64,000 nt of DNA, from positions 1 through 64,000 of the forward strand of contig BDTX01000017.1 of the NCBI GenBank assembly GCA_002897615.1, read 5' to 3'. This document shows, one piece after another, positions 1-64,000 of this stretch (the first letter of the stretch is position 1; each line of letters begins with the position of its first letter). This DNA comes from a bacterium BMS3Bbin14 (GTDB lineage Bacteria > Desulfobacterota > Desulfobulbia > Desulfobulbales > Desulfobulbaceae). Below the pieces are notes generated by a model. It worked only from the letters and a program-made list of their open reading frames with translations, searched no databases and was not told where the DNA came from. The position numbers and the translations under genes are program-made.

Positions 1-2
1 TC

Positions 3-263
3 ATCGCCGGTAATTATTATATTTATGTGACCAACTATGACTCCAGTTCCATCTCGGTTTTAAGACCCGGTCAACTCGGTCCTTCCTGGACTATTCCCCT
101 GTCCGGCCGGCCGCTGGAAATAGCCGAGGCGCCGAACAATAAATGGATCTACGTGGGCAACGAACAGGGGGACTGCATTTCCGTCGTCGACCCCGGCAAC
201 AGCAAGGTGGTGGGCAAGATAGAGCTTGGCGCCAGGCCCATGGGGATCGTGGTCCTGAGATAG
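3..263 (+). CDS. YVTN-family beta-propeller protein, C-terminal part
   Basis: The frame is open from the window edge and ends at 263; about 86 C-terminal residues are present and the start lies outside. It contains blade-like repeats: YYIYVTNYDSSSISV near the left edge and WIYVGNEQGDCISVVD further on, the YVTN/NHL-like pattern of surface or periplasmic propellers often predicted to be exported. The substrate or partner cannot be read from this fragment. Repeat families D and C follow directly, with no further gene before the next, oppositely oriented operon. Confidence 0.7.
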   Translation: MAGNYYIYVTNYDSSSISVLRPGQLGPSWTIPLSGRPLEIAEAPNNKWIYVGNEQGDCISVVDPGNSKVVGKIELGARPMGIVVLR

Positions 264-487
264 GACGCAGGGTGCGTTTTCCGCCCCATGAATTGGTGCA
301 TAGAATGCACCAATTCATGGATTGCTTTTTATACAATAGCCAGATAGACCCCGTAGGTTGGGTAGAGGAACGAAACCCAACAAATCTTAGCGTCATTCTC
401 TGCCGTTTGGTGGTTCCCAGGACGTAGGGTGCGTTTTACGCACCATGTGTTTTACGTACCATGAATTGGTGCATGGAATGCACCCTA
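262..487. repeat. Intergenic repeat cluster: two family D palindromes flanking one family C hairpin
   Basis: Two copies of the palindromic family D core (GTAGGGTGCGTTTTACGCACC-like, then ATGAATTGGTGCAT) lie at about 262-318 and 418-487. Between them, at 353-386, is a family C hairpin with arms GTTGGGT and ACCCAAC. Similar D copies occur near 15.4-15.6 kb and C copies near 18.0, 18.2 and 20.0 kb. I see no convincing gene here. Confidence 0.75.
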
Positions 488-1219
488 CCAGCCCTGGTCG
501 TTGATGATGTCGCCCCTGGTCGAGACGACCACCTGCCTGACAGGCACGGATGATCCCGCATTGTCATGGGCTTTTTTGATAATCTGCAGCATGGCCGCGC
601 AGCAGGGTACTTCCATAATCAGGATGGTCAGGGATTTGAGTTTCCTGGTCCGGAAGATTTCCGTGAACCGATCCACATACATCCCGGCGTCATCAAACTT
701 GGGGCAGCCCATCATCACCACCCGGCCGGTGATGAAATCGCGCTGTATCCCGGCATAGGCCACCGCCGTACAGTCTGCGGCAACCAGCAGGTCGCAATTC
801 TCCAGGAACGGCGCCGCCGGGGGGATGAGCCTGATCTGTACCGGCCAATGCGACAGGGCCGAGCCGGTTTGCGGGCCGGCAACGTTGGCTGCCTCGCATG
901 GTGAAACCGGGGACAGTGTCGTGAGCCGGGCGGAAGGACAGCCGCCGGCCGCCGGCCGGTCCTGTTTTTTCTTTTTTTCATCAAGAAAGGTCTGAACTGC
1001 GTCTTCATCGAATTCATCCGCCGCCCGTTCAACGATTTTCAGGGCTCCGGTCGGGCAGGCGCCCAGACAGGCGCCAAGACCGTCGCAAAGTTTATCCGCA
1101 GCCAGGCGGGCCTTGCCGTCAATGATCTCCAGGGAGCCTTCGGCACAGTCAGGCACGCATTCGCCGCAGCCGGTACATAGTTCTTCATCGATCTCGATGA
1201 TTTTTCGGACTGTTTTCAT
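485..1219 (-). CDS. Ferredoxin-like iron-sulfur protein of the hcp operon
   Basis: A 244-residue protein. The N-terminal 60 residues form a two-cluster ferredoxin domain: CTGCGECVPDC, then CDGLGACLGACP. The remaining two thirds are not a standard ferredoxin but hold spaced cysteines (AADCTA, MGCPKF, VPCCAAM). The start is the ATG at 1219 beginning MKTVRK; an upstream extension in frame looks non-coding. It is the last gene of the leftward hcp operon. Ferredoxin-like genes (called frdX) are known HcpR-regulon partners of hcp in sulfate reducers, so an electron-donor role for Hcp is likely but inferred. Confidence 0.8.
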   Translation of the reverse strand: MKTVRKIIEIDEELCTGCGECVPDCAEGSLEIIDGKARLAADKLCDGLGACLGACPTGALKIVERAADEFDEDAVQTFLDEKKKKQDRPAAGGCPSARLTTLSPVSPCEAANVAGPQTGSALSHWPVQIRLIPPAAPFLENCDLLVAADCTAVAYAGIQRDFITGRVVMMGCPKFDDAGMYVDRFTEIFRTRKLKSLTILIMEVPCCAAMLQIIKKAHDNAGSSVPVRQVVVSTRGDIINDQGW

Positions 1220-1280
1220 TATGTGTTTCCGCCTTATTTTTTGGACGTCTGGTATTTTGTAATTGAGGACCGATTTATAT

Positions 1281-2036
1281 TTATTGTCGATCCGTTTCGT
1301 CACGAACATATTGCCGCAGGGCTTTTTCCGCCGCCCTGCGGCCTGATCGGGTGAGGAACGAGGCCTGCAGTATTTTTTCGAGCCGTTCGGCGGTTGGTGC
1401 CTTTGCCCGGTACTTCTCGTCCAGGTTGACAATCAGATCGGCATCGTAGAGCACTTTGAAGTTCACGGTTTCCTGGTCCCGCGGCGTATGATGATGCCCG
1501 ATAATGTCACAGACCTCATCGATCAGTTCGGCCTGGGCCTTCAGACCGGCCAGCAGCTCCCGGGCCACCGGCGGCCCTTCCGAGTGCTGGTATTTTGCCG
1601 CGGATGAGTTGAATTTACGTTCGGCTTCCCGGATGCCGATATCATGGAGATAGGCGGCAGCCATGATGACCGCCATGTTGCCCTGCTCCTCCTTGCCGAT
1701 TTCATCGGCATGGGCGGCAACGTCTTGGGCATGTTTGATTCGTTTTCGATCCTGACCGAAATATTTGCGCATGGCCAGGGCGATCCTGTCCTTGAACAGG
1801 TCATCTCGTTTTGCCAGCATTTCAGGCGGCATGGAGCCGAGACACTGCTCGGCATAGGGGCAGTAGGAGGCGCAGCCGAAATCCATCGACGGATTAAGCA
1901 GCCGGTGCCCGCAGTGACTGCATTTGCGCTGGCTGTCATCCTTAAAGAATTCAACGCTGTGCCCGCAATGGGGGCACGTGGTTTCAAAAACGGCATCACC
2001 GCTCCAGTAGCGGCTGTCTTGTCCTGGACATTGCAT
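1281..2036 (-). CDS. Zinc-ribbon/HD-domain phosphohydrolase-like protein
   Basis: A 251-residue protein. The N-terminus has a CPHCGH/CSHCGH zinc ribbon followed by a Cys-rich stretch (CASYCPYAEQC). The rest is an HD domain: HAQDVAAHADEIG, then AYLHDIG with the metal-binding HD pair, IIGHHH, and a late Asp in YDADLIV. HD proteins hydrolyse phosphoesters, often nucleotides; the substrate here is unknown. The start is the ATG at 2036, preceded by GAGGA. It lies between the siroheme reductase gene (16 bp upstream) and the ferredoxin gene, so it is probably co-expressed with hcp; its role in nitrosative stress is not evident. Confidence 0.75.
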   Translation of the reverse strand: MQCPGQDSRYWSGDAVFETTCPHCGHSVEFFKDDSQRKCSHCGHRLLNPSMDFGCASYCPYAEQCLGSMPPEMLAKRDDLFKDRIALAMRKYFGQDRKRIKHAQDVAAHADEIGKEEQGNMAVIMAAAYLHDIGIREAERKFNSSAAKYQHSEGPPVARELLAGLKAQAELIDEVCDIIGHHHTPRDQETVNFKVLYDADLIVNLDEKYRAKAPTAERLEKILQASFLTRSGRRAAEKALRQYVRDETDRQ

Positions 2037-2052
2037 AGTTGATCCTCTGTGA

Positions 2053-2691
2053 TTATTCGAGTATGCCCTCCTTGAGGGCCTCAATGCCGAATCGTTCCAT
2101 GAAACGGGCACTGCGGGTTTTGTATGATGCCTGCTCGGTATAGAAATTAAGACATTTTTCAATCAGCGACACCGCCTCGTCATCATTTAAATTCTCGGCA
2201 ACCACGTCGCCGATTCTCGGCCGGCCGCCGGCATTGCCGCCGAAGATGAACCGCCAGCCTTTTTTTTCGGCCACCAGGCCGACATCGCGCACCCAGGATT
2301 CGCAACAGCACATGCGGCAGCCGGAAATTCCGACTTTGACCTTGTAGGGCAGCGGTCGGTCCAGCACCAGTTTGTCAAGGGCTTCGCCCATGGCCAACGA
2401 ATCGCCGCTGCCGTATTTGCACCATTGGCTGCCCGGGCAGGCCTGGACATTGTGGAGTCGATTACGGCTGTGCCGGGGCTTGTCATGGATATTCAACTCT
2501 TTTTTCAGGGCCTCGAGTTTTTCCGGTGACAGGCCCAGAAAGGAGAGGCGCTGGCCCCCGGTAATCTTGATCATGGGCGGGGCATACCGACCGGCGATTT
2601 TCGCCAGCCGCTCCAGGTCTTCCGTCGTCAACCAGCCAAGTTTTATTCCGGGCATGGTGGTATATGTTTTGTGGTTTTGCGAATCGGTCAT
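2053..2691 (-). CDS. Small assimilatory-type siroheme sulfite/nitrite reductase
   Basis: A 212-residue single-subunit siroheme/[4Fe-4S] protein. The cofactor motif is visible as ACPGSQWCKYG (C-x5-C) and GISGCRMCCCESW (C-x3-C). The N-terminal part (PPMIKITGGQRLSFLGL) matches the ferredoxin-like half of the nitrite/sulfite reductase fold. The size matches the roughly 220-residue low-spin sulfite reductase of Desulfovibrio rather than the 500-residue enzymes. The start ATG at 2691 follows GAGGAG closely. It is the second gene of the hcp operon; reduction of nitrite, hydroxylamine or sulfite are all possible, and context favours a nitrogen-oxide role. Confidence 0.8.
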   Translation of the reverse strand: MTDSQNHKTYTTMPGIKLGWLTTEDLERLAKIAGRYAPPMIKITGGQRLSFLGLSPEKLEALKKELNIHDKPRHSRNRLHNVQACPGSQWCKYGSGDSLAMGEALDKLVLDRPLPYKVKVGISGCRMCCCESWVRDVGLVAEKKGWRFIFGGNAGGRPRIGDVVAENLNDDEAVSLIEKCLNFYTEQASYKTRSARFMERFGIEALKEGILE

Positions 2692-2735
2692 GATTACTCC
2701 TCGATTTTCCTTTTGTTCATCCTGTTTGAGTTGTT

Positions 2736-2770
2736 GCCCTTGCCCGCCGGATGGATGCACGGGCAAGGGC
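2736..2770. other. Perfect 11-bp inverted repeat between hcp and the siroheme reductase gene
   Basis: The arms GCCCTTGCCCG (2736-2746) and CGGGCAAGGGC (2760-2770) are exactly complementary across a 13-nt loop. No T-run follows in the direction of operon transcription, so it is more likely an mRNA processing or stability structure, or a weak attenuator, than a canonical terminator. Confidence 0.55.
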
Positions 2771-2778
2771 AGGATGAT

Positions 2779-2832
2779 CCTGAATCCGTGAGCGTTCGAG
2801 AACGGTACAGATCAAGCCGTCACGGATCCAGG
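2779..2832 (+). mobile_element. Minimal 54-bp family A element (internal deletion)
   Basis: The left end (CCTGAATCCGTGAGCG, to AGAT) is joined directly to the right end (CAAGCCGTCACGG, to CCAGG) with the middle missing. It is flanked by the exact 5-bp duplication ATGAT at 2774-2778 and 2833-2837. It lies immediately beyond the hcp stop codon. Confidence 0.85.
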
Positions 2833-2839
2833 ATGATGG

Positions 2840-4471
2840 TTATCCGAGGATGGTCTTCAGGTCCTCCTCCGGGGTTGCCGCCAGGGGCTTGATGTCAAAG
2901 TTGTCCACCAGGACCTGCAGCACGGCCGGGCTTATAAACGTCGGCAGGGAGGGTCCCAGGCGGATGTCCTTTATCCCTAAATACAACAGGGTCAGCAGAA
3001 TGGCCACGGCTTTCTGTTCGTACCAGGAAAGAATTATGGACAGGGGCAGGTCGTTGACCCCGCAGTCAAAGGCATCGGCCAGGGCCACGGCGATCTGGAT
3101 GGCCGAGTAGGTATCATTGCACTGCCCCACATCGAGCAGCCGCGGAATCCCGCCGATATCACCGAGATTTTTATCAAAGAAGCGGAACTTGCCGCAGGCC
3201 AGGGTCAGGACCAGGCAGTCTGTGGGGACCTGCTCGACGAACTTGGTGTAATAGTCCCGGCCCGGTTTGGCGCCGTCGCAGCCGCCGACCAGAAAAAAGT
3301 GGCGGATAGCCTTGGTCTTGACGCCTTCGATGATCTTGTCGGCCACGCCGAGAACCGTGTTGCGGGCAAAACCGACCATGACGGTACCTTTGTCCGTGTC
3401 CTCGGTAAAGCCTGCCATCGACAGCGCCTTGTCAATGAGCGGGGTGTAATCCTTGTCCGTGATATTGTTGACGCCGGGCCAGCCCACCAGGCCGGTGGTG
3501 AAGACGCGGTCCCGGTAGGAGTCCAGCGGTTTCTGGATGCAGTTGGTGGTAAACAGCACCGGTCCCGGGAAGTCGGGGAGCTCCTTGTGCTGGTTCTGCC
3601 AGGCGGTGCCGAAATGACCATGGAAATGGTCGTACTTCTTGAGCTCGGGATAGCCGTGGGCCGGGAGCATCTCACCGTGGGTATAGATGTTGATCCCCTT
3701 GCCCTCGGTCTGCTCCAGCAGCAGGGCCAGGTCTTTCAGATCATGGCCGCTGATCAGGATGCACTTGCCTTTCTTGGCGCCCAGGGGCACGGTGGTCGGC
3801 ACGGGGTGGCCGTAAGTGCCGGTGTTGCCGGCATCCAGGATCTTCATGGCGAGCAGGTTGATTTCTCCGGCCTTGAGAGCGACGGCAACGCAGGCATCAA
3901 CGCTCAGGCCCGTGGTCATCAGGGCAACCAGGGCCTCATAGAGGAATCCGGCAATCGCATCGTCTTTCTGTCCGAGGATCCAGGCGTGGTCCGCATAGGC
4001 GGCAATGCCTTTTAAACCGTACAACAGGGTCTGTTTGAGGGAGCGGATATTCTCGTCTTCATCAAGAGTCCGGATATAGTCAAGAGCGGCACCCTGAGCG
4101 GCCAGGCCGTCGATACTGTCGGCCGGGGTAAAGGTAGCGGCCGCCTGGTCGAAATCAGTCCGACCGCCGGCGGCGGCGACTTTCGCTTTCACGGACTCGC
4201 GCAGTTCCACGGCCCGCTTGATCAGTTCCTGGAAGCGGGCCGGATCAAAATCCACGTTGGTCAGGGTGGAAAAGATGGCCTGCATGGTGAAGAGATCGGC
4301 CTCTTCGTCCACGATGCCTCTCCTGCGTCCCTCGGCGGCATACAGGGCCAGGCCCTGGACTCCATGCATCAGCAGGTCCTGGAGGTCCGAGACTTCCGGT
4401 TTTTTCCCGCACGCCCCGATCTTGCTGCATCCGGTCCCTTGAGCTGTCTGTTCACATTGATTGCAAAACAT
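2840..4471 (-). CDS. hcp: Hybrid-cluster protein (hydroxylamine reductase)
   Basis: A 543-residue protein starting MFCNQCEQTAQGTGCSK. Cysteines 3, 6, 15 and 21 follow the C-x2-C-x8-C-x5-C pattern of class I (Desulfovibrio-type) Hcp. Downstream are the expected hybrid-cluster ligand regions (THGEMLPAHGYPEL, FTTNCIQKP, VGGCDGAKPGRDYY, LACGKFRF). Hcp reduces hydroxylamine in vitro and is tied to nitric oxide detoxification and S-nitrosylation. The start is the ATG at 4471 with AGGAG 8 nt upstream; a longer reading to 4543 has no support. It is the first gene of the leftward operon. The 5' leader is predicted at about 200 nt from the HcpR-type promoter near 4680. Confidence 0.95.
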   Translation of the reverse strand: MFCNQCEQTAQGTGCSKIGACGKKPEVSDLQDLLMHGVQGLALYAAEGRRRGIVDEEADLFTMQAIFSTLTNVDFDPARFQELIKRAVELRESVKAKVAAAGGRTDFDQAAATFTPADSIDGLAAQGAALDYIRTLDEDENIRSLKQTLLYGLKGIAAYADHAWILGQKDDAIAGFLYEALVALMTTGLSVDACVAVALKAGEINLLAMKILDAGNTGTYGHPVPTTVPLGAKKGKCILISGHDLKDLALLLEQTEGKGINIYTHGEMLPAHGYPELKKYDHFHGHFGTAWQNQHKELPDFPGPVLFTTNCIQKPLDSYRDRVFTTGLVGWPGVNNITDKDYTPLIDKALSMAGFTEDTDKGTVMVGFARNTVLGVADKIIEGVKTKAIRHFFLVGGCDGAKPGRDYYTKFVEQVPTDCLVLTLACGKFRFFDKNLGDIGGIPRLLDVGQCNDTYSAIQIAVALADAFDCGVNDLPLSIILSWYEQKAVAILLTLLYLGIKDIRLGPSLPTFISPAVLQVLVDNFDIKPLAATPEEDLKTILG

Positions 4472-4679
4472 TGTTGTTCTCCTCTGTCTGGTTAGTGCCC
4501 ATCCAGAAATGGTCTTTTTGCCCGATCTCGGCGTTATACTCAAAAAATAATCCTCGGAATATTACTTATATGCCTGCGGTTATTTTTTTTCGCATGCCTT
4601 GATCTCGAACAAAAATCCTCGTTTCTGGACGGACACGAGTTGTTAATAGTGTTTATTTTTCGTTTCGGATTATGATTTA

Positions 4680-4685
4680 ATCATA
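4680..4685 (-). promoter_or_regulatory. Predicted -10 box of the hcp promoter
   Basis: TATGAT is read on the minus strand. Its spacing places the HcpR-type palindrome about 41 nt upstream of the implied start point, the class II activator geometry of CRP/FNR regulators. The transcription start is inferred. Confidence 0.5.
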
Positions 4686-4705
4686 CGCCATTTGTGATCC
4701 TTTCC

Positions 4706-4721
4706 ATTGACCTAGGTCAAA
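4706..4721. promoter_or_regulatory. HcpR operator palindrome
   Basis: ATTGACCTAGGTCAAA is a perfect TTGACC-N2-GGTCAA palindrome, the consensus described for HcpR of sulfate reducers. It lies between the divergent hcp and hcpR genes, centred about 31 bp upstream of the hcpR ATG. It would suit activation of hcp and autoregulation of hcpR. Confidence 0.85.
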
Positions 4722-4744
4722 AATAATTTTTTTTAGAGCAGCAC

Positions 4745-5410
4745 ATGGACAAAAAAAAGAAAATTATGGCCGGCAGCCTCTTGTTTTCAGGTATTCCCGA
4801 CGCGCAGCTCGACGAAGTCGCCGCCATTGCGGTGGATAAAACCTGTCGCCGGGGCGAATCGATTTTTTTCGAAGGCGACGAAGGCACCGGCTTTTACATG
4901 GTTGTCGAGGGGCAGGTTAAAATCTACAAGATGTCCTTTGACGGCAAGGAGCAGATTCTGCATATTTTTGGTCCGGGTGAGCCCTTTGGCGAGGTGCCGG
5001 TTTTTCACGGCCAGCCTTTTCCCGCCAACGCGATGGCCCTGGTCAATTCGAGCCTGCTCTTTTTCCCGCGCCGTCAATTTGTGGACCTGGTGACGGCCAA
5101 CCCTTCACTGGCCCTTAACATGCTGGCCATGCTCTCTTTTCGGCTGCGGCGTTTCGCGGCCCAGATCGAGAGTCTTTCCCTGAAAGAAGTCCCCGGCCGC
5201 CTGGCCGCCTATATCGTGTACCTGGCGGAAGAACAGGGGGCAACAGAACGGGTTACCCTGGATATTCCCAAGGGTCAGCTGGCCAGCCTGCTGGGGACCA
5301 TCCCGGAGACCCTGTCACGGATTTTTGCCAGGATGACGGAGGAGGGCCTGATCCGGGTCGACGGCCGGACGATCCTGATTGATGATTTCGAGAGGCTAAG
5401 GGAGTGGTAA
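4745..5410 (+). CDS. hcpR: CRP/FNR-family regulator HcpR
   Basis: A 221-residue protein: an N-terminal cyclic-nucleotide-binding-like beta-barrel (about 10-130; EGDEGTGFYMVVEGQVKIY, FGPGEPFGEVPVFHG), a dimer helix, and a C-terminal winged helix-turn-helix (about 150-215) with recognition-helix region QLASLLGTIPETLSRIFARM. It lacks the N-terminal cysteine cluster of FNR. Divergence from hcp across an exact HcpR-type operator identifies it as HcpR, a nitrosative-stress and nitrogen-oxide regulator in anaerobes. The start ATG is at 4745. Its 3' end overlaps the convergent L,D-transpeptidase gene by 15 bp. Confidence 0.88.
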   Translation: MDKKKKIMAGSLLFSGIPDAQLDEVAAIAVDKTCRRGESIFFEGDEGTGFYMVVEGQVKIYKMSFDGKEQILHIFGPGEPFGEVPVFHGQPFPANAMALVNSSLLFFPRRQFVDLVTANPSLALNMLAMLSFRLRRFAAQIESLSLKEVPGRLAAYIVYLAEEQGATERVTLDIPKGQLASLLGTIPETLSRIFARMTEEGLIRVDGRTILIDDFERLREW

Positions 5411-6196
5411 CGGTTTACCGGCCCCAACGGGCCGTGGCGCCTTGGCCTGTTTTATATTTTCCGTCACGACATACCTGCCGTTACTGCACGTGATGAGCGG
5501 GACCCGGTGCGTCTGTGCAAAGGCGTTATAGCCTTCCCTGAGGTTGTTCCAGAAACCAAGCCACGGCGAGTCGCGGAACTTATGCATGTTGGCGGCCGTG
5601 AGCGGAAACGGAAAGATGTGAACGTCGAATTCGTTCTGGCCGTGAGACAGGGCGGCATAAGCAAGGGTATAGATTTCTTCTATCCGGTAGTTGTTCATGG
5701 CGAAACATCCCCGGGATGAACAGTCGCCATGCACCATGATGTCACTGCCGGTCCGGCCCAGCGAGGTGTCGTATTCGTTGGGGTAGCCGATATTGAAGGC
5801 AAGGTGGTAGTTGCTCAGCGGATTCATCTGCCGGGCCGTGACGGTATAAAACCCTTCCGGACTCTGCCAGTCCCCCTCCTGGAGTTTCGGGCCGGGATAG
5901 CCGGAGTAACTGCAGATCGGGTATGATTTGAACAATCGATACCGGTCGTCCTTTTTCAGCCAGACTTCGAGCTCGCCGGGGAGCTTGAAGATCCGGATAA
6001 AGATGGGGCTGCCCAGGCTTAATCCCTTCTTTGCCAGCTCTTTTTTTAACCTGGGAGACACCCTGGAGATGATGGCCGCTACTTTATCCGTGACCGGCTG
6101 GTCTTCCCTGGCCATGACAACTGTTGCCGAATTCTGCCAGGCGATAATGAAAAGAAGAACCGGAACAAGGTTCAGAAATCGGCGATAATGCTGCAT
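5396..6196 (-). CDS. L,D-transpeptidase (YkuD/ErfK family), exported
   Basis: A 266-residue protein with an N-terminal hydrophobic signal (FLNLVPVLLFIIAW) ending near residue 29. The YkuD domain carries the catalytic motif as MVHGDCSSRGCFAMNN, with the expected His and nucleophilic Cys. Upstream are the typical substrate-loop strands (VWLKKDDRYRLFKSYPIC, SPEGFYTV). Such enzymes make 3-3 cross-links or attach proteins to peptidoglycan in the periplasm. The start ATG at 6196 has a weak AGGCGG upstream. The 3' end overlaps hcpR by 15 bp; function appears unrelated to HcpR. Confidence 0.87.
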   Translation of the reverse strand: MQHYRRFLNLVPVLLFIIAWQNSATVVMAREDQPVTDKVAAIISRVSPRLKKELAKKGLSLGSPIFIRIFKLPGELEVWLKKDDRYRLFKSYPICSYSGYPGPKLQEGDWQSPEGFYTVTARQMNPLSNYHLAFNIGYPNEYDTSLGRTGSDIMVHGDCSSRGCFAMNNYRIEEIYTLAYAALSHGQNEFDVHIFPFPLTAANMHKFRDSPWLGFWNNLREGYNAFAQTHRVPLITCSNGRYVVTENIKQAKAPRPVGAGKPLPLP

Positions 6197-6393
6197 GCGA
6201 TGTTCCGCCTCCTGTGCGGGCCGGTTATACCGGCCGGATGGATAAACATTATCATTAATTATATTGAGAGCAAATGGGAATGTCCATAAAAAAGCAGTGA
6301 ATGGTACCGCGGCTTATTGTTTCGCTGCGGTTAGCCGGTTGTGGACGTCCTGCCTGGTCTCGACGCCGATCCCCTTTCCCAGGCAGGGACGGA

Positions 6394-7434
6394 TTATTTC
6401 AGCACCGGATGCGGGGTGCTGTCTGTTGGTGCTGGCAGGATAGGGTACTCCACCTGCGGCTGCTTGCCGGTGGTAGCCTGCAAAAAGTCCACGATCAGGT
6501 CGACCTCGTTGTTCGTTAAGGTGGCGCCGAGTTGCGCTGAACCCATGATCGCTACCGCTTCCCGGAGGCTCCATACCCTGCCGGAATGGAAATATGGCGC
6601 GGTCAGGGCAATATTGCGCAGGGAAGGGGCCTTGAAAACATATTTGTCCCCCTTGTTTTTGGTGACTTTATAGCGACCTTGGTCCCCGGCCATGATTGTC
6701 TTGGCCGGCGCCTTCACCACGCCAAAGGGATAATAGCCTTCACCCCCCATATTTACGCCGCTATGGCAGTATTGGCAGCCTTTTTTCATGAAGATCTGCA
6801 GCCCCTTCTTCGCCGCAGTGCTCATCGCTCCCTGCTCACCGCGCAAAAAGCGGTCAAACGGGGAGTCCGGGGTGAGCAGGGTTGCTTCAAAGGCCTCGAT
6901 CGCCCTGGCCATGTTATCAAAGGTGACCGGGGCCTTGGCCGCCGGAAAAGCCTTGCGGAAGAGTTTCTGGTACCCGGGCATGCTGTTTAGGGTTTTTAAC
7001 ACGTTTTTCGGGGTGTTATTCATTTCAACACTGGCCTGTACCGGTCCCTTGGCCTGTTCGGCAAGGTCTGGTGCCCGGCCGTCCCAGAACTGCGCTACAT
7101 TGAATACCGAGTTGAAGACGGTCGGCGCGTTCCGCGGTCCCCTGCGCCAGCCATGACCGGTTGAGGTCTCCTGGAAATCAGCGCCGCCCATACCCAGGTT
7201 ATGGCAGGTATTGCAGCTGATCAAGGCACTTTTGGAAAGCCTCGGGTCGAAATATAACATTTTCCCAAGTTCAATCTTGGCCGGAGTGACGGGATTGCCT
7301 TTCAGCTCCGGCGTGACCGTGGGAATAGGTTTAAAGACCTGCAAGGCTTCGTTTCTGAGAGAGTTGCCGGCCATGACCGGCTGAAAGGAAAAACACAGTA
7401 TGGCAGTCAATGTCGCTCCTGTTCTCCATTTCAT
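6394..7434 (-). CDS. ccpA: Di-haem cytochrome c peroxidase
   Basis: A 346-residue periplasmic protein with a signal peptide (LTAILCFSFQPVMAG) and two haem c sites, CNTCH near residue 75 and CQYCH near residue 222. Surrounding motifs are standard for bacterial CcpA/MauG-type proteins (LGKMLYFDPRLS, NAPTVFNSVFN, QFWDGRAPDL, FKAPSLRNIALTAPYFHSG). It reduces hydrogen peroxide with electrons from small c-type cytochromes. The ATG at 7434 is chosen because AGGAGG lies 7 nt upstream. It lies 36 bp downstream of rubrerythrin on the same strand, so the two form a likely peroxide-defence pair. Confidence 0.93.
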   Translation of the reverse strand: MKWRTGATLTAILCFSFQPVMAGNSLRNEALQVFKPIPTVTPELKGNPVTPAKIELGKMLYFDPRLSKSALISCNTCHNLGMGGADFQETSTGHGWRRGPRNAPTVFNSVFNVAQFWDGRAPDLAEQAKGPVQASVEMNNTPKNVLKTLNSMPGYQKLFRKAFPAAKAPVTFDNMARAIEAFEATLLTPDSPFDRFLRGEQGAMSTAAKKGLQIFMKKGCQYCHSGVNMGGEGYYPFGVVKAPAKTIMAGDQGRYKVTKNKGDKYVFKAPSLRNIALTAPYFHSGRVWSLREAVAIMGSAQLGATLTNNEVDLIVDFLQATTGKQPQVEYPILPAPTDSTPHPVLK

Positions 7435-7470
7435 AATCAATCCTCCTCGCTTGGGTAATGATCCAGGTTA

Positions 7471-8046
7471 TCACCAGTTTTCGCCGAGAAGTTCAAAGTG
7501 GTCCCGCTTGTGGGCGCAGGCCGGACAAACGTCGGGGGCCTCGGTCCCCTCGTGGAGATAGCCGCAGTTGCGGCAGCGCCATGTCTTGGTCGTCTCTCTT
7601 TTAAAGACCCGGTCGCCGGTTATATTCGCGGCCAGGGCCAGGTAGCGCTTCTCATGCTGTTTCTCCGCCACCGCAATCGCCATGAATATATCGGCAATGT
7701 CTGCGAAACCTTCTTGGCGCGCCACCTCGGCAAAAGAGGGATACATAGTGGAGTGTTCGTAATTTTCGCCGGCCGCCGATGCCTTGAGGTTGTCCAGGGT
7801 GGTGCCGATGACGCCGGCCGGAAAAGAGCCGGCAATCTCAACCTCGCCGCCCTTGAGCAATTTGAACAGCCTCTTGGCGTGTTCTTTCTCCTGGTCGGCC
7901 GTCTCTGCGAAAATGGCCGACATCTGTACATATCCCTCCTTCTTGGCCTGCGAGGCGAAGTAGGTGTAGCGGTTCCTGGCCTGGGATTCGCCAGCGAAAG
8001 CGGTGAGGATGTTTTTTTCGGTTTGGGTGCCTTTGAGATTTGCCAT
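7471..8046 (-). CDS. rbr: Rubrerythrin
   Basis: A 191-residue protein. The N-terminal ferritin-like four-helix domain supplies the di-iron ligands (AGESQARNRY, QEKEHAKRLF, ARQEGF, AEKQHEKRY). The C-terminal rubredoxin-like domain has CRNCGY and CPACAH, giving the FeS4 site. Cytosolic peroxide reductase typical of anaerobes. The start ATG at 8046 follows GAGGTAG. About 250 bp of AT-rich sequence separates it from the upstream thioredoxin-fold gene, so it probably has its own promoter there. It is followed by ccpA. Confidence 0.96.
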   Translation of the reverse strand: MANLKGTQTEKNILTAFAGESQARNRYTYFASQAKKEGYVQMSAIFAETADQEKEHAKRLFKLLKGGEVEIAGSFPAGVIGTTLDNLKASAAGENYEHSTMYPSFAEVARQEGFADIADIFMAIAVAEKQHEKRYLALAANITGDRVFKRETTKTWRCRNCGYLHEGTEAPDVCPACAHKRDHFELLGENW

Positions 8047-8261
8047 TTTTTCTACCTCATTTCGTTTGTTTTTCCGGGTTTGTTTTTTTTGGGCTTAGGG
8101 GCCGTTGACAAAATAACGTCATGTTTTCGCATTTCGCTTTCGGGCTTCCGTTTCCCTTGTGAACTGAGATTCTATGCAAAGAAATCACTCTGTTCAAGGA
8201 AGTCGCCGTCGTTATATGACCACATCGGAAGGATTATTCTTATTATCTAAGAACAATTATT

Positions 8262-8296
8262 ATAAAATGCAACAAAAAAAAATTGTTCCATTTTAT
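8262..8296. other. AT-rich palindrome abutting the thioredoxin-fold gene stop codon
   Basis: The arms ATAAAATG (8262-8269) and CATTTTAT (8289-8296) continue inward as AACAA/TTGTT around an A-tract, with one C/C mismatch. A second overlapping pair, GAACAATT/AATTGTTC, spans 8251-8288. The outer arm ends exactly where the stop codon of the leftward gene begins. It may be a bidirectional terminator or a regulator site upstream of rubrerythrin. Confidence 0.4.
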
Positions 8297-8809
8297 TTAT
8301 GTTGGCCCTGGTTTCCCGGTCCGGTCTTGAACAATCTCCCTGATCCATTGCTCAAGCCGGGTCCGGGTGGGCAGGAGTCCCGCGCTTTTGACCTTACCGT
8401 TGATCATCAGGGCCGGGGTCAGCAGGATGCCGTGGCGGCCGATTTCATCGGGATCGTGGATCTGTTCAATATCGGCGGCAAGGTTCATGCCGTTCATGAC
8501 CTCGATGACAAGGTTTTGCAGGCCGTTGCAGCTGATACAGCCGGTTCCGAAAATGCGGATGACCAGGCCTGCCTCCTGTTGATCGTCAGCCCGCAGGTGC
8601 CGGCGATACCCGGCCAGGAGCGCTTGGCGGTATTGGTCTTCCGCCCCGGCCGGAATGTAATTTTTTTCACTGACCGCCCTGAAGATCAGGTCCACGGCTT
8701 CTTCTTCGGTCATATTTCGTGCGGCCGCCTTGTTGATGGCCACGTCAAGGCCGATCAGGCCGATATTTGCCGCGCCGATGCGGATTGTTCGTGTTGTTGC
8801 TGCGTCCAT
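8297..8809 (-). CDS. Thioredoxin-fold redox protein
   Basis: A 170-residue protein in two parts. Residues 1-75 are helical, without a motif I recognise. Residues about 82-160 resemble the small redox-active disulfide (Thioredoxin_3/MTH895-like) fold, with GTGCISCNGL carrying the C-x2-C active site and the cis-Pro region LLTPALMINGKV. Such proteins exchange dithiols in the cytoplasm. The start is the ATG at 8807-8809, with GGAGAT about 12 nt upstream. The gene is alone on its strand; it is divergent from the tRNA nucleotidyltransferase-like gene and upstream of rubrerythrin. Confidence 0.72.
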   Translation of the reverse strand: MDAATTRTIRIGAANIGLIGLDVAINKAAARNMTEEEAVDLIFRAVSEKNYIPAGAEDQYRQALLAGYRRHLRADDQQEAGLVIRIFGTGCISCNGLQNLVIEVMNGMNLAADIEQIHDPDEIGRHGILLTPALMINGKVKSAGLLPTRTRLEQWIREIVQDRTGKPGPT

Positions 8810-8917
8810 TCGTTTGTATTATCTCCGGGAGGGAAGGAAGGTTTTTCTGAATGAGCTATCTTTATGGTAGAGGATTTTGTGGCAAAAGAGAAGGCCCTGC
8901 TGCTATAGTGTATCGTT

Positions 8918-10426
8918 ATGCAGAAGATGACAAGAGGCGGGCAGGGCCTGAGCTGCGCGCAGTTGGCTGATTTTATCGGCGTTGACCTTCTCGGAAAACT
9001 GGCCGCCACCCACGGCCGGTTCCACGGGGAGGTCTATCTGACCGGCGGGACCATTCGTGATTTGCTCCTGGGCCGGGAACCTGCCGATATCGACCTGACC
9101 GTGCGGGAGGATGCCAGGGGCTGGGCCGCGGACCTGGCCCGGACCACCGGCGGGGCCTATGTGCCGCTGGGCCGCGATGAAGATGCGGCCCGGGTGGTAT
9201 GGCGGGGCCGGAGTATTGATTTTTCTTCGTTTCGTGAGGGCGCCGTTCTTATCGAAGAGGATCTGCGGAAGCGTGATATTACGGTCAACAGCCTGGCCGT
9301 ACCCGTACAGGGACTGTGGAGCGGAGATGAGATTCTTCGGTCGGCGGCGGTCCGGGTAATCGATCCGACCGGCGGCCTGCACGATCTTGCCGGGCAATGC
9401 GTCAGGGTGACCTCGGCCCGGTCTTTTCTCAGTGATCCCCTGAGGCTGCTCCGGGTTTTCAGATTTGCGGCAACGCATGGCTTTGCCGTGCAGCAGCAGA
9501 CCTTTGACCTGGTTGGCCGGCAGCGGCAGTTAATCTCCCGGGTGGCCCCGGAGCGGGTGGCTCACGAACTCGACCTGATCATGGAGTCGCCCCGGGCCCA
9601 TGCTACCTTTGCCGATATGGCGGCCGCGGGGCTGCTTTTTGCAGTTTTGCCTGAACTCAAGGCCGGGGTCGGTATCAAACAGCCGGCAAGTCATCATCTT
9701 GATGTTTTTGACCATTGCCTGGCAACCCTGCAGGCCATGGAGAAACTGCAGGCTGATCCGGCCCGTTTTTTTGCCGGGTTTTCAGGGGTGCTGCGGCATT
9801 ACCTGGAAAACGGCCGCCGCCGGAAACAGTTGAAATGGGCGGCCCTTTTTCATGACCTGGGCAAACCGGCGACCGTTGCAATCAGGGAGGACCGGGGAGG
9901 GCGGATCACCTTTTATAATCACGACCGGGCCGGGGCGGACCTGTTCACGGCGATTGCCCGGCGGCTCAGATGGAGTAACGCCGATACGACGGCAGTGGCC
10001 GATTTGATCGCTTTCCACATGCGGCCGTTTCATTTGTGCAACGTCAGGCGCCGGGGGCAGCTCAGTCTCAAGGCCTGTCTGCGTCTGATCCGTCTGGCCG
10101 GGCCGTCTCTGCCCGGGCTCTTCCTGCTCGGCATGGCCGATACCCTGGCCGGGCAGGGGCCCGGCCGGCCCGAGCAGATTGAACGGGAAGTGGCGGACCT
10201 CTTTGCCCACCTGGAAGAGGTGCGCGGAGAATATGTGGAGCCGGTCCGCAGCCTGCCGCCGCTGCTCACCGGCCGGGACCTGATTGACGAATTGCACCTG
10301 GTCCCGGGGCCGGTGTTCAGGGAGATTCTCGATACCGTGGCAGAGGCCCACATGGAAAAGAAGATCTCCAGCCGCCGGGAAGCGCTGGCCCTGGCCGTGG
10401 ATTTACTGGGCAGCGGTGGACGATGA
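8918..10426 (+). CDS. CCA-adding enzyme / poly(A) polymerase family protein with HD domain
   Basis: A 502-residue class II nucleotidyltransferase. The head domain shows LTGGTIRDLLLGR followed by the metal-binding pair in PADIDLTV, and LRKRDITVNSLAV. An HD domain in the C-terminal half (AALFHDLGKPAT, then TFYNHDRAGADL) is typical of bacterial CCA-adding enzymes that can also trim phosphate ends. It adds or repairs the tRNA CCA tail, or polyadenylates RNA; sequence alone does not separate these. The start ATG at 8918 has no clear Shine-Dalgarno; the ATG at 8927 is an alternative. The stop codon touches a family E repeat. Confidence 0.85.
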   Translation: MQKMTRGGQGLSCAQLADFIGVDLLGKLAATHGRFHGEVYLTGGTIRDLLLGREPADIDLTVREDARGWAADLARTTGGAYVPLGRDEDAARVVWRGRSIDFSSFREGAVLIEEDLRKRDITVNSLAVPVQGLWSGDEILRSAAVRVIDPTGGLHDLAGQCVRVTSARSFLSDPLRLLRVFRFAATHGFAVQQQTFDLVGRQRQLISRVAPERVAHELDLIMESPRAHATFADMAAAGLLFAVLPELKAGVGIKQPASHHLDVFDHCLATLQAMEKLQADPARFFAGFSGVLRHYLENGRRRKQLKWAALFHDLGKPATVAIREDRGGRITFYNHDRAGADLFTAIARRLRWSNADTTAVADLIAFHMRPFHLCNVRRRGQLSLKACLRLIRLAGPSLPGLFLLGMADTLAGQGPGRPEQIEREVADLFAHLEEVRGEYVEPVRSLPPLLTGRDLIDELHLVPGPVFREILDTVAEAHMEKKISSRREALALAVDLLGSGGR

Positions 10427-10653
10427 GGCCTCCTCAAAAGGGGCGTGCTCAACGCCATAGCGTTCTTTCCCCCATTGGCACTTGCCGAGCACCGGAGAAG
10501 TTGTCGATAAAGGATTTTGCACTGTTTGAGCGTAGCGAGTTTGCAAAATCACGACAGCTTCGAGGAGCACAGGGCAGTCCGCAGGACCAAGTGACACGGG
10601 TGCCTTTTCTTTTGGTTCGTTTTCTTTGGGCAAGCAAAGAAAATGAACAAGAT
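10427..10653 (-). repeat. Family E repeat, joined to a family A element
   Basis: About 227 bp, nearly matching the reverse complement of 44290-44526. Read from its family A side it begins GTTCATTTTCTTTGCTTGCC and contains a CACCCGTGTCACTTGG core. Both copies in the window abut the same end of a family A element with a nearly identical junction. Open frames inside are repeat-derived and not credible genes. Confidence 0.8.
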
Positions 10654-10872
10654 CCTGAATCCGTGACGGCTTGAGATAATATTCCAGGCAATATGTGGAA
10701 TTTATTGCATTATTGACAAATAAATGCATTTTATATTCTTCACCGCGCCGGACTGCGGGGCGCCCGATAACGGCGCAGCTGCTGCGTTGGCAACTCGTTG
10801 ATATCACACCAGGATAATCAACATCGTTGCCGCCTTGCATCTGCACCATTCTCGAACGCTCACGAATTCAGG
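10654..10872 (-). mobile_element. Family A element, 219 bp, reverse orientation
   Basis: The ends are CCTGAATCCGTGAC and CTCACGAATTCAGG. It is full length compared with the copies at 13.1 and 17.6 kb. No clean flanking duplication is seen, probably because one side is fused to family E. It fills the gap before rlmE. Confidence 0.85.
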
Positions 10873-10981
10873 TACATTTCAGCTGGATCGGGAGAATCTC
10901 TCCGGGGCCTCCTCTGGCAGTGGTGGGTTCAATAAAAATTAGGTTTTTTGGATAACTAACTCAGAGAAGATAGAATAACCC

Positions 10982-11608
10982 ATGCGTAAAGTTCAGGATT
11001 ATTATTTTGCCAGGGCCAAAAAGGAAAACTACCCGGCCCGGTCAGTGTTCAAGCTGGAAGAGGCGTGGCAGAAGTACGGCTTTTTGAAATCCGGGCAGCG
11101 CGTTCTTGACCTGGGCTGTCATCCCGGCAGCTGGAGTCTTTATGCGGCCGGGATTGTCGGCAGCCGGGGAGTCGTGGTCGGTGTTGATCGGCAGGAGACG
11201 AACCTGCCCGGGCAAAAAGGCCATGCCGAAATTTATTGGCTCTGTTATGATGTGTATGATGACGAGCTGGTCGGGCGGCTGAAAAAACAGTGGCCCGGTT
11301 TCCAGGTGGTGCTGAGCGACATGGCGCCGCGCACGACCGGCAGCCGGTATGCCGATCATCAGCAATCGATGCGGCTGGTACGCCGGGCCCTGGAAATTGC
11401 CGCTCTGCTGCTGCATGAAAACGGGACTTTTTACTGTAAGGCCTTCCAGGGCGGGGACTTCCCGGCAGTGGTTCGGGAGTGCAAGTCCATGTTCAGGAAG
11501 GTCAAGGTTGTCAAGCCAGACAGTTCCCGCCGGGAAAGCCGCGAAGTATTTATTCTGGGGCAGGGCTTTCAACCACGGCGACACGGCAGAAAGCAGGAAA
11601 ATCCGTAA
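10982..11608 (+). CDS. rlmE: 23S rRNA 2'-O-ribose methyltransferase RlmE (FtsJ/RrmJ)
   Basis: A 208-residue protein with a Rossmann methyltransferase fold. The SAM-binding motif is VLDLGCHPGSWS near residue 40. The K-D-K-E catalytic tetrad is visible in order: Lys in FKLEEAW, Asp in LSDMAPRTTG, Lys in YCKAFQGGD, Glu in SREVFILG. It methylates U2552 of 23S rRNA (E. coli numbering) during large-subunit assembly. The start ATG at 10982 has only a weak purine-rich upstream region. Forty-three bp separate it from yebC, so co-transcription is likely. Confidence 0.93.
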   Translation: MRKVQDYYFARAKKENYPARSVFKLEEAWQKYGFLKSGQRVLDLGCHPGSWSLYAAGIVGSRGVVVGVDRQETNLPGQKGHAEIYWLCYDVYDDELVGRLKKQWPGFQVVLSDMAPRTTGSRYADHQQSMRLVRRALEIAALLLHENGTFYCKAFQGGDFPAVVRECKSMFRKVKVVKPDSSRRESREVFILGQGFQPRRHGRKQENP

Positions 11609-11651
11609 ATCCTGCGGTGAGAAAAAATTGAAAAACTGAAGGAGCTGTAAC

Positions 11652-12401
11652 GTGTCCGGACATTCGAAATGGAGCACGATCAAACGGAAGAAAGGTGCCA
11701 TTGATGCCAAGCGGGGCAAGATTTTCACCAAGTTGATCAAGGAGATCACCGTGGCGGCGCGAATGGGCGGCGGTGATGTGGATGCCAACCCGCGTCTGCG
11801 CAGTGCCGTGAACACGGCCAAAGCGGAAAATATGCCCAAGGACAATATCGAGCGGGCCATCAAGAAGGGAACCGGCAATCTCGACGGGGCCAACTATGAA
11901 GAGATTCTCTATGAAGGGTATGGCCCCGGCGGGGTGGCGATTCTCGTTGAGACCATGACCGATAACAAGAATCGGACCGTGGCCGATATCCGTCATTTTT
12001 TTGCCAAGGCCGGTGGAAATCTCGGCGAGTCTGGTTGCGTGGCCTGGATGTTTGCCAAGAAGGGGCTGATTCTTCTCGACAAGGAGGGCATATCCGAGGA
12101 AGAGTTGATGGACATCGCGATTGAAGCGGGGGCCGATGATGTCCTGGAAGATGATGAAGTCTTCCAGATTCTCACGGCGCCGGAAGATTTCAACCAGGTG
12201 GTCGAAATCCTGGAGCAGAAGGGGTTGCAGCCGCAGGAGGCTACCCTGTCCATGGAGCCGAAGAATACCGTGGCCGTAACCGAGGAACGGCCGGCGCGCT
12301 CTCTTTTGAAACTGCTCGGCAACCTTGAGGATCATGAAGACGTGCAGAAGGTGCACGCGAACTTTGATATTCCCGACGAGCTGATGGAAACCCTTTCCTA
12401 G
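11652..12401 (+). CDS. yebC: YebC/PmpR family protein
   Basis: A 249-residue protein with the invariant start [20 protein letters not shown] and the family pattern through all three domains ([43 protein letters not shown]). Members are DNA-binding regulators, or, as recently shown for some, translation factors acting on proline-rich stretches. The start is GTG at 11652 with GAAGGAG 8 nt upstream. Placement directly before ruvC is the classic yebC-ruvCAB arrangement. Confidence 0.93.
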
Positions 12402-12453
12402 TGTCCCGTCAAGCGCCAACGGATACATCCTGTCCGTCCGGAGCAATGTCGGC

Positions 12454-12957
12454 GTGACCGGCGGCGACAGGATACTGGGCATTGACCCCGGTTCGCGTAT
12501 CACCGGCTACGGGGTCGTTGACCGGAGGGGGTCGGATCTCGGTTTTGTTGCCTGCGGGACGATTCAGACCGTCAGCGGCCGGCCGCTGGCCGAGCGTCTT
12601 GTTGACATCTACGAGGGGCTGGTCAAGGTTATTGACCAGTATGCGCCTGATGTTGCGGCCGTGGAAGAGGTGTTTGTCGCCCGTAATCCCCGTTCGGCCC
12701 TGTTGCTTGGCCAGGCACGGGGAGTTGCCGTGCTGGCCGCGATGAAGAGCGGCATCAGGGTCTATGATTATTCTACGCGGGTGGTGAAGCAGGCGGTGGC
12801 GGGCTACGGTCAGGCCGACAAGGTCCAGGTGCAGCGCATGGTCCGCGCCCTGCTGGGGCTTTCGGCAATGCCCGGCAATGACGCCGCCGATGCCCTGGCT
12901 GTTGCCATCTGCCACGCCAACCATTCTCCGTCCGTAACCGGACCAGGCGCCGGCTGA
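12454..12957 (+). CDS. ruvC: Holliday junction resolvase RuvC
   Basis: A 167-residue RNase H-fold nuclease with the four catalytic acidic residues in their motifs: Asp in ILGIDPGS, Glu in AVEEVFVARN, and the Asp pair in GNDAADALAVAICH. It resolves Holliday junctions with RuvAB. The start is GTG at 12454 with GGAG 10 nt upstream. In most bacteria ruvA follows closely; here 390 bp of nested repeat DNA intervene (family B interrupted by family A). Confidence 0.95.
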   Translation: MTGGDRILGIDPGSRITGYGVVDRRGSDLGFVACGTIQTVSGRPLAERLVDIYEGLVKVIDQYAPDVAAVEEVFVARNPRSALLLGQARGVAVLAAMKSGIRVYDYSTRVVKQAVAGYGQADKVQVQRMVRALLGLSAMPGNDAADALAVAICHANHSPSVTGPGAG

Positions 12958-12976
12958 TTTTTTTGCCGGAAATGAG

Positions 12977-13341
12977 TAAACTATCCAGGGACAAGCGAAC
13001 AGCTGCCAGAACCTCGGTCTATAATTATTCAGATGTGCTCCATATTTGGGTAAGCAGGCCAACGAATCTATAGTATCCTGAATCCGTGAGCGTTCGAGAA
13101 CGGTGCAGATGCAAGGCGGCAACGATGTTGATTATCCTGGTGTGATATCAACGAGTTGCCAACGCAGCAGATGCGCCGTTATCGGGCGCCCCGCAGGGCG
13201 GCGTGGTGAAGACCAAAAAAGGCGTTTATTTGGCAATAATGCAATAAATTCCATATATTGCATGGAACATCACCGCAAGCCGTCACGGATTCAGGTAGTA
13301 TGACTATGTGAGGCGGCTTGATCGCCCGAAGATGGAGTGCA
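12977..13341 (-). repeat. Family B repeat interrupted by a family A element
   Basis: The left part is 12977-13076 (AACTATCCAGGGACAAGC through CGAATCTATAGTAT); the right part is 13302-13341 (GACTATGTGAGGCGG through GATGGAGTGCA). Together they match the reverse complement of the intact copy upstream of ftsZ. The right terminus is lost where ruvA begins, so the GGAG preceding ruvA belongs to the repeat. Confidence 0.85.
13077..13295 (+). mobile_element. Family A element inserted in a family B repeat
   Basis: 219 bp from CCTGAATCCGTGAG to CACGGATTCAGG. It is flanked by the exact direct repeat TAGTAT (13071-13076 and 13296-13301), which occurs once at the corresponding place in the uninterrupted family B copies. 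This is direct evidence of insertion. Confidence 0.92.
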
Positions 13342-13347
13342 TCTGCT

Positions 13348-13968
13348 ATGATTGCCACCCTTGCCGGAATTCTTTTTTTTAAACAGCCCAACCAGCTTAT
13401 TGTTGATGTGGGCGGTGTCGGCTACGAGGTCCTGGTATCGGCGCGGACCTATGGCCGCCTGCCCGCTCCGGGTGACGAGGTGTTCGTGCATGTTTACACC
13501 AGTGTCCGTGAAGACGCCATCACCCTGTACGGCTTCGGCGAGATGGACGAAAAAAAGCTGTTCCTGCTCCTGAACACGGTTTCCGGCGTGGGACCGAAAC
13601 TGGCCCTTGGCATCCTTTCCGGCATTTCGGTGCCGGAGTTGTGCGAGGCCCTCGCCTTGAAAGATATGGAGCGGCTGGTCGCCCTGTCCGGGGTCGGCCG
13701 GAAAACGGCCCAGCGTCTCTGCGTGGAGTTGCAGGATAAGGTGGGCGGTTTCGCCAGGCCCGGAGCAGAGACGGACCGGGGGCAGCCGGACAACCGGATG
13801 GTTGAGGACGAAAGTTTTCATAATGCCGCCTCGGCGCTGGTCAATCTGGGGTATCCCCAGGCCCAGGCCTGGAAGGCCTTGCGGACCGTCCGGCAGCAAC
13901 ACCCTGACGAGGCCGGCACAATGAAGATCGAAGCGCTGATCAGAGAGGCCTTGCGGTCCCTGGCCTGA
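13348..13968 (+). CDS. ruvA: Holliday junction helicase subunit RuvA
   Basis: A 207-residue protein starting MIATLAGILFFK. The N-terminal OB fold is followed by two helix-hairpin-helix motifs (LLNTVSGVGPKLALGILSG and LVALSGVGRKTAQRLCVEL, residues about 75-130). A C-terminal domain III (NAASALVNLGYPQAQAWKAL) contacts RuvB. It binds four-way junctions. The ATG at 13348 is preferred over an in-frame upstream codon at 13318, since homologues start here. The nearest Shine-Dalgarno, GGAG, lies in the flanking family B repeat. The gene is isolated from ruvC and ruvB by insertions. Confidence 0.95.
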   Translation: MIATLAGILFFKQPNQLIVDVGGVGYEVLVSARTYGRLPAPGDEVFVHVYTSVREDAITLYGFGEMDEKKLFLLLNTVSGVGPKLALGILSGISVPELCEALALKDMERLVALSGVGRKTAQRLCVELQDKVGGFARPGAETDRGQPDNRMVEDESFHNAASALVNLGYPQAQAWKALRTVRQQHPDEAGTMKIEALIREALRSLA

Positions 13969-14008
13969 GATTTTTTTGGGTATCACCGGTCATATTCGGC
14001 GTTTGTTA

Positions 14009-14251
14009 CCTGAATCTGTGAGCGTTCGAGAATGGTGCAGATGCAGATAGCGAGCCTGCGAGACCTTCGAGGCGGCAGCGATGTTGATTATCCTGGTGTG
14101 ATATCAATGAGTTGCCAATGCAGAAGATGCGCCGTTATCGGGCGGACCGCAGTCCGGCGCGGTGAAGAGTATAAAATGCATTTATTTGTTAATAATGCAA
14201 TAGATTCCACATATTGCCTGGAATATTACCTCAAGCCGTCACGGATTCAGG
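14009..14251 (+). mobile_element. Family A element between ruvA and ruvB
   Basis: 243 bp, from CCTGAATCTGTGAG to CACGGATTCAGG, with the 5-bp duplication TGTTA (14004-14008 and 14252-14256). It is longer than its relatives because of an extra stretch of about 24 bp (GATAGCGAGCCTGCGAGACC and a few more bases) after position 14041. Confidence 0.9.
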
Positions 14252-14309
14252 TGTTAGGCAATTGAAGCAGCGGCATGAGTAAAAACATGAGGTTGGCACG
14301 GACCCGGTT

Positions 14310-15359
14310 ATGAATTTTGAAGAAGATGTGACGGGAAAACGGCTGGTGGCCGGCCGGGAAAGCCCGGAAGAGGCCGGAATTGACGTTAACCTGCGCCCGC
14401 AGCGGCTGGATCAGTACATCGGCCAGGAGCAGCTGAAGAAGAATTTGCGTATCTTTATCCAGGCGGCCCGCCAGCGGGGCGAGGCCCTTGATCATACGCT
14501 GTTCCACGGTTTTCCCGGTCTGGGTAAAACCACCCTGGCCTATATAATTGCCAACGAGATGGAGGCCGGCATCAAGGTGACCTCCGGCCCGGTCATTGAG
14601 CGGCCTGGTGACCTGGCGGCTATCCTGACCAGCCTGCAGCCCGGAGATGTCCTTTTTATTGACGAGATTCACCGGCTGAACCATGTCGTGGAAGAGATCC
14701 TCTATCCAGCCATGGAGGATTTTCAACTGGACCTGGTGATCGGCCAGGGGCCGGGAGCCAGAAGCGTCAAAATGGACTTGCCCCGCTTTACCCTGGTGGG
14801 CGCCACGACGAGGACCGGCCTGCTGACGCCGCCCCTGCGGGATCGATTCGGAGTGGTTTTGCGTCTCGATTTTTACAGTGCCGAAGAGTTGGTAGCCATT
14901 ATAAAACGTTCGGCCCGGTTGTTTGCCATCGACATTGACGAGGAGGGCGCTCTGGAGCTCGGCTGCCGTTCCCGGGGCACTCCCAGGATCGCCAACCGTC
15001 TGCTCCGGCGGGTCCGCGACTTTTCGGAGGTTGGCGGGCACCTGAAGATCAACCGCGAGGTGGCGGATGATGCCCTGACCATGCTGTCCGTGGACCGCTT
15101 CGGTCTTGACGAGATGGACCGGCGTATCCTGCTGACATTGATCGACAAGTTCCAGGGTGGTCCCATTGGCCTGGATACCCTGTCCACCGTGGTCTGCGAA
15201 GAGAAAAATACGCTGGAAGACGTGTATGAACCCTTTCTTATCCAGTCAGGCTTCCTCATTCGCACGCCGCGCGGCCGCATGGCCACGGTTGCGGCCTACG
15301 AACATTTCGAACGGCCGCTTCATCAGGCCCTGAAGAATCGGCCCGGACTCTTCGACTGA
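14310..15359 (+). CDS. ruvB: Holliday junction helicase motor RuvB
   Basis: A 349-residue AAA+ ATPase. Walker A is GFPGLGKTT (about residue 69), Walker B is [11 protein letters not shown], and the sensor 1 region is [19 protein letters not shown] with the arginine finger region. The C-terminal winged helix ends [14 protein letters not shown]. It drives branch migration with RuvA. The start ATG at 14310 gives MNFEEDV; the Shine-Dalgarno is poor (GAGG about 17 nt upstream). A family A insertion separates it from ruvA. Confidence 0.96.
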
Positions 15360-15375
15360 CCGGCATGCTGGGCCA

Positions 15376-15690
15376 GGACGTAGGGTGCGTTTTACGCACC
15401 ATGAATTGGTGCATAGAATGCACCAATTGTGCATAGAATGCACCCTACGTGAATATGATCCATAACGTTGGTTGCGGTCATTATGTCCGCCTGGATTTCC
15501 GCCTTACGCGGTGGATGCCGGGATTTAATAAAGGACGTAGGGTGCGTTTTACGCACCATGTGTTTTATACGCACCATGAATTGGTGCATAGAATGCACCA
15601 TACGTGAATATGATCCAATAACGTTGGTAGCGCGGTCATTATGTCCGCCTGGATTTCCGCCTTACGCGGTGGATGCCGGGATTTAATAAA
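15376..15690. repeat. Tandem duplication of about 157 bp carrying family D palindromes
   Basis: Unit 1 (15376-15532) and unit 2 (15533-15690) are near identical. Each begins GGACGTAGGGTGCG, has the family D palindrome, then TGAATATGATCC, a TATGTCCGCCTGGATTTCC segment, and ends TGCCGGGATTTAATAAA. Differences are small indels. No gene is apparent in the 357-bp gap. Confidence 0.85.
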
Positions 15691-15716
15691 GCCGCATCAT
15701 GTGCGAGGATTCCGGG

Positions 15717-17603
15717 TTACATTCCCAGTGCCATTTCCCGTCTGGCTTTTTTCACCATTCCTTTGGCTCCATAAGCAATGCCCAGGTTGTAATGGCTTTC
15801 CTTATGTTCCGGGTCCAGTTTAAGTCCCTTTTTAAAAAGCATAATGGCCTCATCAACTCGGCCGAGCTGATAGGCGGCACATCCCCAGTTATTATACAGA
15901 TCGACATCTTTTACCCCCTCTTTTTCAAGGGTTGAAAAAATTTTGATCGCGGCGGCCGCCTGACCTAAGTGAGCAAGTGCAATGCCTTTTGACATCCGGG
16001 CCGCGCTGAAATAAGGATTTATGTGTAATACGAAATCAGCTTCCGATAACGCCTGGTTATATCGTCCCATGTGCCAGAAAACCTTGCTCATGGCTGCATG
16101 AATCTTGACGAAATCCGGCCGTTTTTCAACCAGGGCCTTGTTGAGAAAGTGCAGTGATTTCTTATAGTCGCCCCGGTCTCCATAAATATTGCCTAGGTTT
16201 AAATAAACATTACTGTCATGGGAATCAAGCGCCAGGCTTTTGAATAAAACCCTTTCAGCTTCCTTAGGCTTGCCCGCCAGCGTAAGGGCCAGTCCCAGGT
16301 TCTCATAGCCGCGTGCCAGGTTGGGGGATTTGGAGACGACATCACTCCATAAATTTACTTTGGACGACCATACTTCATTACGCTGCCAGCTGAAAACAGC
16401 TGACACAATGATCAGGGTGCTGAAAAGCATATACAATACTTTTCGATGTTCAAGAAATCGGTCATGTAGAAACTCCACTATCGGTAAAAAAAGGAAGACC
16501 GACGGCAGGTAAACCCTGTGCTCATAAACAAGCTCAAGAGGGATTATCGAAGACTCAAGAACGAGGTTGCCAAAAAACCACAGGATAACAAAGCTATATA
16601 GTGGTTTTTTCTTTCGCAGGGTAAAGGCGGCCACTCCTGCCAGAATGATGCCGGACACGGCAAACAGGGTTTGCACAGGGTCAAGAAGGCCGTTTGAAAG
16701 CATAAAATCATGGTTAAGATTAAGCCTGCCTGGTAAAGGAAGAAAATATAAACTTAAATAGAAAAATATGACCCTGCTTTCGGTCCATAGCCTTTGGGTC
16801 ATGGTAAAATTACGATCTTGGTAACCTGCCATAATCGTCGCCAGCGGGTTGGTGCCTGTGTACCAGAACACCGCGCCGATCACGATGACCATACCGATGA
16901 GAGAACAAATCATGAGCTGGGTATTATTTTTCCTGGCCGAGCGATATGACAATAACCATTCAAAAACAATGATCATAATCGGCAGCATCACCGCATTTTG
17001 CTTGCAGCCAAAGGCCGCAAGCCCCGAGCATATCGTCAATAGATAAAATAAACGTCGTTTGGCGACTTGAGCAATCGAGAACCGGGCGATCATGTATAAA
17101 TCAAAACTCAGTAAAAAAAACAGCGTCATCATGCTGGTCATCCGCTGGACCACATAGGTCACGGCATTGGTCTGCATGGGATTAACGGCCCAGATCAAAG
17201 CGGTGAATAAAGCAATGTACTGAATAGTTGAAGATGAATGGCGGTCGGAAAAGATGACGAGCAACCGTTTTGCGAGGTCAAAAACCAGCAGGGCATTCAA
17301 AAAATGAATGATGATGTTTAATAAATGATAACCGGCGGGATTATAAGCATCGAGATAATAATTAAGGCCGAAAGATAGATAGGCAAGAAATCTCCCGGCG
17401 TCAGTGCCGCCGGTTGCGGCCGCAACAATCGAATGTATTGACAGCTCATTTATCCTGAGATAGTGATTCTCGACAATATTTGGTAAGTCATCAAAAACAA
17501 AAGGATAATTAAGAATTTTACCATAAATTGCCCAGGTCAGTACTGCCAGGGATAGAATAAAAAAGATGATGATTTTATTTTTTTGCAGGTCGTCCCGTAT
17601 CAT
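15717..17603 (-). CDS. TMTC-like polytopic membrane protein with C-terminal TPR repeats
   Basis: A 628-residue protein. About ten hydrophobic segments fill residues 10-400. The first luminal or periplasmic loop carries YPFVFDDLPNIVENHYL, resembling the acidic motif of GT-C glycosyltransferases and TMTC proteins. Residues about 430-620 are tetratricopeptide repeats (ARGYENLGLALTLAGKPKEA, NVYLNLGNIYGDRGDYKKSL). Such proteins are probable membrane O-glycosyltransferases, but the catalytic role is inferred. The start ATG is at 17603. The gene is clearly AT-richer than its neighbours, stands alone on its strand, and is bracketed by repeats, all consistent with horizontal acquisition. Confidence 0.75.
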   Translation of the reverse strand: MIRDDLQKNKIIIFFILSLAVLTWAIYGKILNYPFVFDDLPNIVENHYLRINELSIHSIVAAATGGTDAGRFLAYLSFGLNYYLDAYNPAGYHLLNIIIHFLNALLVFDLAKRLLVIFSDRHSSSTIQYIALFTALIWAVNPMQTNAVTYVVQRMTSMMTLFFLLSFDLYMIARFSIAQVAKRRLFYLLTICSGLAAFGCKQNAVMLPIMIIVFEWLLSYRSARKNNTQLMICSLIGMVIVIGAVFWYTGTNPLATIMAGYQDRNFTMTQRLWTESRVIFFYLSLYFLPLPGRLNLNHDFMLSNGLLDPVQTLFAVSGIILAGVAAFTLRKKKPLYSFVILWFFGNLVLESSIIPLELVYEHRVYLPSVFLFLPIVEFLHDRFLEHRKVLYMLFSTLIIVSAVFSWQRNEVWSSKVNLWSDVVSKSPNLARGYENLGLALTLAGKPKEAERVLFKSLALDSHDSNVYLNLGNIYGDRGDYKKSLHFLNKALVEKRPDFVKIHAAMSKVFWHMGRYNQALSEADFVLHINPYFSAARMSKGIALAHLGQAAAAIKIFSTLEKEGVKDVDLYNNWGCAAYQLGRVDEAIMLFKKGLKLDPEHKESHYNLGIAYGAKGMVKKARREMALGM

Positions 17604-17645
17604 TTTAAAAATATTTCAGTTAATGATGGACTGGCAAAAAATAGC

Positions 17646-17863
17646 CCTGAATCCGTGACGGCTTGAGGTAATATTCCAGGCAATATGTGGAATTTATTGC
17701 ATTGTTGGCGAATAAATGCATTTTATACTTTTCACCGCGCCGTCCTGCGGTCCGCCCGATAACGGCGCAGCTGCTGTATTGACAACTAATTGATATCACA
17801 CAGGATAATCAACATCGTTGCCGCCTTGCATCTGCACCGTTCTCGCACGCTCACGGATTCAGG
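17646..17863 (-). mobile_element. Family A element, 218 bp, reverse orientation
   Basis: The ends are CCTGAATCCGTGACGG and CTCACGGATTCAGG. The flanks ATAGC (17641-17645) and TTAGC (17864-17868) match at four of five positions, a decayed or imperfect 5-bp target duplication. Confidence 0.87.
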
Positions 17864-17940
17864 TTAGCAAAACATAGTAGCATCATGCGGGCGGAAACTC
17901 TCCCCAACTTTACTACGCCTCCTCCTCACACACAACTTTT

Positions 17941-18256
17941 CTTCCAGGATCCATTCCCGAACGCCCCTGAGGGCGGCGCGGGAATGACGACAAGCCCGGC
18001 AACAGCAACGTAGGTTGGGTAGAGGAACGAAACCCAACAAATCGACTCTGGCGCGTTAGCCCAACCATACCTTGACCAGACCTGAAAACCTGTCTATAAA
18101 TGCTTTCATGAGCCGCTACCTTTTGTGTTGTTTGCCGGGTCGTTCGTCTCTTCTTCCTGTATCCATTTCCGAACGCCCCGGAGGTCGGCGCGGGAATGAC
18201 GACCAGCCTGGCAACAGCAACGTAGGTTGGGTAGAGGGACGAAACCCAACAAAACG
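17941..18256. repeat. Direct duplication of about 104 bp, each unit ending in a family C hairpin
   Basis: Unit 1 (about 17941-18045) and unit 2 (about 18153-18256) share a CCATTCCCGAACGCCCC-like start, GGCGCGGGAATGACGAC, and GGCAACAGCAACGTAGG. Each ends in the GTTGGGT...ACCCAAC hairpin. Unit 2 stops 35 bp before panB. The 687 bp from 17604 to 18290 contains only this and the family A element. Confidence 0.8.
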
Positions 18257-18290
18257 ACTGCAGGAGTGCATATAAATTCGGGAGGCGGAT

Positions 18291-19151
18291 ATGGTACGGA
18301 AACGCACGGTCAAAGATATCCGGGCAATGAAGCACAGTGACGCCGGGATTTCCATGCTTACGGCCTATGATGCGTCCATGGCCCGGCTTCTCGACGAGAG
18401 CGGGGTTGATATTCTGCTGGTCGGAGATTCGCTGGGCATGGTGGTTCTCGGCTATGACTCAACGGTGCCGGTCACCATGGACGAGATGCTGCATCATTCC
18501 CGGGCCGTCAGCCGGGGGACGAAACAGGCCCTGGTGGTGGGCGATATGCCTTTTGGTTCGTACCAGGTCGGTGTGCGGGAGGCCGTGGTCAACGGCGTGC
18601 GTTTTCTCAAAGAGGCCGGCTGCGACGCGGTAAAGCTTGAGGGCGGGAAGGAGATGGGCGAAGTGGTGCGGGCCTTGACCCGTGCCGGTGTTCCCGTTAT
18701 GGGTCATCTCGGCCTGACCCCGCAGACCGCCGGGCAGCTTGGCGGCTTCAAGGTTCAGGGTCGCGACCTTGCTTCGGCCCGGCAGTTGGTTGCCGATGCC
18801 GGAGCCCTTGAAGAGGCCGGGGTGTTTGCCCTCGTCCTGGAGTGTGTGCCGGGGGAGCTGGCCCGGCTCGTTACCGGCTCGGTTGCCGTGCCTACCATCG
18901 GTATCGGTGCCGGCGCGGCTTGCGACGGTCAGGTCCTGGTGACCAATGACCTGCTGGGTCTGTTTGATAAGTTTACCCCGGCATTTGTGAAACAATATCT
19001 GAACCTGGCCCCGCAGATCAGGGAGGCGGTTGCCGCTTTCCGGAACGAGGTGGCCGCCGGTGTCTTCCCGGCGGCCGAGCATACCTTCGGCTCCAAGGTG
19101 GATTTCGGTTCGATTCTGCAGAACGATGAGGATGAAGGAAGCAACGGATGA
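18291..19151 (+). CDS. panB: 3-methyl-2-oxobutanoate hydroxymethyltransferase
   Basis: A 286-residue TIM-barrel enzyme that makes ketopantoate from 2-oxoisovalerate using methylene-tetrahydrofolate, the first step of pantothenate synthesis. Diagnostic motifs: LTAYDASMARLLDE, LLVGDSLGMV with the magnesium-binding Asp, GDMPFGSYQ, VKLEGG, MGHLGLTPQ and PTIGIGAG. The start ATG at 18291 follows GGGAGGCGGAT. Its stop overlaps the next start by 4 bp (ATGA), so it is translationally coupled to the fumarase alpha gene, an unusual pairing; no panC is in the window. Confidence 0.95.
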   Translation: MVRKRTVKDIRAMKHSDAGISMLTAYDASMARLLDESGVDILLVGDSLGMVVLGYDSTVPVTMDEMLHHSRAVSRGTKQALVVGDMPFGSYQVGVREAVVNGVRFLKEAGCDAVKLEGGKEMGEVVRALTRAGVPVMGHLGLTPQTAGQLGGFKVQGRDLASARQLVADAGALEEAGVFALVLECVPGELARLVTGSVAVPTIGIGAGAACDGQVLVTNDLLGLFDKFTPAFVKQYLNLAPQIREAVAAFRNEVAAGVFPAAEHTFGSKVDFGSILQNDEDEGSNG

Positions 19152-19984
19152 AAACAGTTACGGCAGCACGCATAACCGAGGCGGTCAGGGGCCTGGCCAT
19201 CGCGGCGGCCCATGATCTGGAGCCTGATATCCTGGACGCCCTGGTTGCGGCCCGGGATCGCGAGACCTCGCCGCTTGCCAGAAATGTGCTGGAACTCCTG
19301 ATGCGCAATGCCGACATCGCCAGTCGCGATGAGATCCCGCTCTGCCAGGATACCGGTATCTGTACGGTTTTCGTCACCCTGGGCCAGGAGGTGCACATTG
19401 CCGGCGACCTGGGAGCCGCGATCCAGGAAGGTGTGCGACAGGGCTACGAGGAAGGTTTTCTGCGTAAATCCGTCTGTGATGTGATGACCCGGAACAATAC
19501 CGGGACCAACCTGCCGGCCGTGATACACGTGGAACTGGAGCCAGGCGAGCGCTGCCGGCTTCGTTTTCTGCCCAAGGGCTGCGGCAGTGAAAACATGAGC
19601 GGACTGAAAATGTTGCCGCCGGCCGCCGGTATTCCCGGCGCTGTTGACTATATCGTGGAGACGGTGGTGAATGCCGGTCCCAATCCCTGCCCGCCGCTCG
19701 TGGTCGGGGTCGGGATCGGCGGCAACTTCGAGAAGGCCGCGTTGATGGCGAAGAAAGTCCTGCTGCGGCCGCTGGGCAGACCCAGTGAGCGCGAGGATGT
19801 CGCCCGGCTCGAAGAGCAGCTCCTGACGCGGATGAACAGGGAGGGCCGAGGGGTGCTCGGCCTGGGCGGCTGCAACACCGTTCTGGCCGTCCATGTGGAC
19901 ACCTTCCCGACCCACATCGCCAGCCTGCCGGTGGCGGTCAATATCCAGTGTCACTCGCACCGGCACAAGGAAGTTGACCTGTAA
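19148..19984 (+). CDS. Class I fumarate hydratase, alpha subunit
   Basis: A 278-residue iron-sulfur hydro-lyase subunit (N-terminal half of class I fumarase or L(+)-tartrate dehydratase). The three [4Fe-4S] ligands are visible as [17 protein letters not shown] and [10 protein letters not shown]. It interconverts fumarate and malate with the beta subunit in the oxygen-sensitive two-subunit form common in anaerobes. Tartrate dehydratase is the alternative assignment. It overlaps panB by 4 bp. The beta gene follows after 195 bp containing family C and B repeat pieces. Confidence 0.9.
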
Positions 19985-20027
19985 GTAACTGGTCGAGGTT
20001 GTAGCACCCCGTGGGTCAGGCAGCGAC

Positions 20028-20105
20028 GTAGGTTGGGTAGAGGAACGAAACCCAACAAATCGAGTGGCCGAAGTTGCGGCAATTTTTCGCTTGTCCCTGG
20101 ATAGT
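20028..20105. repeat. Family C hairpin plus family B remnant between fumarase subunit genes
   Basis: The family C unit at 20028-20062 has the GTTGGGT/ACCCAAC arms. At about 20070-20105 a stretch (AAGTTGCGGCAATTTTTCGC, to CTGGATAGT) matches the right end of family B. Both lie in the intersubunit gap. Confidence 0.75.
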
Positions 20106-20179
20106 GAGCAAATGTAGTATGTCCGGTCGTCCGGCGTAATAACCCGGCGCCCTGGTTCAAACATCAGATGAGGAACAAC

Positions 20180-20767
20180 ATGTCACTGCTGAGAGCCCCG
20201 TCCGCCTTTGCCGCCGACTTTAAAGAGCTCGCCCTCCCTTTTGCGGACGGCGTGGTTGCATCTCTGCGGGCCGGCGACCTGGTGTATCTTTCCGGAACCC
20301 TCTATACGGGGCGGGACCAGACCCATCGCCGTCTCTGCGCCCTGCTTGATCAGGGGAAAGATCTGCCCGTCGATCTTGCGGGCCAGCTGCTCTATTATGT
20401 CGGCCCGAGTCCCGCCCGGCCCGGCAGGGTTATCGGGGCCGTCGGGCCGACCACCAGTTACCGGATGGACTCTTATACGCCCCGGTTGCTTGACCTGGGG
20501 CTGCTGGCCACCATGGGCAAGGGGGCCCGCTCTCTGCCGGTGCGCGAGGCCATGCAGCGGCACGGCGCGATTTATCTCGCTGCCTTTGGCGGGGCCGGGG
20601 CCTTTCTGTCCCGCTGTGTCCTGTCCGTTGAACTGGTTGCCTTTGCGGACGCCGGTCCCGAGGCCATGTTTCGTTTTGAGGTCCTGAATTTCCCCGCCGT
20701 GGTGATTAATGACGTTGCCGGCCGCGATTTTTACGAACAGATTGGAACCGGCGACACTCCTTCCTGA
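20180..20767 (+). CDS. Class I fumarate hydratase, beta subunit
   Basis: A 195-residue C-terminal-domain subunit of class I fumarase. Conserved motifs: YLSGTLYTGRDQTHRR, YYVGPSP, VGPTTSYRMDSYTP, MGKGA, and a late NFPAVVINDV. It combines with the alpha subunit to form the active site. The ATG at 20180 is preferred to the ATG at 20168 because TGAGGA lies 6 nt before it. Family C and B repeats separate it from the alpha gene. A weak hairpin (arms 20796-20801 and 20812-20817) with a following T-run lies downstream. Confidence 0.9.
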   Translation: MSLLRAPSAFAADFKELALPFADGVVASLRAGDLVYLSGTLYTGRDQTHRRLCALLDQGKDLPVDLAGQLLYYVGPSPARPGRVIGAVGPTTSYRMDSYTPRLLDLGLLATMGKGARSLPVREAMQRHGAIYLAAFGGAGAFLSRCVLSVELVAFADAGPEAMFRFEVLNFPAVVINDVAGRDFYEQIGTGDTPS

Positions 20768-20795
20768 TTTTTACCCCACTTTGTGCCCCTTTTGT

Positions 20796-20826
20796 CTTGC
20801 TCCCGCCCGGCAGCAAGAGGCTTTTT
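20796..20826 (+). terminator. Possible terminator after the fumarase beta gene
   Basis: The arms CTTGCT and AGCAAG enclose a 10-nt loop and are followed by AGGCTTTTTC. The stem is short, so this is tentative. The rest of the 379-bp gap to mraZ holds the mraZ promoter and no gene. Confidence 0.4.
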
Positions 20827-21046
20827 CTTGTCTCTGCAGTTTTTCTTTTTTGTTTTGTCCTGATAAAACAAAAAGTTCCCTGCGTCTATCCCTGTAAAGT
20901 CCGGTAAGCTTTATCCCGGCTCCTCTTTTTTTCTTATCCGTCCCTCACCGCTTTAGTGCGTTAGCATGACCGTGGTACACTATATGTTGTAGGGACGGTT
21001 ATTTCCTGATATTTTTCAACCCGTTGATTTTCTGTGTTATTTTTCC

Positions 21047-21110
21047 TTGACTCTGCAATGCGCTTCGTATATTAATTATATTAGGTGGTGTAAAGTGGTG
21101 AAAAGGGGTA
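21047..21110 (+). promoter_or_regulatory. mraZ promoter and MraZ-binding repeats
   Basis: TTGACT (21047-21052) and TATTAA (21070-21075) are separated by 17 bp, a good sigma-70-type promoter. Immediately downstream are three direct repeats with a 10-bp period at 21081-21110: TTAGGTGGTG, TAAAGTGGTG, AAAAGGGGTA. Tandem GTGG/GGGG boxes with this spacing are the known operator type for MraZ autoregulation of the dcw operon. Confidence 0.7.
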
Positions 21111-21146
21111 TTGCGGGGAGGCCAGCGGTTTCAAACGGTGAATAAT

Positions 21147-21614
21147 GTGAAGGAAAAAGTTTCCGAATTTCGGTTCCGCAGCAGGTCGGAACATACGCTT
21201 GACGCCAAGGGTCGGCTCAACATTCCGAGCCGGTTCCGGGAGGTTCTGCGCGAAGTCTATTCCGAAACCCTGGTTGTCACCAACTGGCAGAAGAGTTTGA
21301 AGGCCTACCCCGCGGCCGAGTGGGAGCGGGTGGAAAAAAAGTTGCTCACCGAGGCGCCTGGTCTGTCCGGCTTCAGTGATTTTGTTCGTTATGTCATCTC
21401 GGGCGTCACCGAATGTCACCTGGATAAACAGGGGCGGATCCTGCTGCCGGGGTCCCTGCGCTCCGAGTTCGGTTTCGGCAACGAGGTGGTTTTGAACGGG
21501 ATGCTCAATCATTTCGAGATCTGGGACAAGGGCGCCTGGCAGGACGAGACCAGGCGGACCCGCGACAAGTTCGAGGATTTCGCCCCGGGTCTTTCGTCGC
21601 TGGGCATCCTCTAG
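21147..21614 (+). CDS. mraZ: Transcriptional regulator MraZ
   Basis: About 155 residues with two swapped-hairpin AbrB-like repeats. The first has EHTLDAKGRLNIPSRFREVL, the second ECHLDKQGRILLPGSLRSEF, each with the conserved D-x-K/Q-GR pattern. MraZ is a DNA-binding repressor of its own dcw operon. The start is uncertain: the GTG at 21147 gives the usual length; the GTG at 21138 and TTG at 21111 are in frame. Three 10-bp repeats upstream fit its operator. It is the first gene of the cluster, 2 bp from rsmH. Confidence 0.92.
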   Translation: MKEKVSEFRFRSRSEHTLDAKGRLNIPSRFREVLREVYSETLVVTNWQKSLKAYPAAEWERVEKKLLTEAPGLSGFSDFVRYVISGVTECHLDKQGRILLPGSLRSEFGFGNEVVLNGMLNHFEIWDKGAWQDETRRTRDKFEDFAPGLSSLGIL

Positions 21615-21616
21615 TT

Positions 21617-22549
21617 GTGCGGCCATGGGCTGATCTCCATATCCCGGTCCTGGCGGACGAGGTCATCAGTTACCTGCAACCTGTAACCGGCGGCCTCTAC
21701 ATGGACGGGACCCTGGGCCTGGGGGGGCATGCCGCGGGGATTCTCAAGGCGGCCGCCCCGGATGGCCGGGTTATCGGTTTTGAATGGGATGAGCAGGCGG
21801 CCGGGCTGGCGGCGGAGCGCCTGGCCGCATTCGGCCGGCGCCTGACGATTATCCGCACCAGTTATGCCGATCTGACGGCGGCATTGCAGCAGGCGGGGAT
21901 TGAAACCGTCGATGGTCTGCTGCTGGATCTCGGGGTTTCGTCACTCCAGCTTGACCGGGGGGAACGGGGGTTCAGCTTCCAGGCCGATGCGCCCCTTGAC
22001 ATGCGCATGGATGTCCGCCAATCGATAACGGCGGCGCAGCTCATCCGGCGCTTGTCCAAGGAACAGCTGGCGGATATTTTTTACAACTACGGCGAAGAGC
22101 GGCAGGCCCGGCGCATAGCCGCCCACATTGTTCAGGCCCGGGAAGAACGGGCGGTGGAGACAACGAGGCAGCTTGCCGAAATAGTGGCCGCCGCCGTACC
22201 GAGAAAATTCCACCCGCGGAAGAGGCATATGGCAACCAGGGTTTTCCAGGCCCTGCGCATAGCCGTCAACCGGGAACTCGATAACCTGGTCCGGGTACTC
22301 GCCGATGCGCCATCGGTCCTGCGGCCCGGGGCCAGGATGTGCGTGATCACCTTTCATTCGCTGGAGGACCGGATTGTCAAGCAGGCCTTTGCCGCCAATC
22401 CGGCTTACGCGGTTGTCACCAGGCACCCGGTTGAACCATCGCCTGATGAAGTAAAGGCTAATCCCCGCTCCCGAAGTGCCAAGCTCCGGGTCGCCGTCCG
22501 GACGGAGCGGCGTGGGAATGAAGGGCTTGCTCCCGTCGGGGCCGGATGA
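21617..22549 (+). CDS. rsmH: 16S rRNA m4C1402 methyltransferase RsmH (MraW)
   Basis: A 310-residue SAM-dependent methyltransferase. Characteristic motifs: HIPVLADEVI, the SAM loop DGTLGLGGHAAGIL, LLLDLGVSSLQLD, FHPRKRHMATRVFQALRI, and FHSLEDRIVKQAF near the C-terminus. It methylates N4 of C1402 in the ribosomal decoding centre. The start is GTG at 21617, straight after the mraZ stop. A family B remnant (22585-22620) lies between it and ftsL. Confidence 0.95.
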   Translation: MRPWADLHIPVLADEVISYLQPVTGGLYMDGTLGLGGHAAGILKAAAPDGRVIGFEWDEQAAGLAAERLAAFGRRLTIIRTSYADLTAALQQAGIETVDGLLLDLGVSSLQLDRGERGFSFQADAPLDMRMDVRQSITAAQLIRRLSKEQLADIFYNYGEERQARRIAAHIVQAREERAVETTRQLAEIVAAAVPRKFHPRKRHMATRVFQALRIAVNRELDNLVRVLADAPSVLRPGARMCVITFHSLEDRIVKQAFAANPAYAVVTRHPVEPSPDEVKANPRSRSAKLRVAVRTERRGNEGLAPVGAG

Positions 22550-22584
22550 GCCGACGGGGCCGGGGACAAAATTCAACAACTTCG

Positions 22585-22620
22585 TAACTGTTCAGGTACA
22601 AGCGGAAAATCGCCATAACC
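22585..22620 (-). repeat. Family B end remnant between rsmH and ftsL
   Basis: TAACTGTTCAGGTACAAGCG through CGCCATAACC is the reverse complement of the right end of the intact family B copy near 36.8 kb. Only about 36 bp survive. Confidence 0.7.
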
Positions 22621-22636
22621 CCTGGAGGACCCCGCC

Positions 22637-22993
22637 ATGATAGCAGGTTTCAACTCAAAGCTTTTTCGTCCGCAGACCGTAACCGGCATGCGTCAGCATG
22701 TAGCGGTCCGTGCTGTCCCCGAAGTATCACCACGGTTGCTCAGGCTGGTGACGGTCATTCTTTTCACGGGGATTGTTGTTGTTTTCTCGGTGGGCCAGTT
22801 CATGCACGGACGCATTGAGAGCGCCGCCGGCCGGATTGATCAGTTGCAGACCGTCCGTTTCCAGGCCGGCAATGAGAATATCAGTCTGCTGGCCGCCAGG
22901 GCGCAGCTGGCATCAAGGAAAAATGTCGTAAAACAGGCGGCACAACGGTTCCAGCTCATGGTCCCGGGAAAAGGCCAGGTTCGTTATCTCTAG
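22637..22993 (+). CDS. ftsL: FtsL-like cell division protein
   Basis: A 118-residue bitopic membrane protein: about 35 cytoplasmic residues, one transmembrane helix (LVTVILFTGIVVVFSVGQF, residues about 36-55), then a periplasmic helix with heptad character (IDQLQTVRFQAGNENISLLA). Size, topology and position between rsmH and the ftsI-like gene identify FtsL, which with FtsB and FtsQ activates FtsWI; sequence identity in this family is always weak. The start ATG at 22637 has GGAGGA 7 nt upstream. Nested family A elements begin at its stop codon. Confidence 0.8.
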   Translation: MIAGFNSKLFRPQTVTGMRQHVAVRAVPEVSPRLLRLVTVILFTGIVVVFSVGQFMHGRIESAAGRIDQLQTVRFQAGNENISLLAARAQLASRKNVVKQAAQRFQLMVPGKGQVRYL

Positions 22994-23301
22994 ATTGGAA
23001 AATGCGTTTATTCGGAAATAATGCAACAGATTCCACATATTGTATCCTGAATCCGTGAGCGTTCGAGAACGGTACAGATGCAAGGCGGCAACGATGTTGA
23101 TTATCCTGGTGTGATATCAACGAGTTGTCAACGCAGCAGATGTGCCGTTATCGGGCGCCCCGCAGGGCGGTGCGGTGAAGGCAATAAAATGAGTTTATTG
23201 GAAAATAATACAATAAATTCCATCTATTGCATGGAGTGTCATCTCAAGCCGTCACGGATTCAGGTGTATGAAATGTCACCTCGGGCCATCACTAATTCAG
23301 G
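22994..23301 (+). mobile_element. Older family A remnant interrupted by a second family A element
   Basis: Positions 22994-23045 (AAAATGCGTTTATTCGG, AATAATGCAACAGATTCC, ACATATTG) and 23270-23301 (GAAATGTCACCTCGGGCC to AATTCAGG) are the two sides of one degenerate family A copy whose left half is missing. The intervening 23046-23269 is a second, better preserved copy plus its target duplication. The outer end CAGG lies 9 nt before the ftsI-like ATG. Confidence 0.85.
23046..23264 (+). mobile_element. Inner family A element of the nested pair
   Basis: 219 bp, from CCTGAATCCGTGAG to CACGGATTCAGG, with the exact 5-bp duplication TGTAT at 23041-23045 and 23265-23269. The duplicated bases belong to the older copy, so the insertion order is clear. 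Confidence 0.92.
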
Positions 23302-23310
23302 TCTAAGTTC

Positions 23311-25170
23311 ATGATAATAGGGGCGGCCCGGAAAAAGAAACGCAAGAGGCAGCGTTTATATGGCATCATATTTTCGGTTTTTTTGCTGGCAGCGGTTGGG
23401 GTAGCTCTGTGTTGGTTCCCTTTTTCCCTCCAGGATATCGGCAAGATAACCCGGCTCGCTGCCGGCAGAATTACTGAAAAGTCAGCGGACATTATGTCCG
23501 CTGACTCTATTTTGAGGGGTTCGATTTTTGACCGGAACTTCCATGAACTGGCCGTGAGTTACCGGGTCTATTCACTCTATGCCCGGCCGCTTGAACTGGG
23601 AAACCGGAGCGAGGCCGCCCGGTTGCTGGCCGGAGTCATCGGTGAAAACCAGGACGTGATCGAGGCCCGGTTGAAAAAGCCGCAGGGCGTCATCGAGGTT
23701 GCGGATGACCTTGACAGAAAGCAGGCCGCCGCCATCAGGCGTCTGAAGATTGCCGGGGTGTTCTGTAACCCGAAGGAAGAGCGTTTTTACCCGGAGCATG
23801 AGACCGCGGCGCAGGTCATCGGCTTTTCTGGCGACGGCGTGGGCCTGGCCGGGGTCGAGGGCCGGTATGATACGATTCTGAGGCATGGTGAGTTTAAGGG
23901 TGACACGATTCCGGAAATTGATTTTGCCGGGCAGAATATTCTTGGCCATTCAAGAATGGACCTGGTGTTGACCATTGACCTGGGATTGCAGAAAGAGATT
24001 GAACAGCGGCTCCGGCGGTACATGGAGCGGCAGCAGGCAAGTGAAGGGCTGGCCGTCTTGTTGCAGCCGGAGACCGGCGCCGTTCTAGCCGCCGTTGTCC
24101 TGCCGTCCTTTAATCCGAACTATTTCTGGCAGTCGACCGATGCCAGCCATAGAAGTCTTTTTTGTAATTTTCTTGACCCCCGGTTGCTTCGTCCCCTCCT
24201 GGTTCGGGCGGCGGCCGTGCGCAGAAACGGTGCCCTGGGGCGGGCCCTGTTGCCTGAAACCGTTGCCGCCCCGGATTTCGGCTTGCCGGAAAAGGATATT
24301 GAACGGTATGAGACGGCGATCGGCCTGTATGAGACGATTCAATGCCTCTCCCCGGCCGGCGACGGGAAAGAGGGGAGGCAGGGAAGGACAGGACAGGATC
24401 AGTCCATTGCCGGCGGGGTGAACATCATGCAACTGGCAACAACGGTCGCCGGGCTGGTGAACGGCGGTTGGAAGATAAGGCCGCATGTGCTGGATTCGGT
24501 CCTGGATCGTTCTGCCGGCCGGCGTTTTCACCGTTCGCGGGAGTTTGACGGCGGGGCGGGGCGCCATCGTATTATGTCGCCGACCATGGGGGTCAGGATG
24601 CGCAGAGAACTTTTTGCGGCGAACAAGCGGGTTACAGACGGTTTCCTGCTGTATACGGATTCGGCAGTGGGAGTTGCCGACAGGGGCGGGGACTGCAAAT
24701 ATGTCATGCAGGATCTCCTGATCGGCATGATGCCCAGGGCCTTCCCGACAATGCTGCTGGCCATGGCCACCAGGCGTGATTATCTCTATCCCCTGGCCAA
24801 GCCTGCGGAAAAAGGCACCAGGAGGCTCGCCGCGCTTGGCCGGGAGCTGCTCCCGTCTCTGTATCGACAGGCGGCGGCCTGGAAAATGGCCGCCCATGTT
24901 CCGGTTGGAGCGAACAAGGCGAACTACGAGCAGTTCCTGGTCAGCCGCAGCATTGATTTCCAGCCGCGGAAGGTGGGCGCTGCCGACACTGATTCGTTGA
25001 TGCCCCGGGTCACCGGCCTCAGCCTGCGCAAGGGATTGCGGCGTCTGAGCCGCCATAATCTCCGGATACGGATCGAGGGCAGCGGCCGAATCGTGGCCCA
25101 GAATCCGCAGCCCGGCAAACCCCTGAACAACGCCGGCGAGTGTGTCTTGACCCTGGCGCCGGAAATTTGA
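23311..25170 (+). CDS. ftsI: FtsI/PBP3-like protein with degenerate transpeptidase site and PASTA domain
   Basis: A 619-residue protein. After an N-terminal transmembrane helix (about 17-37) comes the PBP dimerisation domain (RGSIFDRNFHELA at 69, ERFYPEHETAAQVIGFSGDG at 157, LVLTIDLGLQ at 218), a transpeptidase-like domain (PETGAVLAAVVLPSFNPN at 253, IMQLATTVAGLVNGG at 372, IGMMPRAFP at 471), and a PASTA domain (about 564-619). At the place of the EPGSxFK serine motif it reads LDPRLLRPLL (289-297), and at KTGTA it reads TDSAVGVA (449-456); no SxN motif is seen. It therefore looks unable to form an acyl-enzyme. The frame is fully intact. The only Shine-Dalgarno is AGG from the adjacent mobile element. 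Confidence 0.85.
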   Translation: MIIGAARKKKRKRQRLYGIIFSVFLLAAVGVALCWFPFSLQDIGKITRLAAGRITEKSADIMSADSILRGSIFDRNFHELAVSYRVYSLYARPLELGNRSEAARLLAGVIGENQDVIEARLKKPQGVIEVADDLDRKQAAAIRRLKIAGVFCNPKEERFYPEHETAAQVIGFSGDGVGLAGVEGRYDTILRHGEFKGDTIPEIDFAGQNILGHSRMDLVLTIDLGLQKEIEQRLRRYMERQQASEGLAVLLQPETGAVLAAVVLPSFNPNYFWQSTDASHRSLFCNFLDPRLLRPLLVRAAAVRRNGALGRALLPETVAAPDFGLPEKDIERYETAIGLYETIQCLSPAGDGKEGRQGRTGQDQSIAGGVNIMQLATTVAGLVNGGWKIRPHVLDSVLDRSAGRRFHRSREFDGGAGRHRIMSPTMGVRMRRELFAANKRVTDGFLLYTDSAVGVADRGGDCKYVMQDLLIGMMPRAFPTMLLAMATRRDYLYPLAKPAEKGTRRLAALGRELLPSLYRQAAAWKMAAHVPVGANKANYEQFLVSRSIDFQPRKVGAADTDSLMPRVTGLSLRKGLRRLSRHNLRIRIEGSGRIVAQNPQPGKPLNNAGECVLTLAPEI

Positions 25171-25183
25171 GGGGGCCGGCACC

Positions 25184-28100
25184 ATGGTGTTGCTTGGAGA
25201 GCTTCTCGACCCGGTAAGCTGCACGGTCAACCCGTTCGGCCGAACCTTGCTGGAACGGCCGGTTACCGGCCTGACCTGCGATTCCCGGGCGGTCATCCCC
25301 GGTTCTGTTTTTGTCGCTGTCAAGGGGCAGGAGGCTGACGGGCATCGTTACGTGTCCCAGGCCGTCGCCAGGGGCTGCCTGGCCGTTGTTGTCGACCGGG
25401 AAGTGGAAACCGCAAAGGATGTGGCTGTGGTCATGGTGGCGGACAGCCGCCGGGCGTTTGGTCACCTGGCGGCCGCTTTTTACGGTTATCCGGCCCGGGA
25501 AATGACCATGATCGGCCTGACCGGCACCAACGGCAAGACGACGACCTCATGGCTGGTCGAGGGGATGCTGCTGGCGGCCGGCCGGAGGCCGGGCGTGATC
25601 GGCACGGTCAACTACCGCTACCTGGACCGCCGGGGCGACATGGTGGTTCGGGACGCCCCTTTGACTACACCCGAACCGGTGCGGTTACAGGGATTGCTGC
25701 GGGAGATGGCTGACAGCGGCGTCACCCATGTCGTGATGGAGGTTTCATCCCATGCCCTGGTACTGGAACGGCTGGCCGGTCTCTATTTTGACGTGGGGGT
25801 TTTTACCAATCTGAGTCGTGATCACCTTGATTTTCATGGGAGTATGGAAGCGTATTTTCAGGCCAAGCGGAAGCTTTTTCATGATTTTCTGGCCCCGGCC
25901 GGGGTCGCGGTGGTGACCTTTGTCCCCGGCAGGCAAGACCGGGAGACTGCCGGTGACGGTTGGGGCCGGCGACTGGCCCGGGAACTGCGGGAGAAGGGAA
26001 TGGCGCCGTTTTCCGGGACCGGTGGCCGGCAGTCTCTTATCACCTGCGGCTTTGCCCCCGGCTGCGAGGTCAGGGCCGAAGAGCCGGTCCAGGACCTGGA
26101 CGGTCTGCGCTGCACCATCCATCTCGGCGGCCGGGCAGTGCCCCTGGAATCAGGGCTTATCGGCCGCTATAACGTGCTCAACCTGCTGACGGCAGCCGGG
26201 GTCGGGCTGGCCCTGGAGCTGGAACCGGAACAAATATGCGGCGGGCTGGCCGCGGTGCGGGGGGTTGCCGGCCGGCTCGAACGGGTCCGGCTTGCCGGCC
26301 AGGGACAATGGCCGCCCGGTCCGGCCGTGTTTGTCGATTACGCCCATACCCCCGATGCCCTGGAGAATGTTCTCCGGACCCTGCGCCGGCTGGTAAGCGG
26401 CCGCCTGGTTTGTGTTTTCGGCTGCGGTGGGGATCGGGACCGGGGGAAACGGGCGATGATGGGAGAGGTGGTCGGCCGCCTTGCCGATGTGGCCCTGCTG
26501 AGCTCGGATAATCCCCGGCGCGAGAATGCGGCCGCTATTGCCGCCGATATTGAACCGGGGCTGCGGCAAGGCAGGATGGAAAAGACCGACCTTGAGCACC
26601 TGTTGAGCGGTAAGACCCGGGCAAGGGGCTATGTCCTCGTGGCTGACCGGCGGCAGGCCATCCAGGCGGCCTGCGCCCTGGCAACCGGAGAGGACCTGGT
26701 CCTGGTTGCCGGCAAGGGCCATGAAACCTACCAGATTATCGGCGATGAAAAACGATTCTTCGACGACCGGCTGGAGGCAAAAAACGCCCTGTTGCGCTGG
26801 AACACCGACCATCTCCTCCGGGCGACCGGCGGCACCCTGAGCAGCGGCGGCCGCCGGGTCCTGCTTGGGGCGATCTCTACCGACAGCAGGACCATCGAGC
26901 CGGGTGATGTATTCCTCGCCCTGACCGGCGAACATTTCGACGGCCATGATTATGTGGATATTGCCGTGCGTAAAGGGGCCGCGGCCGTGATTGTCGAGCG
27001 TCCTTTACCGCCGGACCGGCGGCAGGAAACAGCGGTAATCCTGGTGGCCGATACCCTGCGGGCCCTCGGCGACCTGGCCCGTTACCGGCGCCGCCTGCTG
27101 GCCCCGGCAGTGCGGGTGGTGGGGATCACGGGCAGTTCGGGAAAAACAACGGTCAAGGAAATGACGGCGGCCATTTTCGCGGCCGAGTACGAAGCTGTTG
27201 GTTGTGACTCCGTCCTCAAGACGCGGGGCAACCTGAACAACCTCATCGGCCTGCCTCTGTCCCTGTTGCGGCTCAAGGCCGAACACCGGGTCGCGGTGCT
27301 GGAGATGGGCATGAACCGGCCGGGCGAGATCAAGCGGCTGGCCGGGATCGCCGATCCTGATATCGGCTGCATTACCAATGTTCAGGCCGCCCACCTTGAG
27401 GGACTGGGGACGATCGACGGAGTGGCCGCGGCCAAGGGTGAACTCTTTGCCGCCATGCGCGATGACGCCGTGCGGGTCATCAACTATGACGATCCGCTGG
27501 TCCGGCGCCTGGCCCGGCAGGGCAGGGGCGGCCGGATCGGTTTTGCCGTCAGCCGGTCGGGAAGACGTTATCACCCCGAGGTGCGGGTCACCCGGGTCAG
27601 GAGCCTCGGCGTTGCCGGAATGCGCTTCACCCTGCAGATCAATGACCGGCAACAGCGGCTCACCGTTCCGGCCGTGGGACAGCATAATGTCGGCAACTGC
27701 GCGGCGGCGGCGGCCATCGCCCTGGCCGCCGGGGTCGGGCCGGACGCCATTGTCCGGGGCCTCGGGCGCTACCGGTCGGGAGACAAGCGGCTGCGGTTGC
27801 GCCGGCTGCCCCGCGGCCTTCGGGTGGTCGATGATTCGTACAACGCCAATCCCGCTTCCATGGCGGCGGCGCTCAATACGGTCAGGACCTTCGGTGACCG
27901 GTGCCGGCGGGCGGCGGCCCTGGGTGATATGCTGGAACTGGGCGCGGGCGCGGCGGCCGCGCATCGGCAGATCGGCCGGCTGGTTGCCGAACTGGGCTAT
28001 GACTTTCTGGCGGTTACCGGGCAGTATGCCGAAGAGACAGCCCGGGCGGCCGAAAAATCGGGCCTGGCCCCCTCCGGCGTCATGGTCTGCGCCGATACCG

Positions 28101-28270
28101 ACGCCATGGCCGCCTGGTTTGCCGGTCTCATGGCTGAAGAACGAATGCGGAGCGGCGACTGGCTGCTCGTCAAGGGATCACGCTCCATGCGCATGGAGCT
28201 GATGTTGCAGTCACTGGAACTATTGCTGGGGGGAGCCCCCGGGTCCCTCACCGAAAAATCGAACGGTTAG
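25184..28270 (+). CDS. murEF: MurE-MurF fusion (UDP-MurNAc-tripeptide and pentapeptide ligases)
   Basis: A 1028-residue double Mur ligase. Residues about 1-545 are MurE: LTGTNGKTTT (P-loop), DHLDFHGSMEAYFQAK with the carbamylated Lys, and DNPRREN, the meso-diaminopimelate-recognition motif. Residues about 550-1028 are MurF: STDSRTIEPGDVFLAL, ITGSSGKTTVKE, GNLNNLIGLPLSLL, VVDDSYNANPASM. The junction near NTDHLLRATGG has no stop and the halves share one frame. The fusion would add diaminopimelate and then D-Ala-D-Ala to the nucleotide precursor. The start ATG at 25184 is 13 bp after the ftsI-like stop; mraY follows after 6 bp. Such fusions are known in a minority of bacteria, e.g. Bordetella. 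Confidence 0.95.
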   Translation: MVLLGELLDPVSCTVNPFGRTLLERPVTGLTCDSRAVIPGSVFVAVKGQEADGHRYVSQAVARGCLAVVVDREVETAKDVAVVMVADSRRAFGHLAAAFYGYPAREMTMIGLTGTNGKTTTSWLVEGMLLAAGRRPGVIGTVNYRYLDRRGDMVVRDAPLTTPEPVRLQGLLREMADSGVTHVVMEVSSHALVLERLAGLYFDVGVFTNLSRDHLDFHGSMEAYFQAKRKLFHDFLAPAGVAVVTFVPGRQDRETAGDGWGRRLARELREKGMAPFSGTGGRQSLITCGFAPGCEVRAEEPVQDLDGLRCTIHLGGRAVPLESGLIGRYNVLNLLTAAGVGLALELEPEQICGGLAAVRGVAGRLERVRLAGQGQWPPGPAVFVDYAHTPDALENVLRTLRRLVSGRLVCVFGCGGDRDRGKRAMMGEVVGRLADVALLSSDNPRRENAAAIAADIEPGLRQGRMEKTDLEHLLSGKTRARGYVLVADRRQAIQAACALATGEDLVLVAGKGHETYQIIGDEKRFFDDRLEAKNALLRWNTDHLLRATGGTLSSGGRRVLLGAISTDSRTIEPGDVFLALTGEHFDGHDYVDIAVRKGAAAVIVERPLPPDRRQETAVILVADTLRALGDLARYRRRLLAPAVRVVGITGSSGKTTVKEMTAAIFAAEYEAVGCDSVLKTRGNLNNLIGLPLSLLRLKAEHRVAVLEMGMNRPGEIKRLAGIADPDIGCITNVQAAHLEGLGTIDGVAAAKGELFAAMRDDAVRVINYDDPLVRRLARQGRGGRIGFAVSRSGRRYHPEVRVTRVRSLGVAGMRFTLQINDRQQRLTVPAVGQHNVGNCAAAAAIALAAGVGPDAIVRGLGRYRSGDKRLRLRRLPRGLRVVDDSYNANPASMAAALNTVRTFGDRCRRAAALGDMLELGAGAAAAHRQIGRLVAELGYDFLAVTGQYAEETARAAEKSGLAPSGVMVCADTDAMAAWFAGLMAEERMRSGDWLLVKGSRSMRMELMLQSLELLLGGAPGSLTEKSNG

Positions 28271-28276
28271 GCGGTT

Positions 28277-29356
28277 ATGCTCTATCACCTGCTTTATGCG
28301 CTTCATACTGAATTCAGCGGCTTCAATGTTTTCCGCTATATCACCTTCCGGACCATTGGCGGGGCCGTGACGGCCTTCCTGATCATGGTCATGTTCGGGC
28401 CGGCTTTTATCCGCCTGCTGCAACGTCTGCAGATAGGGCAGGTGATCAGGAATGACGGGCCGCAGTCTCACCTGAGCAAACAAGGGGTCCCGACCATGGG
28501 CGGGGTGTTGATCCTGGCCGCGATGATGATCTCCACCCTGCTGTGGGCGGATTTGCGGAACGGCCTGGTCTGGCTGGTTATGGGGATCACCCTGTTTTTC
28601 GGCCTGATCGGTTTCATCGACGATTTGCAGAAGGTCCGGAAAAAGAACAGCAAGGGTCTTTCGGCCCGGGTCAAGCTCGTTCTCCAGGTACTCGGCGCCG
28701 CCTCGGTCGGCATGTATCTCCTGGTTCATCCCGAGTACAACGGCCGCCTCAGTCTGCCCTTTTTCAAGTCCTTCCACCCGGATCTCGGCTGGTGGTATAT
28801 CCCCTTTGCCGTCGTGGTTATCGTCGGGGCGTCCAACGCGGTCAACCTGACCGACGGCCTGGATGGCCTGGCGGCCGGGCCGCTGGTCATCAGCGGCTCC
28901 GTCTATGTCCTTTTTTCTTACGTGGCCGGGCATGCCATTGTCGCCAGGTACCTGGAGATCCCCTTTGTGCCGGGGGCCGGCGAGGTCGCCGTCCTCTGCG
29001 GCGCCATGGTCGGGGCCTGCCTCGGCTTCCTCTGGTTCAACACCTATCCGGCGCAGATTTTCATGGGTGATGTCGGGTCGCTGGCACTGGGCGGAACCCT
29101 GGGAGCGGTCTCGATTATTATCAAACAGGAGGTCCTCCTGGCCATTGTCGGCGGAATCTTTGTCATGGAGGCCCTGTCCGTGATTCTGCAGGTCGGCTAT
29201 TTCAAGATTTCAGGCGGGAAACGGATTTTTCTCATGGCCCCCTTTCATCATCATTTTGAGGAAAAGGGCTGGCAGGAACCCAAGGTGGTGGTCCGTTTCT
29301 GGATCGTCTCCGTGGTTCTCGGCCTCGTGGCCCTGGCAACCCTGAAACTGCGATAG
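28277..29356 (+). CDS. mraY: Phospho-MurNAc-pentapeptide transferase
   Basis: A 359-residue integral membrane protein with about ten transmembrane helices. Catalytic and diagnostic motifs: [32 protein letters not shown] (the Asp pair), [23 protein letters not shown], and [15 protein letters not shown] near the C-terminus. It transfers phospho-MurNAc-pentapeptide to undecaprenyl phosphate, giving lipid I at the inner membrane face. The start ATG is at 28277. It is 4 bp upstream of murD, in the usual dcw order. Confidence 0.97.
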
Positions 29357-29360
29357 ATTT

Positions 29361-30752
29361 ATGCAACCGGCAAAAGATATACGGGCCGTCGTTGTCGGCC
29401 TCGGCGCCTCGGGCCTGGCGGCAGTCCGTTTTCTGCACGGCCTGGGGGCCAGGGTCTCGGTCTCTGAATCGCGGCCCGAAACCCGGATTGCCGGGGATAA
29501 CCTGGCCTTGTTGCGGCGCCTCGGCGTGGCCCTGGAGACCGGCGGCCACACCACCGGGTTTTTCGCCGGTGCCGAGCTGGTGGTCCCGAGCCCCGGCGTG
29601 CCCCTGGATCTTCCGGTTCTCAAGTATGCTGCGGCACAGGGGGCCGCCATTGCCGGCGAACTGGCCCTGGCCGCCGGCAGGATCCGGGTCCCGGTCGTCG
29701 GGGTGACCGGCAGCAACGGCAAGACCACGGTGACTTCGCTGCTTGGTGATCTTTTGCGGGCCGGCGGCCGCCGGGTTTTCGTGGGGGGGAATATCGGCAC
29801 CCCGCTGTTGAATTATCTGCAGGACCCCGGGGGCATCGAGGTGGTGGTTCTCGAACTCAGCAGCTTTCAGCTTGAGTTGTCCGGGACATTCCGGCCCGAC
29901 GTGGCCCTGTTTTTGAACCTGTCGCCGGATCATCTTGACCGGCATGGCTCCATGGAGCGCTACGGGGCGGCCAAGCGCCGGATTTTTGCCAACCAGGGGC
30001 CGGGGGACATCGCCATTGTCGGCGCCGACGATCCCCTGGTCATGGCGGCGGCCGTGACCACCGCGGGGACGGTGCTTCGTTTTGGCCGGTCGCCCCGGGT
30101 CGAGGCCCGGGTCACGGAGAGCGGGGTGTCTCTGACCGGTTCTTTTGCCGGTGAAAAGGTGAACGAGACCTATGATTTGCGGAAAACCCGGCTGGCCTCG
30201 GCCGTAAACCGGTTGAATGCCGCCGCCGCCATCCTGGCCGCCCGGTCGCTGGGCTGCCGTCCCGGGAGCTGTCGGACCGGGCTGGCCGGCTACACGCCTC
30301 CCGGGCACCGCATGGCCGTGGTCGCCGAGATTGACGGGGTCCTCTTTGTGGATGATTCCAAGGGGACGAATACCGGCGCCGTGGCTGCGGCGCTCGCCAG
30401 TTGCCGGGGGCCGGTGGTCCTGATCGGCGGCGGCCGGGACAAGGGCAGTGATTTTACCCTCCTGCGGCCGGCGGTCGAGCGGCATGTCCGGCGGCTCGTC
30501 CTGATCGGAGAAGCCGCCGATGCCATGGCCGCAGCGCTTGGTTCGCTGGTCCCGGTGAGCCGGGCCGACAGTATGGAGGATGCCGTCAGCCGGGCGGCGG
30601 CGGCGGCCCGGCCGGGAGATACCGTACTGCTGTCGCCGGGCTGCGCCAGCTTTGATATGTTCACCGGTTACGCCGAGCGGGGCCGGATTTTTCAACAGGC
30701 CGTGGCCGACCTGCGCCGGACACTCAGGGTTGCTTCAGGAGAGAGATTATGA
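29361..30752 (+). CDS. murD: UDP-MurNAc-L-alanine:D-glutamate ligase
   Basis: A 463-residue Mur ligase with the N-terminal Rossmann-like UDP-binding domain (VVGLGASGLAAVRFL), P-loop VTGSNGKTTVTSLL, LNLSPDHLDRHGSMERY with the carbamyl-lysine region, PPGHRMAVV, and FVDDSKGTN. It adds D-Glu to UDP-MurNAc-L-Ala. The start ATG is at 29361. Its stop overlaps the following small zinc-ribbon gene by 4 bp. In most Gram-negative dcw clusters ftsW comes next; here it does not. Confidence 0.97.
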   Translation: MQPAKDIRAVVVGLGASGLAAVRFLHGLGARVSVSESRPETRIAGDNLALLRRLGVALETGGHTTGFFAGAELVVPSPGVPLDLPVLKYAAAQGAAIAGELALAAGRIRVPVVGVTGSNGKTTVTSLLGDLLRAGGRRVFVGGNIGTPLLNYLQDPGGIEVVVLELSSFQLELSGTFRPDVALFLNLSPDHLDRHGSMERYGAAKRRIFANQGPGDIAIVGADDPLVMAAAVTTAGTVLRFGRSPRVEARVTESGVSLTGSFAGEKVNETYDLRKTRLASAVNRLNAAAAILAARSLGCRPGSCRTGLAGYTPPGHRMAVVAEIDGVLFVDDSKGTNTGAVAAALASCRGPVVLIGGGRDKGSDFTLLRPAVERHVRRLVLIGEAADAMAAALGSLVPVSRADSMEDAVSRAAAAARPGDTVLLSPGCASFDMFTGYAERGRIFQQAVADLRRTLRVASGERL

Positions 30753-30970
30753 TCAGCGTTTGTTGCGAGTGCAAAAGAACCAGGCTGGACGGTAGATGGT
30801 TCGGGGGTCGTCTGCCCCTGAATGATGAACCGGTTACGCACGTCTACTGTCCGGAGTGCTTTCAGAAAATGATGTTGAGGATTGACCGGTTCGGCCGCCG
30901 GCGGGCGGCCGGGAAACGGTTTGCCCTGGAAGCGCCGCCGGTACCAGCCAAAGCATGCGCATTATTGTAA
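30749..30970 (+). CDS. Small zinc-ribbon protein in the usual ftsW position
   Basis: A 73-residue protein, MISVCCECKRTRLDGRW at the start, then VTHVYCPECFQKMML. The two C-x2-C pairs, the Trp and the spacing resemble the small ribbon often found attached to response-regulator or PAS proteins in this phylum, here free-standing. Coding support is good: its ATG overlaps the murD stop by 4 bp and its stop overlaps murG by 16 bp, with a plausible Shine-Dalgarno (GGAGAG). It has no membrane segment, so it cannot replace FtsW. Function unknown; a regulatory or scaffold role in cell-wall synthesis would be a guess. Confidence 0.75.
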   Translation: MISVCCECKRTRLDGRWFGGRLPLNDEPVTHVYCPECFQKMMLRIDRFGRRRAAGKRFALEAPPVPAKACALL

Positions 30971-32055
30971 CCGGCGGCGGTACCGGCGGCCATCTTTTCC
31001 CGGGCATCGCCCTGGCTACGGCCATGCAGGAGCATTTAGCGGACTGCCGGGTTCTCTTTATCGGCACCCGGCGACAGCTCGATCAACAGGCGCTGGCCGG
31101 CTACGATTTTGAGCTTGATTCCATCCGCTGCCTGGGGCTCAAGGGCATGGGGACGCTGCACCGGCTGCAAAGCGTCATGCAGCTGCCCCGGGCGGTTCTC
31201 GAGGCCCGGAAGATCCTGCGGCGGTTTAAACCGGACCTGGTTTTCGGCGTCGGCGGCTATGTCACCGGCCCGGTCCTGGCGGCGGCCAGGCTGCAGGGGG
31301 TCCCGGTCTGTATCCATGAGCAGAATTCGGTCCCCGGGCTTGCCAACAGGATGCTGGCCAGGATCGCCCGGAGGATTTTTCTCTCGATCCCATGCGGTTA
31401 CCCGTTTCCGGCGGGAAAAACAGTGCTTGCCGGCAATCCGGTGCGCCGGGAAATTATTAAGGCCGCGGCCGCGGCCAGGCCGGCCGGAGAGCCGCAACAA
31501 ACGACTCTGCTGGTCCTGGGCGGCAGCCAGGGGGCGCACCGGGTCAATACGCTGGTTATGGAGGCGATGCAACAGCTTGGCAGCCAGGGCGGGAAGGTGT
31601 ACTGCATCCACCAGACGGGCAAAGCGGACCTGGACGAGGTGAAGTCGCACTATGCGCAACTGGGAATCAGGGCGGAGGTCGATGCTTTTTTCCAGGACAT
31701 GGCCGGACTCTACCGCCGGGCCGACCTGGTTATTTCCCGGGCCGGGGCGACGACCCTGGCGGAACTCGCGGTCATGGGACTGCCGGCCCTGCTGATACCC
31801 TATCCCTATGCGGCGGATGACCATCAGAAAACCAATGCGCTCTATTACCAGGCCGGCGGCGGCGCCCGCATGCTCCTTGAGCATGAACTCAGCGGCGAAA
31901 AACTTGCCCGGGAAATCACGTCCGTGTTGCATGATCCGGAGGAGTTCCATACAATGGGGGAGAAAATGAAGAACATGGGCAGGCCCGGGGCGACCGGGAT
32001 CATCCTCGCCGAATGTTTGCGCCTGATTGAAGAGACGCGGCACCATGCCGTTTAA
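30955..32055 (+). CDS. murG: MurG lipid II synthase
   Basis: A 366-residue GT28 glycosyltransferase. Motifs: [19 protein letters not shown] (N-domain loop), [40 protein letters not shown], and [21 protein letters not shown] in the UDP-GlcNAc site. It adds GlcNAc to lipid I at the cytoplasmic face of the inner membrane. The start ATG at 30955 overlaps the small zinc-ribbon gene by 16 bp. murC follows after 11 bp. Confidence 0.97.
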
Positions 32056-32066
32056 TAATTATTGGT

Positions 32067-33470
32067 ATGTATAAGAAAACCAAGAAAATACATTTTGTCG
32101 GCATCGGCGGCATCGGCATGAGCGGGATTGCCGAACTGCTGCTGAACCTGGGGTACCAGGTCAGTGGTTCGGACCTGCGGAGTTCCGGTATTACCCGTCG
32201 GCTCGAGAAGCTGGGGGCGACGATTCATTTCGGTCACCAGGCGCGTTGGGTCGATGGGGCGGATGTGGTCGTGACCTCTTCCGCCATTGATGCCGCGAAT
32301 CCCGAGGTGGCAAATGCCATGGAACAGCGGATTCCGGTGATCCAGCGGGCCGAAATGCTGGCCGAACTCATGCGGCTCAAAAAGTTCGGCATTGCCGTGG
32401 CCGGCAGCCACGGGAAGACCACGACCACCTCGCTGATTTCCTGGCTGCTCCAGCAGGCCGGCCTGGACCCGACCATCGTGGTCGGCGGCAAGGTCGACAG
32501 CCTCGGCGGCAATGCCAAGCTGGGCGAGGGCGAGTTCCTCGTGGCCGAGGCCGATGAGAGCGACGGTTCATTTTTAAAGCTGTCACCGGTGATCGAGGTG
32601 GTGACCAATATTGATATGGAACACCTTGATTTCTACCGGGACCTGGATCATATAAAAGAGTTTTTTCTCCGGTTTATTGACCGGCTGCCGTTTTACGGCG
32701 CCATTATCCTCTGCCTTGACGATCCCAATATCGCCGAGTTGCTGCCCCTTATCCACCGGCGTAAAATAACCTACGGCCTGACCGAACAGGCCGATCTCCA
32801 CGCCGCGGATATCAGGCCGGCGGGGTGCCGGACCGAGTTCATGGTTTACCGGGGCCAGGAGGAACTGGGGCGGATACGGTTGCCCATGCCCGGCCGCCAC
32901 TCCGTTTATAACAGTCTTGCTACCGTGGCCCTGGGGCTGGAGCTCGATATTGATTTCGTAACCATTGCCGCCGCCCTTGAGAGTTTCGGCGGTGTGCAGC
33001 GGCGCCTGGATGTCAAGGGCGAGGCCGCCGGGGTCCTGGTGGTCGATGATTACGGCCATCATCCCACCGAGATCCGGGTTACCCTGGACGCGGTGCGGGA
33101 CGGCTGGCCCGGCAAGCGGTTGCTCGTCGTTTTTCAGCCGCATCGTTACTCCCGGACCCTGGCCCTGTTTGACGAGTTCAAGATTGCCTTTCACCGGGCC
33201 GACGTCCTGGTCATGAGCGATATTTACGCTGCCAGTGAAACGCCCATCGAAGGGGTGAACAGCGAAACTCTCGTCCGGGCCGTGAAACGGCATGGCCAGC
33301 GCGAAGTCTATTACCTGCCCGACCTGGAAAGCCTGCCCGCCGAGCTGGTGAAGATGGTCCGGCCCGGCGACCTGGTCCTGACCCTCGGGGCCGGTAATAT
33401 TGTGCGGACCGGGGAGGCCCTGCTGAAATTGTTGCAGGAGCAGACCCCGGAGGATGCCGGGGAACGATAA
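32067..33470 (+). CDS. murC: UDP-MurNAc:L-alanine ligase
   Basis: A 467-residue Mur ligase. N-terminal [19 protein letters not shown]-loop [36 protein letters not shown], and [14 protein letters not shown] are the standard MurC motifs. It catalyses the first peptide-stem step. The start is ATG at 32067, giving [12 protein letters not shown]. Neighbours murG (11 bp) and murB (11 bp) are closely spaced, consistent with one transcript. Confidence 0.97.
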
Positions 33471-33481
33471 GTTTTTACGAT

Positions 33482-34453
33482 ATGAGCCCTGTTGCCCATA
33501 CAGATTTGCCGCCGCCCATAACCACGGCCCGGCGCCGGGCCCTGGCGGCGTTTTGGAACGGCGCGATCGACTGGGACGCGGACATGGCCGGCTATTGTAC
33601 TCTCCGGGCCGGGGGGCGGGCCGAGGCCTTGATCAAGGCCGGGTCCCGGGCGGAACTTTGCCGGCTGATTCGCTGGCTCGAAGACCATGCTGTCCGCTGG
33701 CGAGTGATTGGCCGGGGCAGTAATATCCTGGTTTCCGGCCAGGGGTTCAGGGGGGTGCTGATTGTGCTGCAGGGTGACTTTCGCGCCATTTCCCGGAACG
33801 GCGGCGGTTCGGCACCGGCGGCGGCCGGGGTGGTGGTCGAGGCCGGTGCGGGTTGCCCCCTGCCGAAGCTCGTTGCCTGGTGCGGCCGCCAGGGCCTGGC
33901 CGGCCTGGAGTTCATGACCGGTATTCCCGGGAGCGTCGGCGGGGCCGTGTGCATGAATGCCGGCGCCTGGGGCAGGGCCGTCGGCGACTGTTTGGATTTT
34001 GTCGGGTTTGTCGACCGGGAGGGACGGAGCCGCCGGGTACCGAGGTCGGGTCTCGTCTTTTCCTATCGGCGGCTGCAGCCCCGGGAGGCGGTCCTGAACG
34101 ATGCGGTAATTACCGGCGCCGGTTTTGTCCTGCAGCCGGGTGAGCCCGGGGAAATTCAGGAGAGGTGCCGGGAATACCTGGCCCGGCGCCGGGAAAAGCA
34201 GCCGGGCGGTGTGGCCTCGGCCGGTTCTTTTTTCAAGAATCCCGCAGGCGATTCGGCCGGCCGGTTGATCGAGGCCGCCGGGCTCAAGGGCTTCAGGTCG
34301 GGACGGGCCATGGTGTCATTTGAACATGCGAATTTTATTGTCAATACCGGCCAGGCATCGGCAGACGAGATCATCGAGCTGATGAACGAGATCCAGAAAA
34401 GGGTGTTTCGTGCTTCCGGCATTATGCTGGAGCCGGAAGTGCATCTTTTGTAG
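33482..34453 (+). CDS. murB: UDP-N-acetylenolpyruvoylglucosamine reductase
   Basis: A 323-residue FAD enzyme with VIGRGSNILVSGQGFRG in the FAD-binding PCMH fold, EFMTGIPGSVGGAVCMNAGA, FSYRRLQ, SAGSFFKNP (catalytic Ser) and LEPEVHLL (catalytic Glu). It reduces UDP-GlcNAc-enolpyruvate to UDP-MurNAc. The first 20 residues vary and the start ATG at 33482 is the plausible one. No ddl gene lies between murB and ftsQ, unlike in many Proteobacteria. Confidence 0.96.
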   Translation: MSPVAHTDLPPPITTARRRALAAFWNGAIDWDADMAGYCTLRAGGRAEALIKAGSRAELCRLIRWLEDHAVRWRVIGRGSNILVSGQGFRGVLIVLQGDFRAISRNGGGSAPAAAGVVVEAGAGCPLPKLVAWCGRQGLAGLEFMTGIPGSVGGAVCMNAGAWGRAVGDCLDFVGFVDREGRSRRVPRSGLVFSYRRLQPREAVLNDAVITGAGFVLQPGEPGEIQERCREYLARRREKQPGGVASAGSFFKNPAGDSAGRLIEAAGLKGFRSGRAMVSFEHANFIVNTGQASADEIIELMNEIQKRVFRASGIMLEPEVHLL

Positions 34454-34493
34454 TTGCCGGTTGTCCGGCAGCAAGGAGTGAGGGAACCAGGGA

Positions 34494-35426
34494 ATGTACA
34501 GGCCGCGGGTACCGGAGAAAGTGGGAGGGTTCAGGCGATTGGCAGATTGGCTCGCCACCGCGGCCAGGGGCCTGCCGGCAAGGCTGCGCCGGCGTCATCC
34601 GGGGCTGCCCCACGCTGTTGCCGCCCGTCAGCGCTCATGGCAGTTGAAAAAGCTGTCGCGCCGGGCAACGTTCGGCCTTATCCTGGTACTTCTGGTCGTT
34701 GCCGGCGGCTGGCTGAGCTATAGGATGGTGTCTGCCTCCGATATTTTCTGCCTGACAACGGTGACGATCAAGGGCAATAAAATGACGAGAGATCAGCAGA
34801 TTATTGATGCGGCCCGGCTCGAACCGGGCGGCAACCTGCTGGCCCTGGATACCGTCCGGGCCGCCAAGATGGTTGAAAAGCTGCCCTGGATTGCCCAGGC
34901 CCGGATCAAGCGATATTGGCCGTCAACGGTAGAGGTCATTGTTCAGGAACACCGGCCTCTGGCCCTGGTCAATCTCGGGCCGGCAGGGCGGCAGCGCCTT
35001 TTTTACGTGGATGAGCAGGGCCGGGTCTTTGCCCCCCTTGCCGTGTCAGGGGATTGCGATTTTCCGGTCCTGACCGGGACTGCCGTTACCGGGAGCCTGA
35101 AGGACGGGCAGGTCATGGCGGACTCCCAGGCGGGCCAGGCCCTGGCTCTTTTGCAGCTGGCCGCCCGGGGGAACCAGATTCTGCCGGTTCAGTCCATCTC
35201 GGAGGTCCATGTCAGCGACAAAGAAGGTTTGATCGTCTACCTGGTCGATTATCCCTTCCCTATCTATATGGGCAATGAGCACATTCGGACCCGGTACTAC
35301 CAGCTGGTCAAGATTCTCGGCCGGCTCTACCGCCGGCACCGGGTCAAGAACATTATTGAAATTCGCATGAATTATGCAAAAAACAGGATTCTGGTGGCCA
35401 GCTCGGGGCCTTTGAAAGGGAAATGA
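34494..35426 (+). CDS. ftsQ: Cell division protein FtsQ
   Basis: A 310-residue bitopic protein: about 60 basic cytoplasmic residues, one transmembrane helix (FGLILVLLVVAGGWLSYRM, about 61-79), a POTRA domain (CLTTVTIKGNKMTRDQQII, LPWIAQARIKRYWPSTVEV), and the FtsQ beta domain (RLFYVDEQGRVFAP). It links FtsL/FtsB to FtsA and the septal synthase. The long basic N-terminus is slightly unusual. The start ATG is at 34494 and the stop overlaps ftsA by 4 bp. Confidence 0.93.
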   Translation: MYRPRVPEKVGGFRRLADWLATAARGLPARLRRRHPGLPHAVAARQRSWQLKKLSRRATFGLILVLLVVAGGWLSYRMVSASDIFCLTTVTIKGNKMTRDQQIIDAARLEPGGNLLALDTVRAAKMVEKLPWIAQARIKRYWPSTVEVIVQEHRPLALVNLGPAGRQRLFYVDEQGRVFAPLAVSGDCDFPVLTGTAVTGSLKDGQVMADSQAGQALALLQLAARGNQILPVQSISEVHVSDKEGLIVYLVDYPFPIYMGNEHIRTRYYQLVKILGRLYRRHRVKNIIEIRMNYAKNRILVASSGPLKGK

Positions 35427-36655
35427 GTATGGAAGAAAACGACGAAATTCGAGAACAGGGTATGCTGGTTGCGGGGCTCGATATCGGGACGACCAAGATA
35501 TGCGCCGTGATCGGCGAGGTCTTTGCAGATCGCGTCGATGTCATCGGCGTCGGGATTGCCGCCTCTTCCGGGATGCGGAAGGGCGTTGTCGTCAACATCG
35601 AGTCGACGGTCAAGTCCATCCGCGAGGCGGTGACCAAGGCCGAGGACTCGGCCGGCTGTGTTATCGAAACGGTGTTTGTCGGGATTGCCGGTAATCATAT
35701 CAAGGGGTTCAACAGTCCCGGGATTATTGCCATCAATAACCAGGAAATCAAGCAGAAGGACATTGACGCGGTCATCCAGGCCGCCCAGACGGTCAAGATT
35801 TCAGCCAACCAGCAGATCATCCATGTGCTGCCGCAGGAGTACATGGTCGATGACAACACCGGAATCCAGAATCCCCTGGGCATGACCGGGGTGCGCCTGG
35901 TGACCAATGTGCATATCGTCACCGCGGATGTCACCGCTCTGCACAACCTGGTTACCAGCTGCAACCGGGCCGGTTTGCAGGTGTCCGAGATTGTCCTTGA
36001 ATCTGTGGCCTCTTCGCATACCGTGCTGAACCGGGACGAAATGGAACTCGGCGTCTCCCTGGTGGATATCGGCGGCGGCACCACGGACCTGGCCATTTTC
36101 TGCAACGGCACCATCAAGCATACCTGGGAGCTGGCCCTGGGCGGCAACAGTCTGACCAGTGATCTGTCGGTCGGCCTGCGGACACCGCTGCAGAATGCGG
36201 AAGAACTCAAATATATGTATGGCGCCGCGCTCTCTTCGATGATCAAGGAAAACCTGGTGGTCGAGGTGCCGACCGTCGGCGACCGCAAACCGCGCAAGGT
36301 TTCGCAGCGGGTCATGGTGGAAATCCTGGAGGCGCGGATGGAGGAAATCCTGCAGCTGGTGAATAAGAATATCAGCACCTCCGGTTACCGCAGCCATCTG
36401 AATGCCGGGGTCGTGATCACCGGCGGCACGGCCCTGCTGGCCCACATGGTGGAGATGGCCGAGCAGGTTTTTGATATGCCTGTCCGCATCGGTTATCCGC
36501 ACGGGGTCGGCGGCCTGGTCGAGGAAGTGGATTCACCGCGCTGTACCACCGGGGTCGGCCTGCTTCTTTACGGCGGTCAGGCCATACGTTCCAGGGCCAG
36601 GGGGCCGAAAGGCGTTATGGGGAAATTGACAAAATGGGTGAAAAATATAGTCTGA
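35423..36655 (+). CDS. ftsA: Cell division protein FtsA
   Basis: A 410-residue actin-like ATPase. Phosphate loops VAGLDIGTTKICAVIGEV and LVDIGGGTTDLAIF, the 1C domain between (VFVGIAGNHIKGFNSPG), and VVITGGTALLAHMVEMAE are visible. The C-terminus MGKLTKWVKNIV is an amphipathic membrane-targeting helix. FtsA tethers FtsZ to the membrane and activates the late divisome. It overlaps ftsQ by 4 bp. A family B element lies between ftsA and ftsZ. Confidence 0.97.
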   Translation: MSMEENDEIREQGMLVAGLDIGTTKICAVIGEVFADRVDVIGVGIAASSGMRKGVVVNIESTVKSIREAVTKAEDSAGCVIETVFVGIAGNHIKGFNSPGIIAINNQEIKQKDIDAVIQAAQTVKISANQQIIHVLPQEYMVDDNTGIQNPLGMTGVRLVTNVHIVTADVTALHNLVTSCNRAGLQVSEIVLESVASSHTVLNRDEMELGVSLVDIGGGTTDLAIFCNGTIKHTWELALGGNSLTSDLSVGLRTPLQNAEELKYMYGAALSSMIKENLVVEVPTVGDRKPRKVSQRVMVEILEARMEEILQLVNKNISTSGYRSHLNAGVVITGGTALLAHMVEMAEQVFDMPVRIGYPHGVGGLVEEVDSPRCTTGVGLLLYGGQAIRSRARGPKGVMGKLTKWVKNIV

Positions 36656-36706
36656 TCGCCAAGGAATCTTCTTTGGTCTCAGTGTCGTTAATGGTATATT
36701 ATTGAG

Positions 36707-36857
36707 TAACTGTTCAATTGCACTCCATCTTCGGGCGATCAGGCCGCCTCACATAGCTATACTATAGATTCGTTGGCCTGCTTACCCAAATATGGAGCAC
36801 ATCTGAACAGTTACAGACCGAGGTTATGGCAATTTTTTGCTTGTACCTGGATAGTTA
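36707..36857 (+). mobile_element. Intact family B element between ftsA and ftsZ
   Basis: About 151 bp with imperfect terminal inverted repeats (TAACTGTTCA and the complement of TGGATAGTTA). It is flanked by ATTATTGAG at 36698-36706 and 36858-36866; including the shared TAA the match is 12 bp. This looks like a target-site duplication. Other copies are at 12977-13341 and 57533-57671. Confidence 0.8.
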
Positions 36858-36900
36858 ATTATTGAGTAAACAGGGAATACCGAAATTCGAGGGGGAAACC

Positions 36901-38094
36901 ATGGCGTTCAGAATGGTTGAGGAAGAATCTGTGGCGATCATCAAGGTGATCGGCGTCGGCGGCAGCGGCGGTAATGCAATTAACACCATGGTGGAGAACC
37001 GCCTGGGCGGGGTCGAGTTTATCGCCGCCAATACCGATATGCAGGCGCTGGAGCGTTCCCGCGCCGATATCCGCTTGCAGCTCGGTCCCGGGATCACCAA
37101 GGGGATGGGGGCCGGCGCCGACCCGGAAAAGGGCAAGGACGCCGCCCAGGAAAGTTACGAGGATATCCAGGGGGTGCTCCAGGGGGCGGACATGGTTTTC
37201 GTTACCGCCGGACTCGGCGGCGGCACCGGCACCGGCGCCGCCCCGGTTATCGCCAAAATGAGCAAGGAGTCCGGGGCGTTGACCGTGGCCGTCGTCACCA
37301 AGCCTTTCTATTTTGAAGCCAGGACCAGGATGCGCAATGCCGAGAAAGGCTGGGAGGAATTAAAAAAATATGCCGACACCATCATCACGGTACCCAACGA
37401 CCGGCTCCTCGGCCTGATGCAGAAGAACTCCACCCTGGTCAGCATGATGCAGATGGTTGACAATGTTCTGCTGCAGGCCGTCAAGGGGATAACCGACCTG
37501 ATCAATCTGCCCGGCCATATTAATGTTGATTTCGCCGATCTGAAAACGGTGATGAAAGAAGTGGGACCGGCCATTATGGGCTCCGGGGCCGCAGCCGGGG
37601 AAAACCGGGCCACCGAGGCGGCCAAGAGGGCCATCGATAACCAGTTGCTGGAAGACGTGGGTATTGACGGCGCCAAGGGTATTCTTATTAATATCTCCGC
37701 GACCCAGGACAGCCTGACCATGGTTGAATTCATGGATGCCTCGGCCCTGATCCAGGAAAAGGCGCACGAGGATGCCAATATTATCATCGGCGCCCTCTTT
37801 GACGAGTCCCTGGGCGAAGAGTTGCGGGTCACCGTCATCGCCACCGGCATTGCCGGCATGGAGGAAACCGAGACCATCCCGCACATCGAGGTGACGCGGA
37901 ACAGAAGGCAGGAAGAAGAGTTAGCGCGTCATCAGGAGCCGAAAGTGCCGAGGGAGTCCGGGGAAAATCGGACGGAGAGAAATGCCTCGCCAAACCCGGT
38001 GCCGCGTTCACGCATCATGCCGCCACCGATTTTTGACGATCATGAAAGCGATGACTGGGAAGAGCCGGCCTATATTCGCAAGAAAGCAAATTAG
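36901..38094 (+). CDS. ftsZ: Cell division GTPase FtsZ
   Basis: A 397-residue tubulin-like GTPase. [18 protein letters not shown] at the N-terminus, the signature [17 protein letters not shown], the T7 loop region [11 protein letters not shown], a variable linker (about 335-380), and a C-terminal peptide [14 protein letters not shown] that fits the FtsA-binding tail. It forms the Z-ring. The ATG at 36901 is chosen because GAGGGGG lies 6 nt upstream and homologues start there; an in-frame codon at 36862 overlaps the family B flank. The element upstream separates it from ftsA and may affect its expression. Confidence 0.97.
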
Positions 38095-38166
38095 TCTCTT
38101 GGTTCCTCGATTGTTGTTCACTCCTGCTCGCACCGGCACGCCTTTTGCCGGCGCCATCTGAATCCC

Positions 38167-39924
38167 TTGTCGTCATTTCTTGCCACGGAACACGGCACGG
38201 TCCGAAAAAAATGGACGGGCCGGCTCGCGGCGGCCCTGATCTATCCCAACACCTATCCGGTCGCCGTTTCCAATCTCGGCTTCCAGCTGGTGTATAGCCT
38301 GCTCAACGAACATGACGGTCTGGTCTGCGAGCGCTTTGTCTATCCCCTGGCCAACGAACCGCTACGTTCCCTGGAATCAAACCGGCCCCTGGCTGATTTT
38401 CCCCTGGTCCTGACTTCCGTCAGTTTTGAGCATGACTATCCCCGCCTGATCGCGATGCTGGCCGCCGGCGGGATAGAACCACTGGCCGAGGGCCGGCCAG
38501 CCGACATCAAGGCTGGTTCGCCGCTGGTCATCATGGGCGGCGTGGCCGTGTTCATGAATCCCGAGCCGCTGGCCCCCTTTGCCGATCTCATGGTGATCGG
38601 TGAGGCCGAGCCCGTATTGCCGGGCCTGCTTGAGCTGGTCCGCAAAGCCCTGGCCGCCGGCGCCGGCCGCCTTGACTTGCTGCATGAAGCCGGGGCGAGC
38701 CTGGCCGGTTGTTACGCCCCGGCCCTCTATTCCTTCCGCTACAAAGACCAGGGCATTGTGGAGTCAATCAACCCGGCCCCCGGTCTGCCCTCCAGGGTCC
38801 GCAAGGTCGTGCAGGAGAACATGGATGTCGCCGCGCATTCCCGGCAGCTGTCGCCGGCCGCCGAGCTCGGCATGTTTATGACGGAACTGGGCCGCGGCTG
38901 CAGCCGTGGCTGCCGTTTCTGTGCCGCGGGTTTCATTTACCGGCCGCCGCGTCTCTGGAGTGCCGATGCCGTTCTTGCCGGCCTGCGGCAGCGCCCGGAG
39001 GGCTTTGACCGGGTTGGTCTGCTGGGCATGGAGATGGCGGACCACGAGGTCCTGGATCGTATTGCCGGCTATCTTGCGGACCAGTCCTGTTCGCTCTCCT
39101 TTTCCTCCCTGCGGGCAGACCGTATTTCCGGCCGGCTGCTCTCACTCCTGGCCGGGTCGAACCTGAAAAGTGCCGCCATTGCCCCGGACGGCTGCTCGGA
39201 GAGATTGCGGCGGGTCATCAACAAGGGGCTGACCGAGAAAGACCTGCTGGCTGCGGCGCAGTCCCTGGCAGAGGCCGGGATTGTCCATTTGAAGCTCTAC
39301 GTGATGATCGGTCTGCCCACTGAAACAGAGGCCGACCTTGACGAGTTAATAACGCTTATCCATCGTTTGCGGGAACGGATTCTGCCGATCGGCCGCCAAC
39401 GGGGCCGGGTGACCGGGATGACCCTGTCGGTGAACAGTTTTGTGCCGAAACCCTGGACGCCGTTTCAGTATCTTCCCTTTGGCGGACTGTCGGCGACCAG
39501 GGCCGCCGCCTGCCCGGACGAAGTTGCAGCGGTTATGGCGCTCAAGGGGAAAATCAGGTATCTTCGTAAGAAACTGGCAGGTGTCGCCAACCTGAGGATG
39601 AAGGTGGACCGGCCGGAAGTGGTCCTGCAGCAGGCGGTTTTCTCCCGGGGTGACCGGCGGCTGGCGCCGGTGTTGCTGGATATGGCTATCCGGGGCCTTT
39701 CCTTTAAACGATCCATGCGGGCGCACGGTTTGACCGCATGGGAATACGCGGTCCGGCCCCGCCAGGAAGATGAGCTGTTCTGTTGGGATGTCATTGACCA
39801 CGGTCTGCACAAAGAGTACCTGTGGCGCGAATACCTCAAGAGCGCGCGCGAGCAGTTGACCACGGCCTGCGACCCAGGCAGATGCCGCCGTTGCGGGGTG
39901 TGCAATGAAGATACGATTGCCTGA
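38167..39924 (+). CDS. Radical SAM protein, TIGR03960-type
   Basis: A 585-residue protein. The N-terminal part resembles B12-binding-type domains (YPNTYPVAVSNLGFQLVYSL, MGGVAVFMNPEPLAPFADL). The radical SAM core has RGCSRGCRFCAAG, the C-x3-C-x2-C site, near residue 245, and the C-terminus ends CDPGRCRRCGVC. The family is widespread in Desulfobacterota and clostridia; the C-terminal partner TIGR03936 is not seen. Reaction unknown, probably RNA or protein modification. The start is TTG at 38167 with no strong Shine-Dalgarno. It overlaps the histidine kinase gene by 20 bp. Confidence 0.85.
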   Translation: MSSFLATEHGTVRKKWTGRLAAALIYPNTYPVAVSNLGFQLVYSLLNEHDGLVCERFVYPLANEPLRSLESNRPLADFPLVLTSVSFEHDYPRLIAMLAAGGIEPLAEGRPADIKAGSPLVIMGGVAVFMNPEPLAPFADLMVIGEAEPVLPGLLELVRKALAAGAGRLDLLHEAGASLAGCYAPALYSFRYKDQGIVESINPAPGLPSRVRKVVQENMDVAAHSRQLSPAAELGMFMTELGRGCSRGCRFCAAGFIYRPPRLWSADAVLAGLRQRPEGFDRVGLLGMEMADHEVLDRIAGYLADQSCSLSFSSLRADRISGRLLSLLAGSNLKSAAIAPDGCSERLRRVINKGLTEKDLLAAAQSLAEAGIVHLKLYVMIGLPTETEADLDELITLIHRLRERILPIGRQRGRVTGMTLSVNSFVPKPWTPFQYLPFGGLSATRAAACPDEVAAVMALKGKIRYLRKKLAGVANLRMKVDRPEVVLQQAVFSRGDRRLAPVLLDMAIRGLSFKRSMRAHGLTAWEYAVRPRQEDELFCWDVIDHGLHKEYLWREYLKSAREQLTTACDPGRCRRCGVCNEDTIA

Positions 39925-41380
39925 TTTTTTCGGCAAGAGAAAAAAAATCAAGTCCCGGGACAGGGGCGCCGCTCTGCAGCCCTTCAAGCTGGTCAAGTAT
40001 TTTTCCTTTACCAGCCTGGGGGTTATTCTCCTGGCCTCCTTTGTCCTGTCCTGGGTCATTTCCAACAATGCCAAGCATGTCCTTCTCGCTCGCAGCGAGG
40101 CCTATTCCGAGCTTTTCGCCGAGAACCTGAACCGGCAGGTATTCCTGCGTTTTGTCCTGCCGACCGTAATCAGTTACGGTCGTATCGCCCTGAGTAACCA
40201 CGCCCAGTTCGAGCGGCTTGATGCCATTGTCCACAATGTCACCCGGGGCATGGGGATTGATTCGGTGACCATTTACGACTCTGAGGAAAATATCATCTCC
40301 TATTCCACCAAGCCGGAACTGGTGGGTAAGACCGGCATGGGGGGGATTGAGTATTTCAAGGCGCTGCGGGGAGAAAACAATTCCGTTCTCGAGTCCAGCG
40401 GCTCGCTCTTTAACCTGCTGCCCGGCACCCCGCCGGTGTACTGTAAACTCAAGACCTATATTCCGTTTCGCCAGGAGCGAAAACTTGGTGAGCGGAGCGG
40501 CAGCATCATGGGGGTTATCGAGATCGTGAATGATCTTTCCGGGGACATGGAAGCGATTGCCGACCTGCAGGGCCGGATTATCCTCTTGTCCCTGACGATC
40601 ATGGGCATCCTGTTCGGTGTCCTTTCGCTTATCGTGGTCCGGGCCAACCGGATTATGGAGGCCCGGGCCCGGGAGCGGCAGATGCTCGAAGAAAAGCTGT
40701 ATGAGGCCGAGCGCCTGGCCAACCTGGGCAAAATGGTGGCCGCGGTTTCCCACGAGATCAAGAATCCGCTGGGTATTGTCCGCTCAACCGCTGAAATCCT
40801 GGGCAACCGGATCAGCCGGGTGGCGCCGGGTAACGAGCATCTTGCCGCCATCATAGTGGAAGAGACCGTCCGCCTCGATAATATCGTCCGCGAGTTTCTT
40901 GATTTTGCCAGGCCGCAGGACCCGAGAATGGAACCGGCCCAGCTCAACAGCCTGGTGGAACGGCTGAGTCGCTTCATGCAGCCGGAGCTGGTTAAAAAAT
41001 CAGTTGTCATGGAGCTGGATCTTGATCCTGACCTGCCTGAAATCATCATGGATTCAGAGCAGATATATCAGGTGTTGCTGAACATGGTTATTAATTCAAT
41101 CCAGGCCATGCCTGATGGTGGCACGATCACGGTGAGGACGGGACCGGCCCCGGCCGGCGACGGTGTTGTGCTGGAGATCCGGGATACCGGCACCGGCATG
41201 CCGGCGGACAAGATGGAGCAGATTTTTACGCCGTTTTTCACGGATAAGAGCCGCGGTACCGGCCTGGGCCTGGCCATTGCCAAAAATATCATTGAGCAAC
41301 ATAACGGCAGTATCGAAGTGGCCAGCATTGAAGGAGAGGGCAGCACCTTCACCATCGTCTTCAAGCCGGCCGGAGAGTAA
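39905..41380 (+). CDS. Membrane sensor histidine kinase
   Basis: A 491-residue protein with two transmembrane helices (about 34-54 and 224-246) flanking a periplasmic sensor of roughly 170 residues (VFLRFVLPTVISYGRI, GIDSVTIYDSEENIISYS), probably a PAS-like/dCache fold. The HisKA box MVAAVSHEIKNPLGIVRST carries the phospho-accepting His. The ATPase domain has NMVINSIQAM (N box), EIRDTGTGMP (G1) and GTGLGLAIAKNI (G2). No response regulator follows. It resembles NtrB/AtoS-type kinases that pair with sigma-54 regulators. The start overlaps the radical SAM gene by 20 bp. Confidence 0.9.
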   Translation: MKIRLPDFFGKRKKIKSRDRGAALQPFKLVKYFSFTSLGVILLASFVLSWVISNNAKHVLLARSEAYSELFAENLNRQVFLRFVLPTVISYGRIALSNHAQFERLDAIVHNVTRGMGIDSVTIYDSEENIISYSTKPELVGKTGMGGIEYFKALRGENNSVLESSGSLFNLLPGTPPVYCKLKTYIPFRQERKLGERSGSIMGVIEIVNDLSGDMEAIADLQGRIILLSLTIMGILFGVLSLIVVRANRIMEARARERQMLEEKLYEAERLANLGKMVAAVSHEIKNPLGIVRSTAEILGNRISRVAPGNEHLAAIIVEETVRLDNIVREFLDFARPQDPRMEPAQLNSLVERLSRFMQPELVKKSVVMELDLDPDLPEIIMDSEQIYQVLLNMVINSIQAMPDGGTITVRTGPAPAGDGVVLEIRDTGTGMPADKMEQIFTPFFTDKSRGTGLGLAIAKNIIEQHNGSIEVASIEGEGSTFTIVFKPAGE

Positions 41381-41386
41381 AAAATA

Positions 41387-42112
41387 ATGGTCGGCGGTCG
41401 GAATATGACTGAATCCTGCAAAAAAATGTTGCTGGCCTCTATCTATGAAACGTATGAAACGTTTTGGGCCGACACCTTTTTCGCCTGCCGGAAGGGCTGC
41501 GCTTCATGCTGCACGCAAAGCGTCACCATAACCACCATTGAAGGGAATAACATCCTGGAATATCTAGAAGAATATGACGTGATCAGGGAGGACGACCTGG
41601 CCGGCCGCCTGGCGGCCGCCACCCCCTCGTTGCCGGCGTGCACGACCAACCAGTTTGCCGGGTCGTTTCTTGACGGCAAGGTGCCGGAGGCCGGGGCGGA
41701 AGAATGGAGCCTGGCCCCCTGCATTTTTCTGGCCGGGAATTGCTGCACAATCTATCCCGCCCGTCCCTTTGCCTGCCGCTGTTTCGCCTCGACCGCACCC
41801 TGCGGGCCTGAAGGTGCGGCACTGTTGCCGACCGCCGTAATATCCCTGAACACCGCCGTAATGCAGATCATAGAGCATCTTGACCAGGGCGGTTGCTGGG
41901 GAAATATGATCGAGGTGCTCAAGTCACTGGCGGGCCTGAAACCGACAGGAGGAGGGGCCGGGCCCGGGCATAAAAAGTCAAAACTTTATATTTCTCAGGA
42001 AAATCCGGGCTTTCTTATCCCGCCCGAAGATGAGGCGGTGGTTGTGAAGTATCTCAACACGCTGTATATGAAAGAGACAGCAGGGAGGACTTTTGCCGAG
42101 TGGCTGCATTGA
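41387..42112 (+). CDS. YkgJ-family cysteine-cluster protein
   Basis: A 241-residue protein with the CxxxCxxCC pattern (ACRKGCASCCTQ near residue 33) and NCCTIYPARPFACRCF near residue 121, typical of YkgJ/UPF0153 zinc- or iron-binding proteins. Function is not established for the family. The start ATG at 41387 follows GGAGAG by 10 nt; the ATG at 41405 is less supported. It is 6 bp downstream of the histidine kinase, so probably co-transcribed. A truncated family A element begins 6 bp after its stop. Confidence 0.82.
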   Translation: MVGGRNMTESCKKMLLASIYETYETFWADTFFACRKGCASCCTQSVTITTIEGNNILEYLEEYDVIREDDLAGRLAAATPSLPACTTNQFAGSFLDGKVPEAGAEEWSLAPCIFLAGNCCTIYPARPFACRCFASTAPCGPEGAALLPTAVISLNTAVMQIIEHLDQGGCWGNMIEVLKSLAGLKPTGGGAGPGHKKSKLYISQENPGFLIPPEDEAVVVKYLNTLYMKETAGRTFAEWLH

Positions 42113-42117
42113 AAAAT

Positions 42118-42167
42118 CCTGGATCCGTGAGCGTTCGAGAACGGTGTAGATGCAAGGTGGCAACGAT
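42118..42167 (+). mobile_element. Truncated family A element (left end only)
   Basis: CCTGGATCCGTGAGCG through GGTGGCAACGAT matches the first 50 bp of family A, then similarity stops. It lies 51 bp upstream of treZ. Confidence 0.75.
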
Positions 42168-42218
42168 ACAGGGAAAATATAATGGCCGGGGACCGGCGGA
42201 TCGTGCCGGGATGGATGG

Positions 42219-44093
42219 ATGATGAGCAAAAAAACAGCAGTTTCCCGTTCTGAGCGTTATTCGCATGTCATGCCGTTCGGGACCGAGGTCCTGCCCCATG
42301 GCGGGGTCCTGTTTCGTCTTTGGGCGCCCCGGGCCCAAACCGTCGAGTTATGCCTTGAAGAAGAAAGCGGACCACAGGAATTTTTTCCCATGGACTCTCC
42401 GGCGGCCGGCTGGTTTCAGCTTGAAGTCTCCTCGGCCGCCCCCGGTTCCCTTTACCGGTTCCGCATTGATTCGGATCTCCTGGTCCCTGATCCTGCTTCA
42501 CGCCGTCAGTTCGGCGATGTTCACGGCCCGAGCGTGGTGGTTGATCCGGAAGATTTCCCCTGGCCGGAGAACTCCTGGCCGGGCAGGCCATGGGAAGAAG
42601 CGATTATTTACGAAATACATGTCGGCGCCTTTTCGCCGGCCGGGACCTTTGCCGGGGTTGTCGATCGTCTGGATTACCTGGTTGAACTGGGCGTGACCGC
42701 CATAGAACTGATGCCGGTCGCCGACTTTCCCGGCCGCCGGAACTGGGGATATGACGGCGTCCTGTTATTTGCCCCGGCTGCCGCGTACGGCGGCCCGGCA
42801 GACCTTAAACGGTTGGTCCGGGCGGCGCATGCCAGGGGCCTGATGGTGTTCCTGGATGTGGTTTACAATCATCTGGGGCCGGAGGGGAATTACCTCCATG
42901 TCTATGGCGGCGACGTTTTTTTTACCGACCGCTATCAGACGCCCTGGGGTTCGGCGGTCAACTTTGCCGGTCAGGGCAGCCGGCCGGTTCGGGATTTTTT
43001 CATTCATAATGCCCTGTACTGGCTCGAAGAGTATCGTTTCGACGGACTTCGTTTTGATGCCGTGCACGCGATTTTCGACGATTCCAGCCCCGACATTCTG
43101 ACGGAACTGGCGGCAACGGTGCGGCAACGCCTCGGCTGCCGCCGGCATATTCACCTGGTGCTGGAAAACGACAACAACGAGGCGCATTACCTGGCCCGGA
43201 CCGGAAACGGCACTCCCGCCCACTTTACCGCGCAGTGGAATGATGATCTCCACCATGCCTGTCATGTCCTCCTGACCGGGGAGCGAACCGGCTATTACCT
43301 CGATTATGCGGATGCGCCGCTTCGGCACCTGGGTCGCTGCCTGGCCGAAGGCTTTGCCTACCAGGGGGAGGCCTCCGCCTACCGTCGCGGCACCTGCCGC
43401 GGCGAGCAAAGCGCTCATCTGCCGCCGCAGGCCTTTGTCTCTTTTTTGCAGAATCACGACCAGATCGGCAACCGGGCTCTCGGGGAGCGGCTGACCACCC
43501 TGGCCCCGGAACCGCTGCTCCGCATCACGGCGGCCCTCGTTCTCCTGGCCCCGTCACCGCCGCTGCTTTTTATGGGCGAAGAATTCGGCGCCCGTACGCC
43601 TTTTCTTTTTTTCTGTGATTTCGGAGCCGACCTGGCCCGAAGCGTGACCGAAGGCCGCCGCCGGGAATTCGCCGGTTTCCCGGAGTTTTCAGAGCCGGAG
43701 TTGCAGGCCCGTATCCCGGACCCCAATGCAATTGCCACCTTCAAGGCTTCATGCCTCTGTTGGCCGGAGCAAAAAGGCGAAACCGGCCGCCGGTTTCAGC
43801 AACTCTATACAACCCTGCTCCGGCTGCGCCGGCAGGAGATCATCCCCCGCCTGGCCGGGATGCAGGGGGGCAGGGCGGAGTACCGGGTCATCGGCTCCAA
43901 GGCGCTGCAGGTCGCCTGGGTCCTGGGCGACGGCTCCCGGCTGCGGGTGATCGTCAATTTTGCCGCGGAACCGGCAGAGTATATGCCGCCGCCCGCTGCC
44001 GCTTCGATCTACGCCGCCCCCGATTATCGGCAGGATATGTGGAGGAATAACCGGCTACCCCCGCAATCCGTTGCGTGGTTTCTGGAAACCTGA
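42219..44093 (+). CDS. treZ: Malto-oligosyltrehalose trehalohydrolase
   Basis: A 624-residue GH13 enzyme. An N-terminal E-set domain (GGVLFRLWAPRAQTVEL) is followed by the barrel with YNHLGPEGNY, the nucleophile motif GLRFDAVHAI, the acid/base region LVLENDNNEAHY and SFLQNHDQIGNR. The LGPEGNY and W-N-D-D-x-H-H-A features (QWNDDLHHACHV) distinguish TreZ from glycogen branching enzyme. It releases trehalose from the end made by TreY. The ATG at 42219 is used; the second ATG is adjacent. The TreY fusion gene follows after family A and E repeats. Confidence 0.94.
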   Translation: MMSKKTAVSRSERYSHVMPFGTEVLPHGGVLFRLWAPRAQTVELCLEEESGPQEFFPMDSPAAGWFQLEVSSAAPGSLYRFRIDSDLLVPDPASRRQFGDVHGPSVVVDPEDFPWPENSWPGRPWEEAIIYEIHVGAFSPAGTFAGVVDRLDYLVELGVTAIELMPVADFPGRRNWGYDGVLLFAPAAAYGGPADLKRLVRAAHARGLMVFLDVVYNHLGPEGNYLHVYGGDVFFTDRYQTPWGSAVNFAGQGSRPVRDFFIHNALYWLEEYRFDGLRFDAVHAIFDDSSPDILTELAATVRQRLGCRRHIHLVLENDNNEAHYLARTGNGTPAHFTAQWNDDLHHACHVLLTGERTGYYLDYADAPLRHLGRCLAEGFAYQGEASAYRRGTCRGEQSAHLPPQAFVSFLQNHDQIGNRALGERLTTLAPEPLLRITAALVLLAPSPPLLFMGEEFGARTPFLFFCDFGADLARSVTEGRRREFAGFPEFSEPELQARIPDPNAIATFKASCLCWPEQKGETGRRFQQLYTTLLRLRRQEIIPRLAGMQGGRAEYRVIGSKALQVAWVLGDGSRLRVIVNFAAEPAEYMPPPAAASIYAAPDYRQDMWRNNRLPPQSVAWFLET

Positions 44094-44104
44094 TGTCCTG
44101 TCAA

Positions 44105-44289
44105 GCAAGGCGGCAACGATGTTGATTATCCTGGTGTGATATCAAGGAGTTGTCAACGCAGCAGATGCGCCGTTATCGGGCGGACCGGAGGGCGGCGCGG
44201 TGAAGATCGAAAAATGCATGTATTTAGCAATAATACAATAAATCCCACATATTACATGAAGGACGATCTCAAGCCGTCACGGATTCAGG
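44105..44289 (+). mobile_element. Left-truncated family A element joined to family E
   Basis: The match begins at GCAAGGCGGCAACGATG and runs to CACGGATTCAGG (185 bp). The first 35 bp are missing and replaced by GATGTCCTGTCAA. The right end abuts family E. Confidence 0.85.
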
Positions 44290-44526
44290 ATATTGTTCAT
44301 TTTCTTTGCTTGCCCAAAGAAAACGAACCAAAAGAAAAGGCACCCGTGTCACTTGGTCCTTCGGACAGCCCTGTGCTCCTCGAAGCTGTCGGGGTTTTGA
44401 AAACTCGCTGCGCTCAAACAGTTCAAAATCCTTTATCGACAACTTCTCCGGTGCTCGGCAAGTGCCAATGGGGGAAAAGCAACGCTATGGTGTTGAGCGC
44501 GTTCCCCTTGAGGGGGCTTCATGAGG
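44290..44526 (+). repeat. Family E repeat, second copy
   Basis: Inverted relative to 10427-10653. It starts ATATTGTTCATTTTCTTTGC and passes through CACCCGTGTCACTTGG to GGGGCTTCATGAGGA. An open frame spanning families A and E recurs at both sites, but it follows the repeats rather than a gene. The rest of the gap to 44660 shows nothing. Confidence 0.8.
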
Positions 44527-44660
44527 ACTCCCGCTCCTGCGGGAGGAGTATTACCTGACACTGAACTGCAGGTAACTCATCACAGGATATATAATAACTA
44601 GGCGGTTTCACGTGCTCAATCGCTGTAAGTGATCAGGCATTGTGTGGAGAGCAGGACCGA

Positions 44661-47600
44661 ATGGACGAGGAAATATTTCAAAAATTTTGTGCTTTTTTCG
44701 GCCTGGCGACTTGTTCGCCTGACCTGGAGGGGCCGGGGCTGTCGCCGGCGGCCCGACAGGATATCCTGGCTGCTTTCGGCATTGACGGCTCTGACGAGGA
44801 GGCGCTCGCCCGGTCCCTTGTCGATCTGCAATGGCAGGCCTGGCGGCAGGTCGTGGAGCCGGTCCTGGTCGTAACGGAAAAGACGGAGCCGCTCTCTTTT
44901 ACAATCCGGCTGCCAGAAGAGAGCTCCGGCCAGCCGCTCCAATGGACCCTGACGGAAGAGAACGGCGAAACCCATGCCGGCGATGTCACGCCGGCCAAGA
45001 TGCCGGTGACGGGCAGGGCCGAATTCAACGGCACCGGATATGTCGCCGTACAACTGTCGCTCTCCGTGGCCTTGCCATGCGGCTACCACCGGCTGGCCCT
45101 TGCCGCCGGGCAGAGCGACCTTGCCGGGCCGGCGGCGGGCTGTCTCGTTATCGTCACTCCCGGGACCTGCTCTGTTCCTCCGGGTTTGCAGGGGCAGACC
45201 CGGATCTGGGGGATTTCCTGCCGGGTGGATACCCTCAGCTCCGGCAGGAACTGGGGCGCCGGCGATTTCTCCGACCTTAAAGAGCTGCTGTTCCGGTCGG
45301 CCGAAGAGGGGGCCGGCGCCCTGGCGATCAGTCCGCTGCAAGCCCGGATTCCGGGGCAGAGCGGGCGGCCTTTTTCAGCTCAGGTTTCCAGCCTTTGTTT
45401 TCCCGATTTTGTTTCTCTCGATCCGGAAGTTATCGCCGACTTCAGTGAAAGCAAGGCGGCCCGGGATTTTTTTCAGGACTTGGATTTTCAGCTGCGGCTG
45501 GCCTCTCTCCGCAATCAGCAACTTGTTCCTCTTGAAGAAGTGAGGGCGGCTAAAATAGCATTGTGCGAGTTGCTCTGGCATCATTTTCAACAGCATCACC
45601 TGGAGCCGGAACTCGAAAGAGGCAGGGAATTCCGTGATTTTCAACAGGCCGGCGGCGAGGAACTGCGGGCATACTCACTCTTTGAAGCCTTGCGGGAGCA
45701 TTTAAGGACCCAGGGTGAAGGATGGAGCGACTGGCACGGCTGGCCGCAAGATTTCCGGGACCAGCACTCTGCCGCGGTTGCCGATTTTGCGCTGGCAAAC
45801 CGGGACCGCATTGAATTTTATCAATATCTCCTGTGGCAGACGGAGCTCCAGCTGACGGCGGTAGGCCGGCGGTCGATGGAACTCGGCCTCAAGGTCGGTC
45901 TCATCGGGACGCTTGCCGCCAGTCTCCATCCGGGTGGTTTCGAAACATGGTACCGGCCGCAGCTTTTTGCCCTGAATCCGGCCGGGGCAATCTCGTTCCC
46001 CGGGGGGCGGGGCATGGGCCGGGACGGCTGCCCGCCCCTGCTGCCCGCCGGGTTGAAGGGTGCGGCATATGCGCCGTTCATCGCCGCCCTCCAGGCCAAT
46101 ATGCGCCATGCCGGTGCACTGTGCATCAACCATGCGACTATCGCCGGACCACGATGCCGGCTGCCGGCCGCGGCCGCGTTTTCCGGCTCGGTTTTCCTCC
46201 AGTACCCCGTTGCCGAACTCCTGGGAATCATTGCCCTGGAAAGCCGGCGCAACCACTGCCTGGTGATCTGTGAACATGACGAAGAGCTGCCGGCAGATTT
46301 TCGCCGGCAGCTTGAGCGGATGGCCATTCTCTCTTACCGGCCCGGACATTTTGCCACAACTTCCAGCGGAGACTGGCTCGCTCCCGAACACTACCCGTCT
46401 CTCTCGATGGTGGCGGCGAGCAGCAATGAGCTGACGACCCTGAATGGTTACTGGCTGGGCAAGGATATCGACCTGTTGTCGGCAACCGGGGCCGCGGCGG
46501 CTCCGGCGTGGCGGGAAAAGAGCATCATTGCCCGGGCGGCGGACCGGGCCCGGCTGCTGGTCGCCCTGCACCGACAGGGGTTGCTGCCGGACGGGTATGA
46601 TGTGGATCCCGCGACCGTGCCCTGGCTGTCGCCGGCCCTGGTCCGGTCGGTTCATCTTTTTCTGGCCGGCTCGGCGGCGAAAATATGTCTGCTGCCGCTC
46701 CAGGATAATCCTTCTTTCCAGGAAAGACACGGGGTTGACGAGCAATCCCTTGATCTGCCGGGTTGGGAACGCAAACTGCCGCTGGATATCGAAAACATCC
46801 GGGAGGATGAGCAGCTTGTCAGTCTCATGCGGAGTTTTTGTGCCGAGCGGGGGGAGGGCATTGTCCGGCCGTCGGCCCTGCCGGTCGACCGGACCGCCGT
46901 CATCCCCGGGGCCTTTTACCGCCTGCAGCTCAACCACGATTTTACCTTCCGCCAGGCCGCGGAGGTGGTGCCGTACCTGGATTCCCTGGGGATCAGTCAT
47001 TGTTACACGTCGCCGTATCTTAAGGCGCGGCCGGGCAGTTCGCACGGCTACGATATCATTGATCATGCAAACCTGAACCCGGAGATCGGCAGCCGGGAAG
47101 AATATGAAGAGTTGGTCGCCGCCCTTGACCGTCACGGTATGGCCCAGATCCTGGACATGGTGCCCAACCACATGGGAGTCGGCTCGGACAATAAATGGTG
47201 GCTTGATGTCCTGGAAAACGGCCGGGCCTCACAGTATGCCGATTTTTTTGATATCAACTGGGATCCGCAGCAGCGGGGACTCAAGGGCCGGGTGTTGCTG
47301 CCGGTGCTGGGCGATTATTACGGGTCGGTCCTTGAGGGGAGTGAGTTGCACCTTGAGTTCAGCCTCGAAAAGGGCACCTTCCGCATCACCTATTACGGGC
47401 ATTCTTTCCCGCTTGATCCCTGTTCGTATCCCTTTATCCTCGGGCATGATCTCGGCCGGCTGGAGGCCCTGCTCGGCTCCCGGCACCAGGGGGTGCACGA
47501 ACTGCAAAACCTGATCTCCTCCTTTGCCAATCTGCCGGGCCGGGAGGAAACCGACCCTGAACAGGTCCGGACGCGCTACCGCAACAAGGAGGTTTTGAAA

Positions 47601-49838
47601 AAATTACTGGCCCGTCTGTGCCGGGAAATTCCTGAAATCGCGACCTTCATAGAGGGAAATGTTGTCTTGCTCAACGGGGAAAAAGGCTGTTCGGAAAGTT
47701 ACAACCTGCTCCATAAGCTCCTGAACATGCAGGCCTACCGGCTTGCCTTCTGGCGCGTGGCTTCCGACGAGATAAACTATCGCCGCTTTTTCGATATCAA
47801 CGACCTGGCCGGCGTCCGCGCGGAAAACCAAAGGGTCTTCGAAGAAACGCACCGGTTTGTCTTTGACCTGATCGCAACCGGCAAAGTGGACGGTCTGCGT
47901 ATCGACCATCCGGACGGACTCTATGATCCCCGCCAGTATTGCTCCCGCTTGCAGGCGGCCGCCAGCGGTGAAATCGCTGCCAGCGAAAAAGTCCTGCCGG
48001 CGGAACTCCTCCTTAAGGAGAGGCCCTTGCCTCTCTACGTGGTGGTCGAGAAAATTCTGGCCGATTTTGAACACCTGCCGGCAGACTGGCTGGTCCACGG
48101 GACAACCGGTTACGATTTCAGCGTCGTCCTCAACGGCCTTTTCGTGGATGCAACCGCGGAAAAGACGTTCACCCGCATCTATCACCGCTTTATCGGCCAC
48201 AGCATGGACTTCGAGTTGCTGCTCTATAACTGCAAGAAACTGATCATCAAGACCGCCATGGCCGGGGAGCTGAATGTCCTGGCCGACGAACTGCACCGGC
48301 TCGGCCAGATGAACCGTTTCACCCGGGATTACACCTTGAACCATCTCCGTGAAACCCTTATCGAAATTATTTCCTGCTTCCCGGTGTACCGGACATACAT
48401 AACCGGCGACCGGATCTCCCAGGATGACCGGAATTATGTGGAGTGGGCCGTCTCCAAGGCAAAAAGCCGGCAACAGGCGGAAGATCCCGCTATTTACGAC
48501 TTTATGCAGGCGACCCTGCTGCTGGAAATTGAAGCCGGCAAGGGCAATGTCCTGCAGAACACGGCAAAAAAATTCGTGATGAAGCTGCAGCAATACACCG
48601 GGCCGGTCATGGCCAAGGGGCTGGAGGATACCTGTTTTTATATTTACAACCGTCTGCTGTCGCTGAACGAGGTTGGCGGCGACCCCCGCCGCTTCGGGGT
48701 CTCGGTGGCGGCGTTTCATCATGCCAACCGGGAAAGAAACAGCTACTGGCCCCATGCGATGCTCAACACCTCGACCCACGACAGTAAACGGAGTGAGGAT
48801 CTCCGGGCCAGGATAAATGTATTGTCTGAAATGCCCGGGGAGTGGCAAAAGGCCCTGGCGCGCTGGAGCCATTGTAATCGCGGCTTCCGGACCAAAGTCG
48901 GTCACGGCCCGGCGCCCTCGAAAAATGATGAATACGCCCTGTACCAGAACCTGGTGGGGGTGTGGCCTTTCGAGCGGATGGACCGGGAGAACCGGGTATC
49001 CCTGGCCGGCCGAATCGAGCAATACATGTTGAAGGTGATCAGGGAGGCGAAGGTTCATACCAGCTGGATCAATCAGAACCGGGCCTACGAGGAGGCGATG
49101 TCACAATTTGTCCGGCGGATTCTCGATGAAAAAAATGCTTTTTTAGAGGATTTTGTGCCTTTTCAGAAGAAAATCGCCTGGTTCGGCATGCTCAACAGTC
49201 TGGCCCAACTCCTGCTTAAACTGACGTCACCCGGGATTCCCGATACCTACCAGGGAACGGAGACCTGGCATTTCCGCCTGGTCGACCCGGACAACCGGCG
49301 GCCGGTTGATTTTCACCAACGAAAAGAAATGCTGGCCGAACTGCAGAGGTTCATGTCGGTTGCCCCGGCGGCCCTTGCCGAAAGGGCCGGGCAACTGCTG
49401 CAGACCATGACCGATGGCCGGGTCAAGATGTATGTTCTTTGGAAAACGCTGGCCTTCCGGCGCCTGCACAGCGAACTCTTCGAGCGGGGTTCGTATCTGC
49501 CCCTGACCGTGAAAGGGAGGAAAAAGGATCACCTCTGCGCCTTTATGAGAATTCTGGCTGAACACCCGGTCATTGTCGTCGTGCCGCGCCTGTCCGCCCG
49601 TCTCCTCGGCAACGACGAGAGCCGCCTGCCCCTGGGGCCGGAGGCGTGGTCGAACACCGCAATCGTGCTGCCCGGCAACCTGCCGCCGCAGTCATATACC
49701 AACGTATTGACCGGGGAAGAGATTCTGCCCAGTGGACCTGATAATAACAGGCTGGCCGCCGCCGAACTCCTGCGGAGTTTCCCGGTATGCCTGTTGGATA
49801 AAACCTCTGAATTTGAAACAGGAGTGTGCCATGACTGA
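44661..49838 (+). CDS. treY: Degenerate GH77-maltooligosyltrehalose synthase (TreY) fusion
   Basis: A 1725-residue protein. Residues about 1-720 resemble 4-alpha-glucanotransferase (MalQ, GH77): YQYLLWQTELQL, HPGGFETWYRPQLFALNPAG, LGIIALESRRNHCLVI. Its active site is altered: the RIDH nucleophile motif reads CINH (Asn490), Glu538 remains, and the THD motif reads SNE (589-590). Residues about 745-1725 are TreY (GH13) with intact catalytic residues: Asp1082 (GLRIDHPDG), Glu1130 (VVVEKIL), Asp1374 (NTSTHDSKRSED). TreY converts the reducing end of maltodextrin to trehalose for TreZ. The ATG at 44661 is preferred (GCAGGA nearby) over the TTG at 44640. It overlaps the DUF5752 gene by 8 bp. Confidence 0.9.
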   Translation: MDEEIFQKFCAFFGLATCSPDLEGPGLSPAARQDILAAFGIDGSDEEALARSLVDLQWQAWRQVVEPVLVVTEKTEPLSFTIRLPEESSGQPLQWTLTEENGETHAGDVTPAKMPVTGRAEFNGTGYVAVQLSLSVALPCGYHRLALAAGQSDLAGPAAGCLVIVTPGTCSVPPGLQGQTRIWGISCRVDTLSSGRNWGAGDFSDLKELLFRSAEEGAGALAISPLQARIPGQSGRPFSAQVSSLCFPDFVSLDPEVIADFSESKAARDFFQDLDFQLRLASLRNQQLVPLEEVRAAKIALCELLWHHFQQHHLEPELERGREFRDFQQAGGEELRAYSLFEALREHLRTQGEGWSDWHGWPQDFRDQHSAAVADFALANRDRIEFYQYLLWQTELQLTAVGRRSMELGLKVGLIGTLAASLHPGGFETWYRPQLFALNPAGAISFPGGRGMGRDGCPPLLPAGLKGAAYAPFIAALQANMRHAGALCINHATIAGPRCRLPAAAAFSGSVFLQYPVAELLGIIALESRRNHCLVICEHDEELPADFRRQLERMAILSYRPGHFATTSSGDWLAPEHYPSLSMVAASSNELTTLNGYWLGKDIDLLSATGAAAAPAWREKSIIARAADRARLLVALHRQGLLPDGYDVDPATVPWLSPALVRSVHLFLAGSAAKICLLPLQDNPSFQERHGVDEQSLDLPGWERKLPLDIENIREDEQLVSLMRSFCAERGEGIVRPSALPVDRTAVIPGAFYRLQLNHDFTFRQAAEVVPYLDSLGISHCYTSPYLKARPGSSHGYDIIDHANLNPEIGSREEYEELVAALDRHGMAQILDMVPNHMGVGSDNKWWLDVLENGRASQYADFFDINWDPQQRGLKGRVLLPVLGDYYGSVLEGSELHLEFSLEKGTFRITYYGHSFPLDPCSYPFILGHDLGRLEALLGSRHQGVHELQNLISSFANLPGREETDPEQVRTRYRNKEVLKKLLARLCREIPEIATFIEGNVVLLNGEKGCSESYNLLHKLLNMQAYRLAFWRVASDEINYRRFFDINDLAGVRAENQRVFEETHRFVFDLIATGKVDGLRIDHPDGLYDPRQYCSRLQAAASGEIAASEKVLPAELLLKERPLPLYVVVEKILADFEHLPADWLVHGTTGYDFSVVLNGLFVDATAEKTFTRIYHRFIGHSMDFELLLYNCKKLIIKTAMAGELNVLADELHRLGQMNRFTRDYTLNHLRETLIEIISCFPVYRTYITGDRISQDDRNYVEWAVSKAKSRQQAEDPAIYDFMQATLLLEIEAGKGNVLQNTAKKFVMKLQQYTGPVMAKGLEDTCFYIYNRLLSLNEVGGDPRRFGVSVAAFHHANRERNSYWPHAMLNTSTHDSKRSEDLRARINVLSEMPGEWQKALARWSHCNRGFRTKVGHGPAPSKNDEYALYQNLVGVWPFERMDRENRVSLAGRIEQYMLKVIREAKVHTSWINQNRAYEEAMSQFVRRILDEKNAFLEDFVPFQKKIAWFGMLNSLAQLLLKLTSPGIPDTYQGTETWHFRLVDPDNRRPVDFHQRKEMLAELQRFMSVAPAALAERAGQLLQTMTDGRVKMYVLWKTLAFRRLHSELFERGSYLPLTVKGRKKDHLCAFMRILAEHPVIVVVPRLSARLLGNDESRLPLGPEAWSNTAIVLPGNLPPQSYTNVLTGEEILPSGPDNNRLAAAELLRSFPVCLLDKTSEFETGVCHD

Positions 49839-50526
49839 TACCAGCATCCCCCAGTCCGCCCCGGAAGCTACCCAGGATTTCAGTATCAAGGACTGTGCCC
49901 TGATCGCCATTGCCACGGGCCACAGTGCCCTGACCGTAAAGGAACTGCGCAACAGCCTGCTGACCATCAGCGCCGACAGCATCTATTACCATTTCTGGGG
50001 CGGCCTGCTGCATCCCCGTTTTGAAGAGCGTGAATATAATAATGATTTTGCTGCCTGGGCCTGGTATGGCCTGCATGACGGGGCGCTGGCCGAACGGCTG
50101 GCGGTCGTCGACCCCACGGAATTCGACAGCCTTGAGGCTATTCGCCATGAACTCGTTGAAATCGTGGAGGAACGGCTGGACGAAAAGGAGTGCCTGGCCT
50201 GGATGGGCGCCACCTCTCCCTTCGAATTCATCCGTTCCCAGATTGTGGTCTTCGATACCCGGAAAAAGACGACCGCTCCCGCAGAGCTGGCGGCTCTCCT
50301 GCCGACCATTTCCGCCAGCAGCATTTTTTATCATTTTATCGATGCCCGCAGAAGGCTGGCCCACCACGGTGACGATTTCAGTTTCTGGCTCTCCAGTTTC
50401 AACGGCCGTTACCAGGGGCTCTGCGACAAGCTTGATGCCATTGATCCTTACTTCGGCTCCCTGACCCAGCTCAAAAAACAACTGGTCGGGCTGTTTCAGG
50501 AGCAATTTGCCAAGGAGGCGGTATGA
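49831..50526 (+). CDS. DUF5752-like protein with internal duplication
   Basis: A 231-residue protein made of two related halves. Residues about 25-120 hold SLLTISADSIYYHFWGGLL and 135-230 hold ALLPTISASSIFYHFIDARR; each ends in a helical LVEIVEERL/LVGLFQEQF segment. This matches the family placed next to trehalose glycosyltransferases, whose role is not known. The ATG at 49831 has CAGGAG 8 nt upstream and lies inside the end of treY. Its stop overlaps the glycosyltransferase start (ATGA). Such tight coupling suggests a partner or regulator of TreT. Confidence 0.8.
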   Translation: MTDTSIPQSAPEATQDFSIKDCALIAIATGHSALTVKELRNSLLTISADSIYYHFWGGLLHPRFEEREYNNDFAAWAWYGLHDGALAERLAVVDPTEFDSLEAIRHELVEIVEERLDEKECLAWMGATSPFEFIRSQIVVFDTRKKTTAPAELAALLPTISASSIFYHFIDARRRLAHHGDDFSFWLSSFNGRYQGLCDKLDAIDPYFGSLTQLKKQLVGLFQEQFAKEAV

Positions 50527-51764
50527 CTAATCTTCTTGAATCTTATGCCGACATTGCCGGTCAGGATGTAATCAACCATCTTCGCCAGTTGTCCGAGCCT
50601 CTCCGCGGCATGAAGGTCGTGCATGTCAATTCGACCAGGATCGGCGGCGGCGTTGCGGAAATCCTGGGGAAGCTGGTGCCTCTCATGCAGGATCTGTCCA
50701 TTGATACGTCATGGGAGGTCCTGGAAGGAAATGAAGAGTTTTACCAGTGTACAAAAGGGATGCACAATGCCCTGCAGGGGAATCATACACAAATCGCCGA
50801 TCATCTCCTGGGCACCTATGAACAGGTCAACCGGGACAATGCCGAAAGGCTGCGCGACAAACTGGAAGACGCCGATTTTGTCTTCATCCATGATCCCCAG
50901 CCGGCCCCGTTCCTGCTGAACTGTCCCAATCGCCGGGGGAAATGGATATGGCGCTGCCACATTGACGTCAGCCGTCCCTTCCGGCCGGTCTGGAAATATC
51001 TGCGCCGGTTTGTCCGGGAGTATGACGCCAGCATTTTCTCCCTTGCCGGTTTCGCCCAGACCCTGCCGCACCCGCAGTACATCATTCCGCCGAGCATTGA
51101 TCCGCTCAGTGAAAAAAACATGGAATTGCCGGAAGACGATGTCCGGGCCGTGTTCACCGACTTTAACCTGGATCCGGGCAGACCCCTCCTGGTCCAGGTT
51201 TCACGTTTTGACCGCTTCAAAGATCCGCTCGGCGTCATCCGTGCCTATCGGCTGGTCAAGAAGTTTGTGCCCGGCCAGCAGCTTGTGCTCGCCGGCGGCG
51301 GGGCGACCGATGATCCCGAGGGAAAGATTGTCCTGCACGAGGTGCGGGAGGCCGCAGCCGGCGATCCCGATATTCATGTGCAGTCATTGCCGCCGGATTC
51401 CAACCGGACCATCAACGCCCTGCAACGGGCCGCTGATATTGTTCTCCAGAAATCAGTCAGGGAGGGGTTTGGTCTCACGGTTACCGAGGCCATGTGGAAG
51501 GGGAAACCGGTTATCGGCGGCAATACCGGCGGCATCCGGCTGCAGGTTATCAACTTTAACACCGGCTTCCTGGTCAACACTCCGGAAGGCGCCGCGCTCC
51601 GCATCCGTTACCTGCTTCATCAGCCGGAAAAGATGCACGAGATGGGCAACAAGGCAAAGGAGTTTGTCCGGGAAAATTTTCTGCTTACCCGCCACCTGCG
51701 TGAATACCTTACACTGATACTCAGTCTCCATTACGGCAGCACGGATAGAATAGAACTGGGGTGA
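50523..51764 (+). CDS. treT: TreT-like trehalose glycosyltransferase (GT4)
   Basis: A 413-residue GT-B retaining glycosyltransferase. N-domain KVVHVNSTRIGGGVAEIL and IHDPQPAPFL; C-domain VSRFDRFKDPLGVIRAYR and the E-x7-E motif in REGFGLTVTEAMWKG, followed by PVIGGNTGGI. The pattern is that of trehalose glycosyl-transferring synthase, which joins NDP-glucose and glucose reversibly. A general sucrose/trehalose-type GT4 role is the alternative. The start ATG at 50523 overlaps the DUF5752 stop by 4 bp. It gives the locus a trehalose route independent of TreYZ. Confidence 0.88.
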   Translation: MTNLLESYADIAGQDVINHLRQLSEPLRGMKVVHVNSTRIGGGVAEILGKLVPLMQDLSIDTSWEVLEGNEEFYQCTKGMHNALQGNHTQIADHLLGTYEQVNRDNAERLRDKLEDADFVFIHDPQPAPFLLNCPNRRGKWIWRCHIDVSRPFRPVWKYLRRFVREYDASIFSLAGFAQTLPHPQYIIPPSIDPLSEKNMELPEDDVRAVFTDFNLDPGRPLLVQVSRFDRFKDPLGVIRAYRLVKKFVPGQQLVLAGGGATDDPEGKIVLHEVREAAAGDPDIHVQSLPPDSNRTINALQRAADIVLQKSVREGFGLTVTEAMWKGKPVIGGNTGGIRLQVINFNTGFLVNTPEGAALRIRYLLHQPEKMHEMGNKAKEFVRENFLLTRHLREYLTLILSLHYGSTDRIELG

Positions 51765-51823
51765 AGGAGCGCGGTTTTTTAGGTCATCCTTGATAATTTT
51801 TTCCGGTAATCCGGGATGATGCG

Positions 51824-51890
51824 CTTGGGGCAGCAGGCGTCTCTGGGCGGCAGGCAGAATGTCCATGGCCGGTTCGAAGATGCGACTCAT
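51824..51890 (-). pseudogene. Truncated AbiEii-type toxin gene (N-terminal stub)
   Basis: From the ATG at 51890 the frame reads MSRIFEPAMDILPAAQRRLL, very like the opening of AbiEii/AbiGii nucleotidyltransferase toxins (FEP-x-DILP-x-x-QR). Similarity stops after about 22 residues; the frame then runs through unrelated sequence into the antisense of treT. The start overlaps the antitoxin-like stop by 4 bp, as in intact pairs. The nucleotidyltransferase domain is absent. Confidence 0.6.
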
Positions 51891-52201
51891 TGCCGGCTCC
51901 TCTTGGGCATGTCGGGGACCCTGCCGGGAGCGGCCAGGCCGAGACGATAGTGCCAGTAATGCCAGGAACGTTCGGAGAACTGCCCGGCTTCCGCGTTGAT
52001 AATGACCCGGCGCAGACTCTTCTCTCCCACCATGGCAACAAGGCGTTGCACGTCATCATAGTTGCCGATATCCATGACCTGGGCGATAATACGTTCAGGC
52101 TGCCGTGTTGCCTCCTGCGGCGTTTTCCACCAAATGTGCTTGTGGGCCAGTGCTGCCAGCAACTGGATATCATAGTTTTCTGTACCGGTTGCTCTGTTCA
52201 T
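51887..52201 (-). CDS. DUF6922-like antitoxin-type protein, partner lost
   Basis: A 104-residue protein: LLAALAHKHIWWKTPQEA, ERIIAQVMDIGNYDDVQRL and SERSWHYWHYRLGLA fit the small helical family commonly encoded 4 bp upstream of AbiEii-type nucleotidyltransferase toxins. It has the expected length and an ATGA overlap with the toxin stub. The start ATG is at 52201. With the toxin truncated it is an orphan, either neutralising a related toxin elsewhere or decaying. Confidence 0.65.
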   Translation of the reverse strand: MNRATGTENYDIQLLAALAHKHIWWKTPQEATRQPERIIAQVMDIGNYDDVQRLVAMVGEKSLRRVIINAEAGQFSERSWHYWHYRLGLAAPGRVPDMPKRSRQ

Positions 52202-52229
52202 ATTGTCATTATCGCGCCGACGGCATGGT

Positions 52230-54161
52230 TTAATTCCTGTCCGCCAACCTGTCCCGGACGCTGGGAAAAAGACTCATGTCAGTGTGCGGCAGAAAAAGGG
52301 CGGCCATGTAGTGGCTCATGAACTCGGGATTTTCGGAAAGCTCCATGTTGGTAATGAGCTGCCGCACCTGGACCCGTTCACGAAAGCGCCTGACATCGGA
52401 GAGGCTGATCTGGCAGCCGAGCAAAGAGCCATTGCCGAGGTAATAGAACTGTTCCCGGTCCATATCGGGGAGCAGGCCGATGCGAATGGCCTGCTCCAGG
52501 TCGATGAAAGCGCCGAAATTTCCGGCCAGAATCACCCGCTCCAGGTCGGCGAAGGTGAGACCTACCGATTCCAGCAGGGTCTGGTAGCCGGCATACATCG
52601 CCCCCTTGGCCCGCATCATGTTGTCGATGTCCACCTCGGTGATCACAATGTCCTCCCCGATCAGGGAGTCCTGGCTCCAGGCCAGGACATACTCCCAGCC
52701 GTCGCGGCCATCGCGGATCCGGGGCTGATCAAGGTTGCGGTTGAACTTGCCCTGCTGATCGATGACTCCGGAGTCCAGCAGTTCGGCGACAACCGAAATC
52801 AGGCCCGACCCGCAGATGCCGCTGGGCTTGATCCGGCCGATGGTGATCAGCATGGGGTCGTAGGTTACCGGGTGAATGTAAAAGTTCTCGATCGCCCCGT
52901 TGGCGGCCCGCATGCCGTACTTGATGCCGCCCCCCTCAAAGGCCGGCCCGGCGGAACAGGCCGCCGACACCATCCAGTCCTTGTTGCCCACGACAATCTC
53001 GCCGTTGGTGCCGATGTCAATAAACAGGGTCACCAGCTCGGACTTGGCTATCTGGGCAGCATGAACACCGGCAACAATATCGCCGCCCACATAGGAAGAA
53101 ATACAGGGATAGAGGAAGAGACGGACGCTGGGGTGGGCCTGGATGCCGAGGCCGGCCGCCTTGGTCAGCGGGAACTGGCTGACACTGGGCACGTAAGGCG
53201 ATTCGCGGATATATTTCGGATCCAGACCGAGCAACAGGTGTGACATGACCGTGTTGCCGGAGGCCATGATATAGCTGATATCGGCCGGGCTGATAATCAT
53301 GGTCCGGCAGATGTCCTCTATAATGGCGTTAATCGTGGCAACCACCTTGTTCTGCAGCGTTCTGAGGCCGCCGGGCCTGCCGGCGTAAATGATCCGGGAA
53401 ATAACGTCTTCGCCATACCGGATCTGGGCGTTATAGGCCGAGGCTTCGGCGATAACCTTGCCGCTGTTCAAGTCAATGAGTACGCCGCTGCAGGTGGTGG
53501 TGCCGATGTCCACGGCCAGCCCGTAAAGACGGGCCGTGGTGTCCCCGGCCTCCACGTCGATGATCCGGTCCGGCTCTTCCTGTCTCCGTCCGTGCAGGAG
53601 CAGCAAGGTGATTTTCCAATCCGATTCGCGCAGAACCGCGGGCAGGACCTTGATCAGTTCCGGGTGATCGTAAGAGGGTTCCAGGCTGTCCGGCATGACC
53701 GCCCTCAGACCGCGCATGACCCGCTGCATGTCGGAAATATTATCCTCCAGCGTCGGTGGATCAAGTTCCAGGTAGAGTTTGGTCACCGGCGGATCCACGT
53801 TCCACCGGCCGGTCAACGTCTCCAGGGAACGGGCGGAAATGGTGCGGGTGGTCTTGGGTTTGCGCTTCAGCGCCTTGCCGCCCGCCGTGGTTTTATCCGG
53901 CACGGTCACCACCAGGTCGGATGATACGGTGGTCTGGCAGGCCAGCCTCAGGCCCTGGTTCCAGTCTTCCTGCCGCAGGTTGGCCTTGCCCGAGCTGACC
54001 TCGCCCTTGTCGATGCGGACCTTGCATTTGCCGCACACGCCGTCACCACCGCAAAAAGCATGAATATAAACGCCGGCCGCGGCGGCAGCGCTCAGTAAAT
54101 TCTCGCCCTTGTCTACGGTAACGGTTATATTATCCGGTTGAAACCGGACCGTATGTTTCAT
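52230..54161 (-). CDS. ASKHA-domain/2Fe-2S reductive activator (RACE/RamA-like)
   Basis: A 643-residue protein. N-terminal plant-type ferredoxin domain (residues about 1-90): CGGDGVCGKCKVRI and RLACQT supply the C-x5-C-x2-C...C ligands. The remainder is the DUF4445/ASKHA ATPase region: GLAVDIGTTTCSGVLIDL, TLFIDIGTNGEIVVG, GNFGAFIDLEQAIRIGLLPD. Such proteins reductively reactivate corrinoid proteins of methyltransferase systems at the cost of ATP. No corrinoid methyltransferase is in the window. The ATG at 54161 is chosen, GGAG 7 nt upstream; a longer frame to 54278 lacks support. It is divergent from prmA. Confidence 0.9.
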   Translation of the reverse strand: MKHTVRFQPDNITVTVDKGENLLSAAAAAGVYIHAFCGGDGVCGKCKVRIDKGEVSSGKANLRQEDWNQGLRLACQTTVSSDLVVTVPDKTTAGGKALKRKPKTTRTISARSLETLTGRWNVDPPVTKLYLELDPPTLEDNISDMQRVMRGLRAVMPDSLEPSYDHPELIKVLPAVLRESDWKITLLLLHGRRQEEPDRIIDVEAGDTTARLYGLAVDIGTTTCSGVLIDLNSGKVIAEASAYNAQIRYGEDVISRIIYAGRPGGLRTLQNKVVATINAIIEDICRTMIISPADISYIMASGNTVMSHLLLGLDPKYIRESPYVPSVSQFPLTKAAGLGIQAHPSVRLFLYPCISSYVGGDIVAGVHAAQIAKSELVTLFIDIGTNGEIVVGNKDWMVSAACSAGPAFEGGGIKYGMRAANGAIENFYIHPVTYDPMLITIGRIKPSGICGSGLISVVAELLDSGVIDQQGKFNRNLDQPRIRDGRDGWEYVLAWSQDSLIGEDIVITEVDIDNMMRAKGAMYAGYQTLLESVGLTFADLERVILAGNFGAFIDLEQAIRIGLLPDMDREQFYYLGNGSLLGCQISLSDVRRFRERVQVRQLITNMELSENPEFMSHYMAALFLPHTDMSLFPSVRDRLADRN

Positions 54162-54310
54162 ATCAAACTCCGGAAGATGGATTGGACCTGCATAGGTTTT
54201 TATATTCAACAACCACTGTCTGTCCGGGAGATCGGGCAAAAAGACCATTTCCGGATGGACACTGACAATTGTTAGCATATAACCGTTGTAAATTCAACGA
54301 GGTGGTGATT

Positions 54311-55231
54311 ATGAAGGAGATAAAACCAGGGCGGCAATGGCTTAAAGTAACGATTGCCTGCCCGGAAAAAATTGTCGAGCCGGTCTCGGACCTGATCTGG
54401 GTCTTGACCGGAGTCGGCGTGGAGATCAAACCTGTCTCGGCGACAAAGACCAAAGAAATCAGCGGTTTTTTCGCCATTGAAGCCGACGGACCGAGCGGAT
54501 CGGCTGCGGCCGTGCCGGATCATCTCGCGGACGAACTGGAAAAATTGTTCACCCTCTACACCCTCACCCCGCCCCGGCCGACAACGGAAATCATTAATGA
54601 CCAGGACTGGTCGACAAGCTGGAAGCAGTTTTTTACCCCTTTCGAGATTGTGCCGGGCCTGGTGATCAAGCCGTCCTGGGAAAATTATATCCCCGACCGG
54701 GGGCAGCGGGTCCTGGAGATGGATCCGGGCCGGGCGTTCGGCACGGGGCAGCACGCGTCAACAAAACTGGCCCTGTCGTTTGTTGCCTCCTGTTTTCAGA
54801 GTAACGAGGGCCGGCCCGAAACCGTGCTCGACGTGGGGACCGGAACCGCTATCCTTGCCATGTCGGCGGCGGTTTTCGGGGCGGACCGGATTATGGCCAT
54901 TGACAATGATCCGGATGCGGTGACTGCCGCCAAGCACAACGTGATGGCCAACTGTCTTGACTGGAACGTGGGCGTCACCGCTACCCCTCTTGCCGATATT
55001 CCGGGAACATACGACCTGATCTGTGCCAATATTGTCCATGATGTTCTGGTCGGCATGGCGCCGGAATTGAAGCGTCTGTTGGCGCCGGCCGGCCGAATTG
55101 TCCTGGCCGGTATCCTGCGCGGCCCCCAGGAAAAAAACATCGGCCGGGTTTATGGGGAACATGGCCTGCGCCTGGTTCGCAGCGAACACGAGGATGAGTG
55201 GGCGGCCCTGTTGTTTGAGGGTGAAAATTGA
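54311..55231 (+). CDS. prmA: Ribosomal protein L11 methyltransferase PrmA
   Basis: A 306-residue protein: an N-terminal substrate-recognition domain, then the methyltransferase core with FGTGQHASTKLAL, LDVGTGTAILAMSAAVFG (SAM loop), AIDNDPDAV and CANIVHDVLV. It trimethylates ribosomal protein L11; the family also includes other protein-lysine methyltransferases. The ATG at 54311 follows GAGGTG by 6 nt, which decides the start over an in-frame upstream codon at 54269. Confidence 0.9.
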   Translation: MKEIKPGRQWLKVTIACPEKIVEPVSDLIWVLTGVGVEIKPVSATKTKEISGFFAIEADGPSGSAAAVPDHLADELEKLFTLYTLTPPRPTTEIINDQDWSTSWKQFFTPFEIVPGLVIKPSWENYIPDRGQRVLEMDPGRAFGTGQHASTKLALSFVASCFQSNEGRPETVLDVGTGTAILAMSAAVFGADRIMAIDNDPDAVTAAKHNVMANCLDWNVGVTATPLADIPGTYDLICANIVHDVLVGMAPELKRLLAPAGRIVLAGILRGPQEKNIGRVYGEHGLRLVRSEHEDEWAALLFEGEN

Positions 55232-55283
55232 TCCGTATCGGCCGGTTTGTAACCTGAAACCGTGACCAAACAAGGAGCGCACC

Positions 55284-57530
55284 ATGGATAAGCAGAGCCC
55301 GAAAATTTTGTTTCTCGGCTCCAACGTGACCATTTACAATATGCCCGTCAAGGCGGTCAGCCTCCTTGACGAGGGGAGCCTGCCCGCTTACGGCTACAAT
55401 CCCGGTGACGATATCGACCTGCTGGCCGGACGGATATCCATTGAAAATGGACGGTTGGAACAGTGCCTGACCTGGCTGGCCTCCTATCTTGCCGATTCCG
55501 AACTCACCCCCAGGCTGCACACCCTGACCTATGGTCCGGAGAAGCAGGTCTATCAAATTTTTCGCAAGCGCAAAGGTTTGGCAAGGCAAAACACAGAGCA
55601 CGGCTGGTTCATGGTCAAACAGATCCTGCCGGCCGAGGGACGGGGCAGCACCGCGGCGCCCTTTGTCATTTCCGACAACGATCCCCGGACTATCAGTAAT
55701 AACAACGGCATGCTGTTGATCGACGACTCCGGGGTGCCGCCGCAGGTCTGTGATGATGTTGTCAAACTGAACCCGGGCCTCTGGTGTATTGCCATGGGCA
55801 TTTCCGTGGCGCACTGGCAGCAATGGGCCGACAAGCTGGGTGAAAACTTCACCCTGTTCTGCCGCCTCGCCGACCTGGAAACCACCCGCATGGAGATGGA
55901 TGCATCGGTCAGCTGGGAAACCATCGTGGCCATGTGCCTCCGGGCTCTGCGCACCGAGGAGGTAGGGCTCTGGGACGAACACGGTGGCCGCTTCCGCTGC
56001 CATATCATCGTCGAGATGTTTCCCCACGGTCTGCTCTATGTTGGACCGGACAGCACTTTCTTCCGCTACCGCAAGGGCTGTCTCCCGGAAAAAAGTTCAG
56101 CCCGGCACAAGGGATCGGTGCCCTGCTACGACACCTTGGTCACCTCCATGCTGGCCATGAATACCATGCGCCGGGGAGGGTTCGGGTTCAGCCGCAACTT
56201 CTTTTTTGATTTTTCGAAACGGGTACTCCTGAATTGGCAGGTACTCTACGAGCACGGATATTATTTCAACGATGGCCTGGAATTTCCCCGCCTTGATTTT
56301 TCCCCCACTTATCCCAACGGTCTGCCCTGCTCCTTTATCGACAACGTGCCGGACCCCACCTTTATTGAGCTGCCCACATTGTCCCCTAATTTTGACGCGA
56401 CCCTGGCCCTGGTGGCCAGCCAGATGTGGAACAGTGAAAAGAAAAAAGCACTGCGCACCTTTTTCAGTCCCGGACAAAAGAAAAAATCCGGCTCCGGCAA
56501 CCACGGCTGCGCAGAGATCATCGTTTCGGTGCTGCATTATCTGAAGGAAGAGGTTAACCGGGGCAAGGGGTTCGATCCCTTGCCCGTCTTCCAGATCGGC
56601 CACCTGCGCTCCACGGATCCGGCGGAAATCGATCCGGTTATTACCCTGCATAATGTCATGGACTCGTACGTTTCCCGGAAAAATGTTCTTAGACCCCTGT
56701 GTATCGGCGTGTTCGGCCCGCCTGGTTCCGGGAAATCCTTTGCGGTCAAGCAGGTGGCCAATGTCATTTCCAGGAAGTTCGAGGGAGATCCCTTTAATTT
56801 TTTTGAATTTAACCTGACCCAGTTTGCCGAACCGGACGAAATCAACTCGGCCATAGATCCGATCAGGGCGTCGGTGGCCCAGGGCAAGATCCCCATCGCC
56901 TTCTGGGACGAGTTCGACTGCCGCTATGATCAGCATGAATTCGGCTATCTGCGTTATTTTCTTCCGGCCATGCAGGACGGCGTTACCTATGTCCACGGTA
57001 TCCCGTACCACATCGGCCGGGCCATTTTTGTCTTTGCCGGCGGAGTCAAGTCCAGCTATGAAGGCATGGAGGAGCTGTTGTGCCATGACGACCCCCGGGA
57101 AGCGCAGATGGTCCAAACGCTCAAGATCCCCGACTTTATGAGCCGGCTCCGGGTGGTGCTGGATATTGACGGAATCGAGATCGACGATGCCCTGCTGCGG
57201 GATGCGGTCTCGCCGGCCGAGCTTGAAGAACTGCGCCGCATCCTGCTCAAGCGGGCCTTTATCATTGCCCACCAGATGCAGACCCACTGGAAATCGGCGG
57301 CCCGCAAGACATCAGGCCTGCTGCTCCGGCTTCTCCTGGCCAAGTATAAATTCGGCGCCCGTTCCATCGAGGCGGTTATCGAGGCCAGCCGGGCCGCCGA
57401 TCGCCTGGTTTACGGATTGCCCGAGCTGATTGCGCCTTCCGCCGCCCGGATTCATGCCCAGTGGCGGGTGGAGCTGGAACGGAAAATCGACCGGGTCCGC
57501 AAGGTTAAGGGGCTGCGCGCGGTCTGGTAA
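55284..57530 (+). CDS. AAA+ ATPase with an unassigned N-terminal domain
   Basis: A 748-residue protein I do not recognise as a named family. The P-loop GVFGPPGSGKSFAV lies near residue 475 and the Walker B IPIAFWDEFD near 540, followed by a sensor-like IFVFAGGVKSS and a helical C-terminal region rich in basic residues. The first 290 residues (ISDNDPRTISNNNGMLLIDD, HIIVEMFPHGLLYVGPD) loosely recall a PfkB-type kinase layout without clear catalytic residues. No signal peptide or transmembrane helix. The ATG at 55284 follows AAGGAGCGCACC. It is monocistronic; a family B element follows two bp after the stop. Confidence 0.7.
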   Translation: MDKQSPKILFLGSNVTIYNMPVKAVSLLDEGSLPAYGYNPGDDIDLLAGRISIENGRLEQCLTWLASYLADSELTPRLHTLTYGPEKQVYQIFRKRKGLARQNTEHGWFMVKQILPAEGRGSTAAPFVISDNDPRTISNNNGMLLIDDSGVPPQVCDDVVKLNPGLWCIAMGISVAHWQQWADKLGENFTLFCRLADLETTRMEMDASVSWETIVAMCLRALRTEEVGLWDEHGGRFRCHIIVEMFPHGLLYVGPDSTFFRYRKGCLPEKSSARHKGSVPCYDTLVTSMLAMNTMRRGGFGFSRNFFFDFSKRVLLNWQVLYEHGYYFNDGLEFPRLDFSPTYPNGLPCSFIDNVPDPTFIELPTLSPNFDATLALVASQMWNSEKKKALRTFFSPGQKKKSGSGNHGCAEIIVSVLHYLKEEVNRGKGFDPLPVFQIGHLRSTDPAEIDPVITLHNVMDSYVSRKNVLRPLCIGVFGPPGSGKSFAVKQVANVISRKFEGDPFNFFEFNLTQFAEPDEINSAIDPIRASVAQGKIPIAFWDEFDCRYDQHEFGYLRYFLPAMQDGVTYVHGIPYHIGRAIFVFAGGVKSSYEGMEELLCHDDPREAQMVQTLKIPDFMSRLRVVLDIDGIEIDDALLRDAVSPAELEELRRILLKRAFIIAHQMQTHWKSAARKTSGLLLRLLLAKYKFGARSIEAVIEASRAADRLVYGLPELIAPSAARIHAQWRVELERKIDRVRKVKGLRAVW

Positions 57531-57532
57531 GG

Positions 57533-57671
57533 TAACTATCCAGCTGTACTCCATCTTCGGGCGATCAGGCCGCCTCACATAGACATACTATGGATTCGTT
57601 GTCCTGCTTACCCAAATATGGAGCACATCTGAATAGTTACCCAGACCGAGGTTATGGCAGGTTTTCGCTTT
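57533..57671 (+). repeat. Family B element downstream of the AAA+ gene
   Basis: TAACTATCCAGCTGTACTCC, then CATCTTCGGGCGATCAGG, to CCGAGGTTATGGCAGG matches the ftsA-ftsZ copy over nearly its full length. The right end diverges after TTTTCGCTTT, and no flanking duplication is obvious. It begins directly after the preceding stop codon. Confidence 0.8.
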
Positions 57672-57722
57672 GGTTACGCGGATGTTTGATCCCGGCGGTT
57701 ATTTTGTCTAAGTCGGGACAGG

Positions 57723-58214
57723 TTATTGGCAGCGCAGAAAGGCCACATGCATGACAAGGGGATAATCGTATCGTACGGTATTGTTATTCCATTGATTGTA
57801 ACCAAAATCGACCCATTTTCCCTGCTGTTCCCACTCCTCAAAACCATACTGCCAGCCCAGCCAGTTGCTGATCGGATAGGCCTTCTCCGGCCCGTAATAG
57901 TGGAACGTCAGGGCGTCGCCTTCTTTGCTCCGGCGGCTCCGGCCGATCAGCACCATATTGGCGCCCCGGGCCTTCGCCTCTTTGACAACGGCCTGATCGA
58001 TATCCCCGCCCGAGAATCCGGCGGGAGTGACCATGAGCGCCTGGGCAAAGACCAGGCATGAAGACGGGACCTGGCTTGCCTGAAAAGCCGCCTGCACCTG
58101 GTTGGTAGGCGGATAGGTCACACCTTTATACATCGTTTGATCGTGACTGCCGCAGGCGGCCAGCAGAAAACAAGCCGGCAACAGCAAGGCGAGTGTTCGT
58201 CCATAATTCCGCAT
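57723..58214 (-). CDS. Predicted lipoprotein of unknown function
   Basis: A 163-residue exported protein with a lipoprotein signal: basic start, hydrophobic LALLLPACFLLAAC, lipobox LAAC with the acceptor Cys at about residue 21. The mature part has GGDIDQAVVKEAKARGANMV, a pattern seen in small outer-membrane lipoproteins of the DUF4156/RcsF kind, and then an aromatic, Asn-rich tail (YGFEEWEQQGKWVDFGYNQW). Function unknown. The start is ATG at 58214. Alone on its strand between repeats. Confidence 0.75.
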   Translation of the reverse strand: MRNYGRTLALLLPACFLLAACGSHDQTMYKGVTYPPTNQVQAAFQASQVPSSCLVFAQALMVTPAGFSGGDIDQAVVKEAKARGANMVLIGRSRRSKEGDALTFHYYGPEKAYPISNWLGWQYGFEEWEQQGKWVDFGYNQWNNNTVRYDYPLVMHVAFLRCQ

Positions 58215-58523
58215 AATATCAGTCTCCGGATTATCGGTTTTTTGGCAGCGCTGTCAGTCAGGAACAGGTATATAAAAGACCTGAACGTCAAGATCAACAG
58301 TGCGCTAGAAAAGCAAAGCTGTCGGTTTCTACGAATAGTCTCCGGCAAAGAGTAGAAAAACAGGACAACAAAAAGAATGCAAGGGGAAAATCGGCAGCCG
58401 AACACCGCCGCCCCCTGACACCCGTTATGAGAGGCGCGCAAGGAGTTCCATGCCTGCCTGATCAGGATGGATTTGACCGCCGGGCGGCGGCATGATAAAA
58501 CGATAGCCAGGCCGATACATTTT

Positions 58524-58744
58524 CTTAAATCCGTGAGCGTTCGAGAATGTGGTGCAGATGCAAGGCGGCAACGAGGTTGATTATCCTGGTGTGATATCAA
58601 CAAGTTGCCAACGCAGCAGCTGCGCCGTTATCGGGCGGACCGCAGTCCGGCGCGGTGAAGAGTATAAAATGCATTTATTCGTCAATAATGCAATAAATTC
58701 CACATATTGACTGGAATCTTACCTCAAGCCGTCACGGATTCAGG
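58524..58744 (+). mobile_element. Family A element with 10-bp flanking duplication
   Basis: 221 bp, from CTTAAATCCGTGAG to CACGGATTCAGG. GATACATTTT occurs at both 58514-58523 and 58745-58754, longer than the 5 bp seen at other copies. The 765 bp from 58215 to 58979 otherwise shows no gene I can support. Confidence 0.88.
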
Positions 58745-58979
58745 GATACATTTTACCAAGCCGGTGTCGGTTCGGAAATGAGGATTTTTTTGTTAGAGGT
58801 CAGGTAAGCGGCCAGTGGGAAACTCCGAGGCCGGCGGAAAAAATAACCGCAGGTATGCAAGTGATATCCCGAAGATTATTTTTTGAGTATAATACCGGGG
58901 CCGGCCAGGTAAGCAAGCCTGCGAGACTGCGAAAAGACCATTGCCGGATGGGCACAACCTAGAGGAACGGATCCAAGTC

Positions 58980-60008
58980 ATGCTCATCAATCTTGCCGCG
59001 CTGGTGGTGATTGTTGCCGGGATCATGGCGGCAAAATCGCTCATTATCCCCTTGCTCCTGGCCGTCTTCCTGGCCGTCATCTGCGCGCCGCCGCTGTACT
59101 GGCTGCGGACTAAAGGGATCCCGCCGTTTCTCTCAATCATCATCCTGGTCGCGGGCCTGATCGTTCTCGAAACCGGAGTGGCCACCCTGGTCGGCTCCTC
59201 GATCACCGATTTCTCAAAAAGCCTGCCGCTGTATCAGTCACGTCTGCAAACCATGCTGGCCGGAGTCATTGCCTGGCTGGGAACTCATGGGATCAAGGTG
59301 ACCGATCAGACCCTCGTTGACCAGTTCGACCCGGGAAAGATCATGAACATGGTCGCCAACACCCTCAATACCATGGGCGGTTTGTTGACCAATACCTTTA
59401 TGATTACCCTGACCTTTGTCTTCATCCTGTTTGAAGCGGCCGGTTTCCCGGACAAACTGCGGGCCATGGCCGGCAAGCGCGATGCGGACCTGGAAGAGTA
59501 TGCCGAAATCACCAAAGGCGTCAACCGGTACATGGTCCTTAAAACCATGACCAGCCTCATGACCGGGGTGCTGGTTACCGTGGCCCTGAAAATTATCGGC
59601 GTTGACTTTGCCGTGATGTGGGGCCTGGTGGCCTTCTTCCTTAATTTTATTCCCACCATCGGCTCTATTATTGCGGCCGTACCGGCAGTGCTGCTTGCCC
59701 TCGTCCAGATCGGGACCGGTGCGGCCGCCGCAACCGCGGCCTGCTACCTGGTGATTAACATGGTCATCGGTAATATTGTGGAACCAAAAATCATGGGCTC
59801 CGGGATCGGCCTGTCCCCCCTGGTCATTTTTGTTTCTATGGCCTTCTGGGGCTGGGTCCTGGGGCCGGTCGGCATGCTTCTATCAGTCCCGCTGACCATG
59901 ACTCTCAAAATTATCCTGGCCGGTAACGAGAACACCCGCCGACTGGCCCTGCTGCTCGGCTCAAATAATGAGGCCCGGGCCGCTCTCCGCGAGCAGTCGA
60001 GGGCATGA
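58980..60008 (+). CDS. AI-2E/TqsA-family membrane permease
   Basis: A 342-residue polytopic protein from this start: about seven or eight hydrophobic segments, two at the N-terminus (LINLAALVVIVAGIMAAKS, IPLLLAVFLAVICAPP), a soluble stretch (about 70-130), and the signature C-terminal region (LVAFFLNFIPTIGSIIAAVP, EPKIMGSGIGLSPLVIFVS, GPVGMLLSVPL) of the PF01594 family. Members export autoinducer-2 or act as ion antiporters; the substrate is unknown here. The ATG at 58980 begins MLINLAA; a TTG at 58941 adds 13 residues and is near a better GAGG, so the start is uncertain. Confidence 0.85.
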   Translation: MLINLAALVVIVAGIMAAKSLIIPLLLAVFLAVICAPPLYWLRTKGIPPFLSIIILVAGLIVLETGVATLVGSSITDFSKSLPLYQSRLQTMLAGVIAWLGTHGIKVTDQTLVDQFDPGKIMNMVANTLNTMGGLLTNTFMITLTFVFILFEAAGFPDKLRAMAGKRDADLEEYAEITKGVNRYMVLKTMTSLMTGVLVTVALKIIGVDFAVMWGLVAFFLNFIPTIGSIIAAVPAVLLALVQIGTGAAAATAACYLVINMVIGNIVEPKIMGSGIGLSPLVIFVSMAFWGWVLGPVGMLLSVPLTMTLKIILAGNENTRRLALLLGSNNEARAALREQSRA

Positions 60009-60054
60009 TGCCGTTTTTTGTTACGGCGCGAAACAAGAACAAGGGAGGTCGAAT

Positions 60055-60372
60055 ATGAAAAAAATTGAATTAGACAAGACCCGGGAGTTCAATCCCCTGG
60101 GCATGAAAAGTTTTGTTGTTCATGAGTCGGAATTTTTCAAAATCATCAACTTTAACCTCCATGCCGGTGTGCTGTTCCCTGTTCATTCCCATGACATTGA
60201 AGGCCAACTGAGCATCCTGGTTATCGAAGGCGAGGGTTTTTTTCTCGGTGATAACGACACCTCGATCCCGGCCCGGACCGGCGACATGCTGGTTGCCGAC
60301 ATCCGCGAACCGCATGGGGTCAAAGCCATAACCGATATGCGGATCGTCGTGACCATTGCCCCGCCGATCTGA
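60055..60372 (+). CDS. Small cupin-domain protein
   Basis: A 105-residue single-cupin protein. Motif 1 appears as FPVHSHDIEGQLSILVIEGEG with the metal-binding His pair and Glu/Gln; motif 2 as DMLVADIREPHGVKAI. A ligand or metal-binding role is expected; the reaction is unknown. The ATG at 60055 follows GGGAGG 7 nt upstream, whereas the in-frame extension upstream lacks a Shine-Dalgarno. The next gene starts 10 bp after its stop. Confidence 0.85.
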   Translation: MKKIELDKTREFNPLGMKSFVVHESEFFKIINFNLHAGVLFPVHSHDIEGQLSILVIEGEGFFLGDNDTSIPARTGDMLVADIREPHGVKAITDMRIVVTIAPPI

Positions 60373-60382
60373 GGTTTAAGTC

Positions 60383-61084
60383 GTGGGGAATTTTTTTTAC
60401 CGGGTCTCCCTGGCAATCCTGCCCCGCCTTTACGTGGGGGTGACCCGGCTGTGGTTTGCCACCTGTCGCTGTACCCTGCGCGGGGAGCGGCATTTCGAAG
60501 CCGCCCGCAAACAGGGGGCGGTAATCGTGCCGTTCTGGCATTACTCGATTCTCTACATCTTTCACCATGTGCGTGTACGGCGCTATCCCGCGGTGGTCCT
60601 GGTGAGCGCCAGCCGGGACGGCGAGTATATCGCCCGTATCGCCGGCCTGCTTGGGGTTGAAACTGTTCGCGGTTCGTCCAACCGCCAGGGCGTTCCGGCC
60701 TTGAAAAGGTTGCTCCGATATATACGTGACGGTCGTAATGTCGGCATTGTGGCCGACGGTTCACAGGGTCCGGCCCGCCGGGTCCAGCCGGGCGTCATTT
60801 TCCTGGCCTCGAGAACCGGAGCGCCTATTATGCCCATGGTCTGGGCGGCCGATCGATACAAGGCCTTCCGCAGTTGGGACCGGACGGTTCTGCCCCTGCC
60901 CTTTTGCCGGATTATCATGCGCTACGGTGAGCCGATGAATGTGCCGCCGCAACTGAAAGCCGAAGGCCTTGAGGAATTCCGGCTCCGGCTTGAAGGGCAG
61001 ATGAATGATCTCTATCACCAGGTGTGGGACGAATGCGGCAGGGTACGCCACGATCGGGGACGGGAAGCAGAGGAGGACAGATGA
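60383..61084 (+). CDS. DUF374 lysophospholipid acyltransferase-like protein
   Basis: A 233-residue membrane-associated protein. Motifs of the DUF374 branch of glycerolipid/lipid A acyltransferases: VPFWHYSIL (catalytic His), VSASRDGEYIARI, VRGSSNRQG, and VADGSQGPARRVQPG. Probably acylates a lysophospholipid or lipid A-related acceptor at the inner membrane. The start is GTG at 60383 with GAGG 8 nt upstream. Its stop overlaps the CbiA/DsrN gene by 4 bp. Confidence 0.85.
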   Translation: MGNFFYRVSLAILPRLYVGVTRLWFATCRCTLRGERHFEAARKQGAVIVPFWHYSILYIFHHVRVRRYPAVVLVSASRDGEYIARIAGLLGVETVRGSSNRQGVPALKRLLRYIRDGRNVGIVADGSQGPARRVQPGVIFLASRTGAPIMPMVWAADRYKAFRSWDRTVLPLPFCRIIMRYGEPMNVPPQLKAEGLEEFRLRLEGQMNDLYHQVWDECGRVRHDRGREAEEDR

Positions 61085-62487
61085 GTGATGGTGTGAAAAG
61101 CCTTGTGGTTGCCGGCCTGAGCGGCGGCTCCGGCAAGTCGGTGGTGGCGGTGGGCCTGGTGGCCGCACTGCGCGGCCCGGGCCGGCAGGTGGTACCGTTC
61201 AAAAAGGGACCCGATTACATTGACGCCGGCTGGCTGACCATGGCCGCCGGCCGGCCCTGTTACAACCTTGATCCTTATCTCATGAGCCCGGAGGCCATTG
61301 CGGACTCATTTCGGCGGCATTGCGCGGCCGCCGATTTTGCAATTATCGAGGGGAACCGGGGCCTCTACGACGGGGTGAACGCCGAGGGCGGCTTTTCCAC
61401 GGCCGAGCTGGCCATTCAGCTTGATCTGCCGGTTCTGCTGGTGGTCAACTGCAGCAAGACCACGAGAACGGTGGCGGCCATGGTCCTGGGCTGCCGGGAA
61501 CTGGACCGCCGTCTGCAGATCGGCGGCGTGATTCTGAACCAGATCGCCACCCCCCGGCATGAATCGATCATCAGGCAGTCGGTCGAGCGCATCACCGCTA
61601 TTCCGGTCATGGGGATTGTGCCGCGGATGAAAAAGGATATCTTTCCCATGCGTCGTCTCGGCGTCACCCCGCCCCAGGAGTATGGGACCGCGGATGTCGC
61701 AGTGTCGGAGCTGGCGGCAATCGCCGGTAAATATTTCGACCTTGAGGCCATTGGCAACCTGATGCGCCCTGCAGCTTCGGTCCAAACGGCTGTGGCTGCG
61801 CGGCAGGCTCCCCCACCTGAACAACCCGTGACCATCGGCGTTCTTCGTGATCAGGCCTTTCAGTTCTATTACGAAGAAAATCTCGAGGCCCTGCGGGGGG
61901 CGGGCGCCAGGCTGGTCACGATTGATGCCCTGAGCGCGCCGGCGTTACCTGTCGGTCTTGACGGCCTCTATATTGGCGGTGGTTTCCCGGAAACCAGCGC
62001 CAGGCGCCTGGCTGACAATGCCGGTTTTCGGGCCTCGGTTCGCCAGGAGGCGGAAAAGGGACTGCCCATCTACGCCGAATGCGGCGGCCTGATTTTTCTC
62101 GGCCGCGCCATTGTCATCGACGGGACCGAATATCCCCTGGCCGGGGTTTTTCCCGTCACCTTCGGCATCTCCGGCAAGCCCCAGGCGCACGGCTATTCCA
62201 TCTTCAGCGTCGATCAGGCCAACCCATTTTATCCGCAGCACACCCGGGTCCGGGGTCATGAATTCCGCTATTCCACGGTCCTCGAATGGGACGGCAAGCC
62301 GGATGATCTGGTCTTGAATATCGAGCGGGGTACCGGATTTATGGGCGGCCGCGACGGCCTGGTGAGAAATAATGTCATGGCCCTCTATACCCACGTTCTG
62401 GCCACGGGAACCAAAGAGTGGGCTCCGGGCCTGATTCGGGCCGCAACACGGTATCAGGGACAAAGGCCCCGGGGCGATGAAGGCTGA
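61081..62487 (+). CDS. CbiA-family a,c-diamide synthase (cobyrinate or siroheme amidase)
   Basis: A 468-residue ATP-dependent amidotransferase. The N-terminal dethiobiotin-synthase-like domain has VAGLSGGSGKSVVAVGL (P-loop) and KKGPDYIDAGWL; the C-terminal glutamine amidotransferase domain has YAECGGLIFLG with the catalytic Cys, and the VRGHEFRYS His region. It amidates the a and c side chains of cobyrinate. In sulfate reducers the closely related DsrN amidates siroheme for dissimilatory sulfite reductase; no cob or dsr genes are nearby to decide. The ATG at 61081 with AGAGGAGG upstream sets the start; it overlaps the acyltransferase gene by 4 bp. Confidence 0.88.
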   Translation: MSDGVKSLVVAGLSGGSGKSVVAVGLVAALRGPGRQVVPFKKGPDYIDAGWLTMAAGRPCYNLDPYLMSPEAIADSFRRHCAAADFAIIEGNRGLYDGVNAEGGFSTAELAIQLDLPVLLVVNCSKTTRTVAAMVLGCRELDRRLQIGGVILNQIATPRHESIIRQSVERITAIPVMGIVPRMKKDIFPMRRLGVTPPQEYGTADVAVSELAAIAGKYFDLEAIGNLMRPAASVQTAVAARQAPPPEQPVTIGVLRDQAFQFYYEENLEALRGAGARLVTIDALSAPALPVGLDGLYIGGGFPETSARRLADNAGFRASVRQEAEKGLPIYAECGGLIFLGRAIVIDGTEYPLAGVFPVTFGISGKPQAHGYSIFSVDQANPFYPQHTRVRGHEFRYSTVLEWDGKPDDLVLNIERGTGFMGGRDGLVRNNVMALYTHVLATGTKEWAPGLIRAATRYQGQRPRGDEG

Positions 62488-62602
62488 TGGGGTCTTTGTT
62501 TCCCTGGATAGGAGTTCTGGGGGATCTGAAGCGGCAAGGACTCGCTGGTCGAATCCCCTGCCTTGAAAAAATGTGGGGTGAAGTTCACTATGTACTTAGC
62601 GT

Positions 62603-62935
62603 CTAATCGCAGACATCCTTGACGCATTTCTGCAATGTTTGGATTTGGTAAACGGACTCGACCGGCAGTACGGCGACGATTCCGTCTCCATCCATTCCGG
62701 TATGGGCGGCGTTCATGATCGCCGTTGCGACCTCCTCCGCCCGCTCCTGTCCGATAAAGACCTCAATTCGGACGTGGGACACCAGCCAGTCCTTTGAGAA
62801 GAAGTTCGCATAGTGTCCGTAACCCTTCACGTGGGTCACACTGATACCAGGAACGCCCAGTTTTCGAAGTTGGTCTTCCACCTTCTCCAGTGCATCCTTC
62901 TGAATGATCGCGGTAATTTTCCGAAAGTCCATCAT
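62603..62935 (-). CDS. PII-like signalling protein with atypical T-loop
   Basis: A 110-residue protein with the ferredoxin-like fold of PII: MMDFRKITAIIQKDALEKVE at the start, GVPGISVTHVKGYG, VRIEVFIGQERAEEVATAI, and GMDGDGIVAVLPVE at the C-terminus. Where canonical GlnB has GRQKG and the Tyr51 T-loop, it reads GHYANFFSKDWLVS, a shorter loop without the uridylylated Tyr. It ends in two Cys (CVKDVCD). Likely a PII-like sensor of a specialised process. The start ATG at 62935 follows GAGGGAG. No partner gene is adjacent. Confidence 0.78.
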   Translation of the reverse strand: MMDFRKITAIIQKDALEKVEDQLRKLGVPGISVTHVKGYGHYANFFSKDWLVSHVRIEVFIGQERAEEVATAIMNAAHTGMDGDGIVAVLPVESVYQIQTLQKCVKDVCD

Positions 62936-63349
62936 GGTCTCCCTCAAGTTGACTCGTTGAATACAGCTTGGATTGTCCGTAAAACTGTGAAACGACTACA
63001 TCGCTTAGAAAAGAAAACAGCTACGCAGACGTAACGCGAGGCTTTCTGCCGGCGCCGGGGCACTATCCGCCGGATGGTCAGTGCCTGAATGTGCTGAATT
63101 GCACCGGCCTTCCGGACATGCTGCTCAATGTGGTTATGGCCCCGTTGGATGATATGGTAGGCGCAGTTGGCAAACTATTCGAGATTATCCTAGTGTTCTG
63201 TCGAGCGCCGATTAACGATTTTACTCGTCCTTTGGCGTTTCTGCCGTGTTGTGGCTTCTGTTACATAGCGTTGCTATGCGCCTGCAGCCACGTCTTGCAT
63301 GAACACCAAATTACTTCGCAATCTTGCGTCATTTGTCACTTGGCATAAC
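62936..63349. other. Gap without a supported gene
   Basis: The open frame at 63091-63348 starts without a Shine-Dalgarno and its codon use is unlike its neighbours. The segment around 63190 (GTGTTCTGTCGAGCGCC) resembles a short sequence near 12402 (GTGTCCCGTCAAGCGCC), suggesting repeat debris. Confidence 0.45.
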
Positions 63350-63554
63350 CCCGCATCCGTGACGGCTTGAGATTATGCTTCATGTAATATGTGGAATTTA
63401 TTGTATTATTGTCAAATGATGCATTTCCTGGTCTTCACCGCGTCGCCCTCCGGGGCGCATCTGCTGCGTTGGCAACTCGTTGATATCACACCAGGAGAAT
63501 CGACTTCCTTGCCGCCTTGCATCTGCACCGTTTTCGAACGCTCACGGATCCAGG
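63350..63554 (-). mobile_element. Family A element, reverse orientation
   Basis: 205 bp, from CCCGCATCCGTGACGG to CTCACGGATCCAGG, flanked by the exact 5-bp duplication ATAAC (63345-63349 and 63555-63559). Slightly shorter than others through internal loss. Confidence 0.88.
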
Positions 63555-63593
63555 ATAACACTATCAGATAAAATGTAACATCAGGGAGCAGTT

Positions 63594-63823
63594 ATGTCAA
63601 AAAATAAACGTCCCCTCTTCGTCTATTTTTCTGCAGCCACGGCCTTTTCATGCTGCCGCTCTCCGGGGCTGATTCAGCAAAAAGACCTTTCACTGATTGG
63701 CATAAATTATTGCAACTAAACACTCTCTGCCCGACATTTTATAATCCATTGGCACTTGTTTTGTCCTTGCGGTTCATGCCCACGGAAGAGAGGGACATGC
63801 AAAATAAGAAGACCGGTAAATAG
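63594..63823 (+). pseudogene. Frameshifted small exported protein (tentative)
   Basis: The ATG at 63594 follows AGGGAGCAGTT. The frame begins MSKNKRPLFVYFSAATAF and then stops early. If one T is restored in the TTTT run at 63645-63648 it continues FMLPLSGADSAKRPFTDWHK to a stop at 63823, giving a signal peptide with a credible cleavage site (GADSA) and a mature tail of about 48 residues. A real deletion or a sequence error would both explain this. Nothing convincing follows to the window end. Confidence 0.4.
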
Positions 63824-64000
63824 AGAAACCATGGGATGCAGTTTCAACGCATGAATTATTTCTTTGCCACCGGATGGTAAAACATCTTAAACGTCGGAGC
63901 CGGCGTCCTGTTCGCCCACCGAACGGGAGGAAATAGTACGAATTTATATATGACCGTTTAGGTTTGATTCGACTGTGAAGTCGACCTCTACCGCGAAAGC
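63824..64000. other. Window edge without a recognised feature
   Basis: I see no coding frame, RNA gene or known repeat in this final stretch. Confidence 0.4.

Follow-up and report, generated by a model that had tools for sequence, protein, structure and literature searches.

The dcw cluster and its FtsI homologue

The window analysed here, 64,000 nucleotides from the start of contig BDTX01000017.1 of the Desulfobulbaceae bacterium BMS3Bbin14, contains a dcw cluster with the gene order mraZ, rsmH, an FtsL-like ORF, ftsI*, a murE-murF fusion, mraY, murD, murG, murC, murB, ftsQ, ftsA and ftsZ. We use FtsI* for the class B PBP (bPBP) encoded at the ftsI position. The main features, in window positions and in residues of FtsI*, are:

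21129-21614: MraZ, with RsmH the head of the dcw cluster
21617-22549, + strand: RsmH (MraW), head of the dcw cluster
22637-22993, + strand: FtsL-like bitopic protein, 118 aa, in the ftsL position
23311-25170, + strand: FtsI* (P0001), catalytically dead class B PBP in the ftsI position
FtsI*, within residues about 4-35: transmembrane (TM) helix, from the AlphaFold model
FtsI*, residues about 65-217: pedestal (PBP_dimer)
FtsI*, residues about 218-545: transpeptidase-derived domain
24172-24195, + strand, FtsI* residues 288-295: LDPRLLRP, remnant of the EPGSxxK nucleophile motif, with Ser replaced by Leu292 and Lys by Arg294 or Pro295
FtsI*, residues about 562-617: PASTA
25184-28270, + strand: MurE-MurF fusion, one 1028-aa ORF
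30753-30954, + strand: empty murD-murG interval of about 200 bp, the site of ftsW in outgroups
34494-35426, + strand: FtsQ (POTRA and FtsQ C-terminal domain)
35423-36655, + strand: FtsA
36862-38094, + strand: FtsZ

The cluster is otherwise complete around ftsI*, and the order RsmH-FtsI-MurE/F-MraY-MurD-(FtsW)-MurG-MurC-MurB-FtsQ-FtsA-FtsZ, which is common to ten outgroup genomes, identifies FtsI* as the FtsI orthologue. The FtsL-like ORF (22637-22993) has no Pfam match and is assigned to FtsL by position and topology only; a bitopic ORF of about 119 aa occupies the ftsL position in many class members, and in 33 of the 48 relatives scanned a similar ORF with one TM immediately precedes ftsI*. 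An earlier survey of division genes reported ftsL to be mostly absent in Desulfobulbaceae (PMC7873302), whereas here an FtsL-like ORF is in place.

A first-pass annotation, made from the letters of the sequence, had described an uninterrupted 619-codon frame with the full architecture of a class B PBP, and both descriptions hold. The frame runs from an ATG at 23311 to 25170 on the + strand without interruption, and the architecture is corroborated by Pfam matches to PBP_dimer (PF03717, residues 69-172, 2.4e-12) and PASTA (residues 564-609), by profile alignment, and by an AlphaFold model (pLDDT 79.9, pTM 0.73) that resembles class B PBPs. Foldseek matched this model to SpoVD (7rcz, E 5.6e-30) and to PBP3 (E about 1e-26, TM-score by target about 0.66), and Pfam gave no match to the PF00905 transpeptidase domain in FtsI*. 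As modelled, then, the bPBP fold survives in FtsI* without the chemistry. Like FtsI/PBP3, the protein has a dcw place between rsmH/ftsL and murE, a single N-terminal TM helix, a pedestal (PBP_dimer) and a transpeptidase fold, and its C-terminal PASTA domain is as in PASTA-bearing bPBPs; unlike FtsI/PBP3, it has none of the SxxK, SxN and K[ST]G motifs, no cognate SEDS partner FtsW and an unconstrained active-site face. We predict that FtsI* neither binds penicillin covalently nor acts as a transpeptidase.

Loss of the active site

In an alignment of FtsI* with canonical FtsI of other lineages, LDPRLLRP fills the EPGSxxK columns, and both the SxN and the KTG segments are deleted, the latter with DSAVG at residues 450-454. 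The family profile, aligned with the solved P. aeruginosa FtsI (chain 25hr_B), returns an identical register. The first-pass annotation had called the active site dead on the grounds that Ser had become Leu292 and Lys had become Arg294, that DSAVG stood in the place of KTGTA, and that SxN was absent. All of this is upheld except the fate of the Lys, which is ambiguous: its column falls on Pro295 by MAFFT and on the preceding Arg by profile alignment.

The same condition prevails among the orthologues. We pooled the 37 nearest genomes, 30 genomes across the families of the order, and 58 named loci (48 of them class members) into 93 distinct class sequences, with all 15 families sampled (f2 and f11 by partial copies only). 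Not one of the 93 has Ser at the nucleophile column, and none has a K[ST]G triad in the KTG column. We considered whether the motifs might be hidden elsewhere in the protein and rejected this: KTG or KSG strings do occur in orthologues, scattered over non-homologous places that vary between genomes, two nearby SxxK strings (L018, L094) lie outside the aligned column, and FtsI* itself contains no intact SxxK/SxN/KTG set at any other position.

Within the order, the residues that replace the nucleophile and the Lys vary freely (L, G, E, T, A, M and others), the pattern that a single loss of catalysis in the common ancestor would be expected to produce. Such variation also bears on the proposal that the transpeptidase is still active with unconventional catalytic residues. 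The retained fold would suit that proposal, as would the recurrence in family f1 of an Arg-Pro pair close to where the Lys once stood, but an alternative chemistry is hard to reconcile with substitutes that are not conserved, with deletion of the two further motif segments, and with an active-site face that is less conserved than any other part of the extracytoplasmic domains. We regard it as extremely improbable.

Distribution and selection

The class in question is Desulfobulbia, which includes the cable bacteria and is represented by one order in the data used. Carriers of the dead FtsI include Desulfobulbus, Desulfogranum, Ca. Electrothrix, Ca. Electronema and many uncultured members; by contrast, all ten FtsI examined from other families of the phylum, in the equivalent dcw position, keep SxxK, SxN and KTG. 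The dead proteins form a single clade with 100/100 support, on long branches. All orthologues examined in the order are dead, and no close relative retains the motifs while the copy in the window decays. The inactive FtsI is an ancient, class-wide state coupled to the loss of FtsW and not the quirk of one genome, so that the first-pass annotation, although right about the inactivation, underestimated its scale and missed the loss of FtsW altogether. Relatives of FtsI* among phages were only distant, ordinary bPBP matches.

Between the source genome and a congener whose protein is 91% identical, dN/dS is 0.23 over the whole of FtsI* and 0.16 in the pedestal, the signature of purifying selection. 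Constraint is also redistributed along the protein: pairwise identities of the pedestal, the active-site side and PASTA are 0.36, 0.20 and 0.45 in the class, against 0.34, 0.44 and 0.31 in canonical FtsI. Conservation is therefore inverted in Desulfobulbia, with the greatest extracytoplasmic variability on the catalytic face and the highest conservation in PASTA, and this inversion is the strongest argument that FtsI* acts through its pedestal and PASTA domain.

The fast evolution of the transpeptidase region (identity 0.20 among class members) and the long tree branches are what a decaying pseudogene or a sequencing artefact might produce. Decay or error would not, on the other hand, leave an intact frame here and open frames of full length in almost every orthologue from 15 families, a dN/dS of 0.23, a conserved pedestal and PASTA domain, and an unchanged place in the dcw cluster; the small number of copies that are split, among them G006 and G121, plausibly reflect frameshift errors. 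We reject this explanation, whose probability we put as very slight indeed.

In two single-contig relatives a gene occupies two adjoining frames, ftsI* in one (G006, L022) and rodA in the other (G008:C1:137697-138757); both splits are probably assembly frameshift errors.

Loss of FtsW and the remaining SEDS and bPBP genes

With murD ending at 30752 and murG starting at 30955, there is too little space between them for ftsW. The source genome has one SEDS gene, which adjoins mrdA downstream of mreB and mreC, and its product passes the NCBIfam cutoff for RodA and fails that for FtsW. Of the 145 class genomes that are at least 90% complete, exactly one SEDS match is found in 140, two matches, from fragments, in two, and none in three (G022, G037, G149). 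We attribute the three to gaps in draft assemblies, of which there are many among the genomes compared. Two or more SEDS are present in 57 of 74 genomes from other members of the phylum. Ten outgroups with two SEDS have one of them in the murD-murG interval and the second next to mrdA. In a tree that included four SEDS from the class, these four group with RodA, outside FtsW (100/100). A relocated FtsW was considered and rejected, since no further SEDS was found and those placed in the tree are RodA.

Exactly two PBP_dimer proteins, MrdA and FtsI*, occur in 56 of 58 class genomes, with one in each of the other two; MrdA keeps its catalytic motifs. A search of the source genome for other class B PBPs returned MrdA and no hidden division bPBP, and no second intact FtsI or division bPBP was found in the 58 class genomes.

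Loss of FtsW is not unique to the class, an idea that we rejected on finding RodA beside MrdA as the only SEDS in seven of 12 other single-SEDS genomes examined in the phylum (G163, G169, G172, G173, G201, G220, G224; L210, L213-L218), from families f26, f32, f35, f36, f52, f57 and f58.

Proposed role of FtsI* and the septal synthase

FtsI is the septum-crosslinking enzyme and is normally essential for bacterial division. The pedestal and TM helix of a bPBP contact its SEDS partner and the FtsQLB complex, and the pedestal normally binds and activates a SEDS. Because FtsI is dead and FtsW is lost, the class must build its division wall with other enzymes. We consider it very probable that FtsI* is an ancient pseudoenzyme scaffold, and that the septal wall is made by RodA-MrdA, by class A PBPs, or by both. 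The suggestion in the first-pass annotation that the protein is kept as a structural or regulatory subunit of the divisome thereby gains support, although this role is one that we infer from conservation and synteny rather than demonstrate, and the partners of FtsI* and the replacement for FtsWI are likewise proposals.

The sequence of events was probably as follows. In the common ancestor of the class the FtsW-FtsI division synthase would have been dismantled, ftsW being deleted from between murD and murG, and FtsI losing its catalytic Ser and Lys and its SxN and KTG elements. FtsI* would have been kept as a membrane-anchored pseudoenzyme whose pedestal binds FtsQ, its likely partner, and the FtsL-like protein, while its strongly conserved PASTA domain probably contacts peptidoglycan or another envelope partner. 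From there it would recruit or switch on the true septal synthase at the Z ring. The candidates left for that synthase are the class A PBPs and RodA-MrdA, the sole SEDS-bPBP pair, which would then act in elongation as well as in division.

One specific form of the scaffold model has RodA-MrdA make septal peptidoglycan by alternating between the MreBCD elongasome and the divisome, with FtsI* as the divisome-side adaptor. That the class has no other SEDS-bPBP pair favours it, as does the location of the pair downstream of mreB and mreC; FtsI* could contact RodA, given what bPBP pedestals normally do, and the arrangement is viable, RodA being the only SEDS in seven further lineages of the phylum. 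We rate this form as approaching an even prospect. A bolder version, in which throughout the class, multicellular cable bacteria included, a dead FtsI adaptor made of pedestal and PASTA switches one RodA-MrdA synthase between elongation and division, we advance tentatively.

In the other specific form, class A PBPs make septal peptidoglycan, after the model of Clostridioides difficile, and are regulated by FtsI* in the way that PBP3 regulates PBP1 there. Two class A PBPs with recognisable motifs are present in the genome:

L002: class A PBP, 639 aa
L147:3325-6741, contig G000:C3, - strand: class A PBP, 1138 aa, with a large insertion

In the second of these the transpeptidase domain is split by the insertion, and Pfam support is weak. 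Almost all of the class genomes tested contain it, either full length or as two neighbouring pieces, which together with the C. difficile precedent (PMC10693644, PMC12539705) speaks for a septal role. The protein is, however, not confined to genomes without FtsW and not present in all of them: families f29, f39, f65 and f79 have it too, with at least two SEDS genes in f29 and f39, and a search of class genome G047 did not find it. Beyond the class and those four families, the full-length form was not seen in the other genomes searched. The case for the 1138-aa protein as a class-specific replacement synthase is weakened by its presence in sister families that have more than one SEDS and by the G047 result, and we hold synthesis by class A PBPs to be possible but somewhat doubtful.

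Comparison with known divisomes

The FtsW-FtsI pair has been regarded as universal, and as indispensable for building the septal wall. An exception was described in 2023 for C. difficile, and probably other clostridia, which divides without FtsW/FtsI by using a class A PBP (PMC10693644); there the class B PBP3 promotes septation, and its catalytic activity is not needed (PMC12539705). Desulfobulbia resemble the C. difficile divisome of these two reports in having no functional FtsW/FtsI pair and RodA-MrdA as the sole remaining SEDS-bPBP, just as RodA-PBP2 is the sole essential such pair there, and in having a class B PBP that would aid septation without catalysis, a part played by PBP3 in C. 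difficile and proposed from the genes for FtsI*. The two differ in that the dcw SEDS/bPBP pair of C. difficile is still present and is sporulation-specific, whereas in this Gram-negative class ftsW has been deleted and the FtsI active site erased in situ; moreover, the use of a class A PBP as septal synthase is a C. difficile trait that in Desulfobulbia is only a candidate. Desulfobulbia thus represent an independent, Gram-negative exception that is fixed across a whole class.

A structural role for a division bPBP independent of its catalysis is known from B. subtilis PBP 2B (PMC5656894). As proposed for FtsI*, the inactive PBP 2B S309A supports division structurally while another transpeptidase supplies the activity; that protein, by contrast, carries an engineered point mutation and is rescued by another class B PBP, whereas FtsI* is natural and ancient and has no second division bPBP beside it. 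Here the structural role of FtsI has been separated from catalysis by natural evolution and not by mutation. This makes three questions testable: which portion of FtsI is required by a divisome, whether RodA is able to build septa, and whether these sulfate reducers and cable bacteria go on dividing in the presence of FtsI-selective beta-lactams.

Within the class, the survey of division genes in cable bacteria and Desulfobulbus already found ftsW and ftsN absent from four genomes, and ascribed septal synthesis to an active FtsI, following E. coli (PMC7873302). Our results agree with it on the absence of ftsW; the loss of the FtsI active site and the class-wide scope were not reported there. 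A keyword search of the literature likewise returned no report of an inactive FtsI or of class-wide scope in Desulfobulbia, which is no proof of priority since subscription papers lay mostly outside the search. Annotation by name, by which the presence of FtsI implies the presence of a septal transpeptidase, is wrong for Desulfobulbia.
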